Part shown: positions 1 through 62,273 of the stretch, piece by piece
How the letters are laid out: the number at the start of each line of letters is the position of its first letter
Numbering within the stretch: the stretch's first letter is position 1
Assembly (NCBI GenBank): GCA_902806235.1
Contig: CADCVW010000054.1
Location: 1 to 62,273 of the forward strand
Origin: an uncultured Sphingomonadaceae bacterium
Lineage (GTDB): Bacteria > Pseudomonadota > Alphaproteobacteria > Sphingomonadales > Sphingomonadaceae
DNA: 62,273 bases
Reading direction: 5' to 3'
Notes under the pieces: model-generated
The model's input: only the letters and a program-made list of their open reading frames with translations
Database searches by the model: none
What the model was told of the DNA's origin: nothing
Made by a program: the position numbers and the translations under genes

Positions 1-1
1 A

Positions 2-754
2 GGACGAGAAGTCGCACGCAGCCTGCGCTGGGCGGCGTGGACACTGGGCTTCGGCCTGGGCGGCTTCTTCGACGGCATCATGCTCCACCAGATCCTGCAA
101 TGGCACCACCTGCTGAGCCTGGTGGACGGCGTCGACCGGATCGCCGAGCAGATCTTCTGGGACGGCGCCTTCCACGTGCTGATGTACGCGATCACCGCCG
201 CGGGCCTGTGGCTGCTGTGGCGCGCCCGCGCCGCGCTGCCCGCGGTCGGCGGGAGGCGCTTTCTGGCCGACGTCTTGCTCGGCTTCGCGGCGTGGCAGTT
301 CGTCGATGTTGGCTTCTTCCATTGGGTACTCGGCATCCACCGCATCCGCGTGGACGTGCCCGACCCGCTCCTCTGGGATCTCGGCTGGACGCTGGTGGTC
401 GGCGTCCCGCCGCTGCTCGCCGCCTTGGTCCTGCGCCGCGGCAACGGCGGGCCGGGCGCGGGGCGGCGGGCGGCGCTGGGCGTCGCGGTCGCGGCGCTGA
501 TCGGCGGGACCTGGGCAGCGCTGCCACCGCCGAACGCGCGCACGGCGGTGGTGATGTTCGCCCCCGGCATCGCCGACGGCCAGGCCTGGGACGCGGTACG
601 CGCGGCGGACGGCCGGGTGCTGTGGCGCGCAAGAGGTGTGTGGGCGGTGCGCTGGGAGGGCGACGTGCGGCCCGCGCCGCTGCGCGCGCGCGGGGCGTGG
701 CTCGTCAGCAGTTCGAGCGCGGTGGCCGGCTGCCTCGCCTGGGCGGCCGCTTGA
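2..754 (+). CDS. DUF2243 family integral membrane protein (5' end outside window)
   Basis: The reading frame is open from the window edge and ends at a TGA at 752-754. The conserved family core GGFFDGIMLHQILQWHH is visible; its first residues lie upstream of the first internal ATG at 80, so the true start is left of the window. About four hydrophobic segments follow (one near AFHVLMYAITAAGLWLL, another near LLWDLGWTLVVGVPPLLAAL), as expected for DUF2243, a family of bacterial inner-membrane proteins with no established function. After the membrane part there is a roughly 75-residue tail beginning near PPPNARTAVVMFAPG that looks soluble and may face the periplasm; I do not recognise it. Family call is strong, function unknown. 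Confidence 0.8.
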   Translation, partial: GREVARSLRWAAWTLGFGLGGFFDGIMLHQILQWHHLLSLVDGVDRIAEQIFWDGAFHVLMYAITAAGLWLLWRARAALPAVGGRRFLADVLLGFAAWQFVDVGFFHWVLGIHRIRVDVPDPLLWDLGWTLVVGVPPLLAALVLRRGNGGPGAGRRAALGVAVAALIGGTWAALPPPNARTAVVMFAPGIADGQAWDAVRAADGRVLWRARGVWAVRWEGDVRPAPLRARGAWLVSSSSAVAGCLAWAAA

Positions 755-1312
755 CCTATGACCCATAGTCAGGCGCTCGCGGGCAATTCTCCGCTTTCCG
801 ACTTCAGACATCCGTTCAGCTTCTGGTTTCGGCACGGACTGGTCGGAAGCGATCCGCCCGCTTTGAAATTGGGAGATCGGAAAAGCGGATTGCTAGGATA
901 ACATCGACGTAGTTCCGTTTCGACCGGCACCGCCTCCAAAAGCTTTGAACCATCGCCCGCGCCGTTCTAAATACGGTACGGCGAGCGCGAGAACTCCGCC
1001 GCCCACGCGCGCTAGCCCGTCTGGCCCTGCGGCAACCGGGCGATGAACAAAAGAGGTAATCCGCTCGACTGCTGGGCTCGCACCGGGCGCAGCGGTGGCG
1101 GGCTGCTACGAGTTCTTCGTGCGCGGTCTGGACGAGGCTGGACGTCAATCGTTCCCAGCAATAGCTGGCACGCGGCGGGGCGCGGCGCCGCACACGGGCG
1201 ATAGCCAGCACCCTTCGAGCACAGCGAGTTTTCACCTGCATGTTTAACAGCCCGGGCAGCGACAATTTCCTCGTCCGGCGAGGTCTGCTCCGTAACGCTT
1301 CTTGGCACAGCG
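755..1312. other. 558-bp gap without a convincing gene
   Basis: No open frame here has a recognisable protein family or a convincing ribosome binding site; the longer frames on the minus strand are arginine/serine-rich translations of G+C-rich DNA. The stretch 775-910 contains small inverted repeats (for example ATCCGC near 860 and GCGGAT near 893) and a CTTTCCGACTTCAGACAT segment that weakly recalls the dispersed element at 7242. The region marks the passage from the DUF2243 gene into the less G+C-rich glycan block, so decayed DNA is possible. Confidence 0.5.
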
Positions 1313-2941
1313 ATGGCATCCGCTTGGCCGGCGATGCCATCGCAAACTGACGCGCGCTGCCGCGCGCTCAACTCGGGACCGGAAGCATGGTGGCCGCTCC
1401 CGCTAGCGGCCGTAGCTTGCTTCGCGGCGATGGCGCTGCAGCGGAAATTCGACCTGAACCTGATGGACGAAGGCTTTCTGTGGTACGGTGCCCAGCGCGT
1501 GCTAGTAGGCGAACTGCCGCTTCGGGACTTTCAGGCCTACGATCCCGGCCGCTACTTCTGGTCGGCAGCTTGGATGGCGCTGCTGGCCGACGACGGGATA
1601 GTCACCCTTCGCTTGAGTAATGCGGCGCTTGGGGCAATCACCGTCTTCTTTGCGGCTTGGACAGTCGGTGCGGGTCCCGTGAGGCCGCGCCCGGGCGCGT
1701 TGCTCGCTGCTGGGACAATTTTCGTGTGGTGGATGGCGCCGGCGTTCAAGGCCGCCGATAGCTTCGCGGCGGTGGTCCTGCTTTGGGGGCTGACGCGCTT
1801 AGCGGAGCGTCCAACGCTCCCGCGGTACTTCGCTGCCGGCCTTTGCTGGGGCTTGGCTGCGACCATCGGCATCAACCACGCTCTCTACGGGAGCATCGCC
1901 GGGCTTCTCGCCTTTTTGTACCTGCGGGGAGCGCCAAACGCCTTGCACGCCTTGCTGGCCGGCGGCGCGGGCGCGGTAGTGGGCTACTCGCCCGTACTGG
2001 CACTGCACCTTTTCGCCCGGGGGTTCACCGCCGCCTTCATCGACAGCATCCGCCTACTATTCGAGTATGGCACCACCAACTTCGCCCTGCCGCTGCCAAG
2101 CCTGTTCGCACTTCGCGAGCTACCGGAGAAGGGTTATCTGATGCCAATGACGGAAGCGGCGTCGGCTCTCGTTCTCCTCCTAGCGCCCATTTTCTGGGCA
2201 AGCGCGGCGTGGCACCTGCGTCGTCCCAAAAGCTGTGCGAGCTTGCCACCTGCCGTGCTCGCGGGCTTCGTGCTAAGCCTGCCCTACGCTCATTACGCAT
2301 GGTCCCGCGCCGACGCGGGTCACTTGGCGGTCAGCATTCTACCGGTGCTGGGCGCTACCTTGGCTTGGGTGACGCGCGCGCCGCGCGTGCAACGGTGGCC
2401 TCTTCTGGCCGCAGCTTTCGGCCTGAGCCTGCTCGTCACGCTGCATATGCACCCGGGCTACGCTCGCCTACGGGCCGTCTACCTAACGGAGACCGTCCAA
2501 GTAGGCAGGGATCAATTACTCGTGCCACCCTACACGGCGGCCGCGGTGCAGGCAGTAAGGCAGACCGCAGCTGCTGCAGGGCCCGGGTCGTTTTTCGCCG
2601 GTCCATACCTGCCAGGAGCTTACGCGCTTGCCAGCCGCCGCTCGCCCACGTGGGAGAACTATATGATTTTCCCGGCATCGGCACGTCGACAGACGATCGA
2701 AATTGAACGACTCCGCTCCGCCGGCGTCCTACACGCGCTGTTGTGGCGCCAGCGCTGGGACAACAGGTCGGACCTCGGCCTCGCTCAGACGCATCCGCTA
2801 GTTTTCGCTTTTCTGCGGAGCTGCCTGCCGAACACTCGAATGTTATCCACCGAGTTCGTTCTCCTGTCGTCCTCCGACGTCCAATCTTGCCGCCGACGCC
2901 CGGGGTGGTCGCCCGATCGGTCAATTATCACTGCGAAATGA
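1313..2941 (+). CDS. GT-C-like integral membrane glycosyltransferase
   Basis: A 542-residue protein with many hydrophobic segments. An acidic pair D52-E53 (motif LNLMDEGFLWYG) lies just after the first membrane segment, the position of the catalytic acidic residue in GT-C enzymes such as ArnT and PMT, which move a sugar from a polyprenyl-phosphate carrier onto a periplasmic acceptor. A tail of about 130 residues follows the last membrane segment. The start at 1313 is the first ATG; ATG at 1331 or 1334-region codons are also possible, and no strong ribosome binding site decides. The gene converges on the aminotransferase gene with a 21-bp overlap of the 3' ends. Next to a polyprenyl-phosphate sugar transferase and an SMR-like protein, the likely job is the final periplasmic transfer. 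Fold call moderate, substrate unknown. Confidence 0.65.
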   Translation: MASAWPAMPSQTDARCRALNSGPEAWWPLPLAAVACFAAMALQRKFDLNLMDEGFLWYGAQRVLVGELPLRDFQAYDPGRYFWSAAWMALLADDGIVTLRLSNAALGAITVFFAAWTVGAGPVRPRPGALLAAGTIFVWWMAPAFKAADSFAAVVLLWGLTRLAERPTLPRYFAAGLCWGLAATIGINHALYGSIAGLLAFLYLRGAPNALHALLAGGAGAVVGYSPVLALHLFARGFTAAFIDSIRLLFEYGTTNFALPLPSLFALRELPEKGYLMPMTEAASALVLLLAPIFWASAAWHLRRPKSCASLPPAVLAGFVLSLPYAHYAWSRADAGHLAVSILPVLGATLAWVTRAPRVQRWPLLAAAFGLSLLVTLHMHPGYARLRAVYLTETVQVGRDQLLVPPYTAAAVQAVRQTAAAAGPGSFFAGPYLPGAYALASRRSPTWENYMIFPASARRQTIEIERLRSAGVLHALLWRQRWDNRSDLGLAQTHPLVFAFLRSCLPNTRMLSTEFVLLSSSDVQSCRRRPGWSPDRSIITAK

Positions 2942-4174
2942 TGTTCGAACCTGACCTGCGGCGGAACGGCGGTCCCCTTCCAGCGCCGCAGCAAGGAGCT
3001 CGCAGATGCGGTCCTGCTGTTCGTCCAACAAGCCTGGAAACAATGGTAGCCGTAGAATGCGGCTCGCACAGCTCTCCGTGTGAGCCAGGGTGCCGTGCGT
3101 CCGGCTGTAGCGCATCCCTCCTGCCGAACCATGCAGCGGGATGTAGTGGAACGCTGCGCTTACGCCGGCGTCGTTCAGACATCGCAGCAACGCATCGCGA
3201 GCGGCGCGGTCCCCCGCCAGGATGTAGAAGACGTGCCCGTTGTGGCCGCACTCCTCCGGCACGGTGGGAAGTTGGATCCGCCCGCCATCCGCCAGCGGCT
3301 GCAGGAGCTTGCGGTATCGCTGCCACAGCGACAGGCGTCGAGCGGTGATCTGTCGCGCTTTGATCAGCTGCGCGTGCAGCAGGGCAGCCGCCATCTCGTG
3401 CATAGCGTAGGCGGAGCCAAGGCCCGTCCACGAGTACTCAGCAACGCGACCTTCTTGAAACGCAGCCTTGTTGGTGCCCTTGTCGCGGCCGACCAGCACC
3501 TTGTCCAGGAGGTCGGGATCGCGGACCAGCAGGCAGCCGCCTTCCCCGGCGACGACGTTCTTGGTTTCATGGAAGCTGATCGCACCCATGGTGCCGAGCG
3601 AGCCCAGCGGCCTTCCCCGATAGGTAGCACCGAACGCTTGCGCGGCGTCCTCGACCACCGCCAGCCCGCGCCGCGCCGCTATTTCGAGCAGCGCATCCAT
3701 TTCGCACGCGACGCCACCATAGTGCACCGGTACGATAGCACGTGTCCGCTCGGTTACCGCATCCTCGACCAGCCGTTCGTCGATATTCAGCGTGTCGGGA
3801 CGGAGATCCACGAATACCGGCACCGCCCCACGCAGCGCGACCGCGTTCGCGGTTGAGACGAAGGTGAACGACGGCATAATTACCTCGTCGCCAGGGCGGA
3901 GGTCTAAAGAGAGCATGGCGAGCTCGAGTGCCGCGGAGCACGAATGCGTCAGAAGGGCGTGAGCCGGCGCGTAATCAGCGGTCAGCTGGGCCTCGCACAA
4001 GCGAACGAAGCGCTTGGCCGAGTAGCCCCCAGTCGCGCGCAGCGCTTCCGCCATGGCCGCCAGCTCTTCTGCGCCGACGTCCGGTCTGTTAAGTGGGATT
4101 GGTACCGCCTCCGGCACTGCTTCAGCACGCTGCTGGGAGGCGAAACGCTCCGGGTTCTGCTTCAATCGTGGCAT
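2921..4174 (-). CDS. DegT/DnrJ/EryC1 (WecE-like) sugar aminotransferase
   Basis: A PLP-dependent aminotransferase of 417 residues that should convert a nucleotide-linked 4-keto-6-deoxyhexose to the 4-amino sugar. Visible are the family start PLNRPDVG, the PLP phosphate site THSCSAALELA, the cofactor-contacting VEDAAQAFGA, and the Schiff-base lysine K205 in SFHETKN. The segment GRDKGTNKAAFQEGRV and the following SWTGLGSAY match the WecE/RffA subgroup (dTDP-4-amino-4,6-dideoxygalactose synthesis) better than ArnB. There is an N-terminal extension of about 25 residues relative to WecE (376 residues); the GTG at 4117 would remove most of it but has no better ribosome binding site. It lies 97 bp downstream of the SMR-like gene, so may be in the same transcript. 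No sugar nucleotidyltransferase or dehydratase is nearby. Confidence 0.88.
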   Translation of the reverse strand: MPRLKQNPERFASQQRAEAVPEAVPIPLNRPDVGAEELAAMAEALRATGGYSAKRFVRLCEAQLTADYAPAHALLTHSCSAALELAMLSLDLRPGDEVIMPSFTFVSTANAVALRGAVPVFVDLRPDTLNIDERLVEDAVTERTRAIVPVHYGGVACEMDALLEIAARRGLAVVEDAAQAFGATYRGRPLGSLGTMGAISFHETKNVVAGEGGCLLVRDPDLLDKVLVGRDKGTNKAAFQEGRVAEYSWTGLGSAYAMHEMAAALLHAQLIKARQITARRLSLWQRYRKLLQPLADGGRIQLPTVPEECGHNGHVFYILAGDRAARDALLRCLNDAGVSAAFHYIPLHGSAGGMRYSRTHGTLAHTESCASRILRLPLFPGLLDEQQDRICELLAAALEGDRRSAAGQVRTSFRSDN

Positions 4175-4271
4175 GTGGATGTTACGCTTTCACAGGCCTG
4201 CCGGACGCCGATCGACGCAACGGCCCCTTGGCCAACGCGGCCACAACGCGCGACCAGCCGCCGGTGCCACC

Positions 4272-4655
4272 TCAGTGCGGCCCGCCGGTGGGGGCAACGA
4301 GCGCGCAGCCGAAGGCAATCAAGATAAGTCCGAGCCAAGCTTTAGGTGTTACCGTCTCGTTGAGGAACGTCGCCGCGAGCACCGCGACCACGACCACGGA
4401 CGCGGATGCCATCGCGTAGGCATAGGATAATTGTAGGTGACGCAGCGCGCCGAGCCAAGCGCCGAAGGAGACGGCGAGTAAGAGGCCGACGAGCAGCAGC
4501 CGTCCGAGGATGCCGGCCCGGAGGAGATAATCGGCACTGAACTGGGGGACAGCTTCGGGCAAGGACGCAACAACCGCTTTGAGCAGGGCGTGTCCTCCCG
4601 CCCCTGCGACCACAGACAGCGCGAGCAGCAGCTGGCCCAGCCGCAGGCCGCTCAC
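4272..4655 (-). CDS. small four-helix EamA/SMR-like membrane protein (possible ArnE/F-type flippase)
   Basis: A 127-residue, almost wholly hydrophobic protein with about four membrane segments and the sequence LSYAYAMASASVVVVAVLA followed by FLNETVTPKAWLGLILIAFG, typical of the second half of EamA/SMR transporters and of the ArnE and ArnF subunits that flip undecaprenyl-phosphate-aminoarabinose. I chose the GTG at 4655 because it overlaps the stop of the methyltransferase gene as GTGA, a usual coupling arrangement; the longer frame upstream only repeats methyltransferase DNA. Context (polyprenyl-phosphate glycosyltransferase two genes upstream, GT-C transferase nearby) supports a role in moving the lipid-linked sugar to the periplasmic face. 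A small-molecule exporter cannot be excluded. Confidence 0.65.
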   Translation of the reverse strand: MSGLRLGQLLLALSVVAGAGGHALLKAVVASLPEAVPQFSADYLLRAGILGRLLLVGLLLAVSFGAWLGALRHLQLSYAYAMASASVVVVAVLAATFLNETVTPKAWLGLILIAFGCALVAPTGGPH

Positions 4656-5293
4656 GACTTCGCGCCGCCTGTCCGCAGCACAATTGTGAAATCCCAGTGT
4701 CCGTAATCGTGGAGCAACGCCACGTCCGACGTCAGCTCCCGCTTGCACCAAGCAAACATTGCGCCGGGATCGACGTAGAACAACGACGCATCCCGGCGAT
4801 CCTCGTCAGAGTAGGTGGATAGCATATTGAAGGCGACCGCGCACCGGCTCTTGGCCACCATCGCCCGTACGATGACGCGGACGTGCTCCTCCCAGACCTC
4901 GTCGGCGTGGTCATTTCGCGCGTTAAAGATCCCGGACGCGAAGCAATAATCGGCGGGCGCGACCTCCGCTATGTCCCGGATCGGCCGGAACGCCGCGTCG
5001 GGGTCCCGGTGATGGGCGGCCGCCGCCTCGACCATGCCGGGCAGCACGTCATAACCCGCGTAGCGCGCGCGGGAGAACCCCGCCGCGCGCAGGAACGGCA
5101 GCAGGTCGCCGAGCCCGCAGCCAATGTCGGCGACGTCGAAGGCCGCCCCGGCCGCGTGGTCGATGGCGCGCGCGAGTTGCCCGAACCGGGCCAGCTGAGC
5201 CCGCTCGTCTCGCCACCCGACCTGGCGCGCGCGCTCCCGCTCGCTGGCGCGCTCCGCATAATAGGCCGAATATTCCATGCTCAAGTCCAGCAC
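4652..5293 (-). CDS. SAM-dependent methyltransferase
   Basis: A class I methyltransferase of about 213 residues. The SAM-binding motif I is VADIGCGLGDLLPFL, followed by the acidic end of strand 2 in YAGYDVLPGMVE. Start chosen at the GTG at 5293, which shares its G with the TAG stop of the glycosyltransferase gene and has AAGGAG five bases upstream; the next ATG at 5278 (MEYSAYYAERA) has no such site. The middle sequence CFASGIFNARNDHADEVW resembles methyltransferases found in O-antigen and glycolipid loci. Sandwiched between a polyprenyl-phosphate sugar transferase and an SMR-like protein with overlapping ends, it probably O- or N-methylates the sugar being built. The acceptor is not deducible. 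Confidence 0.75.
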   Translation of the reverse strand: MLDLSMEYSAYYAERASERERARQVGWRDERAQLARFGQLARAIDHAAGAAFDVADIGCGLGDLLPFLRAAGFSRARYAGYDVLPGMVEAAAAHHRDPDAAFRPIRDIAEVAPADYCFASGIFNARNDHADEVWEEHVRVIVRAMVAKSRCAVAFNMLSTYSDEDRRDASLFYVDPGAMFAWCKRELTSDVALLHDYGHWDFTIVLRTGGAKS

Positions 5294-6225
5294 TATGACT
5301 CCTTCGGCCCGTACACCCGCCGGACGATGGCGCGAGGGCGCGCCTTGACCTCCCGCAGGATCGCCCCAGCGTAAAGCGCGAGTACGCCCAAGGCGGTCAG
5401 CAGCAGCCCGCCGACGAGCCAGATCGACCATAGGACGAGGCCGCTTAGGCCGACATCGGCGCCGTTTGTCCACGCCGAGAGGAGCCAAGCCGCGCCCGCA
5501 GCGAGCCCGAGGAGGAGCAGCGCGCATCCCGCGGCCGGAATAAGCAGCAGCGGGACGGTGCTCAGCGCGGTCAGGCCCGTCAATGCGACACCAAGCCGCT
5601 TGCCGAACGTATAGCTGGTCGCGCCCTTGCTGCCCTTGGCGGCCGACACTGCCACCTGCTCGAAGCCGGCCAGCGCGAAGACGCTCCACAAGTCTAAGCC
5701 GCGCTCGCCGTGAAGCAGCACGGCGTCAACGTAGCGGCGGGTCATCAAACGGGCGGTCAGGCTGTCCGCCGGGTAGGGGACGTCGGCCAAGCGGCGGAAC
5801 AGGCCGTACCAAAGGTTGCCCGTCGCCCGCTCCCACCAGCCGCCCTTGCGCCGCTCCTGCACTCCGTAGGCGGCGTCCGCGCCGGGATGGTCGCGCAGCG
5901 CCCGCCGCAGGGCGTCGAGCAACTCCGGCGGCTCCTCCAGGTCGCTGTCGATCAGGAACACGAGGTCGCCGGACGCCTGGGCCAAGCCCGTCAGCAGCGC
6001 GGGATGGTGGCCGAAGTTGCGCGCGAGGTCGACGACGACGATTCGGGAGTCCTCCCGTCGGAGGTCGAGGACGCGCTCGAGCGAGCGGTCCGGCGAGCCG
6101 TCGTTGACGTACACGAACTCGGTCGGCCCCGCCACCGTCCGCGACGCCGCCAGCGAAGCGCGGCGGTGGAACTCCGTCACGGTCGTCTCCGAGCGGTACA
6201 GGGTAGTGACGACTGAGAGCTTCAC
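5293..6225 (-). CDS. polyprenyl-phosphate glycosyltransferase, GT2 (DPM1/ArnC-like)
   Basis: A 310-residue inner-membrane enzyme predicted to load a sugar onto undecaprenyl phosphate on the cytoplasmic face. The GT2 nucleotide-binding start MKLSVVTTLYRSETTV, the DGSPDRS loop, the aspartate pair in FLIDSDLEEPPELL and the QERRKGG segment match the DPM1-like group that includes ArnC and GtrB. Two strong membrane segments lie in the C-terminal third (around residues 230-255 and 265-290), as usual for that group. The start codon is GTG at 6225. It sits 6 bp after the WbqC gene stop and shares one base with the methyltransferase start, so the genes form one operon. Function class is firm; the sugar donor is unknown. 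Confidence 0.88.
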   Translation of the reverse strand: MKLSVVTTLYRSETTVTEFHRRASLAASRTVAGPTEFVYVNDGSPDRSLERVLDLRREDSRIVVVDLARNFGHHPALLTGLAQASGDLVFLIDSDLEEPPELLDALRRALRDHPGADAAYGVQERRKGGWWERATGNLWYGLFRRLADVPYPADSLTARLMTRRYVDAVLLHGERGLDLWSVFALAGFEQVAVSAAKGSKGATSYTFGKRLGVALTGLTALSTVPLLLIPAAGCALLLLGLAAGAAWLLSAWTNGADVGLSGLVLWSIWLVGGLLLTALGVLALYAGAILREVKARPRAIVRRVYGPKES

Positions 6226-6231
6226 AACGGG

Positions 6232-7047
6232 CTAGGACCTAGCCAAGGCCGCCGGATTTTCGAGCGCCCGCTTCTCCGCTCCTCCTTGGCACGGTCGGAG
6301 CTCCGGCCGGCGGTCGACGAATTTCATATGGGCGGGAGCGTTCGGACCTGTGTTGAACAGGAGATCGACGATCGAGACTTGGTGAACGAACGGGCCCCAG
6401 AGCTGCGGATACTCGCCATAGCGCGTATAGTCGAACCACTCGACCTCGATACCCGCGGCACCCATGATAGACTCGTCGAGGTAGGATTTTGCCGCTGGCC
6501 CCGACACGTAGACCGACGCGCCGGCCTGCAGACAGATGTCACGCAGGCGCAACTGACGATGCTCAGGCGCACGGTAGTCCAAGTGCGTCCGCAAGGTGGT
6601 CCCGATCCCGAGGTAACGGCAAATGCGCCGGATCAGGGCGAAGTTGAGTTCCGACAGACGATCCATGCCGCGACCCAGTTCGTGCTCTAAGAGGGGCATA
6701 ACTGCGGAAAAGAACGGCGCTCGCGCGTAGGCCATTCGCAGCGTCTTCAGGTGCTGCTCGGCCCATTGTTGCGAGGCGATGCGCACCTCGCTGATCTTAG
6801 TGGTCCGTTGCGGCGCGGCAAGCACGGGGACCGTCAGCCAGCGAAGCCCTTGCGGCGTTTTGACGAGGTTTCGATTCCGCCACGAGCGCCGGGTGTATTG
6901 GAAATCGTCATACAGGACGAACTCGTCCACGGCCGCGATCAGGTCGAAATACCCCTTCCAGGGCAAATAGTTCGACTGAATAATCGCGACCCGCTTACCC
7001 GCCATGCGGCACGGGCCTGAACAGGGATCGGTGATCATGTCAATCAT
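6232..7047 (-). CDS. WbqC family protein
   Basis: The opening KRVAIIQSNYLPWKGYFDLI and the following VDEFVLYDDFQYTRRSWRNRN are the hallmark of WbqC-like proteins, which recur in O-antigen and amino-sugar operons and are thought to act on the sugar (possibly as acyl- or aminoacyl-transferases); their reaction is not firmly established. Two starts are possible: ATG at 7047, with AGAAGG four bases upstream, and ATG at 7005 directly before the conserved region. I give the longer one on the ribosome binding site, but the first 14 residues are not conserved-looking. It is the first gene of the operon running to the SMR-like gene; its promoter should lie in 7048-7541. Confidence 0.85.
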   Translation of the reverse strand: MIDMITDPCSGPCRMAGKRVAIIQSNYLPWKGYFDLIAAVDEFVLYDDFQYTRRSWRNRNLVKTPQGLRWLTVPVLAAPQRTTKISEVRIASQQWAEQHLKTLRMAYARAPFFSAVMPLLEHELGRGMDRLSELNFALIRRICRYLGIGTTLRTHLDYRAPEHRQLRLRDICLQAGASVYVSGPAAKSYLDESIMGAAGIEVEWFDYTRYGEYPQLWGPFVHQVSIVDLLFNTGPNAPAHMKFVDRRPELRPCQGGAEKRALENPAALARS

Positions 7048-7541
7048 CCAGCCTTCTCACCCGAAACTCCGCGCGAGCGTAGAAAGCGACGCGATCGCCG
7101 ACAGCGACGATGGCGACCCGATTTCCTCGGCTTGCCCGCCCCATCACCTGAACAGTGAGCGCATCTGGTGGGCGTTAACCACCGCTTCGCTGGTCAGCAG
7201 ACAGCAAGCAGAGACCGCTTCATTCCCTTACGGTTCTGTGGAGACCCACTTCCGGACATTCAGGGACGCTTCGCTGCTCCCTGGAGCCGGACGTTGGTTC
7301 ATGTGTGCCCGATGGCTCGAAGCGGCCGCGGGCGGAACGTCCGGTTCCGAGTATCTAGGTTGAGAAGGCGGACGAGCCTAGCCGCAGCAGGAGCTGGGCA
7401 TCTGGCGGTCTCGACTAGCGAGCACCATGGTGGATACCGTAATGCTCGCGCTTCTTGGATACGCGTCGGTGTCCCAAGGTACTTCCGCCGTAGCGATGCG
7501 CCGGCTTAAAGCAGAAGCCTCGGACCAGGCGGGAGATGGCG
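7048..7541. other. divergent intergenic region carrying a dispersed repeat
   Basis: About 490 bp between the divergently oriented WbqC and monooxygenase genes. No credible coding region was found. It must hold both promoters, but I cannot assign boxes. It contains the roughly 105-bp repeat at 7242-7346 described separately. The rest shows no recognisable structure. Confidence 0.55.
7242..7346. repeat. dispersed ~105-bp intergenic repeat, copy 1
   Basis: Aligns without gaps to 15113-15217 with about 72 identical positions of 105 by hand count. Shared blocks are AGACCCA, CGGACA, CGCTTCGC, GACG followed by GTT, GATGGCT, GAA with GGCCG, and TCCG. The part TTCAGGGA near 7259 and TCCCTGGA near 7277 can pair around the conserved CGCTTCGC, giving a hairpin. 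I recall similar GACCCA/CGGACATT motifs from sphingomonad intergenic DNA but could not check this. It may be an old mobile element or a structured RNA. Confidence 0.6.
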
Positions 7542-7871
7542 ATGGTCTGTAGGAAGTGGCGTGGTTGGACCACGGTCACGAACGCCTCCGTCTACGAGGA
7601 GCTTCTGCGCTCGACGGTGCTCCCCGGCATCGAGGCACGCGCGATCACTGGTTTTCGGAGCATCGACATGATGCGTCGCGAAATCGGCGGCGAGATCGAG
7701 TTCACCACCATTATGTGGTTTGACGACCTTGCCGCGGTGAAGGCGTTCGTGGGCGACGATCACGAGATCGCCTACGTTCCGGCGGCGGCGCGCGCGGTCC
7801 TGTCGCGCTTCGACGAGCGCGCCGTGTATAACGACGTGTTCAATTGCCGCGAGCAGGCCGGACGATCATGA
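7542..7871 (+). CDS. antibiotic biosynthesis monooxygenase (ABM) fold protein
   Basis: A protein of about 109 residues with the ABM dimeric alpha/beta-barrel pattern: an N-terminal tryptophan strand, YEELLRSTVLPGI, then ITGFRSIDMMRREIGGEIEF, a WFDDLAAVKAF segment and a C-terminal LSRFDERAVYNDVF. Such proteins are cofactor-free monooxygenases or stress-linked small proteins; this length and ending match the group usually annotated 'antibiotic biosynthesis monooxygenase'. ATG at 7542 is preferred because GGGAG lies six bases upstream, whereas the ATG at 7536 abuts it directly. Its stop overlaps the nitrilase start as ATGA, so the two proteins are translationally coupled and probably work in one pathway. 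Substrate unknown. Confidence 0.7.
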   Translation: MVCRKWRGWTTVTNASVYEELLRSTVLPGIEARAITGFRSIDMMRREIGGEIEFTTIMWFDDLAAVKAFVGDDHEIAYVPAAARAVLSRFDERAVYNDVFNCREQAGRS

Positions 7872-8824
7872 GAAATAGGAAGGTTGTCGCGGCCGTGGTT
7901 CAGGCGGAGGTCGCCGCCGATGTCGCCGCCTGTCTCGATCTTACGCGTGCCAAAGCGCTGGAAGCCGCAGCCGGCGGAGCCGAGCTCGTTGTGTTTCCCG
8001 AGACCTGGGTTCCGGGCTACCCGGCTTGGCTCGACGTGTGCCGCGACGCCGCTTTGTGGGACCATGGGCCGGTCAAGGCGGTGTTCGCCCGGATCGCCCA
8101 GAACAGCGTCGCCATCCCCGGGCCCGCGCTCGACCATCTCGTGGCGACGGCACGGGAAGCGTCGGCGACGCTGGTGATCGGCCTCAGCGAACGCATCGAC
8201 CGCGGTGCCGGCCGGGGCACGCTGTACAATTCGCTGATCACGCTTTCGCCTGAGGGCAAGCTGCTCAACCACCACCGCAAGCTGATGCCGACCTACACCG
8301 AGCGGCTGATCTGGGGCGCAGGCGACGTGGAAGGGCTCCGCGCGGTCGACACGGCGGTCGGTCGGGTCAGCGCGCTGGTGTGCTGGGAACATTGGATGCC
8401 GCTCGCCCGGCAGGCGCTGCACGAGTCGGGGGAGGACATCCACGTCGCGGTGTGGCCGACGGTGCACAACATGCATCAGGTCGCCAGCCGGCAATATGCG
8501 TTCGAAGGGCGCTGCTTCGTACTCGCCTCCGGAGCCCTGATGCGCGCCTCCGCGCTGCCGCCCGAGCTCGAGGTGCATTCGCAGCGCGTGACGAGTCCCG
8601 AGCATTGGGTGCTGCGCGGCGGCAGCGCGATCATCGGGCCGGACGGCGAGTACTTGGTCGAGCCGGTGTTCGACGAGCCGCACATCCTCATGGCCGAACT
8701 CGACCTCGCCCGCTTGCACGAGGAAAGCATGACGCTGGACGTGAGCGGGCATTACCACCGCCCGGAGCTGTTCGATTTCGGCGTAAAGCGCTCCGGACGC
8801 CGCTTGGCGGGCGAGGGTGAATGA
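7868..8824 (+). CDS. nitrilase (C-N hydrolase family)
   Basis: A 318-residue nitrilase-superfamily enzyme hydrolysing a nitrile to a carboxylic acid and ammonia. The catalytic triad is complete: E45 in VVFPETWVPGYP, K138 in HHRKLMPTYTERLIWG and the nucleophile C172 in LVCWEHWMPLAR. The PTYTERLIWGAGD and CWEHWMPLARQAL signatures match true nitrilases (branch 1) rather than amidases or carbamoylases, and the length fits. Start ATG at 7868 overlaps the preceding stop (ATGA). The downstream serine hydrolase begins at or just after the nitrilase stop. The natural nitrile cannot be read from sequence. Confidence 0.92.
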   Translation: MRNRKVVAAVVQAEVAADVAACLDLTRAKALEAAAGGAELVVFPETWVPGYPAWLDVCRDAALWDHGPVKAVFARIAQNSVAIPGPALDHLVATAREASATLVIGLSERIDRGAGRGTLYNSLITLSPEGKLLNHHRKLMPTYTERLIWGAGDVEGLRAVDTAVGRVSALVCWEHWMPLARQALHESGEDIHVAVWPTVHNMHQVASRQYAFEGRCFVLASGALMRASALPPELEVHSQRVTSPEHWVLRGGSAIIGPDGEYLVEPVFDEPHILMAELDLARLHEESMTLDVSGHYHRPELFDFGVKRSGRRLAGEGE

Positions 8825-8855
8825 GCCCATGCCGGGCTTCTTGTGTAGGGAAGGG

Positions 8856-10247
8856 ATGCAGGTGCGCCGATCGATGTTTACCCTCGCCGCTGCCGCCACG
8901 GCCGTGCTGCCGGCTGTTGCCGTCGCACAGGAAGAAAGGCCGGCCTACGTCCGCGCGCTCGCCGCAGGGTACAAGGCGGGTTTCCTGTGCAGTAACCTGT
9001 TCAACGGGGGCCTAAGCGAAGCGCAGACCGAGGCGGACGATCTCCGGGGCACGTACGAGAACCTGAGCCCGTTGCTCGCCGGGTTGCCCGCGCAGGTGGA
9101 CCGGGAACGGCGCATGGTGTCCGTCACCTACGATCCGGTCATGCCGCCGCGGGTAGCAGTGTGGCGTCCGCTGCTCGGCTGCGCCCAGCTGCCGATCGGC
9201 GCGACGGCGGAAGCAGTCACCACGCTGCCACGGATCAACGCGAAGGCGCCCGATCTGGACGCGAGTGCCTGGCCGATGGGCGATCGCGGGGCCATTGGTC
9301 GCGCTTCCGGCGACCCGCGGGCGCTGGCGGGGACGATCGCTGGAGCGTTCGACCGGCGCAGCTATGGCCAAGGCAGCGAGACCACGGCGGTCCTGGTCGT
9401 CCAGAATGGCCGAATCGTCGCCGAGCGGTACCGGCCCGACCTCGACATGCACTCGTCGCAGCGCACCTGGTCGGTGGGCAAAAGCTTGGCGGCCAGCGTG
9501 ATCGGCGCGGCGGTGCAGCAGCGGCTGATTGACGTGGATGCGCCGGCACCGGTGCCCGAGTGGAAAGCCGTGGGCGACCCGCGCGGGCGCATCACCACCG
9601 ACCAGCTGCTGCGGATGGCGAGCGGTCTCAATAGCGACCACGCGGGGAATCGGACGGACGCGCTCTACTTCGGCGGTGTCGGCGTCGCGCATCAGGCGGC
9701 TGGCTGGCCGCTGGTCGCGCCGCCAGGGACGGCCTTCCGCTACGCCAACAACGACACGGTGCTGACGATCCGCGGTTTGCAGCACGCGCTGGGCGACGGC
9801 GAGCGGTCCTTGCGCTTCCCGTTCGAGGCCTTGCTGTGGAAGGTCGGCATGACCCGCACGGTGCCCGAGACGGACTGGCGCGGCCACTTCGTCATGTCGA
9901 GCCAAGTGTGGACCACGGCCCGCGACCTTGCCCGGCTGGGCCTCCTCCACCTGAACGACGGCCTGTGGAACGGCGAACGAGTGCTGCCGGCAGGCTGGCG
10001 CGATTACGTCAGGCGGCACGGACCCGCGCAGCCGGCGAGCGGCTACGGCTACGGGGCGAGCTGGTGGACGTTTCAGCAGGGCTCGGGCCTGCCGACGGAC
10101 GCCATCGTGGCGCGCGGCAACCGCGGCCAGTACCTAGTGGTCGTGCCGTCTCGCCAGCTGGTGGTGGTGCGGCGCGGGTTCGACGGCAACGGCATGGCGT
10201 TCGATCTCGACGCCTTCACGCGCGACCTGCTGGCCGCACTCGGCTGA
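8856..10247 (+). CDS. periplasmic serine hydrolase, beta-lactamase class C/esterase-like
   Basis: A 463-residue exported hydrolase. MQVRRSMFTLAAAATAVLPA followed by VAVAQ is a typical cleavable signal peptide. The SxxK motif is S206-V-G-K209 (TWSVGKSL) and the second motif is Y296-A-N298; a late GNRGQYL takes the position of the KTG/HxG-like motif. This is the class C beta-lactamase-like/6-aminohexanoate-dimer hydrolase fold, more often an esterase or amide hydrolase than an antibiotic beta-lactamase. Start chosen at ATG 8856 because the signal peptide begins there; an upstream ATG at 8817 would overlap the nitrilase stop and add 13 residues. It ends 12 bp from the convergent PLP-enzyme gene. 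Confidence 0.82.
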   Translation: MQVRRSMFTLAAAATAVLPAVAVAQEERPAYVRALAAGYKAGFLCSNLFNGGLSEAQTEADDLRGTYENLSPLLAGLPAQVDRERRMVSVTYDPVMPPRVAVWRPLLGCAQLPIGATAEAVTTLPRINAKAPDLDASAWPMGDRGAIGRASGDPRALAGTIAGAFDRRSYGQGSETTAVLVVQNGRIVAERYRPDLDMHSSQRTWSVGKSLAASVIGAAVQQRLIDVDAPAPVPEWKAVGDPRGRITTDQLLRMASGLNSDHAGNRTDALYFGGVGVAHQAAGWPLVAPPGTAFRYANNDTVLTIRGLQHALGDGERSLRFPFEALLWKVGMTRTVPETDWRGHFVMSSQVWTTARDLARLGLLHLNDGLWNGERVLPAGWRDYVRRHGPAQPASGYGYGASWWTFQQGSGLPTDAIVARGNRGQYLVVVPSRQLVVVRRGFDGNGMAFDLDAFTRDLLAALG

Positions 10248-10259
10248 GGGCCGACTCCG

Positions 10260-11489
10260 CTAGAGGTCGTTCAAAGCGGTGAGCAACGCGTCGACCTCGT
10301 CAGCCGTCGTGTAATGGCAGAAGCCGACTCGGACGAGGCCGCCGGACGCCTTCAGCCCGAGCCTGGCGACCGCTTCCTGCGCGTAGAAGTTGCCGGACCA
10401 GGCGAAGATGCTCCGGTCCGCGAGGAACGTTGCGACCTCTTTCGGCGCATGGCCTTCGACGGTGAAGGCGAAGGTCGGCACGCGGTCGGTCCCGTCCGGC
10501 GGACCGTAGAGCCGGATCCGCGGCAAGGCTTCGAGCCCCGACAGGTACTGCCGCGTGAGCTCGCGTTCATGCGCGGCGACCGCCGTCATCCCAGCCGAGA
10601 GGCGCTTGCGGCGCTCGCCCTCTTCTCCGCCGAGCGAAGCCAGATGTTCGACTGCGCCAAGCGTTCCGGCCATGCCTTCGAACGAAGGAGTGCCCGTCTC
10701 GAAGCGGACCGCCGGGGGCTGCGTCGGCGACGGCCGCAGCTTGTACGCCTCGACCTCCTCCAGGAGATCGGTCCGTGCCCATAGGACGCCCTGGTGCGGC
10801 CCGAAGAACTTGTACGGCGAACAGGCGAGCAGGTCGCAACCGAGCGCCCGCACGTCGACGGGGAAGTGCGGCACCGACTGAACGGCATCAACGAAGATGA
10901 GGGCGTCGCTGCACGCGCGTACGATGCGGACGACGGCGGCGACATCGTTGATCGTACCGAGCGCGTTGCTCGCGCCGCCGACGGCGACGAGGCGGGTGCG
11001 TTCGCTCAGCAGGCCGGGCAGCCTGTCCAGCGACAACCGCCCGTCGTCAGGGTCGAAGTCGAGCCAGCGGACTGTCAGGCCGAGGTCGCGGGCGAGCAGC
11101 AGCCACGGCGCCACGTTGGCGTCGTGGTCGAGGCGCGTAACCACGATTTCATCGCCCGCGCTCCAGCGACGACCCAGCGCGCGCGACGTCGACAGCGTCA
11201 GCGACGTCATGTTCGGCCCGAAGGCGATCTCGCCCGCTTCGCCGCCCAAGAGGTCGGCCATCGCCTCGTGCGCCGCTCGGCTCAGCGCGTCCGTCGCAAC
11301 CGACGTCGCGAAAGCGCCGCCGCTGTTGGCCGTGCCGCCTTCCATGTGCGCGACCATGCGGCGTATCGCTCGCCCGCAGACCTGCGTTCCGCCAGGCGCG
11401 TCGAGGTAGATGCGCGGGCGGTCGCCGTCGCGGACGTGGAGCGCCGGGAAGTCCGCCCGGATGGTCTCGACGTTGAGGCTCATCGTCAC
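10260..11489 (-). CDS. cysteine desulfurase-like class V PLP aminotransferase
   Basis: A 409-residue enzyme of the aminotransferase class V group annotated 'cysteine desulfurase-like'. The N-terminal IRADFPAL, the substrate-loop YLDAPGGTQV, the aspartate in LIFVDAVQSVPHFPVD and the PLP lysine in CSPYKFFGPHQG are visible. The region TANSGGAFATS is typical of this subgroup, which is distinct from IscS and SufS; its physiological reaction is generally unproven. The start GTG at 11489 overlaps the amidohydrolase stop (GTGA) and has GAGG upstream; ATG at 11483 is an alternative. Coupling to the amidohydrolase suggests a shared catabolic or salvage role. Confidence 0.85.
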   Translation of the reverse strand: MTMSLNVETIRADFPALHVRDGDRPRIYLDAPGGTQVCGRAIRRMVAHMEGGTANSGGAFATSVATDALSRAAHEAMADLLGGEAGEIAFGPNMTSLTLSTSRALGRRWSAGDEIVVTRLDHDANVAPWLLLARDLGLTVRWLDFDPDDGRLSLDRLPGLLSERTRLVAVGGASNALGTINDVAAVVRIVRACSDALIFVDAVQSVPHFPVDVRALGCDLLACSPYKFFGPHQGVLWARTDLLEEVEAYKLRPSPTQPPAVRFETGTPSFEGMAGTLGAVEHLASLGGEEGERRKRLSAGMTAVAAHERELTRQYLSGLEALPRIRLYGPPDGTDRVPTFAFTVEGHAPKEVATFLADRSIFAWSGNFYAQEAVARLGLKASGGLVRVGFCHYTTADEVDALLTALNDL

Positions 11490-12742
11490 GGTCGCCTCAC
11501 CACCACCCCGTTCTTCATCACCAGCCTGACCGCGCGCACCGCCTCGATCCTACGGCTCGGATCGCCGTCCACCGCCACCAGATCGGCGAGCATCCCAGGC
11601 TTGATGGCGCCCAACCGGTCGCCGAGCTTGAAAATGCGCGCGTTGCCCGACGTGGCGGCGACGAGCACGTGCGCGGGGGGCATGCCTGCGGCCGTCATCA
11701 GCTCCATCTCGCGCGCGTTGCTGCCGTGCGCGAACACGCCCGAATCCCCGCCTACGCACATCGCTACCCCCGCCCCGCGGGCCGCCGCAAAGCTGCGCCG
11801 CGCAGCGAGCACCGCCGGCGGCGGCGGGTCGCTGCCGTTCCAGCCGCGGTAGCGCGAGGTCGCGTCGCTGGCGGCGAGCGTCGGGCAGAAGGCCACGCCT
11901 CGCGCCCGCATCAGCGCGAACACCTCCGAAGTGCCGCCGGTGCCGTGCTCGATCGTGTCCGCGCCCCCGAGCGTCGCGCGGCGCATGCCCTCGGGCGTGC
12001 TGGCGTGAACGGCGACGGTTCGGCCCGCGGAACGCGCCGCTTCTACCGCCGCGCGCAGCTCGTCGAGGCTGAAGGTCGGTCGGCTCTCTTCGCCCGCGTT
12101 CCAGCGGTAGTCGGCGTAGAGTTTGACCACGTCGGCACCGCGTCCGATCTGCCGGCGCACGGCGCGGACCAGCTCGGGACCATCGGCTTCTTCCGCACCC
12201 TGCGGCACAACGACATCCGCCTCGAAACCTTTGGGTCCGTAGCTCCCGGTCGCCACCAGCGCGCGCGTCGCGACCAGCATGCGGGGGCCGGGAATAATCC
12301 CTTGCTCAATCGCCTGCTTCAGCCCGACGTCCGCATAACCGGCGCCTTCGGTGCCCAAATCACGTACCGTGGTGAACCCGGCCATCAGCGTCTCGCGCGC
12401 GGCCACCGTCGCACGGGCGGTGCGCAGCGCGAGCGGTTCGTGCAGCACCTGGTCGTCCCAGCTCGCCTCGTCGTAGGGGTGGAGAAACAGGTGCGAATGA
12501 CCTTCGATGAGGCCCGGAAGCAGCGTGGTGCCCGGAAGATCAACGACCGTCGCGCCAGCAGGCGCCGCTATGCCCGCGCCCGCCGCCGCGATCTTGTCGC
12601 CGCGCACGAGCACCGACCAGCCTTCATGCGGGACCGGATCGATCCCATCGAACACGCGAGCGGGTCGCAGCAGGATGACTGGCTCGGCCGCAGACGCCGG
12701 GGCCGCAAGGAACAGCGTTAGCAGCATCAGCAGGTATCGCAT
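11486..12742 (-). CDS. secreted amidohydrolase (imidazolonepropionase-like family)
   Basis: A 418-residue metal-dependent amidohydrolase with signal peptide MRYLLMLLTLFLAAPASA. The metal-site motif is GLIEGHSHLFLHP; further conserved parts are the carboxylated-lysine region DVVKLYADY, VAVHASTPEGMRRA, DTIEHGTG and the late GGDSGVFAHGSN. The C-terminal LGAIKPGMLADLVAVDGDP closes the small beta domain. Such exported enzymes act on peptides, prolidase-type substrates or other amides. Start at ATG 12742 is supported by GAGGAG upstream and by the signal peptide. It is divergent to the penicillin-acylase gene with only 53 bp between starts, so the promoters must overlap. Confidence 0.88.
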   Translation of the reverse strand: MRYLLMLLTLFLAAPASAAEPVILLRPARVFDGIDPVPHEGWSVLVRGDKIAAAGAGIAAPAGATVVDLPGTTLLPGLIEGHSHLFLHPYDEASWDDQVLHEPLALRTARATVAARETLMAGFTTVRDLGTEGAGYADVGLKQAIEQGIIPGPRMLVATRALVATGSYGPKGFEADVVVPQGAEEADGPELVRAVRRQIGRGADVVKLYADYRWNAGEESRPTFSLDELRAAVEAARSAGRTVAVHASTPEGMRRATLGGADTIEHGTGGTSEVFALMRARGVAFCPTLAASDATSRYRGWNGSDPPPPAVLAARRSFAAARGAGVAMCVGGDSGVFAHGSNAREMELMTAAGMPPAHVLVAATSGNARIFKLGDRLGAIKPGMLADLVAVDGDPSRRIEAVRAVRLVMKNGVVVRRP

Positions 12743-12795
12743 CGGGACTCCTCGCGCGGGTTGCGACAGCGCTACTCCGCCCGTAGCCTTCCTGC

Positions 12796-14994
12796 ATGGC
12801 CATCTCAAACCCGCGTCGGCTCCGAACCGCAGCGCTGCTCGGCTCGCTGGCTGCGCTGCTGCTGTCGGCGGTCCCGGCGTCCGCAGCGACACCCTCGGAA
12901 CTCGCTCGGTGGCAGCGGCAAGCGCAGCGCGTCACCATCCTGCGCGACGATTGGGGGATCGCGCATGTGCGGGGGCGCAGCGACGCCGACGCGGTATTCG
13001 GGATGATCTACGCGCAGGCCGAGGACGACTTCAACCGCATCGAGGTCAACTACCTCAACGCGCTCGGCCGGCTCGCCGAAGCCGAAGGCGAGAAGGCGAT
13101 CTGGTCGGACCTGCGGCAAAGATTGTTTGTCGATCCGGTCGATCTTCGGGCGAAGTATGAAGGTAGCCCGGCTTGGCTGAAGGCGCTGATGATAGCCTGG
13201 GCCGACGGGCTCAACTTCTACCTCGCCGGGCATTCGGAGAAGCGCCCGCGCATCCTTACCCGCTTCGAACCCTGGATGGCGCTCGCCTTCAGCGAAGGCA
13301 GCATCGGCGGGGATGTCGAGCGAGTATCGCTGGCCGAACTCGAAGCCTTCTACACGGACCGTAGAACGGTCTTTCGGGAGGACGGCCGCTTCGTCGAGCC
13401 GAAAGGCTCCAACGGGTTCGCCATCGCGCCGTCCAACACTGCGGGCGGCAAGGCGCTGCTGCTGATCAATCCGCATACCTCCTTCTTCTTCCGGTCCGAA
13501 CAGCAGGTAACGAGCGACCAAGGCCTCAACGCCTACGGCGCGGCGACCTGGGGACAGTTCTTCATCTACCAAGGGTTCAACGAGCGGGCGGGCTGGATGC
13601 ACACGTCCAGCGGCGTCGACAACGTGGACGAGTTCGCGGAAACGGTCGTGCGCCGGGGCGGTCGGCTTACCTACCGCTACGGGCGCGAGGAGCGGCCGGT
13701 AGCGCAAAGGACGGTCGCCCTAAGCTACCGCACGCCCGCCGGTACGATGGCGACGCGGCGCTTCACGACCTACCGCACGCACCACGGCCCGATCGTGCGA
13801 GCGGCGGACGGCAAATGGATCAGCATCGCGCTGATGCAGAAGCCGGTGGAGGCGCTCGAGCAATCGTTCCTGCGGACCAAGGCGACCGACCACGCCTCGT
13901 TCGTGCAGGTGGCGGGCCGCCGAGCCAATTCGTCCAACAATACGATCTTCGCCAGCGCGAAGGGAGAGATCGCCTATCTTCACCCGCAATTCGTGCCCCG
14001 GCGCGATGACCGCTTCGACTACACCAAGCCCGTCGACGGCAGCGATCCGGCGACGGACTGGCGGGGGCTGCACGAGCTTTCCGAGCTGCCCCGCCTCCTC
14101 AACCCCGCAAACGGCTGGATCGCCAACACCAACAATGCGCCTTGGTCAGCCGCAGGAGCCTACAGCCCGATCAAGGAGCGATTCCCGCGCTACATGGACA
14201 CGGCCGGCGAGAACCCGCGCGGGATACACGCGACGCTGGTGCTCAAGGACCGGCGCGACTTTACCCTGCCCCGGCTTATCGCCGCGGCGTACGATCCGTA
14301 TCTTCCTGCATTCGCGACGCTGATGCCGACCCTCCTAGACGCGCACGCGCGCTTTCCCGCGCGTGATCCTTTGAAGGCGAAACTGACGCCCCAAATCGCG
14401 GCATTGCGCCAGTGGAACTACCGCTGGTCGGTTACCTCTGTGCCTACGTCGCTCGCGGTGTTCTGGGGCGAGGCGCTTTGGAAACAAGCCGCGGCTCCGG
14501 CCAAGGCTGAGGGTATCACGGTCTACGACTATATGGCGAACCGGACGAGCGACGCGCAGAAGCTGCAGGCGCTGTCCGACGCGACCGACCGGCTCGCGCG
14601 CGATTTCGGAACTTGGCGAACGCCCTGGGGCGAGATCAACCGCTTCCAGCGACTGACCGGGGACATCGTCCAGCCGTTCAGCGACACGAAGCCAAGCATC
14701 CCCGTGCCCTTTACCTCGGCGCAGTGGGGCTCACTTGCTTCGTTCGGCGCCCGCACTCAACCGGGTACCAAGCGCTACTACGGAACGAGCGGCAACAGCT
14801 TTGTCGCCGCGGTCGAGTTCGGGAAGACCGTGCAAGCACGCGCCGTTACCGCCGGTGGGGAAAGCGGAGATCCCGCTTCGCCCCACTTCAACGACCAAGC
14901 CGCGCGCTACGCGGCGGGAGACCTGAGGCCGGTGTACTTTTACCCGGACCAGCTTCGTGGTCATACGGAGCGAAGCTACCGGCCTGGCTCGTGA
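12796..14994 (+). CDS. penicillin acylase family (S45) N-terminal-nucleophile hydrolase
   Basis: A 732-residue precursor with signal peptide (RLRTAALLGSLAALLLS, then AVPASA). An autocatalytic processing site is visible at PKG|S205-NGFAIAPS: S205 becomes the N-terminal nucleophile of the large chain, separated from the small chain by a linker. The large chain carries INPHTSFFFRSEQQ, the RTHHGPIVR segment and NSSNNTIFASAKGEIAYL. Architecture and length match secreted penicillin/acyl-homoserine-lactone acylases; in Gram-negatives many cleave N-acyl amides such as AHLs, but aculeacin- or cephalosporin-type acylation is equally possible. The gene is divergent to the amidohydrolase and ends before a gap containing a dispersed repeat. 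Confidence 0.88.
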   Translation: MAISNPRRLRTAALLGSLAALLLSAVPASAATPSELARWQRQAQRVTILRDDWGIAHVRGRSDADAVFGMIYAQAEDDFNRIEVNYLNALGRLAEAEGEKAIWSDLRQRLFVDPVDLRAKYEGSPAWLKALMIAWADGLNFYLAGHSEKRPRILTRFEPWMALAFSEGSIGGDVERVSLAELEAFYTDRRTVFREDGRFVEPKGSNGFAIAPSNTAGGKALLLINPHTSFFFRSEQQVTSDQGLNAYGAATWGQFFIYQGFNERAGWMHTSSGVDNVDEFAETVVRRGGRLTYRYGREERPVAQRTVALSYRTPAGTMATRRFTTYRTHHGPIVRAADGKWISIALMQKPVEALEQSFLRTKATDHASFVQVAGRRANSSNNTIFASAKGEIAYLHPQFVPRRDDRFDYTKPVDGSDPATDWRGLHELSELPRLLNPANGWIANTNNAPWSAAGAYSPIKERFPRYMDTAGENPRGIHATLVLKDRRDFTLPRLIAAAYDPYLPAFATLMPTLLDAHARFPARDPLKAKLTPQIAALRQWNYRWSVTSVPTSLAVFWGEALWKQAAAPAKAEGITVYDYMANRTSDAQKLQALSDATDRLARDFGTWRTPWGEINRFQRLTGDIVQPFSDTKPSIPVPFTSAQWGSLASFGARTQPGTKRYYGTSGNSFVAAVEFGKTVQARAVTAGGESGDPASPHFNDQAARYAAGDLRPVYFYPDQLRGHTERSYRPGS

Positions 14995-15380
14995 AGCCAT
15001 TGCGTCCAGATCCGATACGCGCGAGCTTGGCGCTGCGCTTGCGAGCGATGCGCTGGCGGCCGGAGGCGCTTCCGCAGCAACGCATCTTCCATCGCGAAAG
15101 TTACGTCAGATAAGACCCATACTCGGACACTGGAGCTCGCTTCGCCGGTCCCCAGAACCCGACGCTTGTTTATCTGGGGCTGATGGCTTGAAATGGCCGA
15201 GACCAGACCATCCGCTTTTTGACTAAACAACATAGAAGCGGCCGCATGATGCCTTCAAAAAAGCCGCCGAGGCCAAAGCCCAGCGTCTCCGCCTCCCAGC
15301 GCAGCCCGCGCTCGCTCGACCCATCTATGGCGCGCTTCCTCCCCCGCCCAAGAGGGCGCGCGGCCCGGGTTCCTAGGATG
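14995..15380. other. convergent intergenic region carrying a dispersed repeat
   Basis: About 385 bp between convergent penicillin-acylase and desaturase genes. No coding region is supported. It holds the second copy of the roughly 105-bp repeat at 15113-15217. No clear rho-independent terminator was recognised. Confidence 0.55.
15113..15217. repeat. dispersed ~105-bp intergenic repeat, copy 2
   Basis: Partner of 7242-7346, in the same orientation and alignable without a gap. Here the hairpin arms read CTGGAG near 15130 and CCCCAG near 15150 around the conserved CGCTTCGC; several arm positions differ from copy 1 while pairing is partly kept (CTGG/CCAG versus CAGGGA/TCCCTG). It lies between two convergent genes, so a terminator-like role is possible here but not at copy 1. 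Confidence 0.6.
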
Positions 15381-16313
15381 TCAGGCGGCGACCTTGCCCG
15401 CCGCGGCGCGCAGCACGGCGGCGTAGCCGGGCCCGACCTCCAGCCGCGGGCCGACCTCGCCCGCCATCAACAGGCGGTGGAGGCGGCGGAGGCGGTAGCA
15501 GGGGATGTGGACGAGCAGATGGTGCTCGGCGTGGTAGTTGACAAAATAAGGGGCGAAGAAAGCGCGGGCGAGCGGGCCGGCGCGGGTGGTGCGGGCGATC
15601 CGCCACGGGTCGCCGGCCGGCAGCACCGCGTGCTCGGCGATGTTGCGGACGCGGGTGACGAGTTGCTGCCAGGTGAGCAGCGGGAGAACCCAGAGCAACG
15701 GGTAGAGCCACCAATGGCCCAGCGCCGCGAGCCCGGCGAACAGGGCGGCGTTGACGCCGAGCTGCGGCCCGAGCGCGCGGCCGAAGCGGGCGGCGCGCTC
15801 GCGCGGGGGCAGCCCGGGCGGTCCCCAGGCGGCGGCGAGCTGGGTGCGGCGCTGCTTCAACCCCGTCCGCCCCGTCAGGTCGCGGATCACCTTGCGGCGT
15901 AGGCTCGCGCGACTCGTGGGGAAGGGCGCAGAGAGCACCAAGTCCGGGTCGCCCGGCCCTTGAGTGTGGCGGTGGTGAGTAAGGTGGTAATCGCGATAGG
16001 CGAGCGTTTCGGCGAGCACGGGATAGGCGCACAGCCACTGGCTGAGCCGCAGGTTGAACCGCCCGCTCCGCGCGAGCCCGCCGTGCGCCCCTTCGTGCAT
16101 CAGCACGGCGAGGCCGAGCTGGCGCGAGCCGATCACGGCGACCGCCAGGAGCACCGTGAGGAGGTTCGGCGCCCAAGCGACCAGCGCCATTGCCCCGGCG
16201 ATCACCGCCCAGCAATGAGCGATCAGGCCGACGCCCCACCACGTCGAGCGCTCGCGCAGGGAGCGCAGCTGGTCGCGGGTCAGGTAGGCATGAACGTCGG
16301 CGCGCTGCTGCAT
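15381..16313 (-). CDS. membrane fatty acid desaturase
   Basis: A 310-residue integral membrane di-iron oxygenase. The three histidine boxes are present: HEGAH in AVLMHEGAHGGL, HLTHHRHTQGPGDPD, and HAEHH in FVNYHAEHHLLVHIPCY. Hydrophobic pairs occur at about residues 30-65 and 165-205. This is the general fatty acid desaturase superfamily, which in bacteria also includes carotenoid ketolase- and sphingolipid-type hydroxylases, so the acyl substrate is open. Start at ATG 16313 (MQQRADVHAYLT) has GGAGGAG eight bases upstream; the longer upstream frame runs into the GTPase gene and is not credible. It follows the DUF3482 gene by 50 bp in the same direction and may be co-transcribed. Confidence 0.85.
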   Translation of the reverse strand: MQQRADVHAYLTRDQLRSLRERSTWWGVGLIAHCWAVIAGAMALVAWAPNLLTVLLAVAVIGSRQLGLAVLMHEGAHGGLARSGRFNLRLSQWLCAYPVLAETLAYRDYHLTHHRHTQGPGDPDLVLSAPFPTSRASLRRKVIRDLTGRTGLKQRRTQLAAAWGPPGLPPRERAARFGRALGPQLGVNAALFAGLAALGHWWLYPLLWVLPLLTWQQLVTRVRNIAEHAVLPAGDPWRIARTTRAGPLARAFFAPYFVNYHAEHHLLVHIPCYRLRRLHRLLMAGEVGPRLEVGPGYAAVLRAAAGKVAA

Positions 16314-16363
16314 GGCGGGGCTCCTCCGCCTCACCATTGTCGCGGGAGGCCCGGAGCGCAAGT

Positions 16364-17890
16364 TCAGCGCGGCAGCACCGCCATCTCGGACGGCAGTGCG
16401 GGAACGTCGAAGAGGTCGCGCGCTTCCGGGTAGAAGCGGACCAGCAGCCGCGCGGCGCAGCGCGTCAGCGCCTCCTCGAGCGGGCCGACCAGCGCCGCCG
16501 CCGTCGCCTCCGACTTCCCTCGCTCCCACAGGCGGCGCAGCTCGGCGCGTTCCGCCTCGACCTCGGCGGCGACCGCGTCTCGCCAGTGCGGCGGGTGCTC
16601 GCCCTCCTCCCAATCGCCGCGGCCCCGGCCGAAATGGGCGACCGCGAGATAGCGGAGCAGCGAGGAGCGGGCGAGTTCGAGGAAAAACTCCTCGCCCCAG
16701 CGCAGGGCCTCGCCCTGCTCGCCGCCGAGCAGGTTGTAGCCCCGCGCCGCGCTCCCCGCGCCGAGCGCGCCGAGGATGCCGCCGACGAGCATTCCACCGC
16801 CGAGCGTCAGCCCGCCCGCGGCCAGGTCGGCGGCTAGCCCGCCCACCGCACCGGAGGCGAGCCCGCCGAGCAACGCGGCGAAGCCTTCGGGCGCGGGGGC
16901 CGCGGCGGCGTAGTCGCGGCCAACGCGGCGCAGCGCTTCCTTGGCCGCGCGGCCCGAGAGGTCGTGGAGGCGGATCAGCGCTTCGGCAGCGGCGCGCGCG
17001 TCCGCCTCCAGCCGTTCCGCCAGCTTGCCCATCGCGCGGCGCGCTTCGGGCGGCTGCTCGTCGCGCAACGACAGCAGCGCGCCGCGCGCCTTGTCGCGCC
17101 AGTCGCGCTCGCCCAGCGGCTCGCGGTCAACGGCGGCCGTCGCCAGGTGCTCGGCAAGCAGGCGCATGGCTGCGGCGAAGCGGCGACGGTTCTTGTCGGC
17201 CCAGGCTTGGCCGAGCCGGCGCACTGCGTCGCGCTGATCCGGCTCGATCAGCTCCTCCACCGCGCGGAGCAGCGCGCCTTCCTGCACCCAGCAGCGGGCG
17301 AAGGCGTCGAGCGTCAGCGCGCCGCGCACGACTTCCCCGCCCGGCCCTTCGCGCAGCGCCGCCTCCCACCGCTCCTCTTCCCAGCCGCCGTCCTCACGCG
17401 GCGGGCCGACCTGGTTGAGGAGGAGCAGCACGGGCTTGCCGATCCAGGCCATGATCTCGAGTTCGGGCCCGACGTAGCCCGCATCCGCCGGGTCCTCGGC
17501 GGCGCTGACGAGGTAGAGTATCACGTCCGCCTCGTCGCGCGCGTTGCGCACCGCCAGCTGGCTGAGGAACAGCGGGCGGTCGCGGAAGCGGTCCCAGACT
17601 TGGGCCAGAAACCAGCCGATCGGGTTGTTGGACCCGCGCAGCCGGCGGAGCAGCCGCGCGGTGTCGCCGAAGCCGGGGGTGTCCCACAGCATCAGGCTGT
17701 CGCCGCCGGCGCTGAGCATCACGTAGCCAGTGGCGACCTCCGTGACGTGCGCCGCGTCGCGCACCTCGCCCACGTCGCGGCCGAGCAGGGTGCGGACCAA
17801 GGTCGTCTTGCCGACGTTGGTGTGCGAAATCAGGCTGAGGTTGATGGTGCGCGCGCCGTCGATCGCGGCGAGGGCCGACTCCCCGTTCAC
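16364..17890 (-). CDS. GTPase with DUF3482 C-terminal domain
   Basis: A 508-residue protein with an N-terminal Era-like GTPase domain: G1 loop SHTNVGKTT with G27-K28-T29, G3 D70-TPGFGD, and a G4 element at N159-Q160-VG that departs from NKxD. The DUF3482 half is helical and contains a glycine/alanine-rich hydrophobic stretch at about residues 335-385 (LLGGLASGAVGGLAA, then GGGMLVGGILGALGAG) that could insert into a membrane. The GTG start at 17890 overlaps the DUF2868 stop (GTGA), so the two products are made together. DUF3482/DUF2868 pairs recur in Proteobacteria but, to my knowledge, have no assigned function; a membrane-remodelling or stress role is only a guess. Confidence 0.85.
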   Translation of the reverse strand: MNGESALAAIDGARTINLSLISHTNVGKTTLVRTLLGRDVGEVRDAAHVTEVATGYVMLSAGGDSLMLWDTPGFGDTARLLRRLRGSNNPIGWFLAQVWDRFRDRPLFLSQLAVRNARDEADVILYLVSAAEDPADAGYVGPELEIMAWIGKPVLLLLNQVGPPREDGGWEEERWEAALREGPGGEVVRGALTLDAFARCWVQEGALLRAVEELIEPDQRDAVRRLGQAWADKNRRRFAAAMRLLAEHLATAAVDREPLGERDWRDKARGALLSLRDEQPPEARRAMGKLAERLEADARAAAEALIRLHDLSGRAAKEALRRVGRDYAAAAPAPEGFAALLGGLASGAVGGLAADLAAGGLTLGGGMLVGGILGALGAGSAARGYNLLGGEQGEALRWGEEFFLELARSSLLRYLAVAHFGRGRGDWEEGEHPPHWRDAVAAEVEAERAELRRLWERGKSEATAAALVGPLEEALTRCAARLLVRFYPEARDLFDVPALPSEMAVLPR

Positions 17891-19353
17891 GCCGCGGTCG
17901 CCGTCGGCCGGCGGAGCAGCCCATCCTCCAGCGCGCGGACGAGCGCTGCCGGCTCGTCCTCCTCCAGGTCGACGAACACCGGCTCGACCCCGTGCGGACG
18001 CAGCACCGTCCCCCACGCCGCGCGGCGCGCCTGGAGCCGCGCGTCGCCGCCCGCCAGCCGCCGCCGAAAGGCCGCCTCGTCGACTAACGCTGCCACCCCC
18101 GCCCCGCGCGGCTCGCCCAGCCGGCGCAAGCCCGCGACGAAGGCACCTTGGTTCTCCGCCTCGGGCGTGGCGGACAGATTGAATAGGGCGAGCAGATGGT
18201 CCGCCTCGCCGAGCCCCGCGCCGTCGGTAGCGAGCCGTTCGTCCTCCGCGCCATAGGCAACAGATGGCTCCAGCTCCGTCCGTGTCCCCGCCCCTAGCGC
18301 GTCGCCTAACGCTTGGCGCAAGCGGTCCGCGGCGCGGTCGGGCAGGCGGAAGCTGTAGGGCAGCACGCGCACCGCCGCGCCTTCGCCGCTGGCGCTGCGC
18401 AGCAGGCGGCGGGCGTAGCCGTCGTCGGCGCGGCCAACGGGCAGCGTGCGCCGCACTCGCCCGGCGCGCGCGGCGTGCCAGGCGGCGAGCACAAGCCGCG
18501 GGCCGATAATGAGGAGAAAGGCGGTGGCGGCATAGAGGTGGATCCACGGCCCCGCGTTGGCCCCCGGCCCCTCGCTCCAGCGCAGCCGCTCGAGCCCCGC
18601 CGCGTCCGGCAACGCCACGCCCGTCAGCGCGCTCGCCGGCCCGAGCGCGACAGCCAGCACGCCGCGCAGCGTTTCCGCGCCGACGAAGGTGCTTTCCCAG
18701 CCCGCGCGATACTCGACGCCGAGCGCGCGGAGGTACATGCCGAGCAGCGCGCCCACGGCGAGCGCGGCGGCGGACAGGTGCAGCGCCCGGCTCGCGCGGC
18801 TGTAGGTCAGCGCGGCGGTGGCGCTCAACCAATCCCCCGCAAAGCGCCGCAGCGCGCGGCCGAGCGCCTGCTGCGCGTCGAGCTTGCGGCCGAGCGGCTC
18901 CGCCCAGCGCCCGAGCAGCCGGGCGAAGCCGTTGCCCCCCTGCCCGCGCCCGCCCGCCCGGCGCAGCGCGCCCAAGCCGAGGGACAGGTACACCGTAAGA
19001 TTCCAGGCGAGCATGCCCAGCAGCGGAAAGGCGATGATGTTGAGCCGCTTGCCCCCGCCGATCTCGCTCGTCGCCGCGCCCAGCGCGAGCGCGGCGAGCG
19101 GCAGCGCCCAATCCAGCCAGCCCGGCCAGCGCGCGGCGGCAGTTGCGCGGCGAACTGCGGGAAAGCGCGCCAGCAATCGTTCCTCCAGCACCTCCGCACG
19201 GCGGGCGAGGAAGGCGTCGTCGCCCGCCGGCCCGCCCGCCAGCGCGGCGGCAGTCGCCTCCCGCCGGTCGTCGCGCGTCAGCACCGCCTCTGCCCCATCC
19301 TGCAGCTCGACGGCGCGGACGAGCAGGAAGGCGCGGGCGTCGTCCTCGGTCAT
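17887..19353 (-). CDS. DUF2868 integral membrane protein
   Basis: A 488-residue protein starting MTEDDARAFLLVRAVEL. It has an N-terminal cytoplasmic part, about four membrane segments (around residues 95-140, 225-245 and 305-330) and a large soluble C-terminal domain with LPYSFRLPDRAADRL, where nucleotide- or partner-binding might occur. The layout matches DUF2868, always or nearly always encoded next to a DUF3482 GTPase. ATG at 19353 lacks a strong ribosome binding site but marks the start of family-like sequence; the upstream 55 codons are low-complexity. Proposed role: membrane platform or effector for the coupled GTPase. Function unknown. Confidence 0.8.
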   Translation of the reverse strand: MTEDDARAFLLVRAVELQDGAEAVLTRDDRREATAAALAGGPAGDDAFLARRAEVLEERLLARFPAVRRATAAARWPGWLDWALPLAALALGAATSEIGGGKRLNIIAFPLLGMLAWNLTVYLSLGLGALRRAGGRGQGGNGFARLLGRWAEPLGRKLDAQQALGRALRRFAGDWLSATAALTYSRASRALHLSAAALAVGALLGMYLRALGVEYRAGWESTFVGAETLRGVLAVALGPASALTGVALPDAAGLERLRWSEGPGANAGPWIHLYAATAFLLIIGPRLVLAAWHAARAGRVRRTLPVGRADDGYARRLLRSASGEGAAVRVLPYSFRLPDRAADRLRQALGDALGAGTRTELEPSVAYGAEDERLATDGAGLGEADHLLALFNLSATPEAENQGAFVAGLRRLGEPRGAGVAALVDEAAFRRRLAGGDARLQARRAAWGTVLRPHGVEPVFVDLEEDEPAALVRALEDGLLRRPTATAA

Positions 19354-19421
19354 CGGGCGGCGGGCTGGGCGGGCGGCGGGATCATCCGGAACACAACCTC
19401 CGCGGGCGGTCGGAGGTTGCT

Positions 19422-20198
19422 TCAGGCGGGCGACGCGTAGCGGAGGCCGCGGCGCCCCAGTATGCGGAGGAGGAAGCGTTCTCTGCTCCGCACGTGTTCC
19501 AGCGCGGTCGGCGTCCACAGCGCGCGCGGGTCGGTCGCGCTGTCGGCAGTCTCGTTAACGCGGGGGTGGCGGCGGCAGAGCTCGAGTTCGGCGGGCGAGT
19601 AGCTGAAGCGGCCGAGGAACCCGGCGAGTTCCTCGTTCAGGCGCTCCTGCCGCAGAAAGGTCACGTCTGCCATGTCGCGCTCGAAAGCGCCGCCGTCGAC
19701 GTAGTCGTCCGACAGGGCGCGGATCGCGCGCTCGGGCTCCCGGAAAAAGAAGCGGGCGAACTGCACCGTCTGGTGCCCCAGCCCGAGCGGGTTTTCGCCG
19801 CCGAGCCGGCGTTCGACGGCCAGGTCCCATAGCGTCGCGAACTCGTCGAGCGACAAGTCGGGGAAGTTCGGCAGGCGGCGGACGAGCGTTTCGCGGTCGA
19901 CCGGCGGATGGTCCGCCCACCAGCGATAGCGGTAGGCGGAAAGCAGCTTGTCGTATGGGCTGCGGATCACGGACACGACCGGCAGGTGGCGGTAGGCCAC
20001 GGGGACCTGCGACCAAGTGCCGTGCTGGTCCCTGCCCCCGGCCAGCGCGCCCTCGCGCGGCAGCAGCAGCTCCTTCAGGAAGCGGTCGGCGCCCCAGCGC
20101 CAGCGGCGGCGCGCGTGGATCTCCTTCAACACTTGGCGGACGAATGAGCTGCCGGTCTTGGGCAGGTTCAGCACGACGAACTGCGACGTGACCAGCAT
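19422..20198 (-). CDS. sulfotransferase-family protein (paralogue 1)
   Basis: A 258-residue cytoplasmic sulfotransferase. The 5'-phosphosulfate loop is FVVLNLPKTGSSFVRQVL near residue 7, and the 3'-phosphate site is SVIRSPYDKLLSAYRYRWW, so it should use PAPS as donor. It is clearly paralogous to the product of 22173-23009: both begin ML(V/I)TS(Q/R)FVVLN, share RWWADHPP, LGLG and HPRVNET, and have similar length. The gene is divergent to the Stf0-type gene with 66 bp between starts. With the neighbouring glycosyltransferases and exporter it probably sulfates a glycan or glycolipid. Acceptor unknown. Confidence 0.8.
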   Translation of the reverse strand: MLVTSQFVVLNLPKTGSSFVRQVLKEIHARRRWRWGADRFLKELLLPREGALAGGRDQHGTWSQVPVAYRHLPVVSVIRSPYDKLLSAYRYRWWADHPPVDRETLVRRLPNFPDLSLDEFATLWDLAVERRLGGENPLGLGHQTVQFARFFFREPERAIRALSDDYVDGGAFERDMADVTFLRQERLNEELAGFLGRFSYSPAELELCRRHPRVNETADSATDPRALWTPTALEHVRSRERFLLRILGRRGLRYASPA

Positions 20199-20264
20199 GG
20201 GCGCGCGCTGGCACGCGGGCCCGGGCGTGGCAAGGCGGGGCAGAGGCCGCTAAGCGGGCCGCCG

Positions 20265-21029
20265 ATGCCCGACGCGCCCCTCCCCCGCGGCTACGCCATC
20301 TGCTCCGAGCACCGCTCGGGCAGCACCCTCCTGTGCCGGTTGTTAGCTTCCACGGGGAAGCTCGGCCGCCCGGACGAGTTCTTCCGCCATACGGAGTTCT
20401 CCCACCGCCTAGAGCGCGAACCCGCGCTGCTGGCCGAGGTGCGGGCGCGCGCGAGCACGCCCAACGGCGTGTACGGCATCAAGCTGTTCACCCAGCAGTT
20501 CGACGTCACCGCGAAGGCGCGCTGGACCGAGCGCCTGCCTGGGCTGTTCTTCGTCCACCTGGAGCGCCGCGACCTGCTCGGTCAGGCGATCTCGCTCGCC
20601 CGCGCGCTACAGACGGAGCAGTATGTGGCGGAGGAGGCCTCGCGGCGCGAGCCGCGCTACGACCGCCGGCTAATCGCGCGCCACCTCGGCCGCATCGCCG
20701 ACGGGCACGCGCGCTGGCGGCGCTTCTTCGCGCGCAACGGGATCGAGCCGGTGTGGCTGGTGTACGAGGAGTTAGTCGCCGATCCCCAAGCCGCGGTGGA
20801 CGCGATCGCCCGGCGGGCGATGCTCCGCGAGCCCGCGCCGATCGCGCCGGGGGTGCTCGGCATGGCCGTGCAGCGCGACCGGCTGTCGGAGGAATGGCGG
20901 GCGCGCTTCGTCGCGAAAGCGGGCGACCTCGGCTACCTCGATCACCCGCTCGGCCGGTCGCGGGTCTGGCTGCGCCGCTTGGCGCGCGACGTCGGCCACC
21001 GTGGCCGCGCGCTCAGCGGGCGAAGGTAG
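20265..21029 (+). CDS. Stf0-type sulfotransferase
   Basis: A 254-residue protein of the Stf0 group, named after the mycobacterial trehalose 2-sulfotransferase. The 5'-phosphosulfate motif is YAICSEHRSGSTLLCRLL, followed by GRPDEFF; NGVYGIKLFTQQF is also typical. FVHLERRDLLGQAISLARA is the 3'-phosphate element and VWLVYEELVADPQAAV is the usual late motif. It uses PAPS to sulfate a hydroxyl of a sugar. The gene overlaps the 3' end of the convergent GT2 gene by 17 bp. It is a different sulfotransferase lineage from the two flanking paralogues, so several positions or acceptors may be sulfated here. Confidence 0.85.
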   Translation: MPDAPLPRGYAICSEHRSGSTLLCRLLASTGKLGRPDEFFRHTEFSHRLEREPALLAEVRARASTPNGVYGIKLFTQQFDVTAKARWTERLPGLFFVHLERRDLLGQAISLARALQTEQYVAEEASRREPRYDRRLIARHLGRIADGHARWRRFFARNGIEPVWLVYEELVADPQAAVDAIARRAMLREPAPIAPGVLGMAVQRDRLSEEWRARFVAKAGDLGYLDHPLGRSRVWLRRLARDVGHRGRALSGRR

Positions 21030-22131
21030 CCTCGACCGGCTGCTCGGGCTCCGCCGGCTCGCCGCGGGCGCGCCACTCCCACAAGGTGCGGCCGCCGAAG
21101 CGGCGCCGCGCTTCCTCGCTTTTCTTCCGCAACCGCCGCCGCATCATGTAGCGCAGCGTCCGCGGGCTCAGCGTTGCCCAAGCGGCCCAGATCAGCGCCC
21201 GCGCCGTCGGGCCGTCGGCGCTCAGCCGGCCGCGGGTGAGCAGTTGGCCGAGCGTGGGCGGCCGCAGCCCCGACCAGAGGGTGATGAAGCCGAGCGACAG
21301 GAAAGTGTTGGGGTTGTGCTTGCTGCCGTTCGCGGCGCTGTCGCGCGGCGCGCGGAGCAGGGCGGTGTAGTCCTCGCCCCGCTCGGACGCCGCCCGGCAT
21401 TCAAACATGGCGTCCACCGAGCGCTCCACCTCCGCCCGGCGCGAGGTCAGCCGCGTGCTCGTTTCGGAGAAGCGGTGCTGGTATAAGGCTTCGGCGGTGA
21501 CGAGCACGCGCCCGACGTCCGCCATGCGGACGTAAAGGTCGAGGTCCTCCCAAAAATCGCACTCGGCGCGGTAGCCGCCGACCCGGTCGAACGCCCAGCG
21601 CCGGAACATGATGGAGCCGTGGGCGAAAGGCGCGGCGAAGCCGAATTCGCCTAGCCGGCTCACGTCCGGCTCGCGCACTACGCGGCCCTGGCGGTCGATC
21701 CCTTCCCACACGGAGCCGACGAGCACCGCTTCCGGATCGCCGGCCAGGATCGCGAGCTGGCGCTCCATGCGTTGCGGATGGGAGATGTCGTCGGCGTCCA
21801 TGCGCGCGACGACCGGCGCGGCGGCCTGCTCCACCACCCAGTTCGAGCTGCCGGCGGGCCCGAGGCTCCGCTCGCCTTCGAACAAGCGGATGCGCGCGTC
21901 CCGCGCCGCCCACCAGCGCAGCCGCTCGCGCGAGCCGTCGGTGGAGTCGTCGTCGCGGATGACGAACTCGAAGTGACGGAAGCTCTGCCCCAGGATACTT
22001 TCCACCGCGACGTCGAGGTACGGCAGCGCATTGCGCACCGGCATAACCACGCTCAAGGGGGGGCTACTCAACAAGGGTCTCGCAGTGCTTCGCTGTAGGT
22101 CGTCGGCGGACGGCGCGGCGCTCCCTCGCAT
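21013..22131 (-). CDS. family 2 glycosyltransferase
   Basis: A 372-residue cytoplasmic GT-A enzyme. PPLSVVMPVRNALPYLDVAV opens the nucleotide-binding fold; DDDSTDGS and the metal-binding ARMDADDISHPQRME give the GT2 signature, with FWEDLDLYVRMA as the acceptor-side motif. The last 100 residues are basic and not recognised. Start at ATG 22131 is 20 residues before the conserved fold and lacks a clear ribosome binding site; a TTG near 22071 is an alternative. It lies 41 bp downstream of the second sulfotransferase gene in the same direction and is likely co-transcribed. It should add one sugar to a surface glycan. Confidence 0.85.
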   Translation of the reverse strand: MRGSAAPSADDLQRSTARPLLSSPPLSVVMPVRNALPYLDVAVESILGQSFRHFEFVIRDDDSTDGSRERLRWWAARDARIRLFEGERSLGPAGSSNWVVEQAAAPVVARMDADDISHPQRMERQLAILAGDPEAVLVGSVWEGIDRQGRVVREPDVSRLGEFGFAAPFAHGSIMFRRWAFDRVGGYRAECDFWEDLDLYVRMADVGRVLVTAEALYQHRFSETSTRLTSRRAEVERSVDAMFECRAASERGEDYTALLRAPRDSAANGSKHNPNTFLSLGFITLWSGLRPPTLGQLLTRGRLSADGPTARALIWAAWATLSPRTLRYMMRRRLRKKSEEARRRFGGRTLWEWRARGEPAEPEQPVEATFAR

Positions 22132-22172
22132 CCCGGCGCGAGGATGTCACCCCCTGCGCGCCGGGGCTGGGC

Positions 22173-23009
22173 TCAGACGGTAGCCGGGGCCCCATTGTCG
22201 ACGGCGGGCGGCGGATAGCGGTGGCCCAGCCGGTCGAGCATCGCGAACAGCCGGCCCTCGCGCGCGCGGACGTGCTCGATGCCCCAAGCGGTCCAGGCTG
22301 CGCGGGTTCCGCCCGGGCGCGTTTCGTTGACGCGCGGGTGCGCCAAGCACATCGCCTGCTCGTCCTCGCCAAAGCCGTGGCGGGCGAGAAAGGCGGCGAG
22401 TTCCGCGTTCAGCCGATCCTGGCGGAGCAGGGTCAGGTCGCCCAGCGCGTGCTCCCAAGCGCCCGACGCGACGTGATTGTCGTTCAGCCCGGCCAGCGCC
22501 GCGGCCGGGTCCGGCCAGAAGAACTGGACGAACTCGACGGTCAGGTTGCCGAGCCCGAGCGGGTTGAGGCCGCCCAGCTTGCGCTCGGCGATCAGGTCGC
22601 TCAGTCGCAGGAACTCGTCGAACGACAGGTCGGGAAAGCGGGGAAAGCCGCCCCGGAGCGCGCGGAACGGCAGCGGCGGGTGGTCGGCCCACCAACGGTA
22701 TTCATACTCGGAGCGTAGCTTGTCCCACGGATTGCGCGCCACCGCCACGAGCGGAAGTTGGCGGTACTGCGGCGGCACCTGCGCGCGGACGCCGTGCTGG
22801 TCGGGCGCACGGTCGGGCAGGCGGACGTTAGGTAGCATTAGCTCGCGCAGGAACAGGTCGGAGTCGCCGAAGCCCGCCGCGGCGCGCAGCCGTTCGCCGA
22901 CGCCCGCCCGGGCGCGGCGCCGCGCGTACACCGCCTTCAGCGCCGCGCGCACGAAGGAGCTGCCGCTCTTGGGGACGTTCAGGACGACGAAGCGCGAGGT
23001 GATGAGCAT
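22173..23009 (-). CDS. sulfotransferase-family protein (paralogue 2)
   Basis: A 278-residue paralogue of the product of 19422-20198, with the PAPS loop FVVLNVPKSGSSFVRAAL, the 3'-phosphate site VAVARNPWDKLRSEYEYRWW and the shared LGGLNPLGLGNLTVEF and HPRVNETRP. It has an extra insertion of about 15 residues after the first helix (GVGERLRAAAGFGDSD). Start placed at ATG 23009, which matches the start of paralogue 1; an in-frame codon at 23051 would overlap the exporter promoter region. It is divergent to the ABC exporter gene. Substrate unknown. Confidence 0.8.
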   Translation of the reverse strand: MLITSRFVVLNVPKSGSSFVRAALKAVYARRRARAGVGERLRAAAGFGDSDLFLRELMLPNVRLPDRAPDQHGVRAQVPPQYRQLPLVAVARNPWDKLRSEYEYRWWADHPPLPFRALRGGFPRFPDLSFDEFLRLSDLIAERKLGGLNPLGLGNLTVEFVQFFWPDPAAALAGLNDNHVASGAWEHALGDLTLLRQDRLNAELAAFLARHGFGEDEQAMCLAHPRVNETRPGGTRAAWTAWGIEHVRAREGRLFAMLDRLGHRYPPPAVDNGAPATV

Positions 23010-23083
23010 GGGATAGCTTTGCCAGCGTAGCCCAGCCCTGCCCGTTGACAAAGGCGGCGGCGGTGGCCAGCCCTGCCCGCCTC

Positions 23084-24862
23084 ATGGACGGGGCGGAGCA
23101 GGGGCGAGCGGCGGGATCGCTGCCGGACACGGTCGCGGCGCTGCTCCGTACGCTCCGCCCAGAGCGGCGACGGCGGTTGGGGCTGGTGCTGCTGGCACTG
23201 GTCGGCAGCGCGCTTGCCGAGCTGGTGACAATCGGCGCCGCGCTTCCCTTTCTCGCGCTGGTCGCCGCCCCCGAGCGCGCGGCGGCCGCGCCGGGGTTCG
23301 CATTGTTTGCCGAATGGGTAGGCGGCGGGCCAGTTGAAGCCTTGGTGCGCCGGGCGGCGCTGCTGCTCGCCGCCGCCGCGGCGGCCGGGGCGGCGCTGCG
23401 GCTCGCGACGCTCCGCTTGTCGCAGAATTTTGTCGCGGGCATCGCGCACGATCTGGGAACGGCGATCTTTGCCCGGATGCTGCGCCAGCCCTATGCCTAC
23501 CACGTCCAGCGCAATTCGAGCCGGCTGCTCGCCACGGCGGAGAAGCTGCAAATCCTGACCTCCGGCGTGCTGCTGCCCTTGGTGCAAGGGGCGACCTCCG
23601 CCGTAGTCGCGGGGGCGATCGCCTTTCTCCTGCTGCTGATCGACCCGGTGATGGCGCTGGCCGCGGGCGGTGCAATCGGGCTATTCTACGGGGGCTTGTC
23701 CCGCCTGTTCCGACGGCGGCTGCGCGCCAACGCGGCGGCGGTGGCGGGAGCGACCACCGAGCGCATCCGGCTGTGGCGCGAGGCGCTGGGAAGCATCCGC
23801 GACATTCTGCTCGACGGCGCGCAAAGCGTGTTCGAGGACAGGTTCCGCGAGCTCGACGGCCGCGCGCGCCGGGCGCAAAGCTTTGCTTGGTTCGCCGCCG
23901 CCGCGCCGCGCCCCTTGGCCGAGGCGGCAGGCATCGGGCTCCTCGCGCTAGTGGCGCTGCTTCTTGCCGCGCGGCCGGACGGGTTCGCCGCGGCGCTCCC
24001 CGTGCTCGGCGCCTTCGCGCTCGGCGCGCAGCGGCTGTTGCCGCTCGCCCAGCAAGTCTACCAGGGTGCGAGCCAGCTGACCGGCAATCTAGCGGTGCTG
24101 CAGGATATGCTGGAGCTGGCGAACGCGCCCATTCCGGCGCGGGCCGACAATGCCGCTCCCCCCGCTTTTAGCTACGCGATCGAACTTGCAGGCGTTGGTT
24201 ACCGCTTCGACGGCCGGGCCGAGTGGGCGCTGCGCGGGGTCGACCTGACCATAGCTAAAGGCGAGCGCATCGGCGTGGTAGGCGACAGCGGCGGAGGCAA
24301 GAGCACCTTGTTCGATCTCGTAATAGGGCTGCTGGAACCAATGGAAGGGGAAGTGCGCGTCGATGGCGTGCCCCTTTCCCCCGCGAACCGCGAAGGCTGG
24401 CAGCAGCGGATTGCCCATGTTCCACAGACGGTGTACCTGATCGACGGCTCTGTGCTCGCCAACATCGCGCTGGGCGAGCCGGCTGCGGCGGTCGACCGCG
24501 AGCGCGTCCTCGACGCGGCGCGGCTGGCGCAGCTGGGGCCGCTCATTGATCGACTGCCCGCGGGGCTCGACACGGCAGTGGGCGAGCGCGGCGCGCAGCT
24601 GTCGGGGGGCGAACGGCAGCGCGTCGCCATCGCCCGCGCGCTCTACAAACAGCCGTCGGTGCTCCTTATGGATGAGGCCACCGCGGCGCTCGATCGCAAC
24701 ACTCAGGCGGCGCTGATCGAAGCGGTCGCCGGGTCGTGCCCGGAGATGACGCTGCTGATCGCCGCGCACCAGCCGGCTGCGCTCGTGCGCTGCGACCGGG
24801 TGGTGCGCTTGCAGCGGGGTCGCATCTTCGCCGAATCCGCCCGCGCGGCCCGCCGCGCCTGA
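23084..24862 (+). CDS. ABC exporter, fused membrane and ATPase domains
   Basis: A 592-residue half-transporter: six membrane segments in the first ~330 residues, then an ATPase domain with Walker A GVVGDSGGGKST, signature LSGGERQRVAIARAL, Walker B VLLMDEATAAL and a final H-loop in LIAAHQPAAL. The opening LGLVLLALVGSALAELVTIG resembles PglK/HepA-type exporters that flip lipid-linked glycans, more than type I protein secretion ATPases. I placed the start at ATG 23084; a TTG at 23045 is also in frame. The glycosyltransferase gene begins 16 bp downstream. Likely job: moving a lipid-linked glycan, perhaps sulfated, across the inner membrane. Export of the RTX protein cannot be excluded. Confidence 0.85.
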   Translation: MDGAEQGRAAGSLPDTVAALLRTLRPERRRRLGLVLLALVGSALAELVTIGAALPFLALVAAPERAAAAPGFALFAEWVGGGPVEALVRRAALLLAAAAAAGAALRLATLRLSQNFVAGIAHDLGTAIFARMLRQPYAYHVQRNSSRLLATAEKLQILTSGVLLPLVQGATSAVVAGAIAFLLLLIDPVMALAAGGAIGLFYGGLSRLFRRRLRANAAAVAGATTERIRLWREALGSIRDILLDGAQSVFEDRFRELDGRARRAQSFAWFAAAAPRPLAEAAGIGLLALVALLLAARPDGFAAALPVLGAFALGAQRLLPLAQQVYQGASQLTGNLAVLQDMLELANAPIPARADNAAPPAFSYAIELAGVGYRFDGRAEWALRGVDLTIAKGERIGVVGDSGGGKSTLFDLVIGLLEPMEGEVRVDGVPLSPANREGWQQRIAHVPQTVYLIDGSVLANIALGEPAAAVDRERVLDAARLAQLGPLIDRLPAGLDTAVGERGAQLSGGERQRVAIARALYKQPSVLLMDEATAALDRNTQAALIEAVAGSCPEMTLLIAAHQPAALVRCDRVVRLQRGRIFAESARAARRA

Positions 24863-24878
24863 CCCGGAGCAACCCCGC

Positions 24879-26114
24879 TTGGCCAAGCCCCGTGACATCC
24901 TGATCGTCCACCAAAATTTTCCCGGCCAATTCCCGCACATCGCCGACATGTTAGCGGCCCGGGGGGACCGCGTCGTGACGCTCGGCGGGAGCACCGCGAA
25001 GGCGCGGGGGAAGATGCCGCTCTTTCGTTGGAGCGCTGCACGCGGCACTACGCCCGGCATTTTCGACCCCGCGACCCGCGCGGAGGCCGACCTGATCCGC
25101 GCGGACGCGGCCGCGCGCGTGGCCGCCCAGCTTGCCGCCAAAGGGTACAAGCCGGACCTGATCGTCGGTCATCCCGGCTGGGGAGAGACGATCCACCTCC
25201 AAGAGATCTGGCCGAAGGCCAAGCTGATCCTGTTCGGCGAGTTCTTCTACCGGTCGCGCGGCGCGGACGTGGGCTTCGACGCCGAGTTCGAGAAGCCGGG
25301 GCTCGCCGCTGACATGCGGGTCCACGCCAAGAACGCGACGGGAGCCTTGGCCTACGCCGCCGCCGACCGCATCGTCTGCCCCACGCCGTTTCAGGCCTCC
25401 ACCTTCCCCGTCGGGCTGCGCCACCGGATCAGCGTAGTGCATGAAGGTCTCGATCTGCATCGCGCGCGCCGGCGGCCGGAGGCGAGCTTGGCGCTGCTGG
25501 ACGGGCGCGTGCTGAAGCCTGGCGATCCGGTGATCACCTACCTATCGCGCAATCTTGAACGGATGCGCGGCTTCCACATTTTCATGCGCGCTTTGCCGGA
25601 GTTCCTGCGTGATTGCCCGGACGCGCAGGTGGTGGTGATCGGCGCCGACACCGGCGCCGGCTACGCGGGCGCGTTGCCGCAGGGCGAGACGTGGAAGCGG
25701 AAGATGCTGGCCGAACTGGGCTCCCGGCTCGACCTGTCGCGGGTGCATTTCGTCGGCAAGGTGACGCACGAACGGATGATCGACGCGTTCTCCGTGTCCG
25801 CCGGCCATGTCTACTACACTTACCCGTTCGTGCTTTCCTGGTCGCTCGTCGAGGCGATGGGGTGCGAATGCCTGATCATCGGTTCAGATACGCCGCCGCT
25901 GCGTGACGCGGTGGAGCCAGGGATGAACGGAGTATTGCACCCGTTCTTCGACATCAAGGCGCTGTCGCGGGCGATGACGGACGCGATTCGTGAGCCCGAG
26001 CGCTTTGCGGCGATGCGGACTGCGGCGCGCGAAACCGCGCTCGCGCGCTTCGATCGGTCGACGGTGGGCCTACCCGCCTGGCTCCGTATTATCGACGAAG
26101 TGCTGGCGGGCTGA
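24879..26114 (+). CDS. family 4 glycosyltransferase
   Basis: A 411-residue GT-B enzyme. The opening DILIVHQNFPGQFPHIADML is characteristic of a GT4 subgroup seen in exopolysaccharide loci; the donor-site region VTYLSRNLERMRGFHIFM and SWSLVEAMGCECLIIGSDTPP (EX7E-type) is present. The start is TTG at 24879 with GGAG about nine bases upstream, 16 bp after the exporter stop, so the two genes form an operon. Its 3' end overlaps the convergent acyltransferase gene by 26 bp. It should act on the inner face of the membrane on the same glycan as the exporter. Donor and linkage unknown. Confidence 0.86.
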   Translation: MAKPRDILIVHQNFPGQFPHIADMLAARGDRVVTLGGSTAKARGKMPLFRWSAARGTTPGIFDPATRAEADLIRADAAARVAAQLAAKGYKPDLIVGHPGWGETIHLQEIWPKAKLILFGEFFYRSRGADVGFDAEFEKPGLAADMRVHAKNATGALAYAAADRIVCPTPFQASTFPVGLRHRISVVHEGLDLHRARRRPEASLALLDGRVLKPGDPVITYLSRNLERMRGFHIFMRALPEFLRDCPDAQVVVIGADTGAGYAGALPQGETWKRKMLAELGSRLDLSRVHFVGKVTHERMIDAFSVSAGHVYYTYPFVLSWSLVEAMGCECLIIGSDTPPLRDAVEPGMNGVLHPFFDIKALSRAMTDAIREPERFAAMRTAARETALARFDRSTVGLPAWLRIIDEVLAG

Positions 26115-27960
26115 GCGCGCGTTCCGCCGCGGCGAACAGCGGTTGGGAGATAAATTGGACGCCCTCATTGGACAGGTGCGCGCCGTCGACCCATAGCACC
26201 TCGCCCTGGTGGTAAGGGGCGCAGCGGCCCGTCGCGCACAGCGCGAGGTGCGGCCGCACCCTGATCGTCGCCGGCCCGCCGACACGGTCGAGAAAGGCGA
26301 AGAGTCCGGCGTTGCGGCGCAGAAAGTCGGCGCGGGAAACGCCGTAGTCAGAGACCGACCGATCCTGCATCGCGCGCCGAGCGATGACGCGCGGCGGACT
26401 GCCTTGCTGCACGGGATGAGGGTAGACCAGCACCACTCGCTTGCCGGCGTGCTGCAATCGTTCGACCACGCCCGCGAAGCCGCGGCGGAACACGGTGCTA
26501 TGGCGGTAACGATCGTTGTCGAGGTTAGCGGCGAGCAGCACCGCGCGGATTTTCGGGTCGGCCGCGAGCCGTTCCAGCGCCCGCGCATTGAACCGGCCGC
26601 AACCCGGACGCTCGCCCGAGAACGCACCCAAGGCCGGCGCGCAACCGGGAAAGGTCAGCTGTAGCACGGCCGTTCCTCGACCGCGCCCCCACTCCCCCAG
26701 CACGGGCAGAAGTTGCTGGCCCTGGCTGTCACTCCACACCGCAAACGACGGCGGTGCGGGCGCGCCGTAGACGCAGCGGCCGAGGGTCCCGCCACAGGCG
26801 CGGGCGCGACGATCGAAACTGCCGGCGTAGCCGTCAAGGCGGACGACTTCGGCCGGGAAGCGCGACGGCCAGCCGTTGGACGTCCAGAGCAGTCCGGCGA
26901 CGGCGAGCAGCATCCCGCCCGCGCCCGCCGCCGCGCTCAGCAACGGGCGGCGGGCGACGTGGCGTGGATGTCCCGGCGGGTAACGAAAGGGCCGCTCCAC
27001 GAAACGCCAAGATAGGAAGGCGAGCAGAACGGACAGGAACAGCACGGCCGCCGTCTCGCCAAACGACAACGGCCCGGTCTTCCAGTAGCGTGCGAAGACG
27101 AGCAGCGGCCAATGCCACAGGTACAGGCTGTAGGATAGGCGGCCGACCAGCAGCGCAGGCGGCAGGCTCAGCAACCGACCGGTCCTCGTGCCTTCGCCGG
27201 CGCCGATCACCAGCACCGCGCCGAGCACGGGTCCGAGCGCGGCGACCCCCGGCCAGGGCGTGCGTTCGGTGGCCAGCAGGAAGGTCGCGCCGATCAGCAT
27301 TAGCCCGCCCGCAGCTGCGGCCTCGCGCGCCGGCCCGGGCGCGAGCCGGGGCGCAGCGAGCGCGAGCAGCGCGCCGGCGAGCAGCTCCCACGCGCGCGCC
27401 GGCACGAGAAAGAACGCGGCAGACGGGTCCTGCCCCGTCCAGACCGCGCCGCCGAGGAACGATAGCAGCGCCCCGACGGCGAGCGCCGGCGCCGTCCCGC
27501 GCGGCGCGTTGCGTTGGAGCAGGACGAGGAGCGGCGGGAAAAGCAGGTAAAATTGCTCCTCCACGGCCAGCGACCATAGATTAAGCAGCGGCTTCACCTG
27601 GCTGGGCGCGTCGAAGTAGCCCGCCTCCCACCAGAACAAGATGTTGGCGGAGAAGCCGAGGGCGGCGGCGGCACTGCGCGGCACCGGGCGGAAATCGGTG
27701 GGCAGGTATAACCATGCCGCGCCGGCCAGCGCGAAAGCGAGCACGGGCAGCAGCGCCGGGAGCAGCCGCCGCGCTCGCCGCTCATAGAAGCGGAGCAGGG
27801 ACAAACGCCCGGCCGCCATTTCGTCGCGCAGGAGCCGGGTAATCAGGAACCCGGAGATGACAAAGAATACGTCCACCCCGGCGAAGCCGCCGCTGACAGT
27901 GTCCAGACCGGCGTGGAACAGCACGACCGGCAGCACGGCGACCGCGCGCAGCCCGTCCAC
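26089..27960 (-). CDS. acyltransferase-3/SGNH O-acyltransferase (OafA/YrhL-like)
   Basis: An approximately 623-residue membrane enzyme. The acyltransferase-3 domain begins VDGLRAVAVLPVVLFHAG, followed by FAGVDVFFVISGFLITRLL, FYERRARRLLPALLPVL and SLAVEEQFYLLFPPLLVLL, with about ten membrane segments. A periplasmic SGNH domain follows, with block I in VWSDSQGQQLLP and the late DGAHLSNEGVQF (catalytic D and H). Such proteins O-acetylate lipopolysaccharide, capsule or peptidoglycan. The start is uncertain: GTG at 27960 begins right at the conserved domain; no ATG, GTG or TTG lies between it and the upstream gene's stop at 28041, though a CTG at 28044 overlaps that stop. The intervening codons are glycine-rich. 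Confidence 0.85.
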   Translation of the reverse strand: MDGLRAVAVLPVVLFHAGLDTVSGGFAGVDVFFVISGFLITRLLRDEMAAGRLSLLRFYERRARRLLPALLPVLAFALAGAAWLYLPTDFRPVPRSAAAALGFSANILFWWEAGYFDAPSQVKPLLNLWSLAVEEQFYLLFPPLLVLLQRNAPRGTAPALAVGALLSFLGGAVWTGQDPSAAFFLVPARAWELLAGALLALAAPRLAPGPAREAAAAGGLMLIGATFLLATERTPWPGVAALGPVLGAVLVIGAGEGTRTGRLLSLPPALLVGRLSYSLYLWHWPLLVFARYWKTGPLSFGETAAVLFLSVLLAFLSWRFVERPFRYPPGHPRHVARRPLLSAAAGAGGMLLAVAGLLWTSNGWPSRFPAEVVRLDGYAGSFDRRARACGGTLGRCVYGAPAPPSFAVWSDSQGQQLLPVLGEWGRGRGTAVLQLTFPGCAPALGAFSGERPGCGRFNARALERLAADPKIRAVLLAANLDNDRYRHSTVFRRGFAGVVERLQHAGKRVVLVYPHPVQQGSPPRVIARRAMQDRSVSDYGVSRADFLRRNAGLFAFLDRVGGPATIRVRPHLALCATGRCAPYHQGEVLWVDGAHLSNEGVQFISQPLFAAAERALSPPALRR

Positions 27961-28040
27961 GTGGGGGAGGTAGGAACCTCCGCCCCCGCCCCCGCCCGCG
28001 CCCGCGCTCGCCGCCCGTACTTCCCCGACCGCGACCTGCG

Positions 28041-28844
28041 TCAGAAGATGCGCCCTTCGGCGAGGAAGCGGAGCAGGATGTTCGTCGGCCGCACCGTGTA
28101 ACGCACCGTGGCATCGTCGACCCGGCCGTGAGGTGCGCGGCGGATCGCCTCGAAGAACCAACGGTCGGCGTCCATGCCCGCCCGGCCGCTCGCCGTTTCC
28201 GCCCAGCGACCGAGCGCGCGGGCGCAGGCGACCTTGTCGACCATCAGGCAATTCGGGTCGACGAACCCGCCCCGCGCAGCAAAGCGGCCCCGGTCCACCC
28301 CCACCGAATCCCACGTGTCCACGCCCAGCTCGCGCCACGTTCCTTCCTCCACCAGCACGCGCTGAGCGAAGGCCCACGCCTTGCCAGGGATGGCGGCCAG
28401 AAGCTTGGCGAGGTGGTCGGATTTCCAGCTGTTGTCGTCGTCGAGGTAGGCAACGAACGGCGCGTTGGCCGCCAAGCTCATGATCGCGCGCAGCGCGCCG
28501 CCGTCCGTGGCCTTGTGCAGCCCGCCGTTGCGGACGGAGGTGGAGAAGGGAAGCCGAAACGTCACGGCAGAAACATGGGGGGGCCGCCGCGCGAGCAAGG
28601 CGTCGAGTAGGCCGTCGTCCGGCGCGGGCTTGTCGACACCCACCAGCAGCTGCACCCGGCCGCTCAGCCGTTGGGCGAACACGGATTCCACCGCTTGTGC
28701 CAGAACAGGACGGAGCACGGTCGGGATCGCCACTGCCACGTTCGCGGGCGACTGCGGATCAGCCGCGTCCGGATAATAACGGCCGATGCCGACCGGCGGC
28801 GCGATGGTGACACTACTCTCAAATTGCGAGCCTTTATCGCCCAT
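28041..28844 (-). CDS. GT-A glycosyltransferase
   Basis: A 267-residue GT2-like protein. NVAVAIPTVLRPVLAQAVES starts the fold, VQLLVGVDKP is the next strand, and FVAYLDDDNSWKSDHLAKLL contains the DxD metal site. GMDADRWFFEAI near the C-terminus takes the place of the ED acceptor motif. A 45-residue N-terminal leader precedes the fold. It is directly upstream of the acyltransferase gene, probably co-transcribed, and divergent to the RTX gene across a 196-bp gap. It likely adds a sugar to the same surface glycan; no closer assignment is possible. Confidence 0.75.
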   Translation of the reverse strand: MGDKGSQFESSVTIAPPVGIGRYYPDAADPQSPANVAVAIPTVLRPVLAQAVESVFAQRLSGRVQLLVGVDKPAPDDGLLDALLARRPPHVSAVTFRLPFSTSVRNGGLHKATDGGALRAIMSLAANAPFVAYLDDDNSWKSDHLAKLLAAIPGKAWAFAQRVLVEEGTWRELGVDTWDSVGVDRGRFAARGGFVDPNCLMVDKVACARALGRWAETASGRAGMDADRWFFEAIRRAPHGRVDDATVRYTVRPTNILLRFLAEGRIF

Positions 28845-28930
28845 TCCGCCACCTCCCCCGCGCCGTCTGGGGCTAGCAACGGCCTGCCCGCCGCGCTAGC
28901 CTCGACTGTGGCCAAAAGAGCACAAAGGGG

Positions 28931-28942
28931 CCAAGTTCTTGG
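28931..28942. promoter_or_regulatory. short palindrome in the GT/RTX divergent promoter region
   Basis: CCAAGTTCTTGG is a perfect inverted repeat (5-bp arms, 2-bp spacer) about 100 bp upstream of the RTX start, in the 196-bp divergent gap. It could be an operator. No matching regulator gene is adjacent and short palindromes arise by chance, so the call is weak. Confidence 0.3.
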
Positions 28943-29040
28943 TTTCGGCCGAATGAAGTGCGACCCAAAAGCCTTGCGCGCTGCAGCTACTTCCATCATA
29001 CAGCGGCCCATAAATGTTTCTGAGTGAGGGAGGAGTACGC

Positions 29041-30999
29041 GTGGCTGAATTCCGGGGTACCGAAAATGCCGACACGATCATCGGCACCAGTGAGGCCGAC
29101 TTTATCGACGCGCTGGGCGGCAACGACACCGTCGACGGCGGCGCGGGCAGCAACACTATTCGCGGCGGCGACGGCAACGACACCATTACCGCCGGGCAGG
29201 CGTTCCTGGTGGGTGTCAACAACAACATCGACGGCGGCGCCGGCGACGACGTCCTGAGCGGCGCAGGCGGTTCCGACACCATCCTTGGCGGCCAGGGCAA
29301 CGACACCATCACTGGCTTCGGCGGCGGGGATCAGCTCGGCGGCCAAGCCGGCAACGATACGATCACTGGCGGCGACGACGGCGACACCATTGGCGGCGGC
29401 CCGGGCAACGACTCCGTCAATGCCGGCAGCGGCAACGACACCGTGCTGGGCGGCGCCGACAACGACACGATTAACGGCGAAGAGGGCAATGACGACCTCG
29501 GCGGCCAGTTCGGCAACGATACCGTCAGCGGCGGCAACGGCAACGATGTCGTCCGTGGCGGCCCGGGCACCGACTCGCTGGACGGCGGGGCGGGCAACGA
29601 CACGCTGAACGGCGGTGACGGCAACGACACGCTGAACGGCGGTGACGGCAATGACCAGCTGTTCGGCGAGTTAGCAAACGACACCCTCGATGGCGGTGCC
29701 GGCAACGACACGCTGAGCGGCGGTGACGGTAACGACACGCTGAACGGCGGTGACGGCAATGACATGGTTCTTGGCGACGCCGGCGACGACACGATCAACG
29801 AAACGTTAGGCGACAACACCCTTAACGGCGGCTCAGGCAACGACAGCGTGACCGGCGGCACGGGCAACGACACGATCGTCGGCGAGGACGGCAACGACAC
29901 GCTGGACGGCGCGGCCGGAAACGACGTCATCACCGGCTTCACCGGCGATGACTCGATCAACGGTGGCGACGGTAACGACAGCATCGACGCGGGCGACGGC
30001 GCCAACACCGTCACCGGCGGCGCCGGCAACGATACGCTGACCGGCGGCAACGGCATTGACACGCTCAATGGCGGCGACGGCAACGACGTTATCAACGGCG
30101 GTTCGGGCAACGACGTGCTGACCGGCGGCGCGGGGGACGACCTGTTCATCGCCGACCTGGGCCTGCAGGAGATCACCGACTTCGGCGTCGGCAACGACAC
30201 GCTGCAGGGTGGCGCGGGCAACGACGTGTTCACGGCGACGCCGGGCGCGGCGACCCAGAATTTCCTGGGTGGCGCTGGCGACGACCGGATCACCGGCAAT
30301 GACGCTAACAACACTCTAGGCGGTCAGGCCGGCAACGACACGCTCGACGGCGGCCTCGGCAACGACACCATCGGCGGCGGGCCGGGCAACGACTCGATCC
30401 TCGGCGGCGCGGGTGCGGACAACGTCACCGGCGGTGCGGACAGCGACACTATCGACGGCGGCGCCGATAACGACTCGTTGAACGGCGGCGACGGGTCCGA
30501 CACGGTCCGCGGCGGCGCGGGCGACGACACCGTGCTTGGGGCCGAGGGCACTGACAGCTTGTTCGGTGACGCGGGCAACGATCAGCTGTTCGGCGGCATC
30601 GGGGCGGATACGCTTAACGGCGGCGTCGGGACCGATACGCTGACCGGCGGCGGCGACGCGGACGTGTTCGACGCGGACACGGCGGCGGAGATCGCCGGCG
30701 ACACCATCGCCGATTTCAACCGCAACGACGACGTGATCGACCTTTCGGGGATCGACCCGGACGGGGCGGCCGGCAACCAGGAGGCATTCACCTTCATCGG
30801 TGCCAACCAGTTCGGCGGCGAGACGGGTGCGCTGCGTATCGCCTCGCAGACGACCACGGCGGCGACCGGGACCACGGCGGCGTTCAACACCACCGTGTTC
30901 GAGGTGGACACGGACGGCAATCGCAGCGCGGACTTCAGCTTCACGGTGGTCACGCCGGGCAGCACCGCGCCGCTCGACGCCACGGACTTCATCCTCTAG
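29041..30999 (+). CDS. large RTX (hemolysin-type calcium-binding repeat) secreted protein
   Basis: A 652-residue acidic protein made almost wholly of glycine/aspartate-rich nonapeptides of the GGxGxDxLx type (for example [17 protein letters not shown]), which fold into calcium-binding beta-rolls after export. The last ~110 residues leave the repeat pattern ([23 protein letters not shown] end) and look like the C-terminal signal of type I secretion substrates. No signal peptide and no other domain is seen, so it is a repeat-only surface or matrix protein rather than a protease or lipase. Start chosen at GTG 29041 with GGAGGAG five bases upstream; an ATG at 29014 lacks such a site. No dedicated HlyB/HlyD/TolC genes are adjacent. 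A strong terminator follows. Confidence 0.9.
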
Positions 31000-31042
31000 T
31001 CCCGGCCGACAGCCGGGGCCGGCAGGACCGGTCCAGACCTCA

Positions 31043-31080
31043 GGGGCCCCGGCGGAAACGCCGGGGCCCCTTCTTCTTTC
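31043..31080 (+). terminator. rho-independent terminator of the RTX gene
   Basis: GGGGCCCCGGCG, loop GAAA and CGCCGGGGCCCC form a perfect 12-bp stem with a tetraloop, directly followed by TTCTTCTTTC. It lies 43 bp after the RTX stop. Confidence 0.85.
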
Positions 31081-31150
31081 AGCAGCGTCGAATTCCCAGC
31101 CCCGCGCGTGCTAGGCCATTCCGGCACAGCGGCGCGGGCCGCGCATCCGA

Positions 31151-31613
31151 AGCTACCACTTCGACGCCGGCAGCATCACCGGCGGGAGCGCCAACGACTT
31201 CCTCGTCGGCGGCGGCAACGACGAGCTACGCGGCCGAGGCGGCACCGACCAGTTGAACGGCGGTGACGGCAACGGCCAATTGTTAGGGGACCCGGCAGCG
31301 ATCTGCTCAACGGCGAAGCCGGCAACGACTCTCTCACCGGTGGGCGGACGAGGACACGCTCTCGGGCGGCGACGGCGGCGACCTGCTGCTCGCCGAGGCC
31401 GGCGACGACAGAGTGAGCGGCGGCGCGGGGAACGACGAGCTGTGCGGCCGGACGGTAACGATACGGGTTTGAGGCCGTGAAATCGACGATCTGCTGTTCG
31501 GCCGGCTGGTCAACGATTCACTCAACGGCGACGCGAGCGGCGACATGCTGACCGGCGGGGCGGACAACGACGCGCTGAATGGCGGCGACGTGCTGAACGG
31601 CGAGGGCGGGCGC
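31151..31613 (+). pseudogene. decayed RTX repeat gene fragment
   Basis: The translation, followed across frames, keeps reading as RTX nonapeptides: SITGGSANDFLVGGGND then LRGRGGTDQLNGGDGN, next GSDLLNGEAGNDSLTGG in another frame, [26 protein letters not shown], and finally EIDDLLFGRLVNDSLNGDAS and LTGGADNDALNGGDVLNGEG. Frame changes are needed near 31290, 31345, 31450 and 31480. There is no start codon with a ribosome binding site and no C-terminal secretion signal. It is therefore the remnant of a second RTX gene or of a longer version of the intact one, beyond the latter's terminator. It ends 24 bp from the convergent glycosyltransferase gene. Confidence 0.85.
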
Positions 31614-31637
31614 GAGCGGGGCCTTCCCCGCCCCTGC

Positions 31638-33320
31638 TCACTCCGGCCAGGCGATCGAGACCAGCCCCATTTTGGCGAGCGCCGCGACAATGAACACGGT
31701 GTCGTTGACGCTCTTACCGATCCGCCGCGCCAGCGATGCTACGTTGGTCGGCGTCGCCGCGGCGGCGCGCACCGCCTCCGCCACTGCCGGCTCGGTGAGC
31801 ACCTGCTTGGCGAAGGAGAACAGCGGGTGCTCGCGCAAGCGCTCGTAGTCCAGCCCGTCGGGCCGTTCGGCGCGCGCCACCGGTGTGTCCGGGCCGATCT
31901 GGGCCGACGCGTAGTGGCCAAAGTAGCGCATCGGGTCGCCGCGGCCCGCGGCGACGCGAGGTGCGGCCTCGAGCGCCGCGCGCACCGAAGTAAAGGCGCG
32001 CGCCGCGCCGCGGATCGCGCCGAGCTCTGCCCACAACTCGCGGTAGAGGCCGTAGACCACCGACCAGTCGTAGGCCGCGCGGACCCGCGCACGCGCCGCG
32101 GCGCCCATCGCTCGCCGCTTGGCCGCATCGTCGACGAGTACCGCCAGCCGCGCCTTCAGCTGGGCGAGGTCGACGGGGACGAGCATGCAGGCGAAGCCGC
32201 AATACTGGTCGTAGCTGATCGTCCCTGCCTCGTAGCGTTCGGCGAGCATCGTTCCGGTGCCCGGCCTCGGCAGCGCGGTGCGGATACGGTAGCCATCCTC
32301 GCCGTCGCGCACCGTGTCCTTGTAGCCGTCCCAGTCGGAGACCACCACCGGCAGCCCGGCAGCCATCGCCTCCAGGGGCGTCAGCCCGAAGGTTTCCTGA
32401 AGATTATCCGAAAGCGAGATGAACAAATCGGCGGCCGCCCAGCTACGCCGCTGCTCGGCGGGCTCGCGCCCATCAGTCCACAGTGCGCGGACGTGCGGCG
32501 CGGCGTCGGCCATGCCTGAACGGTAGGCGTTTTCCGCTGCATCGTTGCTCCACCACCCGCACTGGATCAGTGCCAGCTTGCGCCCTTTCTCGACCGCCAG
32601 CGCTTCCAGTGCCTGCGCCATCGCGTCCGGGTGCGCCTTGGCGTGGAACGACAGGCGACCGACGAAAAGGGCGACTACCTCGTCCGCGGCGATGCCGAGC
32701 TCGGCACGCGCGCGGGCGCGCTCGGCTTCATCAATGAAGTATTCGTCGCAGTGGATGCCGAGGGGTATGACGGGAAGTTGCGGTCCTTCCGGAATGGTCA
32801 CGCCCGCGCCGAAGCGCCAGCGCAGCTGCTCAACCTCCGCTTCCCGCGCCATCCGCGCGGTTTCCAGCACCGCCCGGCTCGTGCAGATGATCGCGTCCCA
32901 AGGCATCAACGGCTGGACGATGGTCTTCGACAGCGCGTCCATCGCCCTGTGCGAGGCGGTGGTGTGGGTGACGCCGCAGAGGCTGTACGCGTCCGCCCGG
33001 CGGCGCAGGCGGAGCCGCGCCATTTCCTCGATGTCAGGCCCAGGATAGTAGAGCGCGCCAATGCCTTCGAGCTGGTCGAGCCGGTGGCGTGCGCACCAGC
33101 GCGGGGTGACGCTGTTATCGATGGTGCGGACGTCGCTGGCGAAGGCTTCGGCCGAGCGCTGGTGAGCCGCATAGGCCCACAAGTCGCCGCCGCAGTTGGC
33201 CGCGACCGCGGCCTGCAGATACGCCCGGCCGGCGGAGTGGCGCCCCATGATGTTGCGGCCAACCGTTCGGTAGCCGTCGGGCTCCCAGAAAATCGCGGCA
33301 TCGCCGGCAACTCGCGGCAT
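31638..33320 (-). CDS. family 4 glycosyltransferase with long C-terminal extension
   Basis: A 560-residue protein. The GT-B donor domain shows VVALFVGRLSFHAKAHPDAM, then LFISLSDNLQETFGLTPLEA followed by MAAGLPVVVSDWDGYKDTVRD, the EX7E motif of GT4. The N-terminal half carries a LEGIGALYYPGPDIEEMA segment and DAIICTSRAVLE. After about residue 440 there is an extra ~120-residue part ending in IGKSVNDTVFIVAALAKMGL that is not standard GT4 and is not recognised. Length is thus well above the usual ~380. It is convergent with the decayed RTX fragment and stands at the end of the surface-glycan block; its substrate may be the glycan or the RTX protein. Confidence 0.8.
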   Translation of the reverse strand: MPRVAGDAAIFWEPDGYRTVGRNIMGRHSAGRAYLQAAVAANCGGDLWAYAAHQRSAEAFASDVRTIDNSVTPRWCARHRLDQLEGIGALYYPGPDIEEMARLRLRRRADAYSLCGVTHTTASHRAMDALSKTIVQPLMPWDAIICTSRAVLETARMAREAEVEQLRWRFGAGVTIPEGPQLPVIPLGIHCDEYFIDEAERARARAELGIAADEVVALFVGRLSFHAKAHPDAMAQALEALAVEKGRKLALIQCGWWSNDAAENAYRSGMADAAPHVRALWTDGREPAEQRRSWAAADLFISLSDNLQETFGLTPLEAMAAGLPVVVSDWDGYKDTVRDGEDGYRIRTALPRPGTGTMLAERYEAGTISYDQYCGFACMLVPVDLAQLKARLAVLVDDAAKRRAMGAAARARVRAAYDWSVVYGLYRELWAELGAIRGAARAFTSVRAALEAAPRVAAGRGDPMRYFGHYASAQIGPDTPVARAERPDGLDYERLREHPLFSFAKQVLTEPAVAEAVRAAAATPTNVASLARRIGKSVNDTVFIVAALAKMGLVSIAWPE

Positions 33321-33528
33321 ATGCTTCTCCCGTGGCTTTCGCGGCAGCCGCTACGGGCCGGATGCGCCATACGCAACCGGCGACGGGCGCACCGGGCACG
33401 ACGACATGGGTAAACGGAGCGGCCGCTACTGCCGCGCCGCGTTCGTCGCCTTTCAACCGATCACGTTTAGCGGCGCCCCGGGTCGGTGAGGAACGAACGA
33501 CGCGCGGACAGGAGACAGGGGGAATGGC

Positions 33529-34355
33529 GTGCAGCGGCTGAGGGCCGAGCTGCCGGGCGGTATCGCGCTGTTCGGTGAGGACGGCGTGCTGTTGGAGGCG
33601 AACGAAGCTTTTCACCAAACGGTCGGGGTCGCGTCCAAACGAGATTTCGCCGTGCTGTTCGGGGCCGAGCCCGCCACCTTCGCCCCGGGCGCGGGCGAGG
33701 CTGTCGAGCTGGGAACCCGCCACTGGGCGGTGCTCGCCAAGCCGGTGCCGGGCTGGGGCTGGCTGTGCCAGTTGCAGGATGTGTCGGCTTGGGTGAAGGG
33801 CCGCGCGGAGGCGGCGGAGGAGGCGACGCGCGACGGGCTCACTGGGCTCGCCAACCGGTCGCTGATCATGCCGGAGGTGGCGCGCGCGCTGGCCGACCCT
33901 TCCCGCCCCGCCGCGCTGCTCGCCATCGACCTCGACCGGTTCAAGGCGGTCAACGACACGCGCTGCTCCGCAAGGTGGGGCAGCGCTTGTCCTCCTCGCT
34001 CCGCCCGCACGACGTTGCCGCGCGGCTGGGCGGCGACGAATTCGCGGTGCTCCAGCTCGGCGCGCCGCAGCCGGCGGGGGCCGAAGGACTGGCCAAGCGG
34101 CTGGTGGAGGTGCTGAGCCGCCCCTACGTCGTCGACGGCCACATGGTCGACGTCGGCGCGAGCGTGGGCGTCGCGGTGCCCGGCGGCGAGGCGGATTCCG
34201 CCGAGCTGTTCAAGCCGGCGGACATCGCCCTGTACCGCGCCAAGCAGGCCAGGCGGGGGCGCTACACCTTCTTCGAGCCGAGCATGGATGAGGGGATGCA
34301 GGCGCGCCGCGCGCTGGAGATCGACCTGCGCCGCGCGCTCGCTTTTTGCCAGTAG
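33529..34355 (+). pseudogene. diguanylate cyclase (PAS-GGDEF), frameshifted and truncated
   Basis: The frame starts at GTG 33529 (GGGGGA upstream) with a short PAS-like part (LPGGIALFGEDGVLLEANEA) and the GGDEF-domain start TRDGLTGLANRSLI and LLAIDLDRFKAVNDT. There the frame breaks: the expected LGHAAGDA-like residues are missing and only two bases stand in their place, consistent with loss of 22 bp near 33960. The rest continues in another frame: LLRKVGQRLSSSLRPHDVAA then RLGGDEFAVLQL, with an intact GGDEF motif and RxxD inhibitory site, up to QARRALEIDLRRALAFCQ and a stop. That ending is the usual linker into an EAL domain, which is absent. As it stands no active enzyme should be made. The next 220 bp hold an open tail (to about 34515) of unknown origin. 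Confidence 0.85.
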
Positions 34356-34575
34356 AGCTTTGGTCGGCCATGCCGCGCAGGGCCGCGAGAAGTTCGGCCA
34401 CTACGCGGCGACCAGCGGCTTCGATTTCGCCGCCGCCGATGGCAGCGCGATGGTGAATTACCTGCGCGCGACGCTAGTCGACGAGGAGCGGGTGTCGGCG
34501 CGACGGGCGGCGTAGGCATAGGGCATAGCGCGACCCCGGCTTGCGCGGGCGCGCGAACGGCGCGACACTAGTGCC

Positions 34576-36237
34576 ATGGACGAGATTGACGCCGATTACG
34601 TGATCGTGGGCGCGGGCTCCGCGGGCTGCGTGCTCGCCGCCCGGTTGAGCGAGGACGGACGGACGCGCGTCCTGCTGCTCGAAGCGGGTGGGGACGACCG
34701 GCCGCTGAAGAACCCAAGTCAGTTCCTGTCCAACCTGATGATCCACATCCCCGTCGGCTACGCGCAGACGCTGAAGGATCCCAAGGTCAATTGGTTGTAC
34801 CAGACGGAGCCCGATCCGGGGACGGGGAACCGGCAGCACGTCTGGCCGCGCGGCAAGGTGCTCGGCGGCTCGTCCTCGATCAACGGACTGCTCTACGTCC
34901 GCGGGCAGCGGGCGGACTACGACCTGTGGCGGCAGCTGGGCTGCGAGGGTTGGGGCTGGGACGACGTGGCGCCCTACTTCCGCCGCTCGCAGCACCAAGA
35001 GCGCGGCGAGTGCGAGGATCACGGCGTGGGCGGGCCGCTCTACGTGTCAGACCCGACGAGTACGCACGAGGTGTCCGAAGCCGTCATCGAGGCGTGCCAG
35101 GCGCTGGGCCTGCCGCGGCGCGATCCCAACGGGGCGGAGCAGGAAGGCGTCAGCTGGTACCAGCTGACGGTGAAGGACGGGCGGCGTTGGTCGGCGGCGC
35201 GCGCCTACCTCCACCCGGCGATGGGGCGTCCGAACCTGCGGGTTGAGACGGACGCGCTGGCGAGCCGCGTGCTGCTGGAGGGTGAGCGCGCGGTCGGCGT
35301 CGAGTTCACCCAAGGCGGGGTGCGCCGCACGGCGCGGGTTAAGGCGGAGGTGATCCTGGCGGGCGGCGCGATCAACTCGCCGCAGCTGCTCCAGCTATCT
35401 GGCATCGGCCCGGGGGCGTTACTTCGCGAGCACGGAATCGCGGTGGCGGCGGACCTGCCCGGGGTCGGCGAGAACCTGCAGGACCACTACGTCGTTTCCG
35501 AAACCTACCGGCTGAAGCCTGGCACCATCAGCGTCAACGAGCTCACGCGCGGGCGCCGCTTCATGGGCGAGGCTGTCAAGTACCTGTTCCAGCGCAAGGG
35601 ACTGCTCGCGCTGTCCGCCGCGCACATCGCGGTGTTCTGCCGCTCGCGCCCCGACCTCGCGGGCCCCGACATCCAGTTCCACATCCTGCCCGCGACCATG
35701 GACGTCGAGAAGCTGACGACCGAGCAGAAGATGGAGCTGGAGGCCGAGCCGGGCCTGACCATCGCGCCCTGCCAGCTTCGCCCCGAATCACGCGGCGACG
35801 TGCGCATCCGCTCGGCCGATCCTGCGACGCACCCGGCGATCCGGCCGAACTACCTATCGGATCCAATCGACCAGCAGGTGGTGGTGGAAAGCCTGCGCTG
35901 GGGGCGGCGGATGGCGGAGCAGGCGCCGCTCCGGCGCTACATCAGCCACGAGTTGCTGCCGGGCGACGCCGTGCGGACTGACGAGGAACTGCTCGCCTAC
36001 GCGCGCGACGCGGGCACGACGATCTACCACCCGGTCGGCACCTGCGCGATGGGTCACGGTCCGCGCAGCGTGGTCGACCCGCAGTTGCGGGTGCGCGGGG
36101 TGGACGGCCTGCGCGTGGTGGACGCGTCCGTGATGCCGCGGCTCGTGTCGGGAAACACCAATGCGCCGACGATCATGATCGCGGAAAAAGCGAGCGACAT
36201 GATCGGGGGGAAGGCGGCGCTGGGGGTCGCAGCGTAG
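34576..36237 (+). CDS. GMC family FAD-dependent oxidoreductase (choline dehydrogenase-like)
   Basis: A 553-residue flavoprotein oxidising an alcohol to an aldehyde. The FAD dinucleotide site is DYVIVGAGSAGCVLAARLSE; GMC signature 1 is RGKVLGGSSSINGLLYVRG and signature 2 lies in AGGAINSPQLLQLSGIGP. The catalytic histidine is in YHPVGTCAMGHG and the paired asparagine in SGNTNAPTIMIAEKASDMI. Overall it is closest to the BetA/AlkJ type, so choline, polyethylene glycol or long-chain alcohols are candidates. ATG at 34576 begins just before the FAD motif. The gene stands alone, followed by a palindromic repeat; the aldehyde dehydrogenase across that repeat could oxidise its product, though it is on the other strand. 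Confidence 0.9.
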   Translation: MDEIDADYVIVGAGSAGCVLAARLSEDGRTRVLLLEAGGDDRPLKNPSQFLSNLMIHIPVGYAQTLKDPKVNWLYQTEPDPGTGNRQHVWPRGKVLGGSSSINGLLYVRGQRADYDLWRQLGCEGWGWDDVAPYFRRSQHQERGECEDHGVGGPLYVSDPTSTHEVSEAVIEACQALGLPRRDPNGAEQEGVSWYQLTVKDGRRWSAARAYLHPAMGRPNLRVETDALASRVLLEGERAVGVEFTQGGVRRTARVKAEVILAGGAINSPQLLQLSGIGPGALLREHGIAVAADLPGVGENLQDHYVVSETYRLKPGTISVNELTRGRRFMGEAVKYLFQRKGLLALSAAHIAVFCRSRPDLAGPDIQFHILPATMDVEKLTTEQKMELEAEPGLTIAPCQLRPESRGDVRIRSADPATHPAIRPNYLSDPIDQQVVVESLRWGRRMAEQAPLRRYISHELLPGDAVRTDEELLAYARDAGTTIYHPVGTCAMGHGPRSVVDPQLRVRGVDGLRVVDASVMPRLVSGNTNAPTIMIAEKASDMIGGKAALGVAA

Positions 36238-36246
36238 TAGCAGCCT

Positions 36247-36382
36247 CCCTCTCCCCTTCAGGGGAAAGAAGCCAGACTTAGCGCAGCGGTGCCGAGCTTA
36301 GTCACAGCAGAGAGGGGCTGCGACGGCAACAGGAATGACCGAGCTTGCAGCTCGGCCCCTCTCCCCTGAAGGGGAGAGGGCT
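36247..36382. repeat. palindromic repeat family A, copy 1
   Basis: Outer arms CCCTCTCCCCTTCAGGGG at the left and CCCTCTCCCCTGAAGGGG plus AGAGGG at the right are each self-complementary and also complementary to one another. The interior shares AGACTTAGC, AGAGGGGCTG and CCGAGC...GCTCGGCCCCTCT with copy 2 at 40510-40650. It lies between the convergent GMC and aldehyde dehydrogenase genes, where it could act as a bidirectional terminator. Confidence 0.85.
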
Positions 36383-36391
36383 TCCAGCCCC

Positions 36392-37825
36392 CTACCCCTT
36401 CACCAGCATCTTCCCCACCGCCGCGGCGGCCCTGCCCCACGGCGGGCCCAGCAATTCCAGCGCGTTGACGAAGCCGACCTTGTGGACGCCCCTGGCGTGG
36501 CTGAACCGGCGGAAGCCTTCGCGGCCGTGGTACGCGCCGATGCCGCTCGGCCCCACCCCGCCGAACGGTAGGCTCTCGTCGGCGACGTGGAGCAAGGTGC
36601 CGTTGAGCGTGACGCCGCCCGACAGGGTGCGGCCGAGCACCCGTTCCTCCGCGGCCCGGTCGTTCGTAAAACAGTAGAGCGCAAGCGGCCGGTCGCGCTC
36701 ACCGACGTAGGCGATCGCCTCGTCGAGCGTGCGGTAGGAAACGATCGGCAGCACTGGGCCGAAGATCTCCTCGCGCATGAGGACGCCGTCGGCGGGCGCG
36801 TGCAGCACGACCGTCGGGCCGATCTTGCCTTCCGCTTCGGCGCCCGCGTCCTCGTGCCGCAGGATGCGCGCGCCCGACCGACGCGCCTCGTCGATGCCTC
36901 CTTGGAGCCGCCGCCGATGGCGCTCGCTGATCACGGATGAATAGTCAGGGTTGCCGGCGATCGCGGGATAGCTGCGCTTCGCCTGCGCGATCAGCTCCTC
37001 GGCCAGCGCGTCGGCGCGGTCGGCGGGGGCGAGGACAAAGTCGGGCGCGATGCAGGTCTGGCCGGCGTTAACCCACTTGCCCCAGGCGATACTCCGCGCC
37101 GCCTTGGCGAGCGAATAGTCGGGGCAGACGATCGCGGGCGACTTGCCGCCGAGCTCGAGCGTGACGGGGGTGAGGTTGGCGGCTGCCGCCTGGTACACCC
37201 TGCGCCCGACCGCGGTGGAACCGGTGAAGAGCAGATGGTCGAAGGGCAGCCCCGCGAAGGCCTCGCCCACCTCGACCCCGCCCGTGACGACGGCGGCCTC
37301 GCCCTCGTCGAACCGCTCGGCAACCAAGCGCGCGAGCAGTTCGGCGAAGCGCGGGGTGAGTTCCGAAGGTTTGAGCATCACGCGGTTGCCCGCGGCGAAG
37401 GCGTCGACCATCGGGCTGATCGCCAGCTGGAGCGGGTAGTTCCAAGGCGAGATAATGCCGATCACGCCCAGCGGCTCCCACCGGACCCAGGCCTTGGCAG
37501 GCTGCAGGTTGGGCGCAACGCGGCGGCGCTCGGGGGCCATCCAGCGCGGGAGCTGCTTCATGGCGAGGTCGACCGCGCCGAGCGAGGGGGCGATCTCCAT
37601 GAGCTGCGTTTCCGTGCGCGAGCGGACGCCAAAGTCGTCACTCACCGCCTGGGCGAGCTCTTCGGCGTGGCCCGAAATGAGCGCGCGCAGCTGGGCGAGC
37701 CGGTCGCGGCGCAGCTCGAGCGAAGGCGGCGACTCGCGCCGCGACAGATCGTGCTGCCGGTCGAACACGCGCCGCGCGTCCGCGAGCGCGCTGGCACCGA
37801 TGATGGTGCCGCTCTGGTAATTCAT
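36392..37825 (-). CDS. aldehyde dehydrogenase (coniferyl aldehyde dehydrogenase-like)
   Basis: A 477-residue NAD(P)-dependent aldehyde dehydrogenase. Catalytic residues are E224 in TLELGGKSPAIV and C258 in NAGQTCIAPDFVL; ISPWNYPLQLAISPMVDAFA and GNRVMLKPSEL form the cofactor site. The C-terminal SLPFGGVGPSGIGAYHGREG and FRRFSHARGV are typical of the CalB-like (coniferyl aldehyde) and fatty-aldehyde group. ATG at 37825 has GGAGG upstream and overlaps the TetR stop (ATGA). Coupling to the repressor suggests that aldehydes or related phenolics induce the operon. Confidence 0.9.
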   Translation of the reverse strand: MNYQSGTIIGASALADARRVFDRQHDLSRRESPPSLELRRDRLAQLRALISGHAEELAQAVSDDFGVRSRTETQLMEIAPSLGAVDLAMKQLPRWMAPERRRVAPNLQPAKAWVRWEPLGVIGIISPWNYPLQLAISPMVDAFAAGNRVMLKPSELTPRFAELLARLVAERFDEGEAAVVTGGVEVGEAFAGLPFDHLLFTGSTAVGRRVYQAAAANLTPVTLELGGKSPAIVCPDYSLAKAARSIAWGKWVNAGQTCIAPDFVLAPADRADALAEELIAQAKRSYPAIAGNPDYSSVISERHRRRLQGGIDEARRSGARILRHEDAGAEAEGKIGPTVVLHAPADGVLMREEIFGPVLPIVSYRTLDEAIAYVGERDRPLALYCFTNDRAAEERVLGRTLSGGVTLNGTLLHVADESLPFGGVGPSGIGAYHGREGFRRFSHARGVHKVGFVNALELLGPPWGRAAAAVGKMLVKG

Positions 37826-38493
37826 CGCCCTTCCTCCTTTTCCGGCGCGTAGGCGCGCAGGAACACTCCCACCCCGCGCCGCACGCGTGCGTCGATCTCG
37901 GCGGCGGCGGGCGACGCCGCGCGGCCCATCGCCAGCTCCTTGTGCAGCATCCCCTGCCACAGCCCGATCAGCTCCTCGGCTTGGCGGATCGGGTCGTCCA
38001 CCAGCACTTCGCCCGCCGCGCCGCCCGCCCTGATCACCTCGGCGATGCGGTCGCGGCAGTTATACGGTCCGGCCTGAAAAAAGCGCTCGGCGAGCTCCGG
38101 GTGGCGCGCGGCCTCCACCGCCAGGATACGGTCGAAGGCGACGAGCTGTTCGGAGGTGAGGAAGCGCAGCATCGCCGCACCGATGGTTCGTAGCCGATCG
38201 CCCAGGGTCTCGCCCCTGGGCCGCGGCTGGACGAGCTCCAGCTCCATACCGGCCACCGCGCGCCGCACGCAGGCTTCGAACAAGGTCAGCTTGTCGCCGA
38301 AATGGCCGTAAACGGTGACCTTGGACACGCCCGCGGCGGCGGCGATGTCCTCCATGGTGGAGGCCTCGATGCCGCGCGCGAAGAACAAGGCGTGCGCCGC
38401 GTCGAGAATCGCGTCGCGCTTGGCCGAGTCGCGCGGGCGGCCGGCGCGGGCGGGCATGCGCGTTTCGCCGTAAACAGGGGTGATGCTCGCCAT
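37822..38493 (-). CDS. TetR family transcriptional regulator
   Basis: A 223-residue repressor-type protein. The N-terminal helix-turn-helix is at about residues 25-70: AILDAAHALFFARGIEAS, then TMEDIAAAAGVSKVTVYGHF and GDKLTLFEA. The C-terminal part (IGAAMLRFLTSEQLVAF, GPYNCRDRIAEVI) resembles the AefR-like TetR C-terminal domain, found with efflux pumps. Start at ATG 38493; ATG 38457 (MPARAGRPRD) is an alternative closer to the domain. It is the first gene of an operon with the aldehyde dehydrogenase and is divergent to the ABC/HlyD/NodT exporter; two inverted repeats between them are likely its operators, giving autoregulation and control of efflux. Confidence 0.9.
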   Translation of the reverse strand: MASITPVYGETRMPARAGRPRDSAKRDAILDAAHALFFARGIEASTMEDIAAAAGVSKVTVYGHFGDKLTLFEACVRRAVAGMELELVQPRPRGETLGDRLRTIGAAMLRFLTSEQLVAFDRILAVEAARHPELAERFFQAGPYNCRDRIAEVIRAGGAAGEVLVDDPIRQAEELIGLWQGMLHKELAMGRAASPAAAEIDARVRRGVGVFLRAYAPEKEEGR

Positions 38494-38530
38494 TCTAACC
38501 GCCTAGCACATCGCGCGCGCTTTGCCACAT

Positions 38531-38550
38531 ATTGAACGTTGACGTTCAAT
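38531..38550. promoter_or_regulatory. probable TetR operator 1
   Basis: ATTGAACGTTGACGTTCAAT is a perfect inverted repeat with 9-bp arms and a 2-bp spacer, 38 bp upstream of the TetR start codon. Size and symmetry fit TetR-family operators, and the half-site TGAACG recurs at 38612. Confidence 0.75.
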
Positions 38551-38611
38551 TATGAGGAGCGTAGCTGCGCTTCTCGTCGGCCGGGTTAGGCGTTTCGACT
38601 TCGGCGATCAC

Positions 38612-38627
38612 TGAACGAAGCCGTTCA
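38612..38627. promoter_or_regulatory. probable TetR operator 2
   Basis: TGAACGAAGCCGTTCA carries the same half-sites TGAACG/CGTTCA as operator 1, with the same centre-to-centre geometry but a different spacer. It ends 16 bp before the ABC permease start, where binding would block transcription or translation initiation of the exporter operon. Confidence 0.7.
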
Positions 38628-38643
38628 AATATGGGCATTTGGC

Positions 38644-39789
38644 ATGATCTGGATCGCGATCCGAATGCTGACGGGCGATTCGACCAAATTCTACGGCCTG
38701 CTGTTCGGCGTCGCCTTCTCCACCCTGCTCATCGCGCAGCAGCTCACCATCTTCATCAACCTGCTCGAGCGCGGCGCGGCGCAGGTGTACAACGTGCCGT
38801 CTGCCGACGTGTGGGTGATGGACCCTTCCTCCCGCACGGCGGAGGTGACGGTGCCGATGCCGTCGACCGACCTTTTCCGCGTGCGCGGCGTCCCCGGCGT
38901 GTCCTGGGCCGCGCCCATCATCATCGCCAACGCGGTGGTCCGCACCGCCGAAGGCAAGGTGGAGGGGGTGAGCGTGATCGGCGTCGACGACGCGACCTTG
39001 ATCGGCCTGCCCCGCACGCAGCTGTCGGGCAGCCGCGACGACCTCGCCGGGCCGGACGCGATCTTCATGGACGGGGTGGGCGCGCGCAAGCTGTTCCCGG
39101 AGGCGGACGCGCAGAGCGTGCTGGGCACCCGCTTCGAGCTCAATGACCAGCGCGCGGTGGTGCGCGGCACGGTGGACGCTAACCCGAGCTTCACCAGCGG
39201 CGTGCTCCTCTACACCCGCTATTCCAACGCGCTGAACTACGTGCCGGGCACCCGCAACCGGATGAGTTTCGTCCTGGTCCGCGTCCAGCCCGGCGTCGAT
39301 CCCGGCCAGCTTGCCGAGCGCATCGAGCGCGACACGGGGCTCAAGGCGCAGACGTCGCGGGAGTTCGCGCGCGACGGAGTAGATTTTATCATCGAAAACA
39401 CGGGCATCCCCATCAACTTCGGGATAACGGTGCTGCTCGGCTTCATCGTCGGCGTGGCGATCGTGGGGCTCACCTTCTCGCTGTTCATCCGCGACAACAT
39501 CAAGCAGTTCGGCGCGCTGAAGGCGATCGGCGTCACCAACGGCAAGATCCGGCGCATGGTCGCGGCGCAGGCGGGGATGGTGGGCTTCATCGGCTACGGC
39601 CTGGGCGTGCTGCTCGCCGCCCTGTTCATCTACATCGGATCCAACAACTCGGACGAGTTCAAGGGCTTCTACACGCCCTGGCAGATCCCCACCGCGACCG
39701 CGGGCGTGGTGATGTTCATGATCCTGCTCACCGGCTTCATCTCACTCCGCGCGGTGCTGAAGACCGATCCGGCGGAGGTGTTCCGGTGA
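38644..39789 (+). CDS. ABC transporter permease, DevC/FtsX-like
   Basis: A 381-residue permease of the MacB/FtsX type. One membrane segment lies near the N-terminus (LLFGVAFSTLLIAQQLTIF), then a periplasmic domain of about 200 residues, then three segments at roughly 260-285, 315-340 and 350-375 (GITVLLGFIVGVAIVGLTFS). The motif IKQFGALKAIGVTNGKIRRM is the cytoplasmic coupling element of this class. It matches DevC, the permease of tripartite DevBCA exporters. The start lies at 38644; its stop overlaps the ATPase start (GTGA). With the next three genes it should form an inner- and outer-membrane-spanning pump. Confidence 0.87.
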   Translation: MIWIAIRMLTGDSTKFYGLLFGVAFSTLLIAQQLTIFINLLERGAAQVYNVPSADVWVMDPSSRTAEVTVPMPSTDLFRVRGVPGVSWAAPIIIANAVVRTAEGKVEGVSVIGVDDATLIGLPRTQLSGSRDDLAGPDAIFMDGVGARKLFPEADAQSVLGTRFELNDQRAVVRGTVDANPSFTSGVLLYTRYSNALNYVPGTRNRMSFVLVRVQPGVDPGQLAERIERDTGLKAQTSREFARDGVDFIIENTGIPINFGITVLLGFIVGVAIVGLTFSLFIRDNIKQFGALKAIGVTNGKIRRMVAAQAGMVGFIGYGLGVLLAALFIYIGSNNSDEFKGFYTPWQIPTATAGVVMFMILLTGFISLRAVLKTDPAEVFR

Positions 39790-40487
39790 GCACGGCGATT
39801 ACGGTCCAGGGCATCATCAAGGAGTTCCCGGTCGGCTCGCAGAGCATCCGGGTGCTGCACGGCATCGATGCGGCCATCCGCACCGGCGAGCTAACCTACC
39901 TCGTCGGCGAGTCCGGCTCGGGCAAGACCACGCTGATTTCGATCATCGCAGGCATCATGAAGCCCACCGGCGGCGGGGTCCGCGTGTTCGATACGGACAT
40001 CTACGGCCTGTCCGACAGCAGGCTCGTCACCTTCCGGCTGGCGAATATCGGCTTCATCTTCCAGCAGTACAATCTGCTCCCCGCGCTTACCGCCGCGGAG
40101 AACGCCGCCGTGCCCCTGATCGCCGCGGGCCGCCCGCGCGAGGAGGGCGTCGCCCGCGCGCGGGAGCTGATGGGCAAGCTCGGCATGGCGGACCAGGTTG
40201 ACAAATACCCCCGCCAGATGTCGGGCGGGCAGCAGCAGCGCGTCGCCATCGCCCGCGCGCTGGTGCACAGCCCCCGGCTGGTGGTGTGCGACGAGCCCAC
40301 CGCCGCGCTCGACGCCGGCTCCGGCCGCAAGGTCATGGACCTGCTGCGCGAGGTCGCGCTCGCCGCCGACCGCGCGGTGATCATCGTCACCCACGACAAC
40401 CGCATCTTCGACCTCGCCGACCGCATTCTGATGATGGAGGACGGCCGCATTGTCCACGACGGCAAGACGATGCCGGTGGGGCACTGA
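39786..40487 (+). CDS. ABC transporter ATP-binding protein, DevA/LolD-like
   Basis: A 233-residue ATPase with Walker A GESGSGKTTLISIIAG, Q-loop FIFQQYNLLPALTA, signature MSGGQQQRVAIARALVHSP, Walker B LVVCDEPTAALD and H-loop IIVTHDNRIFDLADRI. It belongs to the MacB/LolD/DevA group that works by mechanotransmission with FtsX-like permeases. The GTG start overlaps the permease stop. It is separated from the adaptor gene by a palindromic repeat (40510-40650), which may lower expression of the distal genes or cause processing of the transcript. Confidence 0.92.
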   Translation: MSTAITVQGIIKEFPVGSQSIRVLHGIDAAIRTGELTYLVGESGSGKTTLISIIAGIMKPTGGGVRVFDTDIYGLSDSRLVTFRLANIGFIFQQYNLLPALTAAENAAVPLIAAGRPREEGVARARELMGKLGMADQVDKYPRQMSGGQQQRVAIARALVHSPRLVVCDEPTAALDAGSGRKVMDLLREVALAADRAVIIVTHDNRIFDLADRILMMEDGRIVHDGKTMPVGH

Positions 40488-40509
40488 GGTGAGGGTGGGC
40501 CTCGCTTCC

Positions 40510-40650
40510 CCCTCTCCCCTTCAGGGGAGAGGAGCGAGACTTAGCAGCTTGCTGCTTGGTCGTAGCGGAGAGGGGCTGAACCGCCAGAAGAAAGGACCGA
40601 GCCTGCTGGCTCGGCCCCTCTTACTACCCTCTCCCTTGAAGGGGAGAGGG
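40510..40650. repeat. palindromic repeat family A, copy 2
   Basis: Begins CCCTCTCCCCTTCAGGGG plus AGAGG and ends CCCTCTCCCTTGAAGGGG plus AGAGGG. Between the arms are AGACTTAGC, GAGAGGGGCTG and CCGAGC...GCTCGGCCCCTCT, as in copy 1. It stands inside an otherwise continuous operon between the ATPase and adaptor genes; a CTTTTT run follows the right arm. Confidence 0.87.
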
Positions 40651-40679
40651 CTTTTTGGACCACGCGAGGACCCTCGCTC

Positions 40680-41663
40680 ATGAAACGCCTTTCCTTTCCC
40701 CGCCAAGTCCTCCCCATTCTCGCGCTGCTCGGCATCCTGTTCGCCGCCTACGTCGTATTCGCCGGCCAGCCCGACCGCGCGCGCACCGACCCGGCCGAGC
40801 TGCCGCCGACAGCCCCGGCCGCCCAGGCGCAAAGCGGCACCGTGTCCGGCGCGGGAGTGGTCGAGCCGTCGAGCGAGCTGATCGAGGTCGGCGCGCAGCG
40901 GCCGGGGCTGGTGACGCGCGTTGCGGTGCAGCCCGGCGACCGGGTGTCGCGCGGGCAGCTGCTGTTCACCGTCGACGACCGCGACGCGGCGGCCTCCGTG
41001 CGCGAGGCGCGCGCGGCCGTCGAGCTCGCGCGCCAGCGGGTGCGCTCCGCGTCGGTCGACCTCCAGGCGGCGCAGCGCCAGCTGTCGCTCTTCGAATCGG
41101 TCGAGGACCCCCGGGCGGTGGCGGAGACGCAGGTGATCGACCGCCGCTCACAGCGCGACCAGGCGCAGGCGCGGCTGGCCGTCGCCCGCGCGGAGGTCAG
41201 CCAAGCCGCGGCGCGGCTGGCGAGCGCGCAAACGCAGGCCGGGCTCCTGGAGGTGCGCGCGCCGCGCGCGGCCCAAGTACTCCAGGTCCGCACCCGCGCG
41301 GGCGAATACGCCACCGCCGGCCCCGGCCCGGGCAACGCCGAGGCGCTGATGGTGCTGGGCGAAACTCAGCCGCTCCACGTCCGCGTCGACATCGACGAGT
41401 CGGAGATCAACCGCGCGGCGCTCGGCCAACCGGCGATCGTCTCCCCGCGCGGCGACGCCCGCCTGCGCACCCGCGCGACCTTCGTCCGGGCGGAGCCGCT
41501 GGTCGTCCCCAAGCGCTCGCTCACCAACGCCGCGACCGAGCGGGTAGACGTGCGCGTGCTCCAGCTAATTTACGCGCTGCCCGTGGAGGCGGAGGGCTAT
41601 TTCGTCGGCCAACAGGTTGACGCCTACATCCCGGCGAAGCAGCCGGGCGGGGCCGCGCGGTGA
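40680..41663 (+). CDS. HlyD/DevB-type periplasmic adaptor
   Basis: A 327-residue membrane fusion protein. It has an N-terminal anchor (VLPILALLGILFAAYVVFAG), then the lipoyl half-motif VEPSSELIEVGAQRPGLVTR and VAVQPGDRVSRGQLLFTVDD, a coiled-coil hairpin rich in A/R/Q (residues ~105-185), and the second lipoyl half LEVRAPRAAQVLQVRTRAGE. The C-terminal beta-barrel contains PLHVRVDIDESEINRAALG. It bridges the DevC-like permease and the NodT-like outer-membrane factor. Its stop overlaps the next start (GTGA). Confidence 0.88.
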   Translation: MKRLSFPRQVLPILALLGILFAAYVVFAGQPDRARTDPAELPPTAPAAQAQSGTVSGAGVVEPSSELIEVGAQRPGLVTRVAVQPGDRVSRGQLLFTVDDRDAAASVREARAAVELARQRVRSASVDLQAAQRQLSLFESVEDPRAVAETQVIDRRSQRDQAQARLAVARAEVSQAAARLASAQTQAGLLEVRAPRAAQVLQVRTRAGEYATAGPGPGNAEALMVLGETQPLHVRVDIDESEINRAALGQPAIVSPRGDARLRTRATFVRAEPLVVPKRSLTNAATERVDVRVLQLIYALPVEAEGYFVGQQVDAYIPAKQPGGAAR

Positions 41664-43141
41664 GGCGCGCCCTCCCCCTGCTGGCGGTGCTGCTCGCCGG
41701 TTGCGCGACGCGCGCGCCGCGGGTCGAGACCGCGCTGCCGCCGACGCCGGCGAGCCTGCAGCGCTTCACTGCCGGGCCGTTCGGCGCGGCCCCGGGCGCC
41801 TGGTGGCAAACGCGGCTGGGCGACCCCGGCTTGCGCCGGCTGGTCGACGCCGCGCTCCTCAACTCGCCCGACCTGGAGGCCGCCGCCGCGCGCATCGAGC
41901 AGGGCCGGGCGGAGCTCCGCGCGCGCGAAGCCGAGCGGCGGCCGAACATCGGCGCGTTGGCGTCCGTCGCCGGCAGCCGGGCGGCGACCGCCGAGGGCTT
42001 CGGCGGCGGGGGCGACCTGCCGCCCGGCATCTCCATCGACCGCGAGCGGGTGCTCGCGCGGACGGGCGTCGACGCGTCCTACGACCTCGACCTGTTCGGG
42101 CGGCTGCGCGCCGACCGCCGCGCCGCCGCGCTCCGCTTGGACGCGGCGACGGCGGACGCGGCGGACGTGCGGCTCGCGCTGGTAACGGACGTCGCCCGCA
42201 ACTACGTCTCCGCCGCCGCGGCCGATGACCGCGCGGCGGTCGCGCGCGAGAACGTCGCGGCGGCGCGCGATTTGCTGTCGGTCACGCGCGCGCGGGTCCG
42301 CGCCGGGCTCGTCGCCGGCATTGACGAGGCACGGGCGGAGGGGCTGCTGGCAGAGGCCGCCGCCAACTTGCCGCTGCTCGAAGGCGAGCGCGCCGCACGG
42401 ATCGCCGCGTTGACTACGCTCACCGGCCTGTCGCCCGCCGAGATCGCGCCCGCGGTAGCCGCCGCCTCGCCCCGGCTCAACCTCGGCCCGCCCGCGGCGG
42501 GCGTCCCGTCGGAGGTGGTCGCGCGCCGCCCGGACGTCGCCGCCGCCATCGCCCGCGTCGCCGCCGCCGACGCCGACACCGCCGCCGCGCTCGCCCGGCG
42601 CTACCCCAGCCTGTCGATCACCGGCTCCATCGGGCTGGTGTTCAACCTGCTGGGCAGCGTCTTCGCCGGCGATCCTTTCAGCCTCGCCGCCGGGCCGTCG
42701 CTCGCCGGGCCGCTCTTGGACGGCGGGCGCAACCGCGCGGCGGTGGCCGGCGCGCGGGCGCGCACGGCGGAGGCGGTCGCGAACTACCGCCGCGCGGTGC
42801 TCGGGGCGTTTGGCGAGGTGGAGCAGTTCGTGGCGCTGGCCCAGGCCCGTGACCGCCAGCGCATCGCGCTCGACCGGCTCGCGGCGGCGAACGCCGACAC
42901 GGTGAGCATCGCGCGGGTGCAGTACCGGCGCGGGCTCGCCGACTTTCTCGGCGTGCTCGACGCCCAGCGCGAGCTGTTCCGCGCGCGCGACGCCGCGATT
43001 CAGGCGGCGGCGGCGGCGGCGGACGCGGAACTGGGGCTATTCCGGGCGGTGGGGGGCGACCTGCCAGTCGGGGCGGCGACGTCCGGCGCGGCCCGACCTC
43101 CCGCTGGTACGTCGCGCGCACCCCGATCCCGTCAGCCCTGA
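41660..43141 (+). CDS. NodT family outer-membrane efflux lipoprotein
   Basis: A 493-residue TolC-like channel. The lipoprotein signal ends at LLAVLLAGC with the acylated cysteine near residue 15. ARTGVDASYDLDLFGRLRAD is the characteristic motif of NodT-type factors, and two OEP repeats follow (coiled-coil segments with LNLGPPAAGVPSEVVARRPD in the middle). The last residues (SRQP and the TGA stop) are encoded by the left arm of repeat B at 43129, so the original C-terminus was probably altered by that repeat. It completes the tripartite pump. The start GTG overlaps the adaptor stop. Confidence 0.9.
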   Translation: MRRALPLLAVLLAGCATRAPRVETALPPTPASLQRFTAGPFGAAPGAWWQTRLGDPGLRRLVDAALLNSPDLEAAAARIEQGRAELRAREAERRPNIGALASVAGSRAATAEGFGGGGDLPPGISIDRERVLARTGVDASYDLDLFGRLRADRRAAALRLDAATADAADVRLALVTDVARNYVSAAAADDRAAVARENVAAARDLLSVTRARVRAGLVAGIDEARAEGLLAEAAANLPLLEGERAARIAALTTLTGLSPAEIAPAVAAASPRLNLGPPAAGVPSEVVARRPDVAAAIARVAAADADTAAALARRYPSLSITGSIGLVFNLLGSVFAGDPFSLAAGPSLAGPLLDGGRNRAAVAGARARTAEAVANYRRAVLGAFGEVEQFVALAQARDRQRIALDRLAAANADTVSIARVQYRRGLADFLGVLDAQRELFRARDAAIQAAAAAADAELGLFRAVGGDLPVGAATSGAARPPAGTSRAPRSRQP

Positions 43142-43216
43142 GCTCGTCGAAGGGCGGGCGACACCCACCCATGCCCGTTTGTGCGGCCCGCCCTTCGACA
43201 AGCTCAGGGCTGACGG
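43129..43216. repeat. inverted repeat family B, copy 1
   Basis: Two 30-bp arms (43129-43158 and 43187-43216) containing CAGCCCTGAGCTCGTCGAAG and its complement differ at one position, around a 28-bp loop. The left arm supplies the stop codon of the NodT gene. It lies in the gap between convergent genes. The same arms recur at 53775-53861. Confidence 0.9.
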
Positions 43217-43247
43217 ATGTGAGGCGGTCGAACCGGAGCGGGATGCC

Positions 43248-43994
43248 TCACGCCCACTCCCCTTCCACCAACGGCGCGATCGGCGTCACCCGCTTCGGCA
43301 GGTGCAGCCTTCGCAGGACGCTCTCCGCCGTCGGCGCGCGGTGCTTCGCGTCGACCTCGCCCCCCGCCTCGTCGCTCGCGCCGATCAGGATGAACTCCGT
43401 CCGCTCGAAGTCGAGCAGGTGCGGGTCGCTGCCCGTGAACCGCCGCGCGCCGAAGTCGCGGCGCTGCATCGCCTTCGGGTAGCGGACCCGCTCGCCCTCG
43501 CGCAGACCGATGTTCGGCGGGTTCGCCACTTCCGGGTTCTTGACGCTGATCCGGTAGGTCGCCTCGGCGACGATGCCCAGCGCGCGCTGCGCCTCGCCCG
43601 GCTCTGCCGGCAGCTCGAGCCGGTAGGACAGGTGCAGTCCTTGCCGGTCGCGCGCGAGCGCGTAGGCCCCCTCGCCCACTGGCCGCGCCGCCGGGTTGAC
43701 GCGGTGGCCGCGCGTCTTGGTGTCGTACTCCTGGACGCGCAGCGCCTCGGCGATCGGCTCGACCTCGTCCGTCACCAGGTCGACGAGGCCCCACTCGCGC
43801 TCGTGGACCGCGATGTCGGGCAGGTGCTTGCGGCCAACGGTCAGCAAGCGGAACAGCTTCCCGTCCGCCCGGCGCAGGACCATGTGGAAGCGCTGCACGT
43901 CGTCGATCCCGCGCGGTTCACTCGCGTCAATCTTCAGGCGGTAGAAGAAAAACAGGTCGCCGCGCTCGGCTTGAGTTTCGTCGTCTTGCGCCAT
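43248..43994 (-). CDS. hypothetical protein
   Basis: A 248-residue soluble-looking protein that I do not recognise. It begins MAQDDETQAERGDLFFFYRL and includes DVQRFHMVLRRADGKLFRLL, TYRISVKNPEV, and FERTEFILIGASDEAGGE; it has no signal peptide, membrane segment or clear cofactor motif. The even alternation of strand-like segments suggests a beta-rich fold. It is the last gene of the operon of topoisomerase IB, SLC13 permease and Na+/H+ antiporter, 10 bp after the antiporter stop, so a role linked to the antiporter is possible. Function unknown. Confidence 0.6.
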   Translation of the reverse strand: MAQDDETQAERGDLFFFYRLKIDASEPRGIDDVQRFHMVLRRADGKLFRLLTVGRKHLPDIAVHEREWGLVDLVTDEVEPIAEALRVQEYDTKTRGHRVNPAARPVGEGAYALARDRQGLHLSYRLELPAEPGEAQRALGIVAEATYRISVKNPEVANPPNIGLREGERVRYPKAMQRRDFGARRFTGSDPHLLDFERTEFILIGASDEAGGEVDAKHRAPTAESVLRRLHLPKRVTPIAPLVEGEWA

Positions 43995-44004
43995 CCGTTC
44001 CTCC

Positions 44005-45567
44005 TCAGTCCGCCTCGCCGAGCGCGCGGCGCAGCTGCGCTTCGCGGTGGTCGAGCTCCTCCTCGATCACGCGCAGCCGCTCGGCGTCGAGCTCGCCCTG
44101 GTGCTCCGCCAGCCGCCGCCGGGCGGCGTGCACCGCGTCGAGGCGGATGTTGAGCCGCGCGTCGCGCAATTCGTGTGCGCCTTCCTCTCGCGTCAGGCGC
44201 GACAGGGCGAGCGCGCGTTGGCGGAACTCGGGCAGCAGCGCGCGGGCGACCTCGCGCGTGTCGGGCTCGCGCAGGCGGTCGAGCACCGCGTCGAGTTCGA
44301 CCGCGGCGAGCTTGCGGCGCACCCGCGCCTCGTCCTCCTCAATGCCCTGCGCCTCCGGCGCGGTGGCGCGCAGCCGGCGGATCACCCAGCCGAGCGTGGT
44401 GCCCTGGAAGACGAGCGTCGCGAAGATCGCGGAAAAGGCGAGAAAGACGATGATGTCGCGGAAGGGGAAGTCGGCGGGCAAGGACAGCGCGGCCGCTAGG
44501 CTGACCACGCCGCGCATGCCGGCCCAGCTGATCACCCCCATATGATTGGCGGGCTCCATCGACTTGCCCCGGCCGCTCCGCACGGCGCGGGTGAGGTAGC
44601 CGGTGGCGAAGACCCAGACGAAGCGGCTGGCGACCAGCGCGCCGGCCACCGCCGCGGCGAGCCCGAGCAGGTCGAGCAAGGCGTAGGCCGCCAGCCGCTC
44701 GACCAACCCGCGCAGCTGCAGCCCAATCAGGATGAAAACGAACGAGGTCAGGAGGAATTCGAGGAAATTCCACACGGACGTCGACTCTAGCCGCACCCGC
44801 GCGGAGAAGACGCGATGCTGGTTGCGCCCGATGACCAGCCCGGAGGCGACGGCGCCGAGCACGCCGGACACGTGGAGCTGCTCGGACAGGAGGAACGCCG
44901 CGTAGCCGGTGAGGATCGACAGCGTGGTCTCCAGCAGGCTGTTCTCCATGCGACGGAACGCCCACAGCGCTATGTGGCCGAGCGCCCAGCCGACCGCCGT
45001 CCCGCCCGCGGCGTTGAGCAGGAAGGAGCCGACGGCGCTCCCCCACTCCACCGTGCCCGCGGCGACCGCGGCGACCGCGAAGCGATACAGGACGAGGCTG
45101 GACGCGTCGTTCAGCAGGCTCTCGCCTTCCAGCACGGTGACGATGCGCTTGGGCACCCGCACTTCCTTCAGCACCGCCGCCGCCGCCACCGCGTCGGGCG
45201 GGGCAACGATGGCGCCGAGCGCGATCGCCGCCGCCCAGGGCAGCTCGGGGATCAGCCACTTTGCGGTCGCCCCCACCGCCGCCGCCGTGAACAGCACGGC
45301 GCCCACCGCGAGCAGAAGGATAGGGCGGAGCGCGCCGCGGAAGGCGGGCCAGTCGGTGCGATAGGCGCTGAGCTGGAGGAACGGCGGCAGGAACAGGGCC
45401 AAGGCCAAATGCGGCTCGAGCTCGATCGCCGGCAGGCCGGGAACCATGGCGAGCGCCATGCCCGCGAGCACCAGCAGCACGGCATAAGGCACGCGCAGCC
45501 GCCCGGCGAGGATGGCGAGTCCCGCGCAGGCGGCGAGGAGGATCAGCAGGGTCTCGAACAGGTGCAT
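44005..45567 (-). CDS. Na+/H+ antiporter, CPA1 (NhaP-like)
   Basis: A 520-residue inner-membrane antiporter exchanging Na+ (or K+) for H+. About twelve membrane segments are followed by a ~130-residue hydrophilic C-terminus. Typical motifs are VAPPDAVAAAAVLKE, the ion-binding LEGESLLNDASSLVLYRF (ND pair), SGVLGAVASGLVIG, and SWAGMRGVVSLAAALSLP. The C-terminal part is charged and helical (LDAVLDRLREPDTREVARAL), a probable regulatory region. Ten bases separate it from the SLC13-type gene upstream and ten from the unknown gene downstream, so the set is one operon. Likely role: sodium and pH homeostasis. Confidence 0.9.
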   Translation of the reverse strand: MHLFETLLILLAACAGLAILAGRLRVPYAVLLVLAGMALAMVPGLPAIELEPHLALALFLPPFLQLSAYRTDWPAFRGALRPILLLAVGAVLFTAAAVGATAKWLIPELPWAAAIALGAIVAPPDAVAAAAVLKEVRVPKRIVTVLEGESLLNDASSLVLYRFAVAAVAAGTVEWGSAVGSFLLNAAGGTAVGWALGHIALWAFRRMENSLLETTLSILTGYAAFLLSEQLHVSGVLGAVASGLVIGRNQHRVFSARVRLESTSVWNFLEFLLTSFVFILIGLQLRGLVERLAAYALLDLLGLAAAVAGALVASRFVWVFATGYLTRAVRSGRGKSMEPANHMGVISWAGMRGVVSLAAALSLPADFPFRDIIVFLAFSAIFATLVFQGTTLGWVIRRLRATAPEAQGIEEDEARVRRKLAAVELDAVLDRLREPDTREVARALLPEFRQRALALSRLTREEGAHELRDARLNIRLDAVHAARRRLAEHQGELDAERLRVIEEELDHREAQLRRALGEAD

Positions 45568-45577
45568 CGCGGGAGGC

Positions 45578-47356
45578 CTACCGCCCCAGCCCCCACACGG
45601 CGGCGATCAGCGGCGTGCCGACGAACAGGACGATGAGCGTGAGGGGCAGGCCCAGCCGCCAGTAATCGCCGAAGCGGTAGCCGCCGGGGGCCATAACCAG
45701 CGTGTTGCACTGATGGCCGATGGGGGTGAGGAAGTCGCACGCCGCGCCCACCGCGACCGCCATCAGGAACGGGTCGGGATTGAGGCCGAGCCGCCCCGCC
45801 AGGCTCGCCGCGACGGGAGCGATCACCAAGACGGTCGCCGCGTTGTTGAGGAAGGGGGTGACGGCCATCGCCGTGGCCATCATCAGCCCCAGGATCGCCA
45901 GCGGCGGCAGGAAGCCCGCGACGACCTCCAGCCCGCCGGCGAGGAGGTAGGTGCCGCCCGTGGTCTGGATCGCCTCCGCGACCGGGATCAGCGCAGCGAG
46001 GAGCACGATCACCGACCATTCGATCGTCTGATAGGCTTCGTCCATCGTCAGCACGCGGAGCAGCAGCATGGCGGCGGCCGCGCCGGCGAAGGCGACCGCG
46101 ACGGGCACGACGTTGAAGGCGACCAGGACCATCGCTGCGGCGAGGGCGAGCACGGGCAGCCAAGAGCGCCGCCGCGCCCCGAGCGCCACGTCGCGCTCGG
46201 ACAAGGGCAGGACGCGCAGTTCGCCCAGCGCCTCGGCGAGCGCCGCGCGCTCGCCCTTCAGGATCAGCACGTCGCCGACCGCGAAGCGGAGGCCCCCCAG
46301 CCGCTGGCCGATCCGCTCGCCGCTGCGGCTCACCGCGAGCAGGCGCAGCCCGTGCCGGCGGTGGAGCTCGGCGCGCGCCGGGGACAGGCCGACGAGCCGC
46401 GAATCGGCGGTCACGACGCCCTCAACGACGTTACTATCCGCCGTGGTAGAGACGTCTTCGTCCAGGTCGCCCGCGAGCTGCAGGCCGGCGCGCGACACGA
46501 GCCGCTCCAGGTCGTCCGGCTCACCGTCGAGGAGCAGCAGGTCGTCCTCCCGCAGCACCCAGCCGGGGGCCGCCGCGTGGCGGCGGAAGCGTTCGCGGAT
46601 CACGGTGGTGACGGTTACCGCGCCGTCGGCCGCCGCTTCCAGCTCCGCCACAGTCCGATCCGCGAAGGGCGAGGAGGCGGGCAGCCGCGCTTCGGCCGTG
46701 TACAGTTCCAGGTTGAACGCCGCGTCCATCGTCGCCGCGCCGCGCCGGACGGGGAGCAGGCGATAGCCGAACGAGAGAAACAGCAAGCCCACGGCGGCGA
46801 TGCCGAGCCCGACGGGCGCGTAGTCGAAAAGTCCGAAAGGCTCGCCGACGATGTCCTCGCGCACCTTGGAAACGATGATGTTAGGCGAGGTGCCGACCAA
46901 GGTCACGAGCCCGCCGATCAGGGAGCCGAAGGCCATGGGCATCAGGAGGAACGAAGTGGGTGTCCCAGTGCGCCGCCCGAGCTGTTGGGCGACCGGCATG
47001 AACATGGCGAGGGCGCCGACGTTCTTGGTCACCATGGAAGTCAGCGTCACAGCCGCCGTGAGCGCGGGCACCTGGCTCCGCGCCGTGCGCAGGCGCCGCA
47101 GGATCGGCCTCATCGCCGTCTCCACCGCGCCCGACCGCGCCACGGCGGCCGAAACGAGCAGGGCGGTGGCGACGATCACCACCACGTCGTCGCCGAAACC
47201 GGAGAAGGCCTCGTCGGCCGGGATGACGCCGATTACCACGCCCGTGAGCAGGCTGAGCAGCGCGACGAGGTCGTAGGACAGCCGGCCCCAGATGAACATG
47301 CCGACGGTGCCGGCCATCAGCAGGAACGCCAGCCAGTAGTCGGGCAGCGCGGTCAT
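45578..47356 (-). CDS. SLC13/DASS-type permease with TrkA-C domains
   Basis: A 592-residue membrane protein. The N-terminal block (FLLMAGTVGMFIWGRLSYDL, then LLTGVVIGVIPADEAFSGFG) and the C-terminal block are homologous halves of a CitT/SLC13-like transporter, with TLVGTSPNIIVSKV as the sodium/substrate loop in the first half and the AVTPFLNNAATVLV counterpart in the second. Two RCK_C (TrkA-C) domains sit in the cytoplasmic middle, about residues 205-380 (VTTVIRERFRRHAAAPGWVL, FAVGDVLILKGER). Such proteins move anions such as sulfate or dicarboxylates with Na+. ATG at 47356 overlaps the topoisomerase stop (ATGA). Substrate unclear; sulfate would suit the sulfotransferases in this window but is a guess. 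Confidence 0.87.
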   Translation of the reverse strand: MTALPDYWLAFLLMAGTVGMFIWGRLSYDLVALLSLLTGVVIGVIPADEAFSGFGDDVVVIVATALLVSAAVARSGAVETAMRPILRRLRTARSQVPALTAAVTLTSMVTKNVGALAMFMPVAQQLGRRTGTPTSFLLMPMAFGSLIGGLVTLVGTSPNIIVSKVREDIVGEPFGLFDYAPVGLGIAAVGLLFLSFGYRLLPVRRGAATMDAAFNLELYTAEARLPASSPFADRTVAELEAAADGAVTVTTVIRERFRRHAAAPGWVLREDDLLLLDGEPDDLERLVSRAGLQLAGDLDEDVSTTADSNVVEGVVTADSRLVGLSPARAELHRRHGLRLLAVSRSGERIGQRLGGLRFAVGDVLILKGERAALAEALGELRVLPLSERDVALGARRRSWLPVLALAAAMVLVAFNVVPVAVAFAGAAAAMLLLRVLTMDEAYQTIEWSVIVLLAALIPVAEAIQTTGGTYLLAGGLEVVAGFLPPLAILGLMMATAMAVTPFLNNAATVLVIAPVAASLAGRLGLNPDPFLMAVAVGAACDFLTPIGHQCNTLVMAPGGYRFGDYWRLGLPLTLIVLFVGTPLIAAVWGLGR

Positions 47357-48471
47357 CCCGCGGCGGGCGCGTGCGCTTGCTCGGCTAGGCGCGTCCGGAG
47401 CAGCGCCAGCACCGCGACCTCTTCCGGCCGCAGCTTCGACAGGTCGCCACCGAGCTCCTCCTCGACCTCTTCGCGCACTTCCAGCACCAGCTCCTTGGCG
47501 AGGTAGCTTTCGAAGACCTCCGGGTGGACGTAGCATTTGCGGCAGATCGCCGGCGTATTGCCGAGCCGCGCGGAGACCCGCTCGATCGCTTGGCGGATGT
47601 TCTTCTTCGCCGCGGCTTGACTGTCGACCTCCTCGAACTCGGCGAGCGCGTGGGCGGCGAGCACCGTGCCGGTCCAGGTGCGGAAGTCCTTGGCGGTGAT
47701 CTCTCGCCCGCTGATCTCTTTCAGGTAGGCGTTAACGTCCGACGAGGTGACGTCGTGGACCGCGCCGTCCGCATCGCGGTACTGGAACAGCTCCTGCCCC
47801 GGCAGGTCCTGGCAGGCCTTGACGATCTTCGCCACGCGGCGGTCGCGGAAGTCCAGCTTCCATTCTTTGCCACTTTTGCCGGTGAAGTGGAAATGGACCT
47901 GGCCGCCCGTCACGTCGACGTGCTCGTCCTGCAGCGTGGTCAGCCCGTAATGGTCGTTCTGCTTGGCGTAGTCGTCGTTGCCGATGCGGATCATGGTGTG
48001 CTCGAGCAGGTGCACGACCGTCGCCAGCACCTTCTCCCGCGGCAGGCCGCGCAAGCTCATGTGCTCGGCCACCGCGGCGCGGATGCGCGGCAAGGCGGCA
48101 GCGAAGTCGAACATGTGCTCGTACTTGGTGCTCTCGCGAAACTCGCGGAACTTAAGGTGGTAGCGGTACTGCTTGCGCCCCTTGGCGTCGCGGCCGGTGG
48201 CCTGGATGTGACCGTCGGCGTGGGGGCAGATCCAGACGTCCGTATAGGCGGGCGGGATAGCGAGCGAGCGGATGCGCACCAGCGTCCTCTCGTCCGCTAT
48301 CTCCTTCCCGCGCGGACCAACGTAGCGCCAATCCTCGCCCGCGCGCTCGCGGGTGATGCCCGGTTTGGCGTCCGACACGTAGCGCAGACCGGCGAGCTCG
48401 GCCGCCTCCTGCGGGTCGACCACCGTGATGGGCTCGGCGTCTTCGAGTTCCTGGGGGAGCGTGGGCTTCAT
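47353..48471 (-). CDS. DNA topoisomerase IB (poxvirus/eukaryotic type)
   Basis: A 372-residue enzyme that relaxes supercoils through a 3'-phosphotyrosine. The DNA-binding ICPHADGHIQATGRDAKGRK then QYRYHLKFRE holds the first catalytic basic residues; HTMIRIGNDDYAKQNDHYGL and GREITAKDFRTWTGT follow, and the nucleophile is Y314 in PAICRKCYVHPEVF. Length fits bacterial TopIB. It starts the operon with two ion transporters, translationally coupled to the first. This pairing is odd, unless supercoiling control and salt stress are linked. It is divergent to the TerB-like gene across 91 bp. Confidence 0.93.
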   Translation of the reverse strand: MKPTLPQELEDAEPITVVDPQEAAELAGLRYVSDAKPGITRERAGEDWRYVGPRGKEIADERTLVRIRSLAIPPAYTDVWICPHADGHIQATGRDAKGRKQYRYHLKFREFRESTKYEHMFDFAAALPRIRAAVAEHMSLRGLPREKVLATVVHLLEHTMIRIGNDDYAKQNDHYGLTTLQDEHVDVTGGQVHFHFTGKSGKEWKLDFRDRRVAKIVKACQDLPGQELFQYRDADGAVHDVTSSDVNAYLKEISGREITAKDFRTWTGTVLAAHALAEFEEVDSQAAAKKNIRQAIERVSARLGNTPAICRKCYVHPEVFESYLAKELVLEVREEVEEELGGDLSKLRPEEVAVLALLRTRLAEQAHAPAAG

Positions 48472-48562
48472 GCGGGTCCGGCTTCGTTGAACGGGAACGA
48501 AGCGCGGCAGGCCTCCCCTTGTTCCGCGCGGAGCCGACGACGCGCCCGGCGGTTAAGCGAAC

Positions 48563-49159
48563 ATGGCCATCCCTCGCCTCCTCCACCGCCTGCTCGACAA
48601 CGCGAACGACCGCGACGGCCGCGCCCGCGCGCTGGAGCCGCCCGTCGCGATGGCGAGGCTGGGCGGGGCGGCGGACGCGCCGCCCGCGGAACGCCGCATC
48701 CCGCCCCCGCCCCAGCCGGTTGCGGAGGGGATCGCGGTCAAGCTGCTCGCCGGCTGGCTGGAGAACCGGCGGCAGACGCTGATCCCGCACACGCTCAACT
48801 TCGGCGCGCTGCCGGAAACGCAAGCGCAAATGCTGCTGCGGTTGATGGCGGCGGCGGCGCAGGCCGACGGGCAGGTCGACCCGAACGAGGAGCGCCAGAT
48901 CGGCCAAGCGCTGGACCGTTTCGGAGCGGGCGCCGAGCACGAGGCAGAGCTGCGGCGCGCGCTGGCGGAGCCGGTCGCGCTCGGGCCGCTGCTGGCGGAG
49001 GTGCGGGCGGTCGGCTTGAGCTCGCACGGCTACGCCGCGGCGCTGCTCGCGGTGAACCGGGCCAGCCGAGTGAACCAGCTATTCCTGGATTATCTGGCGG
49101 CGCGGCTGGGGCTGCTGTCGGACGTGGCGGAGAGCTTGGCGAGCCGGTATCGGGCGTGA
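48563..49159 (+). CDS. DUF533/TerB-like protein
   Basis: A 198-residue protein with a proline/alanine-rich N-terminal half and a C-terminal helical TerB/DUF533 domain from about residue 85: LLRLMAAAAQADGQVDPNEE then RQIGQALDRFG, including the AQADGxVxxxE acidic signature, and LAARLGLLSDVAESL. TerB-like domains occur with tellurite resistance and membrane-associated stress systems; DUF533 proteins have no fixed function. The gene stands alone, divergent to the topoisomerase operon and convergent to the CBS gene. Confidence 0.75.
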   Translation: MAIPRLLHRLLDNANDRDGRARALEPPVAMARLGGAADAPPAERRIPPPPQPVAEGIAVKLLAGWLENRRQTLIPHTLNFGALPETQAQMLLRLMAAAAQADGQVDPNEERQIGQALDRFGAGAEHEAELRRALAEPVALGPLLAEVRAVGLSSHGYAAALLAVNRASRVNQLFLDYLAARLGLLSDVAESLASRYRA

Positions 49160-49202
49160 CAGGTAGCGAGCGCCTTCCCCTCAACCCTGAGCGGTAGAGG
49201 AC

Positions 49203-49628
49203 CTAAGCCGCCTCCTCGCTCAGCGCGCGCAGCGCGCCCTGCAGTTCGTCGCTGCCCACCAGCAGCCGCCGCGCCAAGTCGCTCAGCGTCACCCAGCCGA
49301 CCACGGCCCCTCCGGCGTCGCGCACCGCCAGCCGGCGGACGTTGTGCGCCGCCATCAAGTCCATCGCCGCCTGCACGCTGTCGTCCGCGCCGCAACCGAT
49401 CACCGGGCGCGACAGCACGTCCGACACGCGGACCTGCGCGGGATCGAGGCACCTGGCGACGACGCGGTAAAGGATGTCGCGGTCGGTCACCACACCCTCC
49501 AGCCGCTCCTCGCTGCCCACCGGCAACGCGCCGACGTCGAGTTCGCCCATCAGGGTGGCTGCCTCGCACACGGTGGCGTCCCCCGCGACGAACTCGACGT
49601 GGGCGGTCATCACCTCGCCCACCCTCAC
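49203..49628 (-). CDS. tandem CBS-domain protein
   Basis: A 141-residue protein made of two CBS domains: VGEVMTAHVEFVAGDATVCE with LEGVVTDRDILYRVVA, and VSDVLSRPVIGCGADDSVQA with AVVGWVTLSDLARRLL. CBS pairs bind adenine nucleotides and act as sensors. The start is GTG at 49628, overlapping the response regulator stop (GTGA), so it is made together with the signalling proteins upstream and may sense energy state for that system. No fused effector domain is present. Confidence 0.9.
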   Translation of the reverse strand: MRVGEVMTAHVEFVAGDATVCEAATLMGELDVGALPVGSEERLEGVVTDRDILYRVVARCLDPAQVRVSDVLSRPVIGCGADDSVQAAMDLMAAHNVRRLAVRDAGGAVVGWVTLSDLARRLLVGSDELQGALRALSEEAA

Positions 49629-50011
49629 GCGGCGGCTCCCGCCCCGGCCAGCGCCGCGTCGATCTGGCCGAGCAGCTTGGAGAAGTCGACGGGCTTGGCG
49701 TGATAATCGTCGCAGCCCGCGGCGAGTGCCTTCTCCCGATCGGTGGCGAGCGCGTGGGCGGTGAGCGCGATGATCGGGATGCTCCGCACCGTCGGATCAG
49801 CGTCGTCCTTGAGCGTCCGCGCCGCCGTCCAGCCATCCATCACCGGCATGTTCATGTCCATGAGGATCAAGTCGGGCCGCTCCGCCCGCGCCTTGTCCAC
49901 CCCAGTCTGCCCATCGTTGGCGACCGAAACCTCGTGCCCGCGCCGCCCGAGCCGGCGGGACAGGAAGTCCCAGATTTCCTGCGTGTCCTCGACCAGCAAC
50001 AGCTTAGCCAT
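49625..50011 (-). CDS. single-domain response regulator (CheY-like)
   Basis: A 128-residue receiver domain. The acidic pair is in [13 protein letters not shown], the phospho-acceptor in [16 protein letters not shown], the switch threonine in [14 protein letters not shown] and the conserved lysine in [14 protein letters not shown]. There is no output domain. It overlaps the hybrid kinase stop by 8 bp and the CBS start by 4 bp. It probably takes phosphate from the neighbouring kinase and relays it or works by protein contact. Confidence 0.92.
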
Positions 50012-52805
50012 GCGCTCCGTCCTTCCCGCCCGCGATCCGCTTCAGTTCGCCGAGCAGCTCCTCACCGCTCTCCTCGCTCGTCTGCACGATGCTCTCCACC
50101 CGCCCGCGCAGCCGCGCGCGCTCCTCCTCGCCGATCTCGCCCTCGGCGAGCGCGACCACCGGGATGTCCCGCAGCTCCTTCGAGCGGCGCAGGTCGCAGA
50201 GCAGCGAGAAACCGCCCACCTCCGGCTGCTCCATGTTGACTAGGATGATGTCGGGCCGGTGCTCGGCGATGAAGCGCATCGCCTCCTTTGCCTCGCCCGC
50301 CTCGACCACCGTCCAGCCCGCGCCCGCCAGCAGCTCGCGCAACTCGGCGCGGGCGCTCGCGTCACCCTCGACCACCAAGGCGTGGGTGGGGTGCAGGCGC
50401 ACCCGCTCCACCGCCTCGCGCAGGCGAGGCCACTGGATCGGCTTCTGCAGATAGTCCGCCGCGCCGAGCGAGAAGGCGAGCCCGCGCTCGTGGACCATGG
50501 AGATCATGATCACCGGCACCTCAGCGAGCGCCGGGGCCTCCTTCAGCCGCGACAGCACCGCCCAGCCGTCCATCCGCGGCATCATCACATCGAGCAGGAT
50601 GGCGACCGGCCGCGCTTCCGCGGCGGCGCGCAGGCCCGCTTCGCCGTCCGGCGCGACGCGCACGGCGAAGCCCTCGCGCGACAGGAAGCGCGTCAGGAGC
50701 TCGCGGACGTGCGGGTCGTCGTCGATCACCAGCACCAGGTCGGCGTCGCCGGCCGCCGTGGGCTCCTCGGCCGCGCCGGCCTCCTCCGCTTCCGCCTTGT
50801 TCTCGATGGAGCGCACGTCCGCCGCCAGCGTGAGGACGAAGGTCGTGCCCCGCCCGTCCTCACTCTCCGCCCGCACGTCGCCGCCGAGCATGGCGGCGAA
50901 CGCCTTGGTGATCGACAGCCCCAGCCCCGTGCCGCCGAACTTGCGGGTGGTGGACGCGTCCGCCTGGGTGAACGGCTGGAACAGCTTGGCGATCTGCTCG
51001 GGCGTCATGCCGATGCCCGTGTCCGACACACGGAACTCGAGCAGGCCGCCGTCGCGCTTCGCCGCCAGCGCGACGCGGCCGTTCTCCGTGAACTTGGCGG
51101 CGTTGGACAAGAGATTGAATAAGCACTGCCGCAGCTTCACCGCGTCCGAGAACATCTCGCCCAAGTCGGGCGCGAGGTCGAGCGCCAGCTCGTTGCCCCT
51201 TTTGGCGATCAGCGAGTGCACGGTATCCGCGACTTCGGTCGCCAGCGCGGCCACGTCGAAAGGCTCGGCTTCCACCTCCATCTTGCCCGCCTCGATCTTG
51301 GAGATGTCGAGCACGCCGTTGATGAGCGACAGCAGGTGCCGCGCGCTGCTCTCGATCTTATCGAGGTCGGCTTTGACGAAGGCCGCCTCTGGCCCGAGAT
51401 CCTCCACCTCCTCCGCCAGCATCTCCGAATAGCCGATCACGGCGGTGAGCGGGGTGCGCAGCTCGTGGCTCATGTTGGCGATGAAGCTGCTCTTGGCGCG
51501 GTTCGCCTCCTCCGCCGCTTCCTTGGCGGACGCCAGCTCCTCCTCAATCAGCCGCTGCTCGGTGACGTCCGTGTTGGTGCCAAACCAGCGAACGATCTCG
51601 CCCCGCCCTTCGCGGATCGGCAGGGCGCGCGTCAGGAACCAGCGGTACTCGCCGTCCGCGCTGCGCAGGGGGAAGGTGTCCTCGAAGGGTTCGCCGCCCT
51701 CGATCGCCCGGGCGAACTCCGCGGCGACGCGGTCGACGTGGTCGGGATGGTGCGCTTCCCGCCAGTCCCAGCCGCGGTGGTTGCCGGGCTTCGCGCCCGT
51801 GAACTCGTACCAACGCTTGTTGAACCAGTAAATTGCGCCCGTCGGCTCGGCCATCCAGGCGAGCTGCGGAATGTTGTCGGCGAGCGCGCGGAATTCTTCT
51901 TCGCGGTCGCGCAACGCTTCCTCGGCGCGCTTGCGGCGGAGGTACTGGCCGAGCTGCTGGCCGAGCGCGGCGACGCCGTCGAGGAAGTCGTCGTCGACCT
52001 TCGGCCGGCGGCGGCCGTAGAGCTCGATCACTCCCGTCACGCGGCGGCCGCTCTTGACGGGAAAGGCGAAGCCGAAGCTCAGGCCCGCCGCGGCGAGGTC
52101 GGCCGGCGGAACGTCGCTCTGCGCCAGCTCCCCTGCCGCCCAGGCTTGCCCGGCGAGTTCCTCGCCTTCGTCGAGCGTCCGGTCGGCCCGCGCGTCGACC
52201 AGCGCGTCGGCCTCGAGGCCCGGCGCATGCCAATGCGCCTCGGCGTGGAGCGTGCGCTCGCGCCGGTCGAGCGTCCAGAAGAAGCCGACCTGCAGCCCCA
52301 GGCCCCCGCCTACCGCGGCGAGCAGCTGCGGCAGCACCGCGTCCAGGTCGCCCGCGCCCGCCAAGATGCGGCTCACCGTCACCTGCAGGGCCAGCCGGCG
52401 CTGCGCCTCGCCCTGCTCGGACGTGTCGATGAAGCTCACCAGCACGCGGGAGCCATCGCCGGCCTCGGCGAGCGGCCAAGCGGAATATTCAGCAGTGAAG
52501 AAGCTGCCGTCCTTGCGCCACAGCGTCTCGTTGGACAGCTTCACCGGCCGCCCCGCGTCGCGCGCGCCGAGCAGCGGGCAGGCGTCAGGCGGAAAGGGCG
52601 CGCCGTCCGGGTAGCTGTGGTGGATCAGCTCGTGCATGTCGCGGCCGAGCAGTTCGGCCGCGTCGTAACCAAGCATCCCGAGCGCGGCCGGGTTTGCGTA
52701 GGTGCAGCGGCCGGCGGCGTCGATGCGGTAAAGGCCGACGCCGATCGCGTCCAAGCTGGCGCGGTCGGCGGCCGGGTCGGCGGTCAGGGTCGCGTGTTCG
52801 TTCAT
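50004..52805 (-). CDS. hybrid sensor histidine kinase (PAS-GAF-PAS-HisKA-HATPase-REC-REC)
   Basis: A 933-residue soluble hybrid kinase, no membrane segments. Order: PAS (about 15-130), GAF (about 145-290), PAS/PAC (about 305-420), HisKA with H447 in [19 protein letters not shown], ATPase domain with the N box [12 protein letters not shown] and G boxes [10 protein letters not shown] and GGTGLGLSI, then REC1 with D739 in [14 protein letters not shown], and REC2 at about 807-925. In REC2 the acceptor position is asparagine (N857 in [13 protein letters not shown]) and the acidic pair is degraded (VVEGDAS), so it should not be phosphorylated. The start is placed at ATG 52805; a TTG at 52817 is in frame. 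Lack of membrane anchors implies an internal signal such as redox, light or energy. Confidence 0.9.
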
Positions 52806-52851
52806 TTGGAAGGTCAACGAAGGCCCCGCGCGCGCCGTTCCGGGCGGAGGA

Positions 52852-53742
52852 TCATTCCTTGAGGCGGATCAATCCTTCCTGCGCGACGCTGGCGACCAGC
52901 CGACCGTCGCGGGCGTAGATCGCCCCCCGGTTGAAGCCGCGCGCGCCGCCCGCCCAGGGGCTGTCCATCGCGTAGAGCAGCCATTCGTCGGCGCGGAACG
53001 GCTCGTGGAGCCAGACAACGTGGTCCAAGCTCGCGTTCTGCATCTTGTTCGTCCACCAGCTCACCCCGTGCGGCAGCATGGCGGTGCCGAGCAGCGCCAT
53101 GTCCGATGCGTAAGCCAGCACCGCCTGGTGGAGCGCGGGGTCGTCAGGCAGCGGCGCGGCGGCGCGGAACCAGCATTGGTAGGCGGGCTCGCGCTTCCGC
53201 GGCGGGCTCGTGAAGCGCGGCTGCACCGGCCGGATCTCGATGGGCCGGCGGCGCTTGGCGAAGCGCAGGCGCGGGTCCTCCGTCCGCTCCCACTCGCGAC
53301 GGAACAGGTCGCGCTCGTCTTCCAGCGCCTCCGGCCCGGGCACGTCGGGCATCGGCAGGTGGTGGGCGAGCCCCTCCTCCGGCCGCTGGAAGCTGGCCGT
53401 GAGCGACAGGATCGGCTGGCCCCCCTGGGTGGCGATCACCCGGCGCGTAGCGAAGCTCCGCCCGTCGAAGTCGCGCACCACGCGGTAGATGATGGGGAAG
53501 TCCTCGTCCCCCGGCCGCATGAAATAAGCGTGGAGCGAGTGGGCGACCTTGCCTTCGCCGGTCGAGCGGTGCGCGCCCATCAGCGCCTGCGCGATTACCT
53601 GCCCGCCGAACACGCGCCCCTGCCCGCCCGGCTGGCGCGGGCCGCGGTACAGGTCGACGTCGAGCTGCTCGACGTCGAGCAGGGTGACGAGCCGTTCGAC
53701 GAGGAGCTCGGGGGTGTACTCGGGTTTGGTCTGGTCGTTCAT
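52852..53742 (-). CDS. tesB: acyl-CoA thioesterase II (TesB-like)
   Basis: A 296-residue double-hotdog thioesterase that releases fatty acids from acyl-CoA. Visible are the N-terminal [54 protein letters not shown] and the second-half [20 protein letters not shown] and [20 protein letters not shown], all usual for TesB. ATG at 53742 starts the conserved region; the longer frame upstream only translates repeat B (the PSTSSGLT artefact). It stands downstream of an acyl-CoA dehydrogenase gene but is separated from it by repeat B. Role: adjusting acyl-CoA pools in beta-oxidation. Confidence 0.9.
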
Positions 53743-53774
53743 TCGATTCCCGCGGTTGGACCGGGCTCCCCTAA

Positions 53775-53861
53775 CCGTCAGCCCTGAGCTTGTCGAAGGG
53801 CGGGCCGCACGCACCGCCGCCCGCGAGTGTCGCCCGCCCTTCAACAGGCTCAGGGCTGACG
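53775..53861. repeat. inverted repeat family B, copy 2
   Basis: Left arm 53775-53804 and right arm 53833-53861 carry CAGCCCTGAGCTTGTCGAAG and its near-complement (right arm reads TTCAACAGGCTCAGGGCTGA, two changes). It shares arms and loop length with 43129-43216. It lies between two co-directional genes, after the acyl-CoA dehydrogenase stop. Confidence 0.9.
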
Positions 53862-53887
53862 CATTCAGGGCTTCGCGCGGCTTTTTC

Positions 53888-55024
53888 CTAGTACCCCGCC
53901 CCTTCCGCCAGCCGGTCCGCGTGGTAGCCGACGTCGCCGAACGCCTCGGCCAGCACCCGCGCGCGCTTCATGTAGAAGCCGATGTCGTATTCGTCGGTCA
54001 TGCCGATGCCGCCGTGCATCTGCACGCCTTCCTGGACCGCCAAGGTCGTCGCCATGCCCGTCATCGCCTTGGCGATGGACACCGCCGCGTCGGCCTTGGC
54101 GTCCCCCGCATCCAGCATTTGCTGCGCCTTGAGCGTCGCCGCGCGGGCGACCTCCATCTCCGAATAAAGGTGCGCGGCGCGGTGCTGGAGCGCTTGGAAA
54201 GCGCCGATGCGGACGCCGAACTGCTTGCGCTCCTTCAGATAGCTCACCGTCATGTCCATCGCCCCGCCGCCCACGCCGAGCAGTTCGGAGGACGCGCCCG
54301 CGCGGACGTGGCCGAGCATCCGGCGTAAGGTCGCAGCGCCGCCGTCGACCTCGCCGATCACCGCGTCGGCGTCGACCTCCACGCCGTCGAAGCGGAGCCG
54401 CGCGGCGAGGCTGGAGTCGGCGAGGCGGCGTGGATCGGCGTGGAGGTTCGCCGCGTCCTTCTCCACCGCGAACAGGGTGATGCCGTCCTCCTCGCCCGGC
54501 GCGCCTGCCGTGCGCGCGGCGACGATCAGCAGGTCGGCGACGTGCCCCCCGGCCACGAACTGCTTCGCCCCGGTCAGCCGGAAGCCGTTCCCCGAACGTT
54601 CGGCGCGCATGGCGGTGCGCTCCGGCTGGTGCTTCGGCCCCTCGTCGATGGCGAGCGCGGCGACTGCCTCGCCGGACAGGATGGCGGGGAACCAGCGTTC
54701 GCGGTGCGCCGCGGCCCCGCCGTTCAGCGCGGTGACTGCGCCGATCGCGGTGGGCAAGAACGGCGAGGGCGTCAGGTTGCGGCCAACCTCCTCCAGCACC
54801 ACGCCCGCCGCCACCGCGCCGAGGCCGAGGCCGCCCTGGTCCTCCGGGATCAGGATGCCGTTAAACCCCATCTCGCCGAACGAACGCCACAGGTCGCGGG
54901 AGAAGCCGGTGGGATCGTCGGCGTCGCGGAGCGAACGTAGGTGCGACACGGGGGCCTGCTCGCCGACGAAGTCGCGCGCGGCGTCGCGGAGCATGGTTTG
55001 TTCTTCGGACAGGAACAGGGGCAT
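53888..55024 (-). CDS. acyl-CoA dehydrogenase family protein (small type)
   Basis: A 378-residue flavoprotein of the acyl-CoA dehydrogenase fold: an N-terminal helical domain (MPLFLSEEQTMLRDAARDFV), a middle beta domain with GFRLTGAKQFVAGGHVADLL, and a C-terminal helical domain with YLKERKQFGVRIGAFQALQH and VQMHGGIGMTDEYDIGFYMK, the usual FAD/substrate signatures. Compared with fatty-acid enzymes the middle domain is divergent, as in the smaller subunit of heteromeric FadE28/FadE29-type dehydrogenases. The neighbouring gene encodes a second, larger type, so the two may form an alpha2beta2 complex acting on a ring- or branched-chain CoA ester. A family-A repeat separates the two genes. Confidence 0.88.
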   Translation of the reverse strand: MPLFLSEEQTMLRDAARDFVGEQAPVSHLRSLRDADDPTGFSRDLWRSFGEMGFNGILIPEDQGGLGLGAVAAGVVLEEVGRNLTPSPFLPTAIGAVTALNGGAAAHRERWFPAILSGEAVAALAIDEGPKHQPERTAMRAERSGNGFRLTGAKQFVAGGHVADLLIVAARTAGAPGEEDGITLFAVEKDAANLHADPRRLADSSLAARLRFDGVEVDADAVIGEVDGGAATLRRMLGHVRAGASSELLGVGGGAMDMTVSYLKERKQFGVRIGAFQALQHRAAHLYSEMEVARAATLKAQQMLDAGDAKADAAVSIAKAMTGMATTLAVQEGVQMHGGIGMTDEYDIGFYMKRARVLAEAFGDVGYHADRLAEGAGY

Positions 55025-55031
55025 CTTTTCT

Positions 55032-55142
55032 CCCTCTCCCCTTCAGGGGAGAGGGCCGGGGAGAGGGGCAGTTCTCCGATCCGGCCCGTGGTCTTTGTTT
55101 GGACTGCCCCTCTCCCAACCCTTTCTCCCGAAGGGGAGAGGG
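55032..55142. repeat. palindromic repeat family A, copy 3 (variant)
   Basis: Begins CCCTCTCCCCTTCAGGGG plus AGAGGG and ends TTTCTCCCGAAGGGGAGAGG. The interior differs from copies 1 and 2: GAGAGGGGCAGT near 55070 pairs with ACTGCCCCTCTC near 55115. It sits between two co-directional acyl-CoA dehydrogenase genes, directly downstream of the first. Confidence 0.82.
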
Positions 55143-55144
55143 CT

Positions 55145-56329
55145 TCAGTTGCTTGGTAGATCGAGGATGCGCTTGGCGACAATATTGAGTTGCACCTCGC
55201 TGGTCCCGCCCTCGATCGAGTTGGCCTTGGTGCGCAGCCACGCGCGCGCGGGCGCGCCGCCGCTCGTCTCCTCCGACTCCCACTCGAGCAGCTCGGAGCC
55301 GCCCGCCGACATCGCCAGCTCGTGCCGCGCCTTGTTCAGCTCCGTGCCGTAATATTTCATCATGGACGGTTGCGCGGGGTGGGCGCGCCCGTGCTTAAGC
55401 TCGTCGATGAACCGCTCGCTCATCGCGCGGAACGCTTGGGCGCGGACCTCGAAAAGCGCGATCTCCGAACGGAGCACCGGGGCGTCGAGCCGGCCCTTGT
55501 CGTCCGTCCCCAGCCGGTCGGCCGCGGCCTGGCCGAGCGTCCGGCCCCCGCCCTCGCGCAGCCCCATGCCCGAGATCATCTCACGCTCGTGGCCGAGCAG
55601 GTACTTGGCGACGTCCCAGCCCTTGTTGATTTCGCCGACTAAATTCTTCTTCGGCACGCGCACGTCGTCGAAGAAGGTCTCGCAGAACGGCGAGTAGCCG
55701 GAGATGAGCAGGATCGGCTTGGTCGACACGCCGGGCGAGGCCATGTCGAACAGGAGAAAGCTGATGCCGCCCTGCTTGGTGGTGAAGTCGGTGCGGACCA
55801 GGCAGAAGATCCAGTCGGCCTTGTCGGCGTAGCTGGTCCACACCTTCTGCCCGTTGATCACGAAATGGTCGCCCGCGTCGTCGGCGCGGGTGGCGAGCGC
55901 GGCGAGGTCGGAGCCGGCGTTGGGCTCCGAATAGCCCTGGCACCAGCGGATCTCGCCGCGCGCGATGGGAGGCAGGTGCTCGAGCTTCTGTTCTTCCGTG
56001 CCGTACTTCAGCAGCGCCGGCCCGAGCATGGAGATGCCGAAGCTGTTGAGCGGGTTGCGTGCGGCGATGCGCGCCATCTCCTCGCGCAGCACCTTGGTCT
56101 CTCCCGGCGACAACCCGCCGCCGCCGTACTCGGCCGGCCAGTCGGGCACCGTCCAGCCGCGCGAGGCCATGGCGTCGAGCCAGCTTTTCTGCGCCGGGTG
56201 CTTGTATGTCGCGTTGCGCCCGCCCCACACCACGTCGTCGTCGTCGCGCAGTGGTTCGCGCATCTCCGGCGGGCAGTTGGCTTCGAGCCAGGCGCGGGTC
56301 TCGCTGCGGAAGCTGTCGAGGTCGGTCAT
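55145..56329 (-). CDS. acyl-CoA dehydrogenase family protein (large type)
   Basis: A 394-residue acyl-CoA dehydrogenase. Signatures are WCQGYSEPNAGSDLAALATR and FVINGQKVWTSYADKADWIF in the flavin/substrate domain, and SIEGGTSEVQLNIVAKRILD at the C-terminus. It resembles the FadE-type enzymes paired with a shorter homologue, here encoded downstream. ATG at 56329 overlaps the amidase stop (ATGA) and has AGGAGGG upstream; the upstream frame extension is a shadow of the amidase gene. It should introduce the 2,3-double bond into an acyl-CoA, passing electrons to ETF. Confidence 0.9.
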   Translation of the reverse strand: MTDLDSFRSETRAWLEANCPPEMREPLRDDDDVVWGGRNATYKHPAQKSWLDAMASRGWTVPDWPAEYGGGGLSPGETKVLREEMARIAARNPLNSFGISMLGPALLKYGTEEQKLEHLPPIARGEIRWCQGYSEPNAGSDLAALATRADDAGDHFVINGQKVWTSYADKADWIFCLVRTDFTTKQGGISFLLFDMASPGVSTKPILLISGYSPFCETFFDDVRVPKKNLVGEINKGWDVAKYLLGHEREMISGMGLREGGGRTLGQAAADRLGTDDKGRLDAPVLRSEIALFEVRAQAFRAMSERFIDELKHGRAHPAQPSMMKYYGTELNKARHELAMSAGGSELLEWESEETSGGAPARAWLRTKANSIEGGTSEVQLNIVAKRILDLPSN

Positions 56330-57661
56330 GCGGCCCTCCTGTTCGCGGTGGGGGCGAGCGCGTACGCCAAGGCGGCGACGCGGATCGCGTGGTGGTCCCG
56401 GTACTGGTCCGTGATGAACTGCGCCCCGATCGGCAAGCCCCGCGCGTCCGCGCCGATCGGCGCGGCGGCAGCGGGCAGCCCCGGGAAGGTGGCGAGCCCC
56501 GGCCAGGCGAACTGGACGCCGAAAGGCGTGTCCTCGTCGTCGATGCGGAGCGTCCGCTGCGCCATGTCGCCTTCCGGCGGGTGGGGATAAGCGTTGCTCC
56601 CCAAGGCCGGCGCGATCACCGCGTCGTACCGCTCGAACAAGCGCCGCCACGCCCGCGCGTTGCGCGCCTGGGCGTCGTGGAGGTCGAACCAGTCGGTGAG
56701 CGACGCGGGGGCGCTACCGTCCTGCGGTGCGCCGCGGCTCATCGCGATCAGCAGCATCTTCCAATAGTCGGCATGCTGCGCGACAAGATTTGGCAGCAGG
56801 TCCGTGCGGTCCTCGACCTCCGCCCCGTCGCGGGCAAGCGCGTCGCCGATGTTACGGATCGCGCCCGCGATGGCGGCGTCGGCGCGGGCGAGTGGGTGTT
56901 CGGTGAGCAGCAGCACGCGCAGACCGCGCGGCTCCCGGACCTCGTCGGCGCGGGGCAGCGGGTGGCGCGCCAGCACGTCGAGCGCCGCGGCGAGGTCGTC
57001 CGCGCTCCGCGCCATCGGCCCGATTACCCCCAGCGCAGCGCGCGCGCCGTCCGTGCCGGGGTAGTAGTGGCCTTCCGACGACAGCAGGCCGTAGGTGGGC
57101 TTCAGCCCCCACACGCCGCAAAATGACGATGGCACCCGGATGGAGCCGCCGATGTCGGAGCCGACCTCGAGCGGCACCATGCCGGCGGCGAGCGCCGCCG
57201 CCGCGCCGCCGGACGAGCCGCCGGGGGTGAGCGAGGCATCGAACGGGTGGTTGGTGCGGCCGTAGATCGGGTTGATCGACTGCAGGTCGGCGAGGCCAGT
57301 CGGCACGTTGGTCTTGCCCAGGATCACCGCGCCCGCGGCCTTGAGCCGCTTCACCGCGACCGCGTCTTCCCGCGCGAAGTGCTCGCGGTGCTCGGCGAAG
57401 CCCCAGGTGGTCCGGAGCCCCGCGACGTCGAAGCTTTCCTTCACCGTCATCGGCACGCCGAGAAAGGCGCCGCCAGCCTCGCCGCGCGCGATCCGCGCGT
57501 CGATTGCGCGGGCTTGGGCGCGGGCGCGGTCGAAGTCGCGGACGACCACGGCGTTGATTGCGCCGTCGCGCTCCTCGATGGCGGCGACGGCGGCGTCGCA
57601 CGCGGCGAGCGCGCTCGTCTCGCCGCGGCGGATCGCCTCGGCGGTGGCGAGCGCACCGCGC

Positions 57662-57669
<8 letters not shown>
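56326..57669 (-). CDS. amidase signature (AS) family amidase
   Basis: A 447-residue amidase with the Ser-cisSer-Lys triad: the lysine in [13 protein letters not shown], the glycine/serine stretch [20 protein letters not shown] with the cis-serine, and the nucleophile in [19 protein letters not shown]. It hydrolyses an amide to acid and ammonia; specificity is open. Its start overlaps the hydratase/dehydrogenase gene by 8 bp and its stop overlaps the acyl-CoA dehydrogenase start by 4 bp, so it is built into a beta-oxidation operon. This suggests that the acid fed into the pathway may arrive as an amide. Confidence 0.9.
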
Positions 57670-59716
<2,047 letters not shown>

Positions 59717-59775
59717 GGAGGCTCTCCCTGTTTTCCTTGAGCGCGGCCTTAATGGACAATAGTTTGGCTTGCAAA

Positions 59776-59794
59776 GGCGCGCGTCCGACGCGCC
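59776..59794. promoter_or_regulatory. inverted repeat in the divergent acyl-CoA promoter region
   Basis: GGCGCGCGTCCGACGCGCC has complementary 6-bp arms (GGCGCG/CGCGCC) around 7 bases, in the 94-bp space between the divergent starts at 59716 and 59811. It could be an operator, but such G+C palindromes are frequent here, so the call is weak. Confidence 0.3.
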
Positions 59795-59810
59795 AGACAG
59801 GAGAACGCCC

Positions 59811-61568
59811 GTGACCGACGTCGCCGAGATGACCCGCGAAGCCGCCGCGAAATCGTGGCCGGCGGCGTCGCTGCAACAGATCCAGAACCAGCTCTGCGCC
59901 CCCGGCATGCCGTTCGAGATGGAGGAGATCGAGGTCCGCGGTGTCCCCACCCGAGCGTGGAAGAACGCGCCGTCGAACCTCCGTGCGCTCGCGGCGCTCG
60001 CGCGGAGCCACGGCGATCGCCTGTTCCTCGCGCTGGACGAGGAGCGGGTGTCCTACGACGCGTGGCACCGCGCGACCGCCAGGCTCGCCGCCGAGTTTCG
60101 CGCGCGGGGCGTGGCGAAGGGCGACCGGGTGGCGATCTGCTCGCGCAACCTGCCCGAATGGCCCGTCGCCTTTTTCGCGGCGGTGACGCTGGGCGCGATC
60201 GCCGTGCCGCTTAACGCCTGGTGGACGGGGCAGGAGCTCGACTACGGGCTGCGCGACAGCGGCGCGAAGCTCCTCGTCGTCGACGGCGAGCGCTGGGCGC
60301 GGATCGCGCCGCACATGGGCGCGCTGCCCGCCTTGGCGCACGTGCTGGTCGCGCGCGCGCTCGGCCCGTTGGAAGGCTCCGCCGCCGCGCTCGAAGAGGT
60401 GATCGGGACGCCCAACGGCTGGGCGGCGCTGCCCGGCGCGGACCTGCCTGAAGCGGACATCCACCCCGACGATCCGGCGACGATCTTCTACACCTCCGGC
60501 ACCACCGGCGAGCCGAAGGGCGCGCTGGGCACTCACCGTAACCTCGTCACCAACATCATGTCGGGGGCCTACGCGGGGATGCGCTCCGTGCTACGCCGCG
60601 GCGAAGCGCCGCCGGAGCCGACCCCGAAAAAGAGCCTGACCGTCATCCCCCTCTTCCACGTCACCGCCTGCTCGGCGGGGCTGATGGGGACCATGGCGGC
60701 GGGGAACAGCATGTTCTTCATGCGCCGCTGGGACACGGTAAAGGCGTTCAAGCTGATCGAGGAGGAGCGGATCAACATGACGGGCGGCGTCCCCACCATC
60801 GCCTGGCAGATGGTGGAGCACCCCGACCGCGAGAAGTACGACCTGTCGAGCATCGAGGCGATCGCCTACGGCGGTGCCCCCGCCGCGCCCGAGCTGGTGC
60901 GGCTGATCCGCGACGTGTTCGGCGCGCTCCCCGGCAACGGCTGGGGGATGACGGAAACGATGGCCACCGTCACCAGCCATTCGTCGGAGGACTACGAGCG
61001 CCGCCCCGACAGCTGCGGCCCGCCCGTGCCCGTCTCCGACCTTAGGATCATGGCCGACGACGGCGTGACCGAACTGCCGGTGGGCACCGTCGGCGAGCTG
61101 TGGGCGCGCGGACCGCAGATCGTGGCGGGCTACTGGAACAAGCCGGAGGCGACCGCGGCGACCTTCGTCGACGGCTGGGTTCGCACCGGCGATCTCGCGC
61201 GGCTCGACGAGGAGGGCTTCTGCTACATCGTCGACCGCGCCAAGGACATGGTGATCCGCGGCGGCGAGAACATTTATTCGACGGAGGTGGAGAACATTCT
61301 CTACGAGCACCCGGCAGTGACGGACGCCGCGCTCGTCGGCATCCCCCACCGCACGCTGGGCGAGGAGCCCGCGGCGGTGGTCCACCTCGCCCCCGGGGAG
61401 AGCGCGACCGAGGAGGAGCTGCGCGACTGGGTCCGCGCCCGGCTCGCCCCGTTCAAGGTGCCGGTGCGCGTGCTGTTCAGCGAGACCACGCTGCCGCGGA
61501 ACGCGAACGGGAAGATCCTGAAAAAGGACCTGAAGGGGATGTTCGAGGCCGGGATCCCGGCCGCGTGA
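59811..61568 (+). CDS. AMP-binding acyl-CoA synthetase
   Basis: A 585-residue ligase activating a carboxylic acid to its CoA thioester with ATP. The P-loop is [20 protein letters not shown]; the adenylate site [15 protein letters not shown], the hinge and [20 protein letters not shown], and the catalytic lysine in [16 protein letters not shown] are all present. Start chosen at GTG 59811, with AGGAG eight bases upstream; an in-frame TTG at 59769 is less likely. It is divergent to the hydratase/dehydrogenase operon and probably feeds it. Substrate: a medium/long-chain, cyclic or aromatic acid. Confidence 0.9.
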
Positions 61569-62113
61569 CGGCGGCCGATGTCCTCCGCTTCTGGTTCGAC
61601 GAGACTCCGCCCGAGCGCCGCTTCGCCGCCGACCCGGAGTTCGACGCGACGATCCGCGCCCGCTTCGGCGCGGCGACGGACGCGTCGCTGGACGGCGCGC
61701 GGCCGTTCGGGGACGATGACCCGCACGACGCGCAGAGCATCCTCGCCCACGTCATCCTGCTCGACCAGTTCCCGCGCAACCTCCACCGCGGCTCCGCCCG
61801 CGCCTTCGCGGGCGACGCGCCGGCGCTCGGGCTGACGAAGAACGCGCTCGCCCGCGGGCTGGAACGGGCGCTGACGCCCGAGCTGCGCCAGTTCCTGCTC
61901 ATGCCGCTGATGCACAGCGAAGCCTCGCAAGACCAGGCGCGCTCCGTCGAGCTGTTCGCGGCGCTCGGGTGCGAGCAGGCAGCCGATTACGCCCGCAGCC
62001 ACCGCGACACGATTGCCCGCTTTGGCCGCTTCCCCGCGCGCAACGCAGCGCTGGGACACGAGAGCACGGCGGAGGAACTAGCGTTTCTGGAGGAGCGGCC
62101 TGAGGGGTTCTAG
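61565..62113 (+). CDS. DUF924 family protein
   Basis: A 182-residue helical protein of DUF924 (tetratricopeptide-like fold). Typical motifs are DVLRFWFDETPPERRFAADP, the LDQFPRNLHRGSARAFA core, LRQFLLMPLMHSEASQDQ and FGRFPARNAALGHESTAEEL. No enzymatic role is established for this widespread family. The GTG start overlaps the ligase stop (GTGA), so it is translationally coupled to the acyl-CoA synthetase, perhaps only for convenience. Confidence 0.88.
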   Translation: MTAADVLRFWFDETPPERRFAADPEFDATIRARFGAATDASLDGARPFGDDDPHDAQSILAHVILLDQFPRNLHRGSARAFAGDAPALGLTKNALARGLERALTPELRQFLLMPLMHSEASQDQARSVELFAALGCEQAADYARSHRDTIARFGRFPARNAALGHESTAEELAFLEERPEGF

Positions 62114-62210
62114 GGACGGCTCAGACGCAAGGGAAGGTCCGCTTTCCACTCATTGTGAACATCAACTCGCACCTCCAGCCAACAGACTGATGCTGAAATT
62201 TGTCTGACAC

Positions 62211-62273
62211 CTACGTGGCTCCATCGAACTGGATAAGGTCGGCCCAATTAATGACGTGCTCGGCCGTGTGGAG
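62211..62273 (-). CDS. possible 3' end of a gene running out of the window
   Basis: On the minus strand the last 63 bases are an open frame, HTAEHVINWADLIQFDGAT, closed by TAG at 62213-62211. Composition is protein-like and less G+C-rich than its neighbours, but 20 codons are too few for a family call. The space 62114-62210 shows no other structure apart from a TCCGCTTTCCACTCATTG motif similar to sphingomonad intergenic DNA. Confidence 0.3.
   Translation of the reverse strand, partial: LHTAEHVINWADLIQFDGAT

Follow-up and report, generated by a model that had tools for sequence, protein, structure and literature searches.

Genes at the locus

The window, by which we mean the whole 62,273-nucleotide stretch from an uncultured Sphingomonadaceae bacterium (contig CADCVW010000054.1), holds a group of six genes at positions 1313–7047, exactly where an earlier reading of the DNA (the sequence-only reading) had placed them:

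1313..2941, + strand: GT-C-fold membrane glycosyltransferase, 542 aa, transcribed towards the other five
2921..4174, - strand: WecE-type dTDP-4-amino-4,6-dideoxyhexose transaminase (PLP), assigned by NCBIfam models, with the lysine motif SFHETKN
4272..4655, - strand: small EamA/ArnF-like membrane protein, flippase candidate, 127 aa, with an EamA match
4652..5293, - strand: class I SAM methyltransferase (MT), 213 aa from GTG 5293, Methyltransf_25/12
5293..6225, - strand: GT2 polyprenyl-phosphate glycosyltransferase, ArnC/PgfS-like, Glycos_transf_2, with two C-terminal membrane helices
6232..7047, - strand: WbqC protein, PF08889

The genes on the minus strand are closely packed, with 6 bases between the WbqC and GT2 genes, one base in common between the GT2 stop TAG (5295–5293) and the MT GTG start (5293), and an overlap of the MT stop TGA (4654–4652) with the transporter GTG start (4655) as GTGA. 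The overlapping gene ends described previously thus hold for GT2, MT, and transporter but not for the GT-C gene, which is convergent and whose sole overlap, 21 bases long, is with the end of the aminotransferase gene. Because it lies on the plus strand, the GT-C gene is not in the same operon as the other five. An alternative MT start is found at ATG 5278, the transporter gene is best read as 4272–4655, and homologues suggest that WbqC may in fact start at an ATG near 7005.

Aminotransferase and sugar precursor

The aminotransferase (Pfam DegT_DnrJ_EryC1, 314 bits) scores above the cut-offs of two NCBIfam WecE models (PRK11706, 476 bits, cut-off 375; TIGR02379, 452.5 bits, cut-off 434.85), whereas it remains far below that of the ArnB model (PRK11658, 235 bits, cut-off 631), in line with its previously proposed proximity to WecE rather than ArnB. 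RmlA-like (60%) and RmlB-like (55%) proteins are encoded elsewhere in the genome, so the precursor dTDP-4-keto-6-deoxyglucose can be made; rml-like genes also flank the relative L104. The WecE-type transaminase and these precursor genes point to a 4-amino-6-deoxy sugar and not to aminoarabinose, as had been anticipated, and we regard such a cargo as very probable.

Methyltransferase, GT2, and membrane proteins

The MT belongs to a generic family (Methyltransf_25, 30.1 bits in Pfam) that resembles O- and N-methyltransferases alike, and its relatives in other copies of the cassette are 43–44% identical. The bacillithiol methyltransferase NmbA (9RI2) is absent from the PDB matches listed for the MT profile. 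The GT2 (Glycos_transf_2, 67 bits in Pfam) stays below the cut-offs of both the PgfS model NF047588 (129 bits, cut-off 500) and the ArnC model PRK10714 (102 bits, cut-off 529), and GT2s with 41–50% identity occupy the same position in other cassettes. For the transporter, the Pfam match is EamA (36.7 bits) and the best NCBIfam match is ArnF, which at 34.9 bits stays below its cut-off of 99; the other ArnE/ArnF model gives 25.3 bits (cut-off 92). No ArnA or ArnD was seen among the open reading frames of positions 1–12000, a list partly scanned by family.

The 542-residue membrane protein matches no family in Pfam or NCBIfam and no PDB entry by sequence. Its predicted structure places it in the GT-C superfamily: the 49 best VIA matches are all GT-C enzymes (Z 18.4 to 8.6; next match 5.2), including ArnT (Z 14.6 over 407 residues), and the predicted GT-C membrane fold carries an acidic motif in the first outer loop, the invariant pair D52-E53, followed by DPGRY. 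This agrees with the GT-C-type transferase postulated from the sequence. Homologues in other cassette copies are 31–37% identical over 468–499 residues (E 5e-52 to 7e-86), and a related GT-C gene lies directly upstream of wbqC in five loci (L070, L075, L087, L104, and L106).

WbqC and its predicted structural resemblance to BshC

WbqC is a common protein of O-antigen clusters. The window protein scores 259 bits against PF08889 (gathering score 21.3), and 29 residues are invariant among 50 sequences of the family. In this analysis we found that the best VIA match of its AlphaFold model (pLDDT 88, pTM 0.83) is BshC, which in bacillithiol synthesis acts as cysteine:glucosamine-malate ligase (4wbd, Z 14.2, rmsd 3.9, 224 of 271 residues), a match to the predicted structure that assigns WbqC a BshC-like fold. 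The second-best match has a Z of 8.3, and the remaining ones are mostly HUP-fold adenylylating enzymes (TyrRS, PPAT, and pantoate-beta-alanine ligase). BshC is the putative enzyme ligating cysteine onto GlcN-malate (PMC4360819), and NmbA N-methylates bacillithiol after the BshC step (PMC12719100).

In sequence, WbqC and BshC show no link. Alignment of the WbqC and BshC profiles with hhalign recovered a 12-residue GPxxxxY motif alone, which is not significant (P about 0.07–0.09), the BshC family PF10079 is not among the Pfam matches of WbqC, a Foldseek search with the model gave no significant match, and a sequence search of the PDB returned nothing. A DNA-level search of E. coli genomes for WbqC, with one query and at the sensitivity used, gave no match. 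WbqC is half as long as BshC, has no counterpart of its coiled-coil dimer domain, and would act on a nucleotide sugar instead of GlcN-malate. As a shared fold does not show function, the BshC match alone leaves the activity of WbqC a proposal; whether it acts as a ligase on the amino group appears to us evenly balanced, and aminoacylation as its specific reaction is somewhat more doubtful.

Recurrence of the gene set across bacteria

We found 432 relatives of the MT and read 80 loci; the counts are based on 51 fully flanked loci reached through the MT. WbqC is present in 50 of these 51, the aminotransferase in 48, and the GT2 in 39; WbqC, aminotransferase, and GT2 occur together in 35 and are joined by the small transporter in 20. 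The gene set recurs in other genomes far beyond chance, and with the GT-C gene next to wbqC in five loci the genes co-occur elsewhere, as the sequence-only reading required. A variant confined to the source genome is not supported, as the cassette has a wide distribution that takes in Proteobacteria, Bacteroidota, Cyanobacteria, Chloroflexota, and Acidobacteriota. Copies occur, for example, in Pseudomonas brassicacearum (L113) and P. koreensis (L075). The annotated records examined give its genes generic names only, and our search of the literature on WbqC and on the gene combination found no description or name for it.

The number of MT relatives and loci read rules out a single-genome oddity. 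Vertical inheritance in the host family was likewise rejected: no convincing GT-C match and no close MT turned up in any of the 59 relatives, which makes horizontal gain likely.

When WbqC was sampled independently, a DegT aminotransferase was nearby in 18 of 20 loci, a count with a presumably high baseline because sugar aminotransferases are frequent in polysaccharide clusters, and the MT in 3 of 20; one further locus (L198) combines aminotransferase, WbqC, GT2, and acetyltransferase without an MT. That WbqC mostly accompanies the aminotransferase and seldom the MT places the MT downstream of WbqC. Two thirds of the relatives encode a NeuD/PglD-type acetyltransferase, for which the window genome (assembly about 90% complete) has no match; the window cassette is thus a minimal form. 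Since the acetyltransferase of the relatives could acylate the 4-amino group, the native product here may differ from theirs. In the Nitrosomonas europaea copy (L087), a formyltransferase stands in for the acetyltransferase, and the place expected for a flippase is taken by a GtrA protein, so cassette parts are swapped by function.

Proposed pathway and comparison with known systems

From the computed protein families, the predicted GT-C and WbqC folds, the recurrence of the gene set, and the precursor genes, we infer a pathway, including its step order, that would decorate a periplasmic acceptor with a sugar made in the cytoplasm. RmlA and RmlB would supply dTDP-4-keto-6-deoxyglucose, which the WecE-type aminotransferase would convert to dTDP-4-amino-4,6-dideoxyhexose. 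WbqC, as a putative BshC-like HUP-fold ligase, may then acylate this sugar; the likeliest acyl group would be an amino acid, for instance glycine or alanine. The MT would methylate the WbqC product, in parallel to NmbA and bacillithiol; predicted structure and gene neighbourhood suggest that WbqC, to which the sequence-only reading gave no role, acts on the amino sugar before the MT. Once complete, the sugar would be loaded onto polyprenyl phosphate by the GT2 and, in this lipid-linked form, may be flipped by the small EamA/ArnF-like protein; the GT-C enzyme would then attach it to a periplasmic acceptor, with lipid A/LPS, a polysaccharide, and a protein as candidates. Carrier-based delivery is, like a 4-amino-6-deoxy sugar as the cargo, very likely, and we lean slightly towards the reading with all its steps. 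The position of the GT-C gene on the other strand in the window was counted against it.

The families and the GT-C fold agree with the Arn-like logic recognized earlier, as both systems combine a 4-aminotransferase, a polyprenyl-phosphate GT2, a small SMR/EamA-type flippase (a candidate here), and a GT-C transferase, and the N-formylation enzyme of the N. europaea copy parallels ArnA formylation. Unlike the Arn system, the cassette has a WecE-type aminotransferase instead of ArnB, a single flippase protein, and the additional WbqC and MT, and the Arn family models do not capture its GT2 and GT-C proteins, which score below their cut-offs or are not matched at all. A GT2 with two C-terminal helices, a small membrane protein, and a large membrane transferase also recall the three-component Gtr systems and PgfS-type protein glycosylation, as does the GtrA protein replacing the EamA protein in N. 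europaea, but the cassette supplies its own amino-sugar biosynthesis, WbqC, and MT. With the Fuc4NAc pathway of enterobacterial common antigen (ECA) it shares the transaminase family and the RmlA/RmlB-derived precursor, whereas ECA is made through WecD and a Wzx/Wzy route and not by polyprenyl-monophosphate transfer by a GT-C enzyme.

Anthrose and modified viosamine are N-acylated, methylated 4-amino-4,6-dideoxyhexoses, and in the loci for anthrose and flagellin viosamine an aminotransferase is paired with an O-methyltransferase and an N-acyl step. With the same mode of delivery, WbqC could be an acyl- or hydroxyacyltransferase and the MT an O-methyltransferase of the ring, giving a sugar of this type, for which the generic nature of the MT leaves room. 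We consider this unlikely, as the WbqC model is HUP/BshC-like and has no known acyl-CoA transferase fold, and most relatives already have a separate acetyltransferase; the cassette also differs from these loci in its WbqC-type enzyme and its GT2/GT-C lipid-carrier delivery. Methylation of the 4-amino group itself, with a non-catalytic or unrelated role of WbqC, is improbable: a free or methylated amine is conceivable where no separate acetyltransferase is matched, as in the window and several Bacteroidota loci (L048, L049, L055, and L056), but the near-constant presence of WbqC in the fully flanked MT loci and its invariant residues suggest that it is required for the MT. Least probable is that the genes form a conventional sugar-donor module for O-antigen or exopolysaccharide, supplying cytoplasmic glycosyltransferases, with the GT2 and GT-C as chance neighbours. 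Such a module would fit the 12 of 51 loci lacking the GT2, including Burkholderia loci with WbqC, MT, and aminotransferase only; the GT2 in the other 39, the GT2–MT overlap in the window, and the GT-C homologues adjoining wbqC argue against it.

Returning to the ligase proposal, we suggest, with more reserve than for the aminoacylation step, that WbqC may found a large family of ATP-dependent ligases with a BshC-like fold, which would couple nucleotide-activated amino sugars with amino acids and, together with the MT, yield N-methyl-aminoacyl sugars installed on bacterial surfaces by a widespread cassette. Through the structural link between WbqC and BshC, the origin of aminoacylated sugars becomes the subject of a specific proposal that can be tested. 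Some O-antigens include 4-amino-4,6-dideoxyhexoses that carry N-acetylglycyl or N-acetyl-alanyl groups (PMC3210612), and if the proposal is true, WbqC would be an enzyme for such known aminoacylated 4-amino-6-deoxy sugars. Taken as a whole, the cassette suggests an uncharacterised sugar, made along Arn-like lines and placed on the cell surface or on glycoproteins.

Locus layout and precursor supply

Six genes occupy positions 1313-7047, five of them on one strand:

minus strand (first in reading order), wbqC
minus strand, polyprenyl-phosphate glycosyltransferase gene, ArnC/PgfS-like (GT2)
minus strand, methyltransferase gene (MT)
minus strand, small EamA/ArnF-like membrane protein gene (EamA)
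minus strand, WecE-type aminotransferase gene (AT)
plus strand, convergent to the other five, GT-C-like membrane protein gene

Judged by eye from the ORF list, the upstream side of the GT-C gene holds just an unrelated membrane ORF before the contig end, and the ORFs past wbqC resemble a small monooxygenase, a nitrilase, and a beta-lactamase-like protein. The window makes up one entire contig (C54) of a fragmented alphaproteobacterial genome (2.72 Mb, 112 contigs, 90% complete), its class being deduced from L059 and L068, which are named members of it. The genome encodes adjoining RmlA-like (60%) and RmlB-like (55%) proteins on contig C13, indicating that the WecE substrate dTDP-4-keto-6-deoxyglucose would be available; no acetyltransferase relative was found in this 90% complete assembly. 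Three further GT2 paralogues (27-37%) lie on contigs C108, C83, and C42; inspected by eye, the C83 copy has a GtrA-like gene next to it and the C42 copy an epimerase-like one.

Recurrence and modularity of the gene set

Among 59 genomes of the host's relatives, no convincing GT-C match and no close MT match was found. An MT relative is present in 20 of 385 genomes of the class, with AT, WbqC, and GT2 nearby in several neighbourhoods. Scanning genome contigs with the MT alignment yielded 432 relatives, of which 80 loci from many phyla were fetched, 51 with full flanks. The genes proposed in the sequence-only reading to form one Arn-like locus do travel together in these: WbqC is encoded in 50/51, AT in 48/51, and GT2 in 39/51 full-flank loci, followed by an acetyltransferase (34/51), a GH130-like protein (32/51), and EamA (23/51), although, the loci being chosen through MT, such counts describe the company of MT and not the whole family. 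WbqC, AT, and GT2 occur jointly in 35/51, and in 20/51 together with EamA.

The commonest order is (GT-C)-WbqC-GT2-MT-acetyltransferase-GH-like-EamA-AT, and that of the window (WbqC-GT2-MT-EamA-AT) recurs in three Bacteroidota loci (L047, L055, L056). In L070, L075, L087, L104, and L106, the GT-C gene is the immediate upstream neighbour of WbqC; L058 has it on the opposite strand. Plasmid records hold this gene set too, labelled for instance WbqC family protein, acetyltransferase, EamA family transporter, and rffA. The GH130-like protein, about 300 aa, conserved, and weakly similar to beta-1,2-mannobiose phosphorylase, adjoins the acetyltransferase (L104:11277-12212 and 31 other full-flank loci) and is absent from the window.

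The assigned roles are backed by functional replacement in the Nitrosomonas europaea locus L087:

10613-11398, formyltransferase gene (PF00551 plus N_formyltrans_C), filling the acetyltransferase slot
11395-11829, GtrA-family protein gene at the position expected for the flippase (candidate flippase)

GT2 is missing from 12/51 full-flank loci, such as the reduced Burkholderia copies L093, L095, L100, L107, and L114, which hold just WbqC-MT-AT and show no match to GT2 over the neighbouring 10 kb; thus, the genes that would make the sugar (WbqC, MT, and AT) seem to form a module that can exist apart from the delivery module. Locus L198 (genome G101), with AT, WbqC, GT2, an acetyltransferase, and a GH-like gene and no matching MT, suggests that methylation is optional. 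A different WbqC-centred variant is found on the Solidesulfovibrio carbinolicus plasmid pDCAR1 (L181), where WbqC and an aminotransferase are joined by two methyltransferases and a radical SAM protein, with transposases flanking the group.

Structural models of the membrane protein and WbqC

The large membrane protein has no Pfam or NCBIfam match. Eight full-length homologues (31-37% identity) come from other cassette copies, and all keep the acidic pair D52-E53 in the first outer loop and DPGRY. The model built from eight sequences (pLDDT 69, pTM 0.73) matched OST, AftA, DPY19, and ArnT in Foldseek; in the VIA comparison, every one of rows 1-49 is a GT-C enzyme, with Z falling from 18.4 to 8.6 (ArnT 14.6), before row 50 drops to 5.2. 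The predicted structure thus agrees with the GT-C-type transferase suggested earlier.

For WbqC, described in Pfam as a proposed glycine transferase, a confident model from a 50-sequence alignment (pLDDT 88, pTM 0.83) gave no significant Foldseek match. Its top VIA match is Bacillus subtilis BshC (4wbd; Z 14.2, rmsd 3.9, 224 aligned residues), above the ATP-using HUP-fold enzymes TyrRS (8.3), PPAT, and, further down, pantoate-beta-alanine ligase. BshC is described as the putative enzyme ligating cysteine to GlcN-malate; it has a Rossmann core, and its mechanism is not yet known (PMC4360819). Sequence profiles did not confirm homology, aligning just YxSGPAAxxY with YxGGPAExxY (P ~0.07-0.09) and a second weak, collinear stretch, so the modelled link is taken as fold-level. 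In the control genome of Caulobacter vibrioides, one protein scores over the WbqC family cut-off, which makes this species a tractable model for work on WbqC function.

Proposed order of steps and overall reading

In 20 WbqC loci from a separate family search, a DegT-type sugar aminotransferase is nearby in 18 and MT in 3, whereas MT conversely has WbqC nearby in 50/51 full-flank loci. The simplest reading of this asymmetry is that WbqC precedes MT: WbqC would work on the amino sugar, and its product would then be the MT substrate. Bacillithiol offers a likeness, as the cysteine added by BshC is N-methylated by NmbA (PMC12719100). O-antigens contain aminoacylated 4-amino-4,6-dideoxyhexoses, bearing N-acetylglycyl or N-acetyl-alanyl groups (PMC3210612).

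No description of the cassette was found in the literature on WbqC and this gene combination. The ArnB, ArnC, and ArnE/F models all score below their cut-offs, and the cassette is therefore not a member of the Arn pathway, but resembles it in its way of working. The window carries a compact form of this widespread cassette, best read as an Arn/Gtr-like lipid-carrier decoration system that delivers a dTDP-derived 4-amino-6-deoxy sugar, to which WbqC probably adds an (amino)acyl group and which is probably also methylated.
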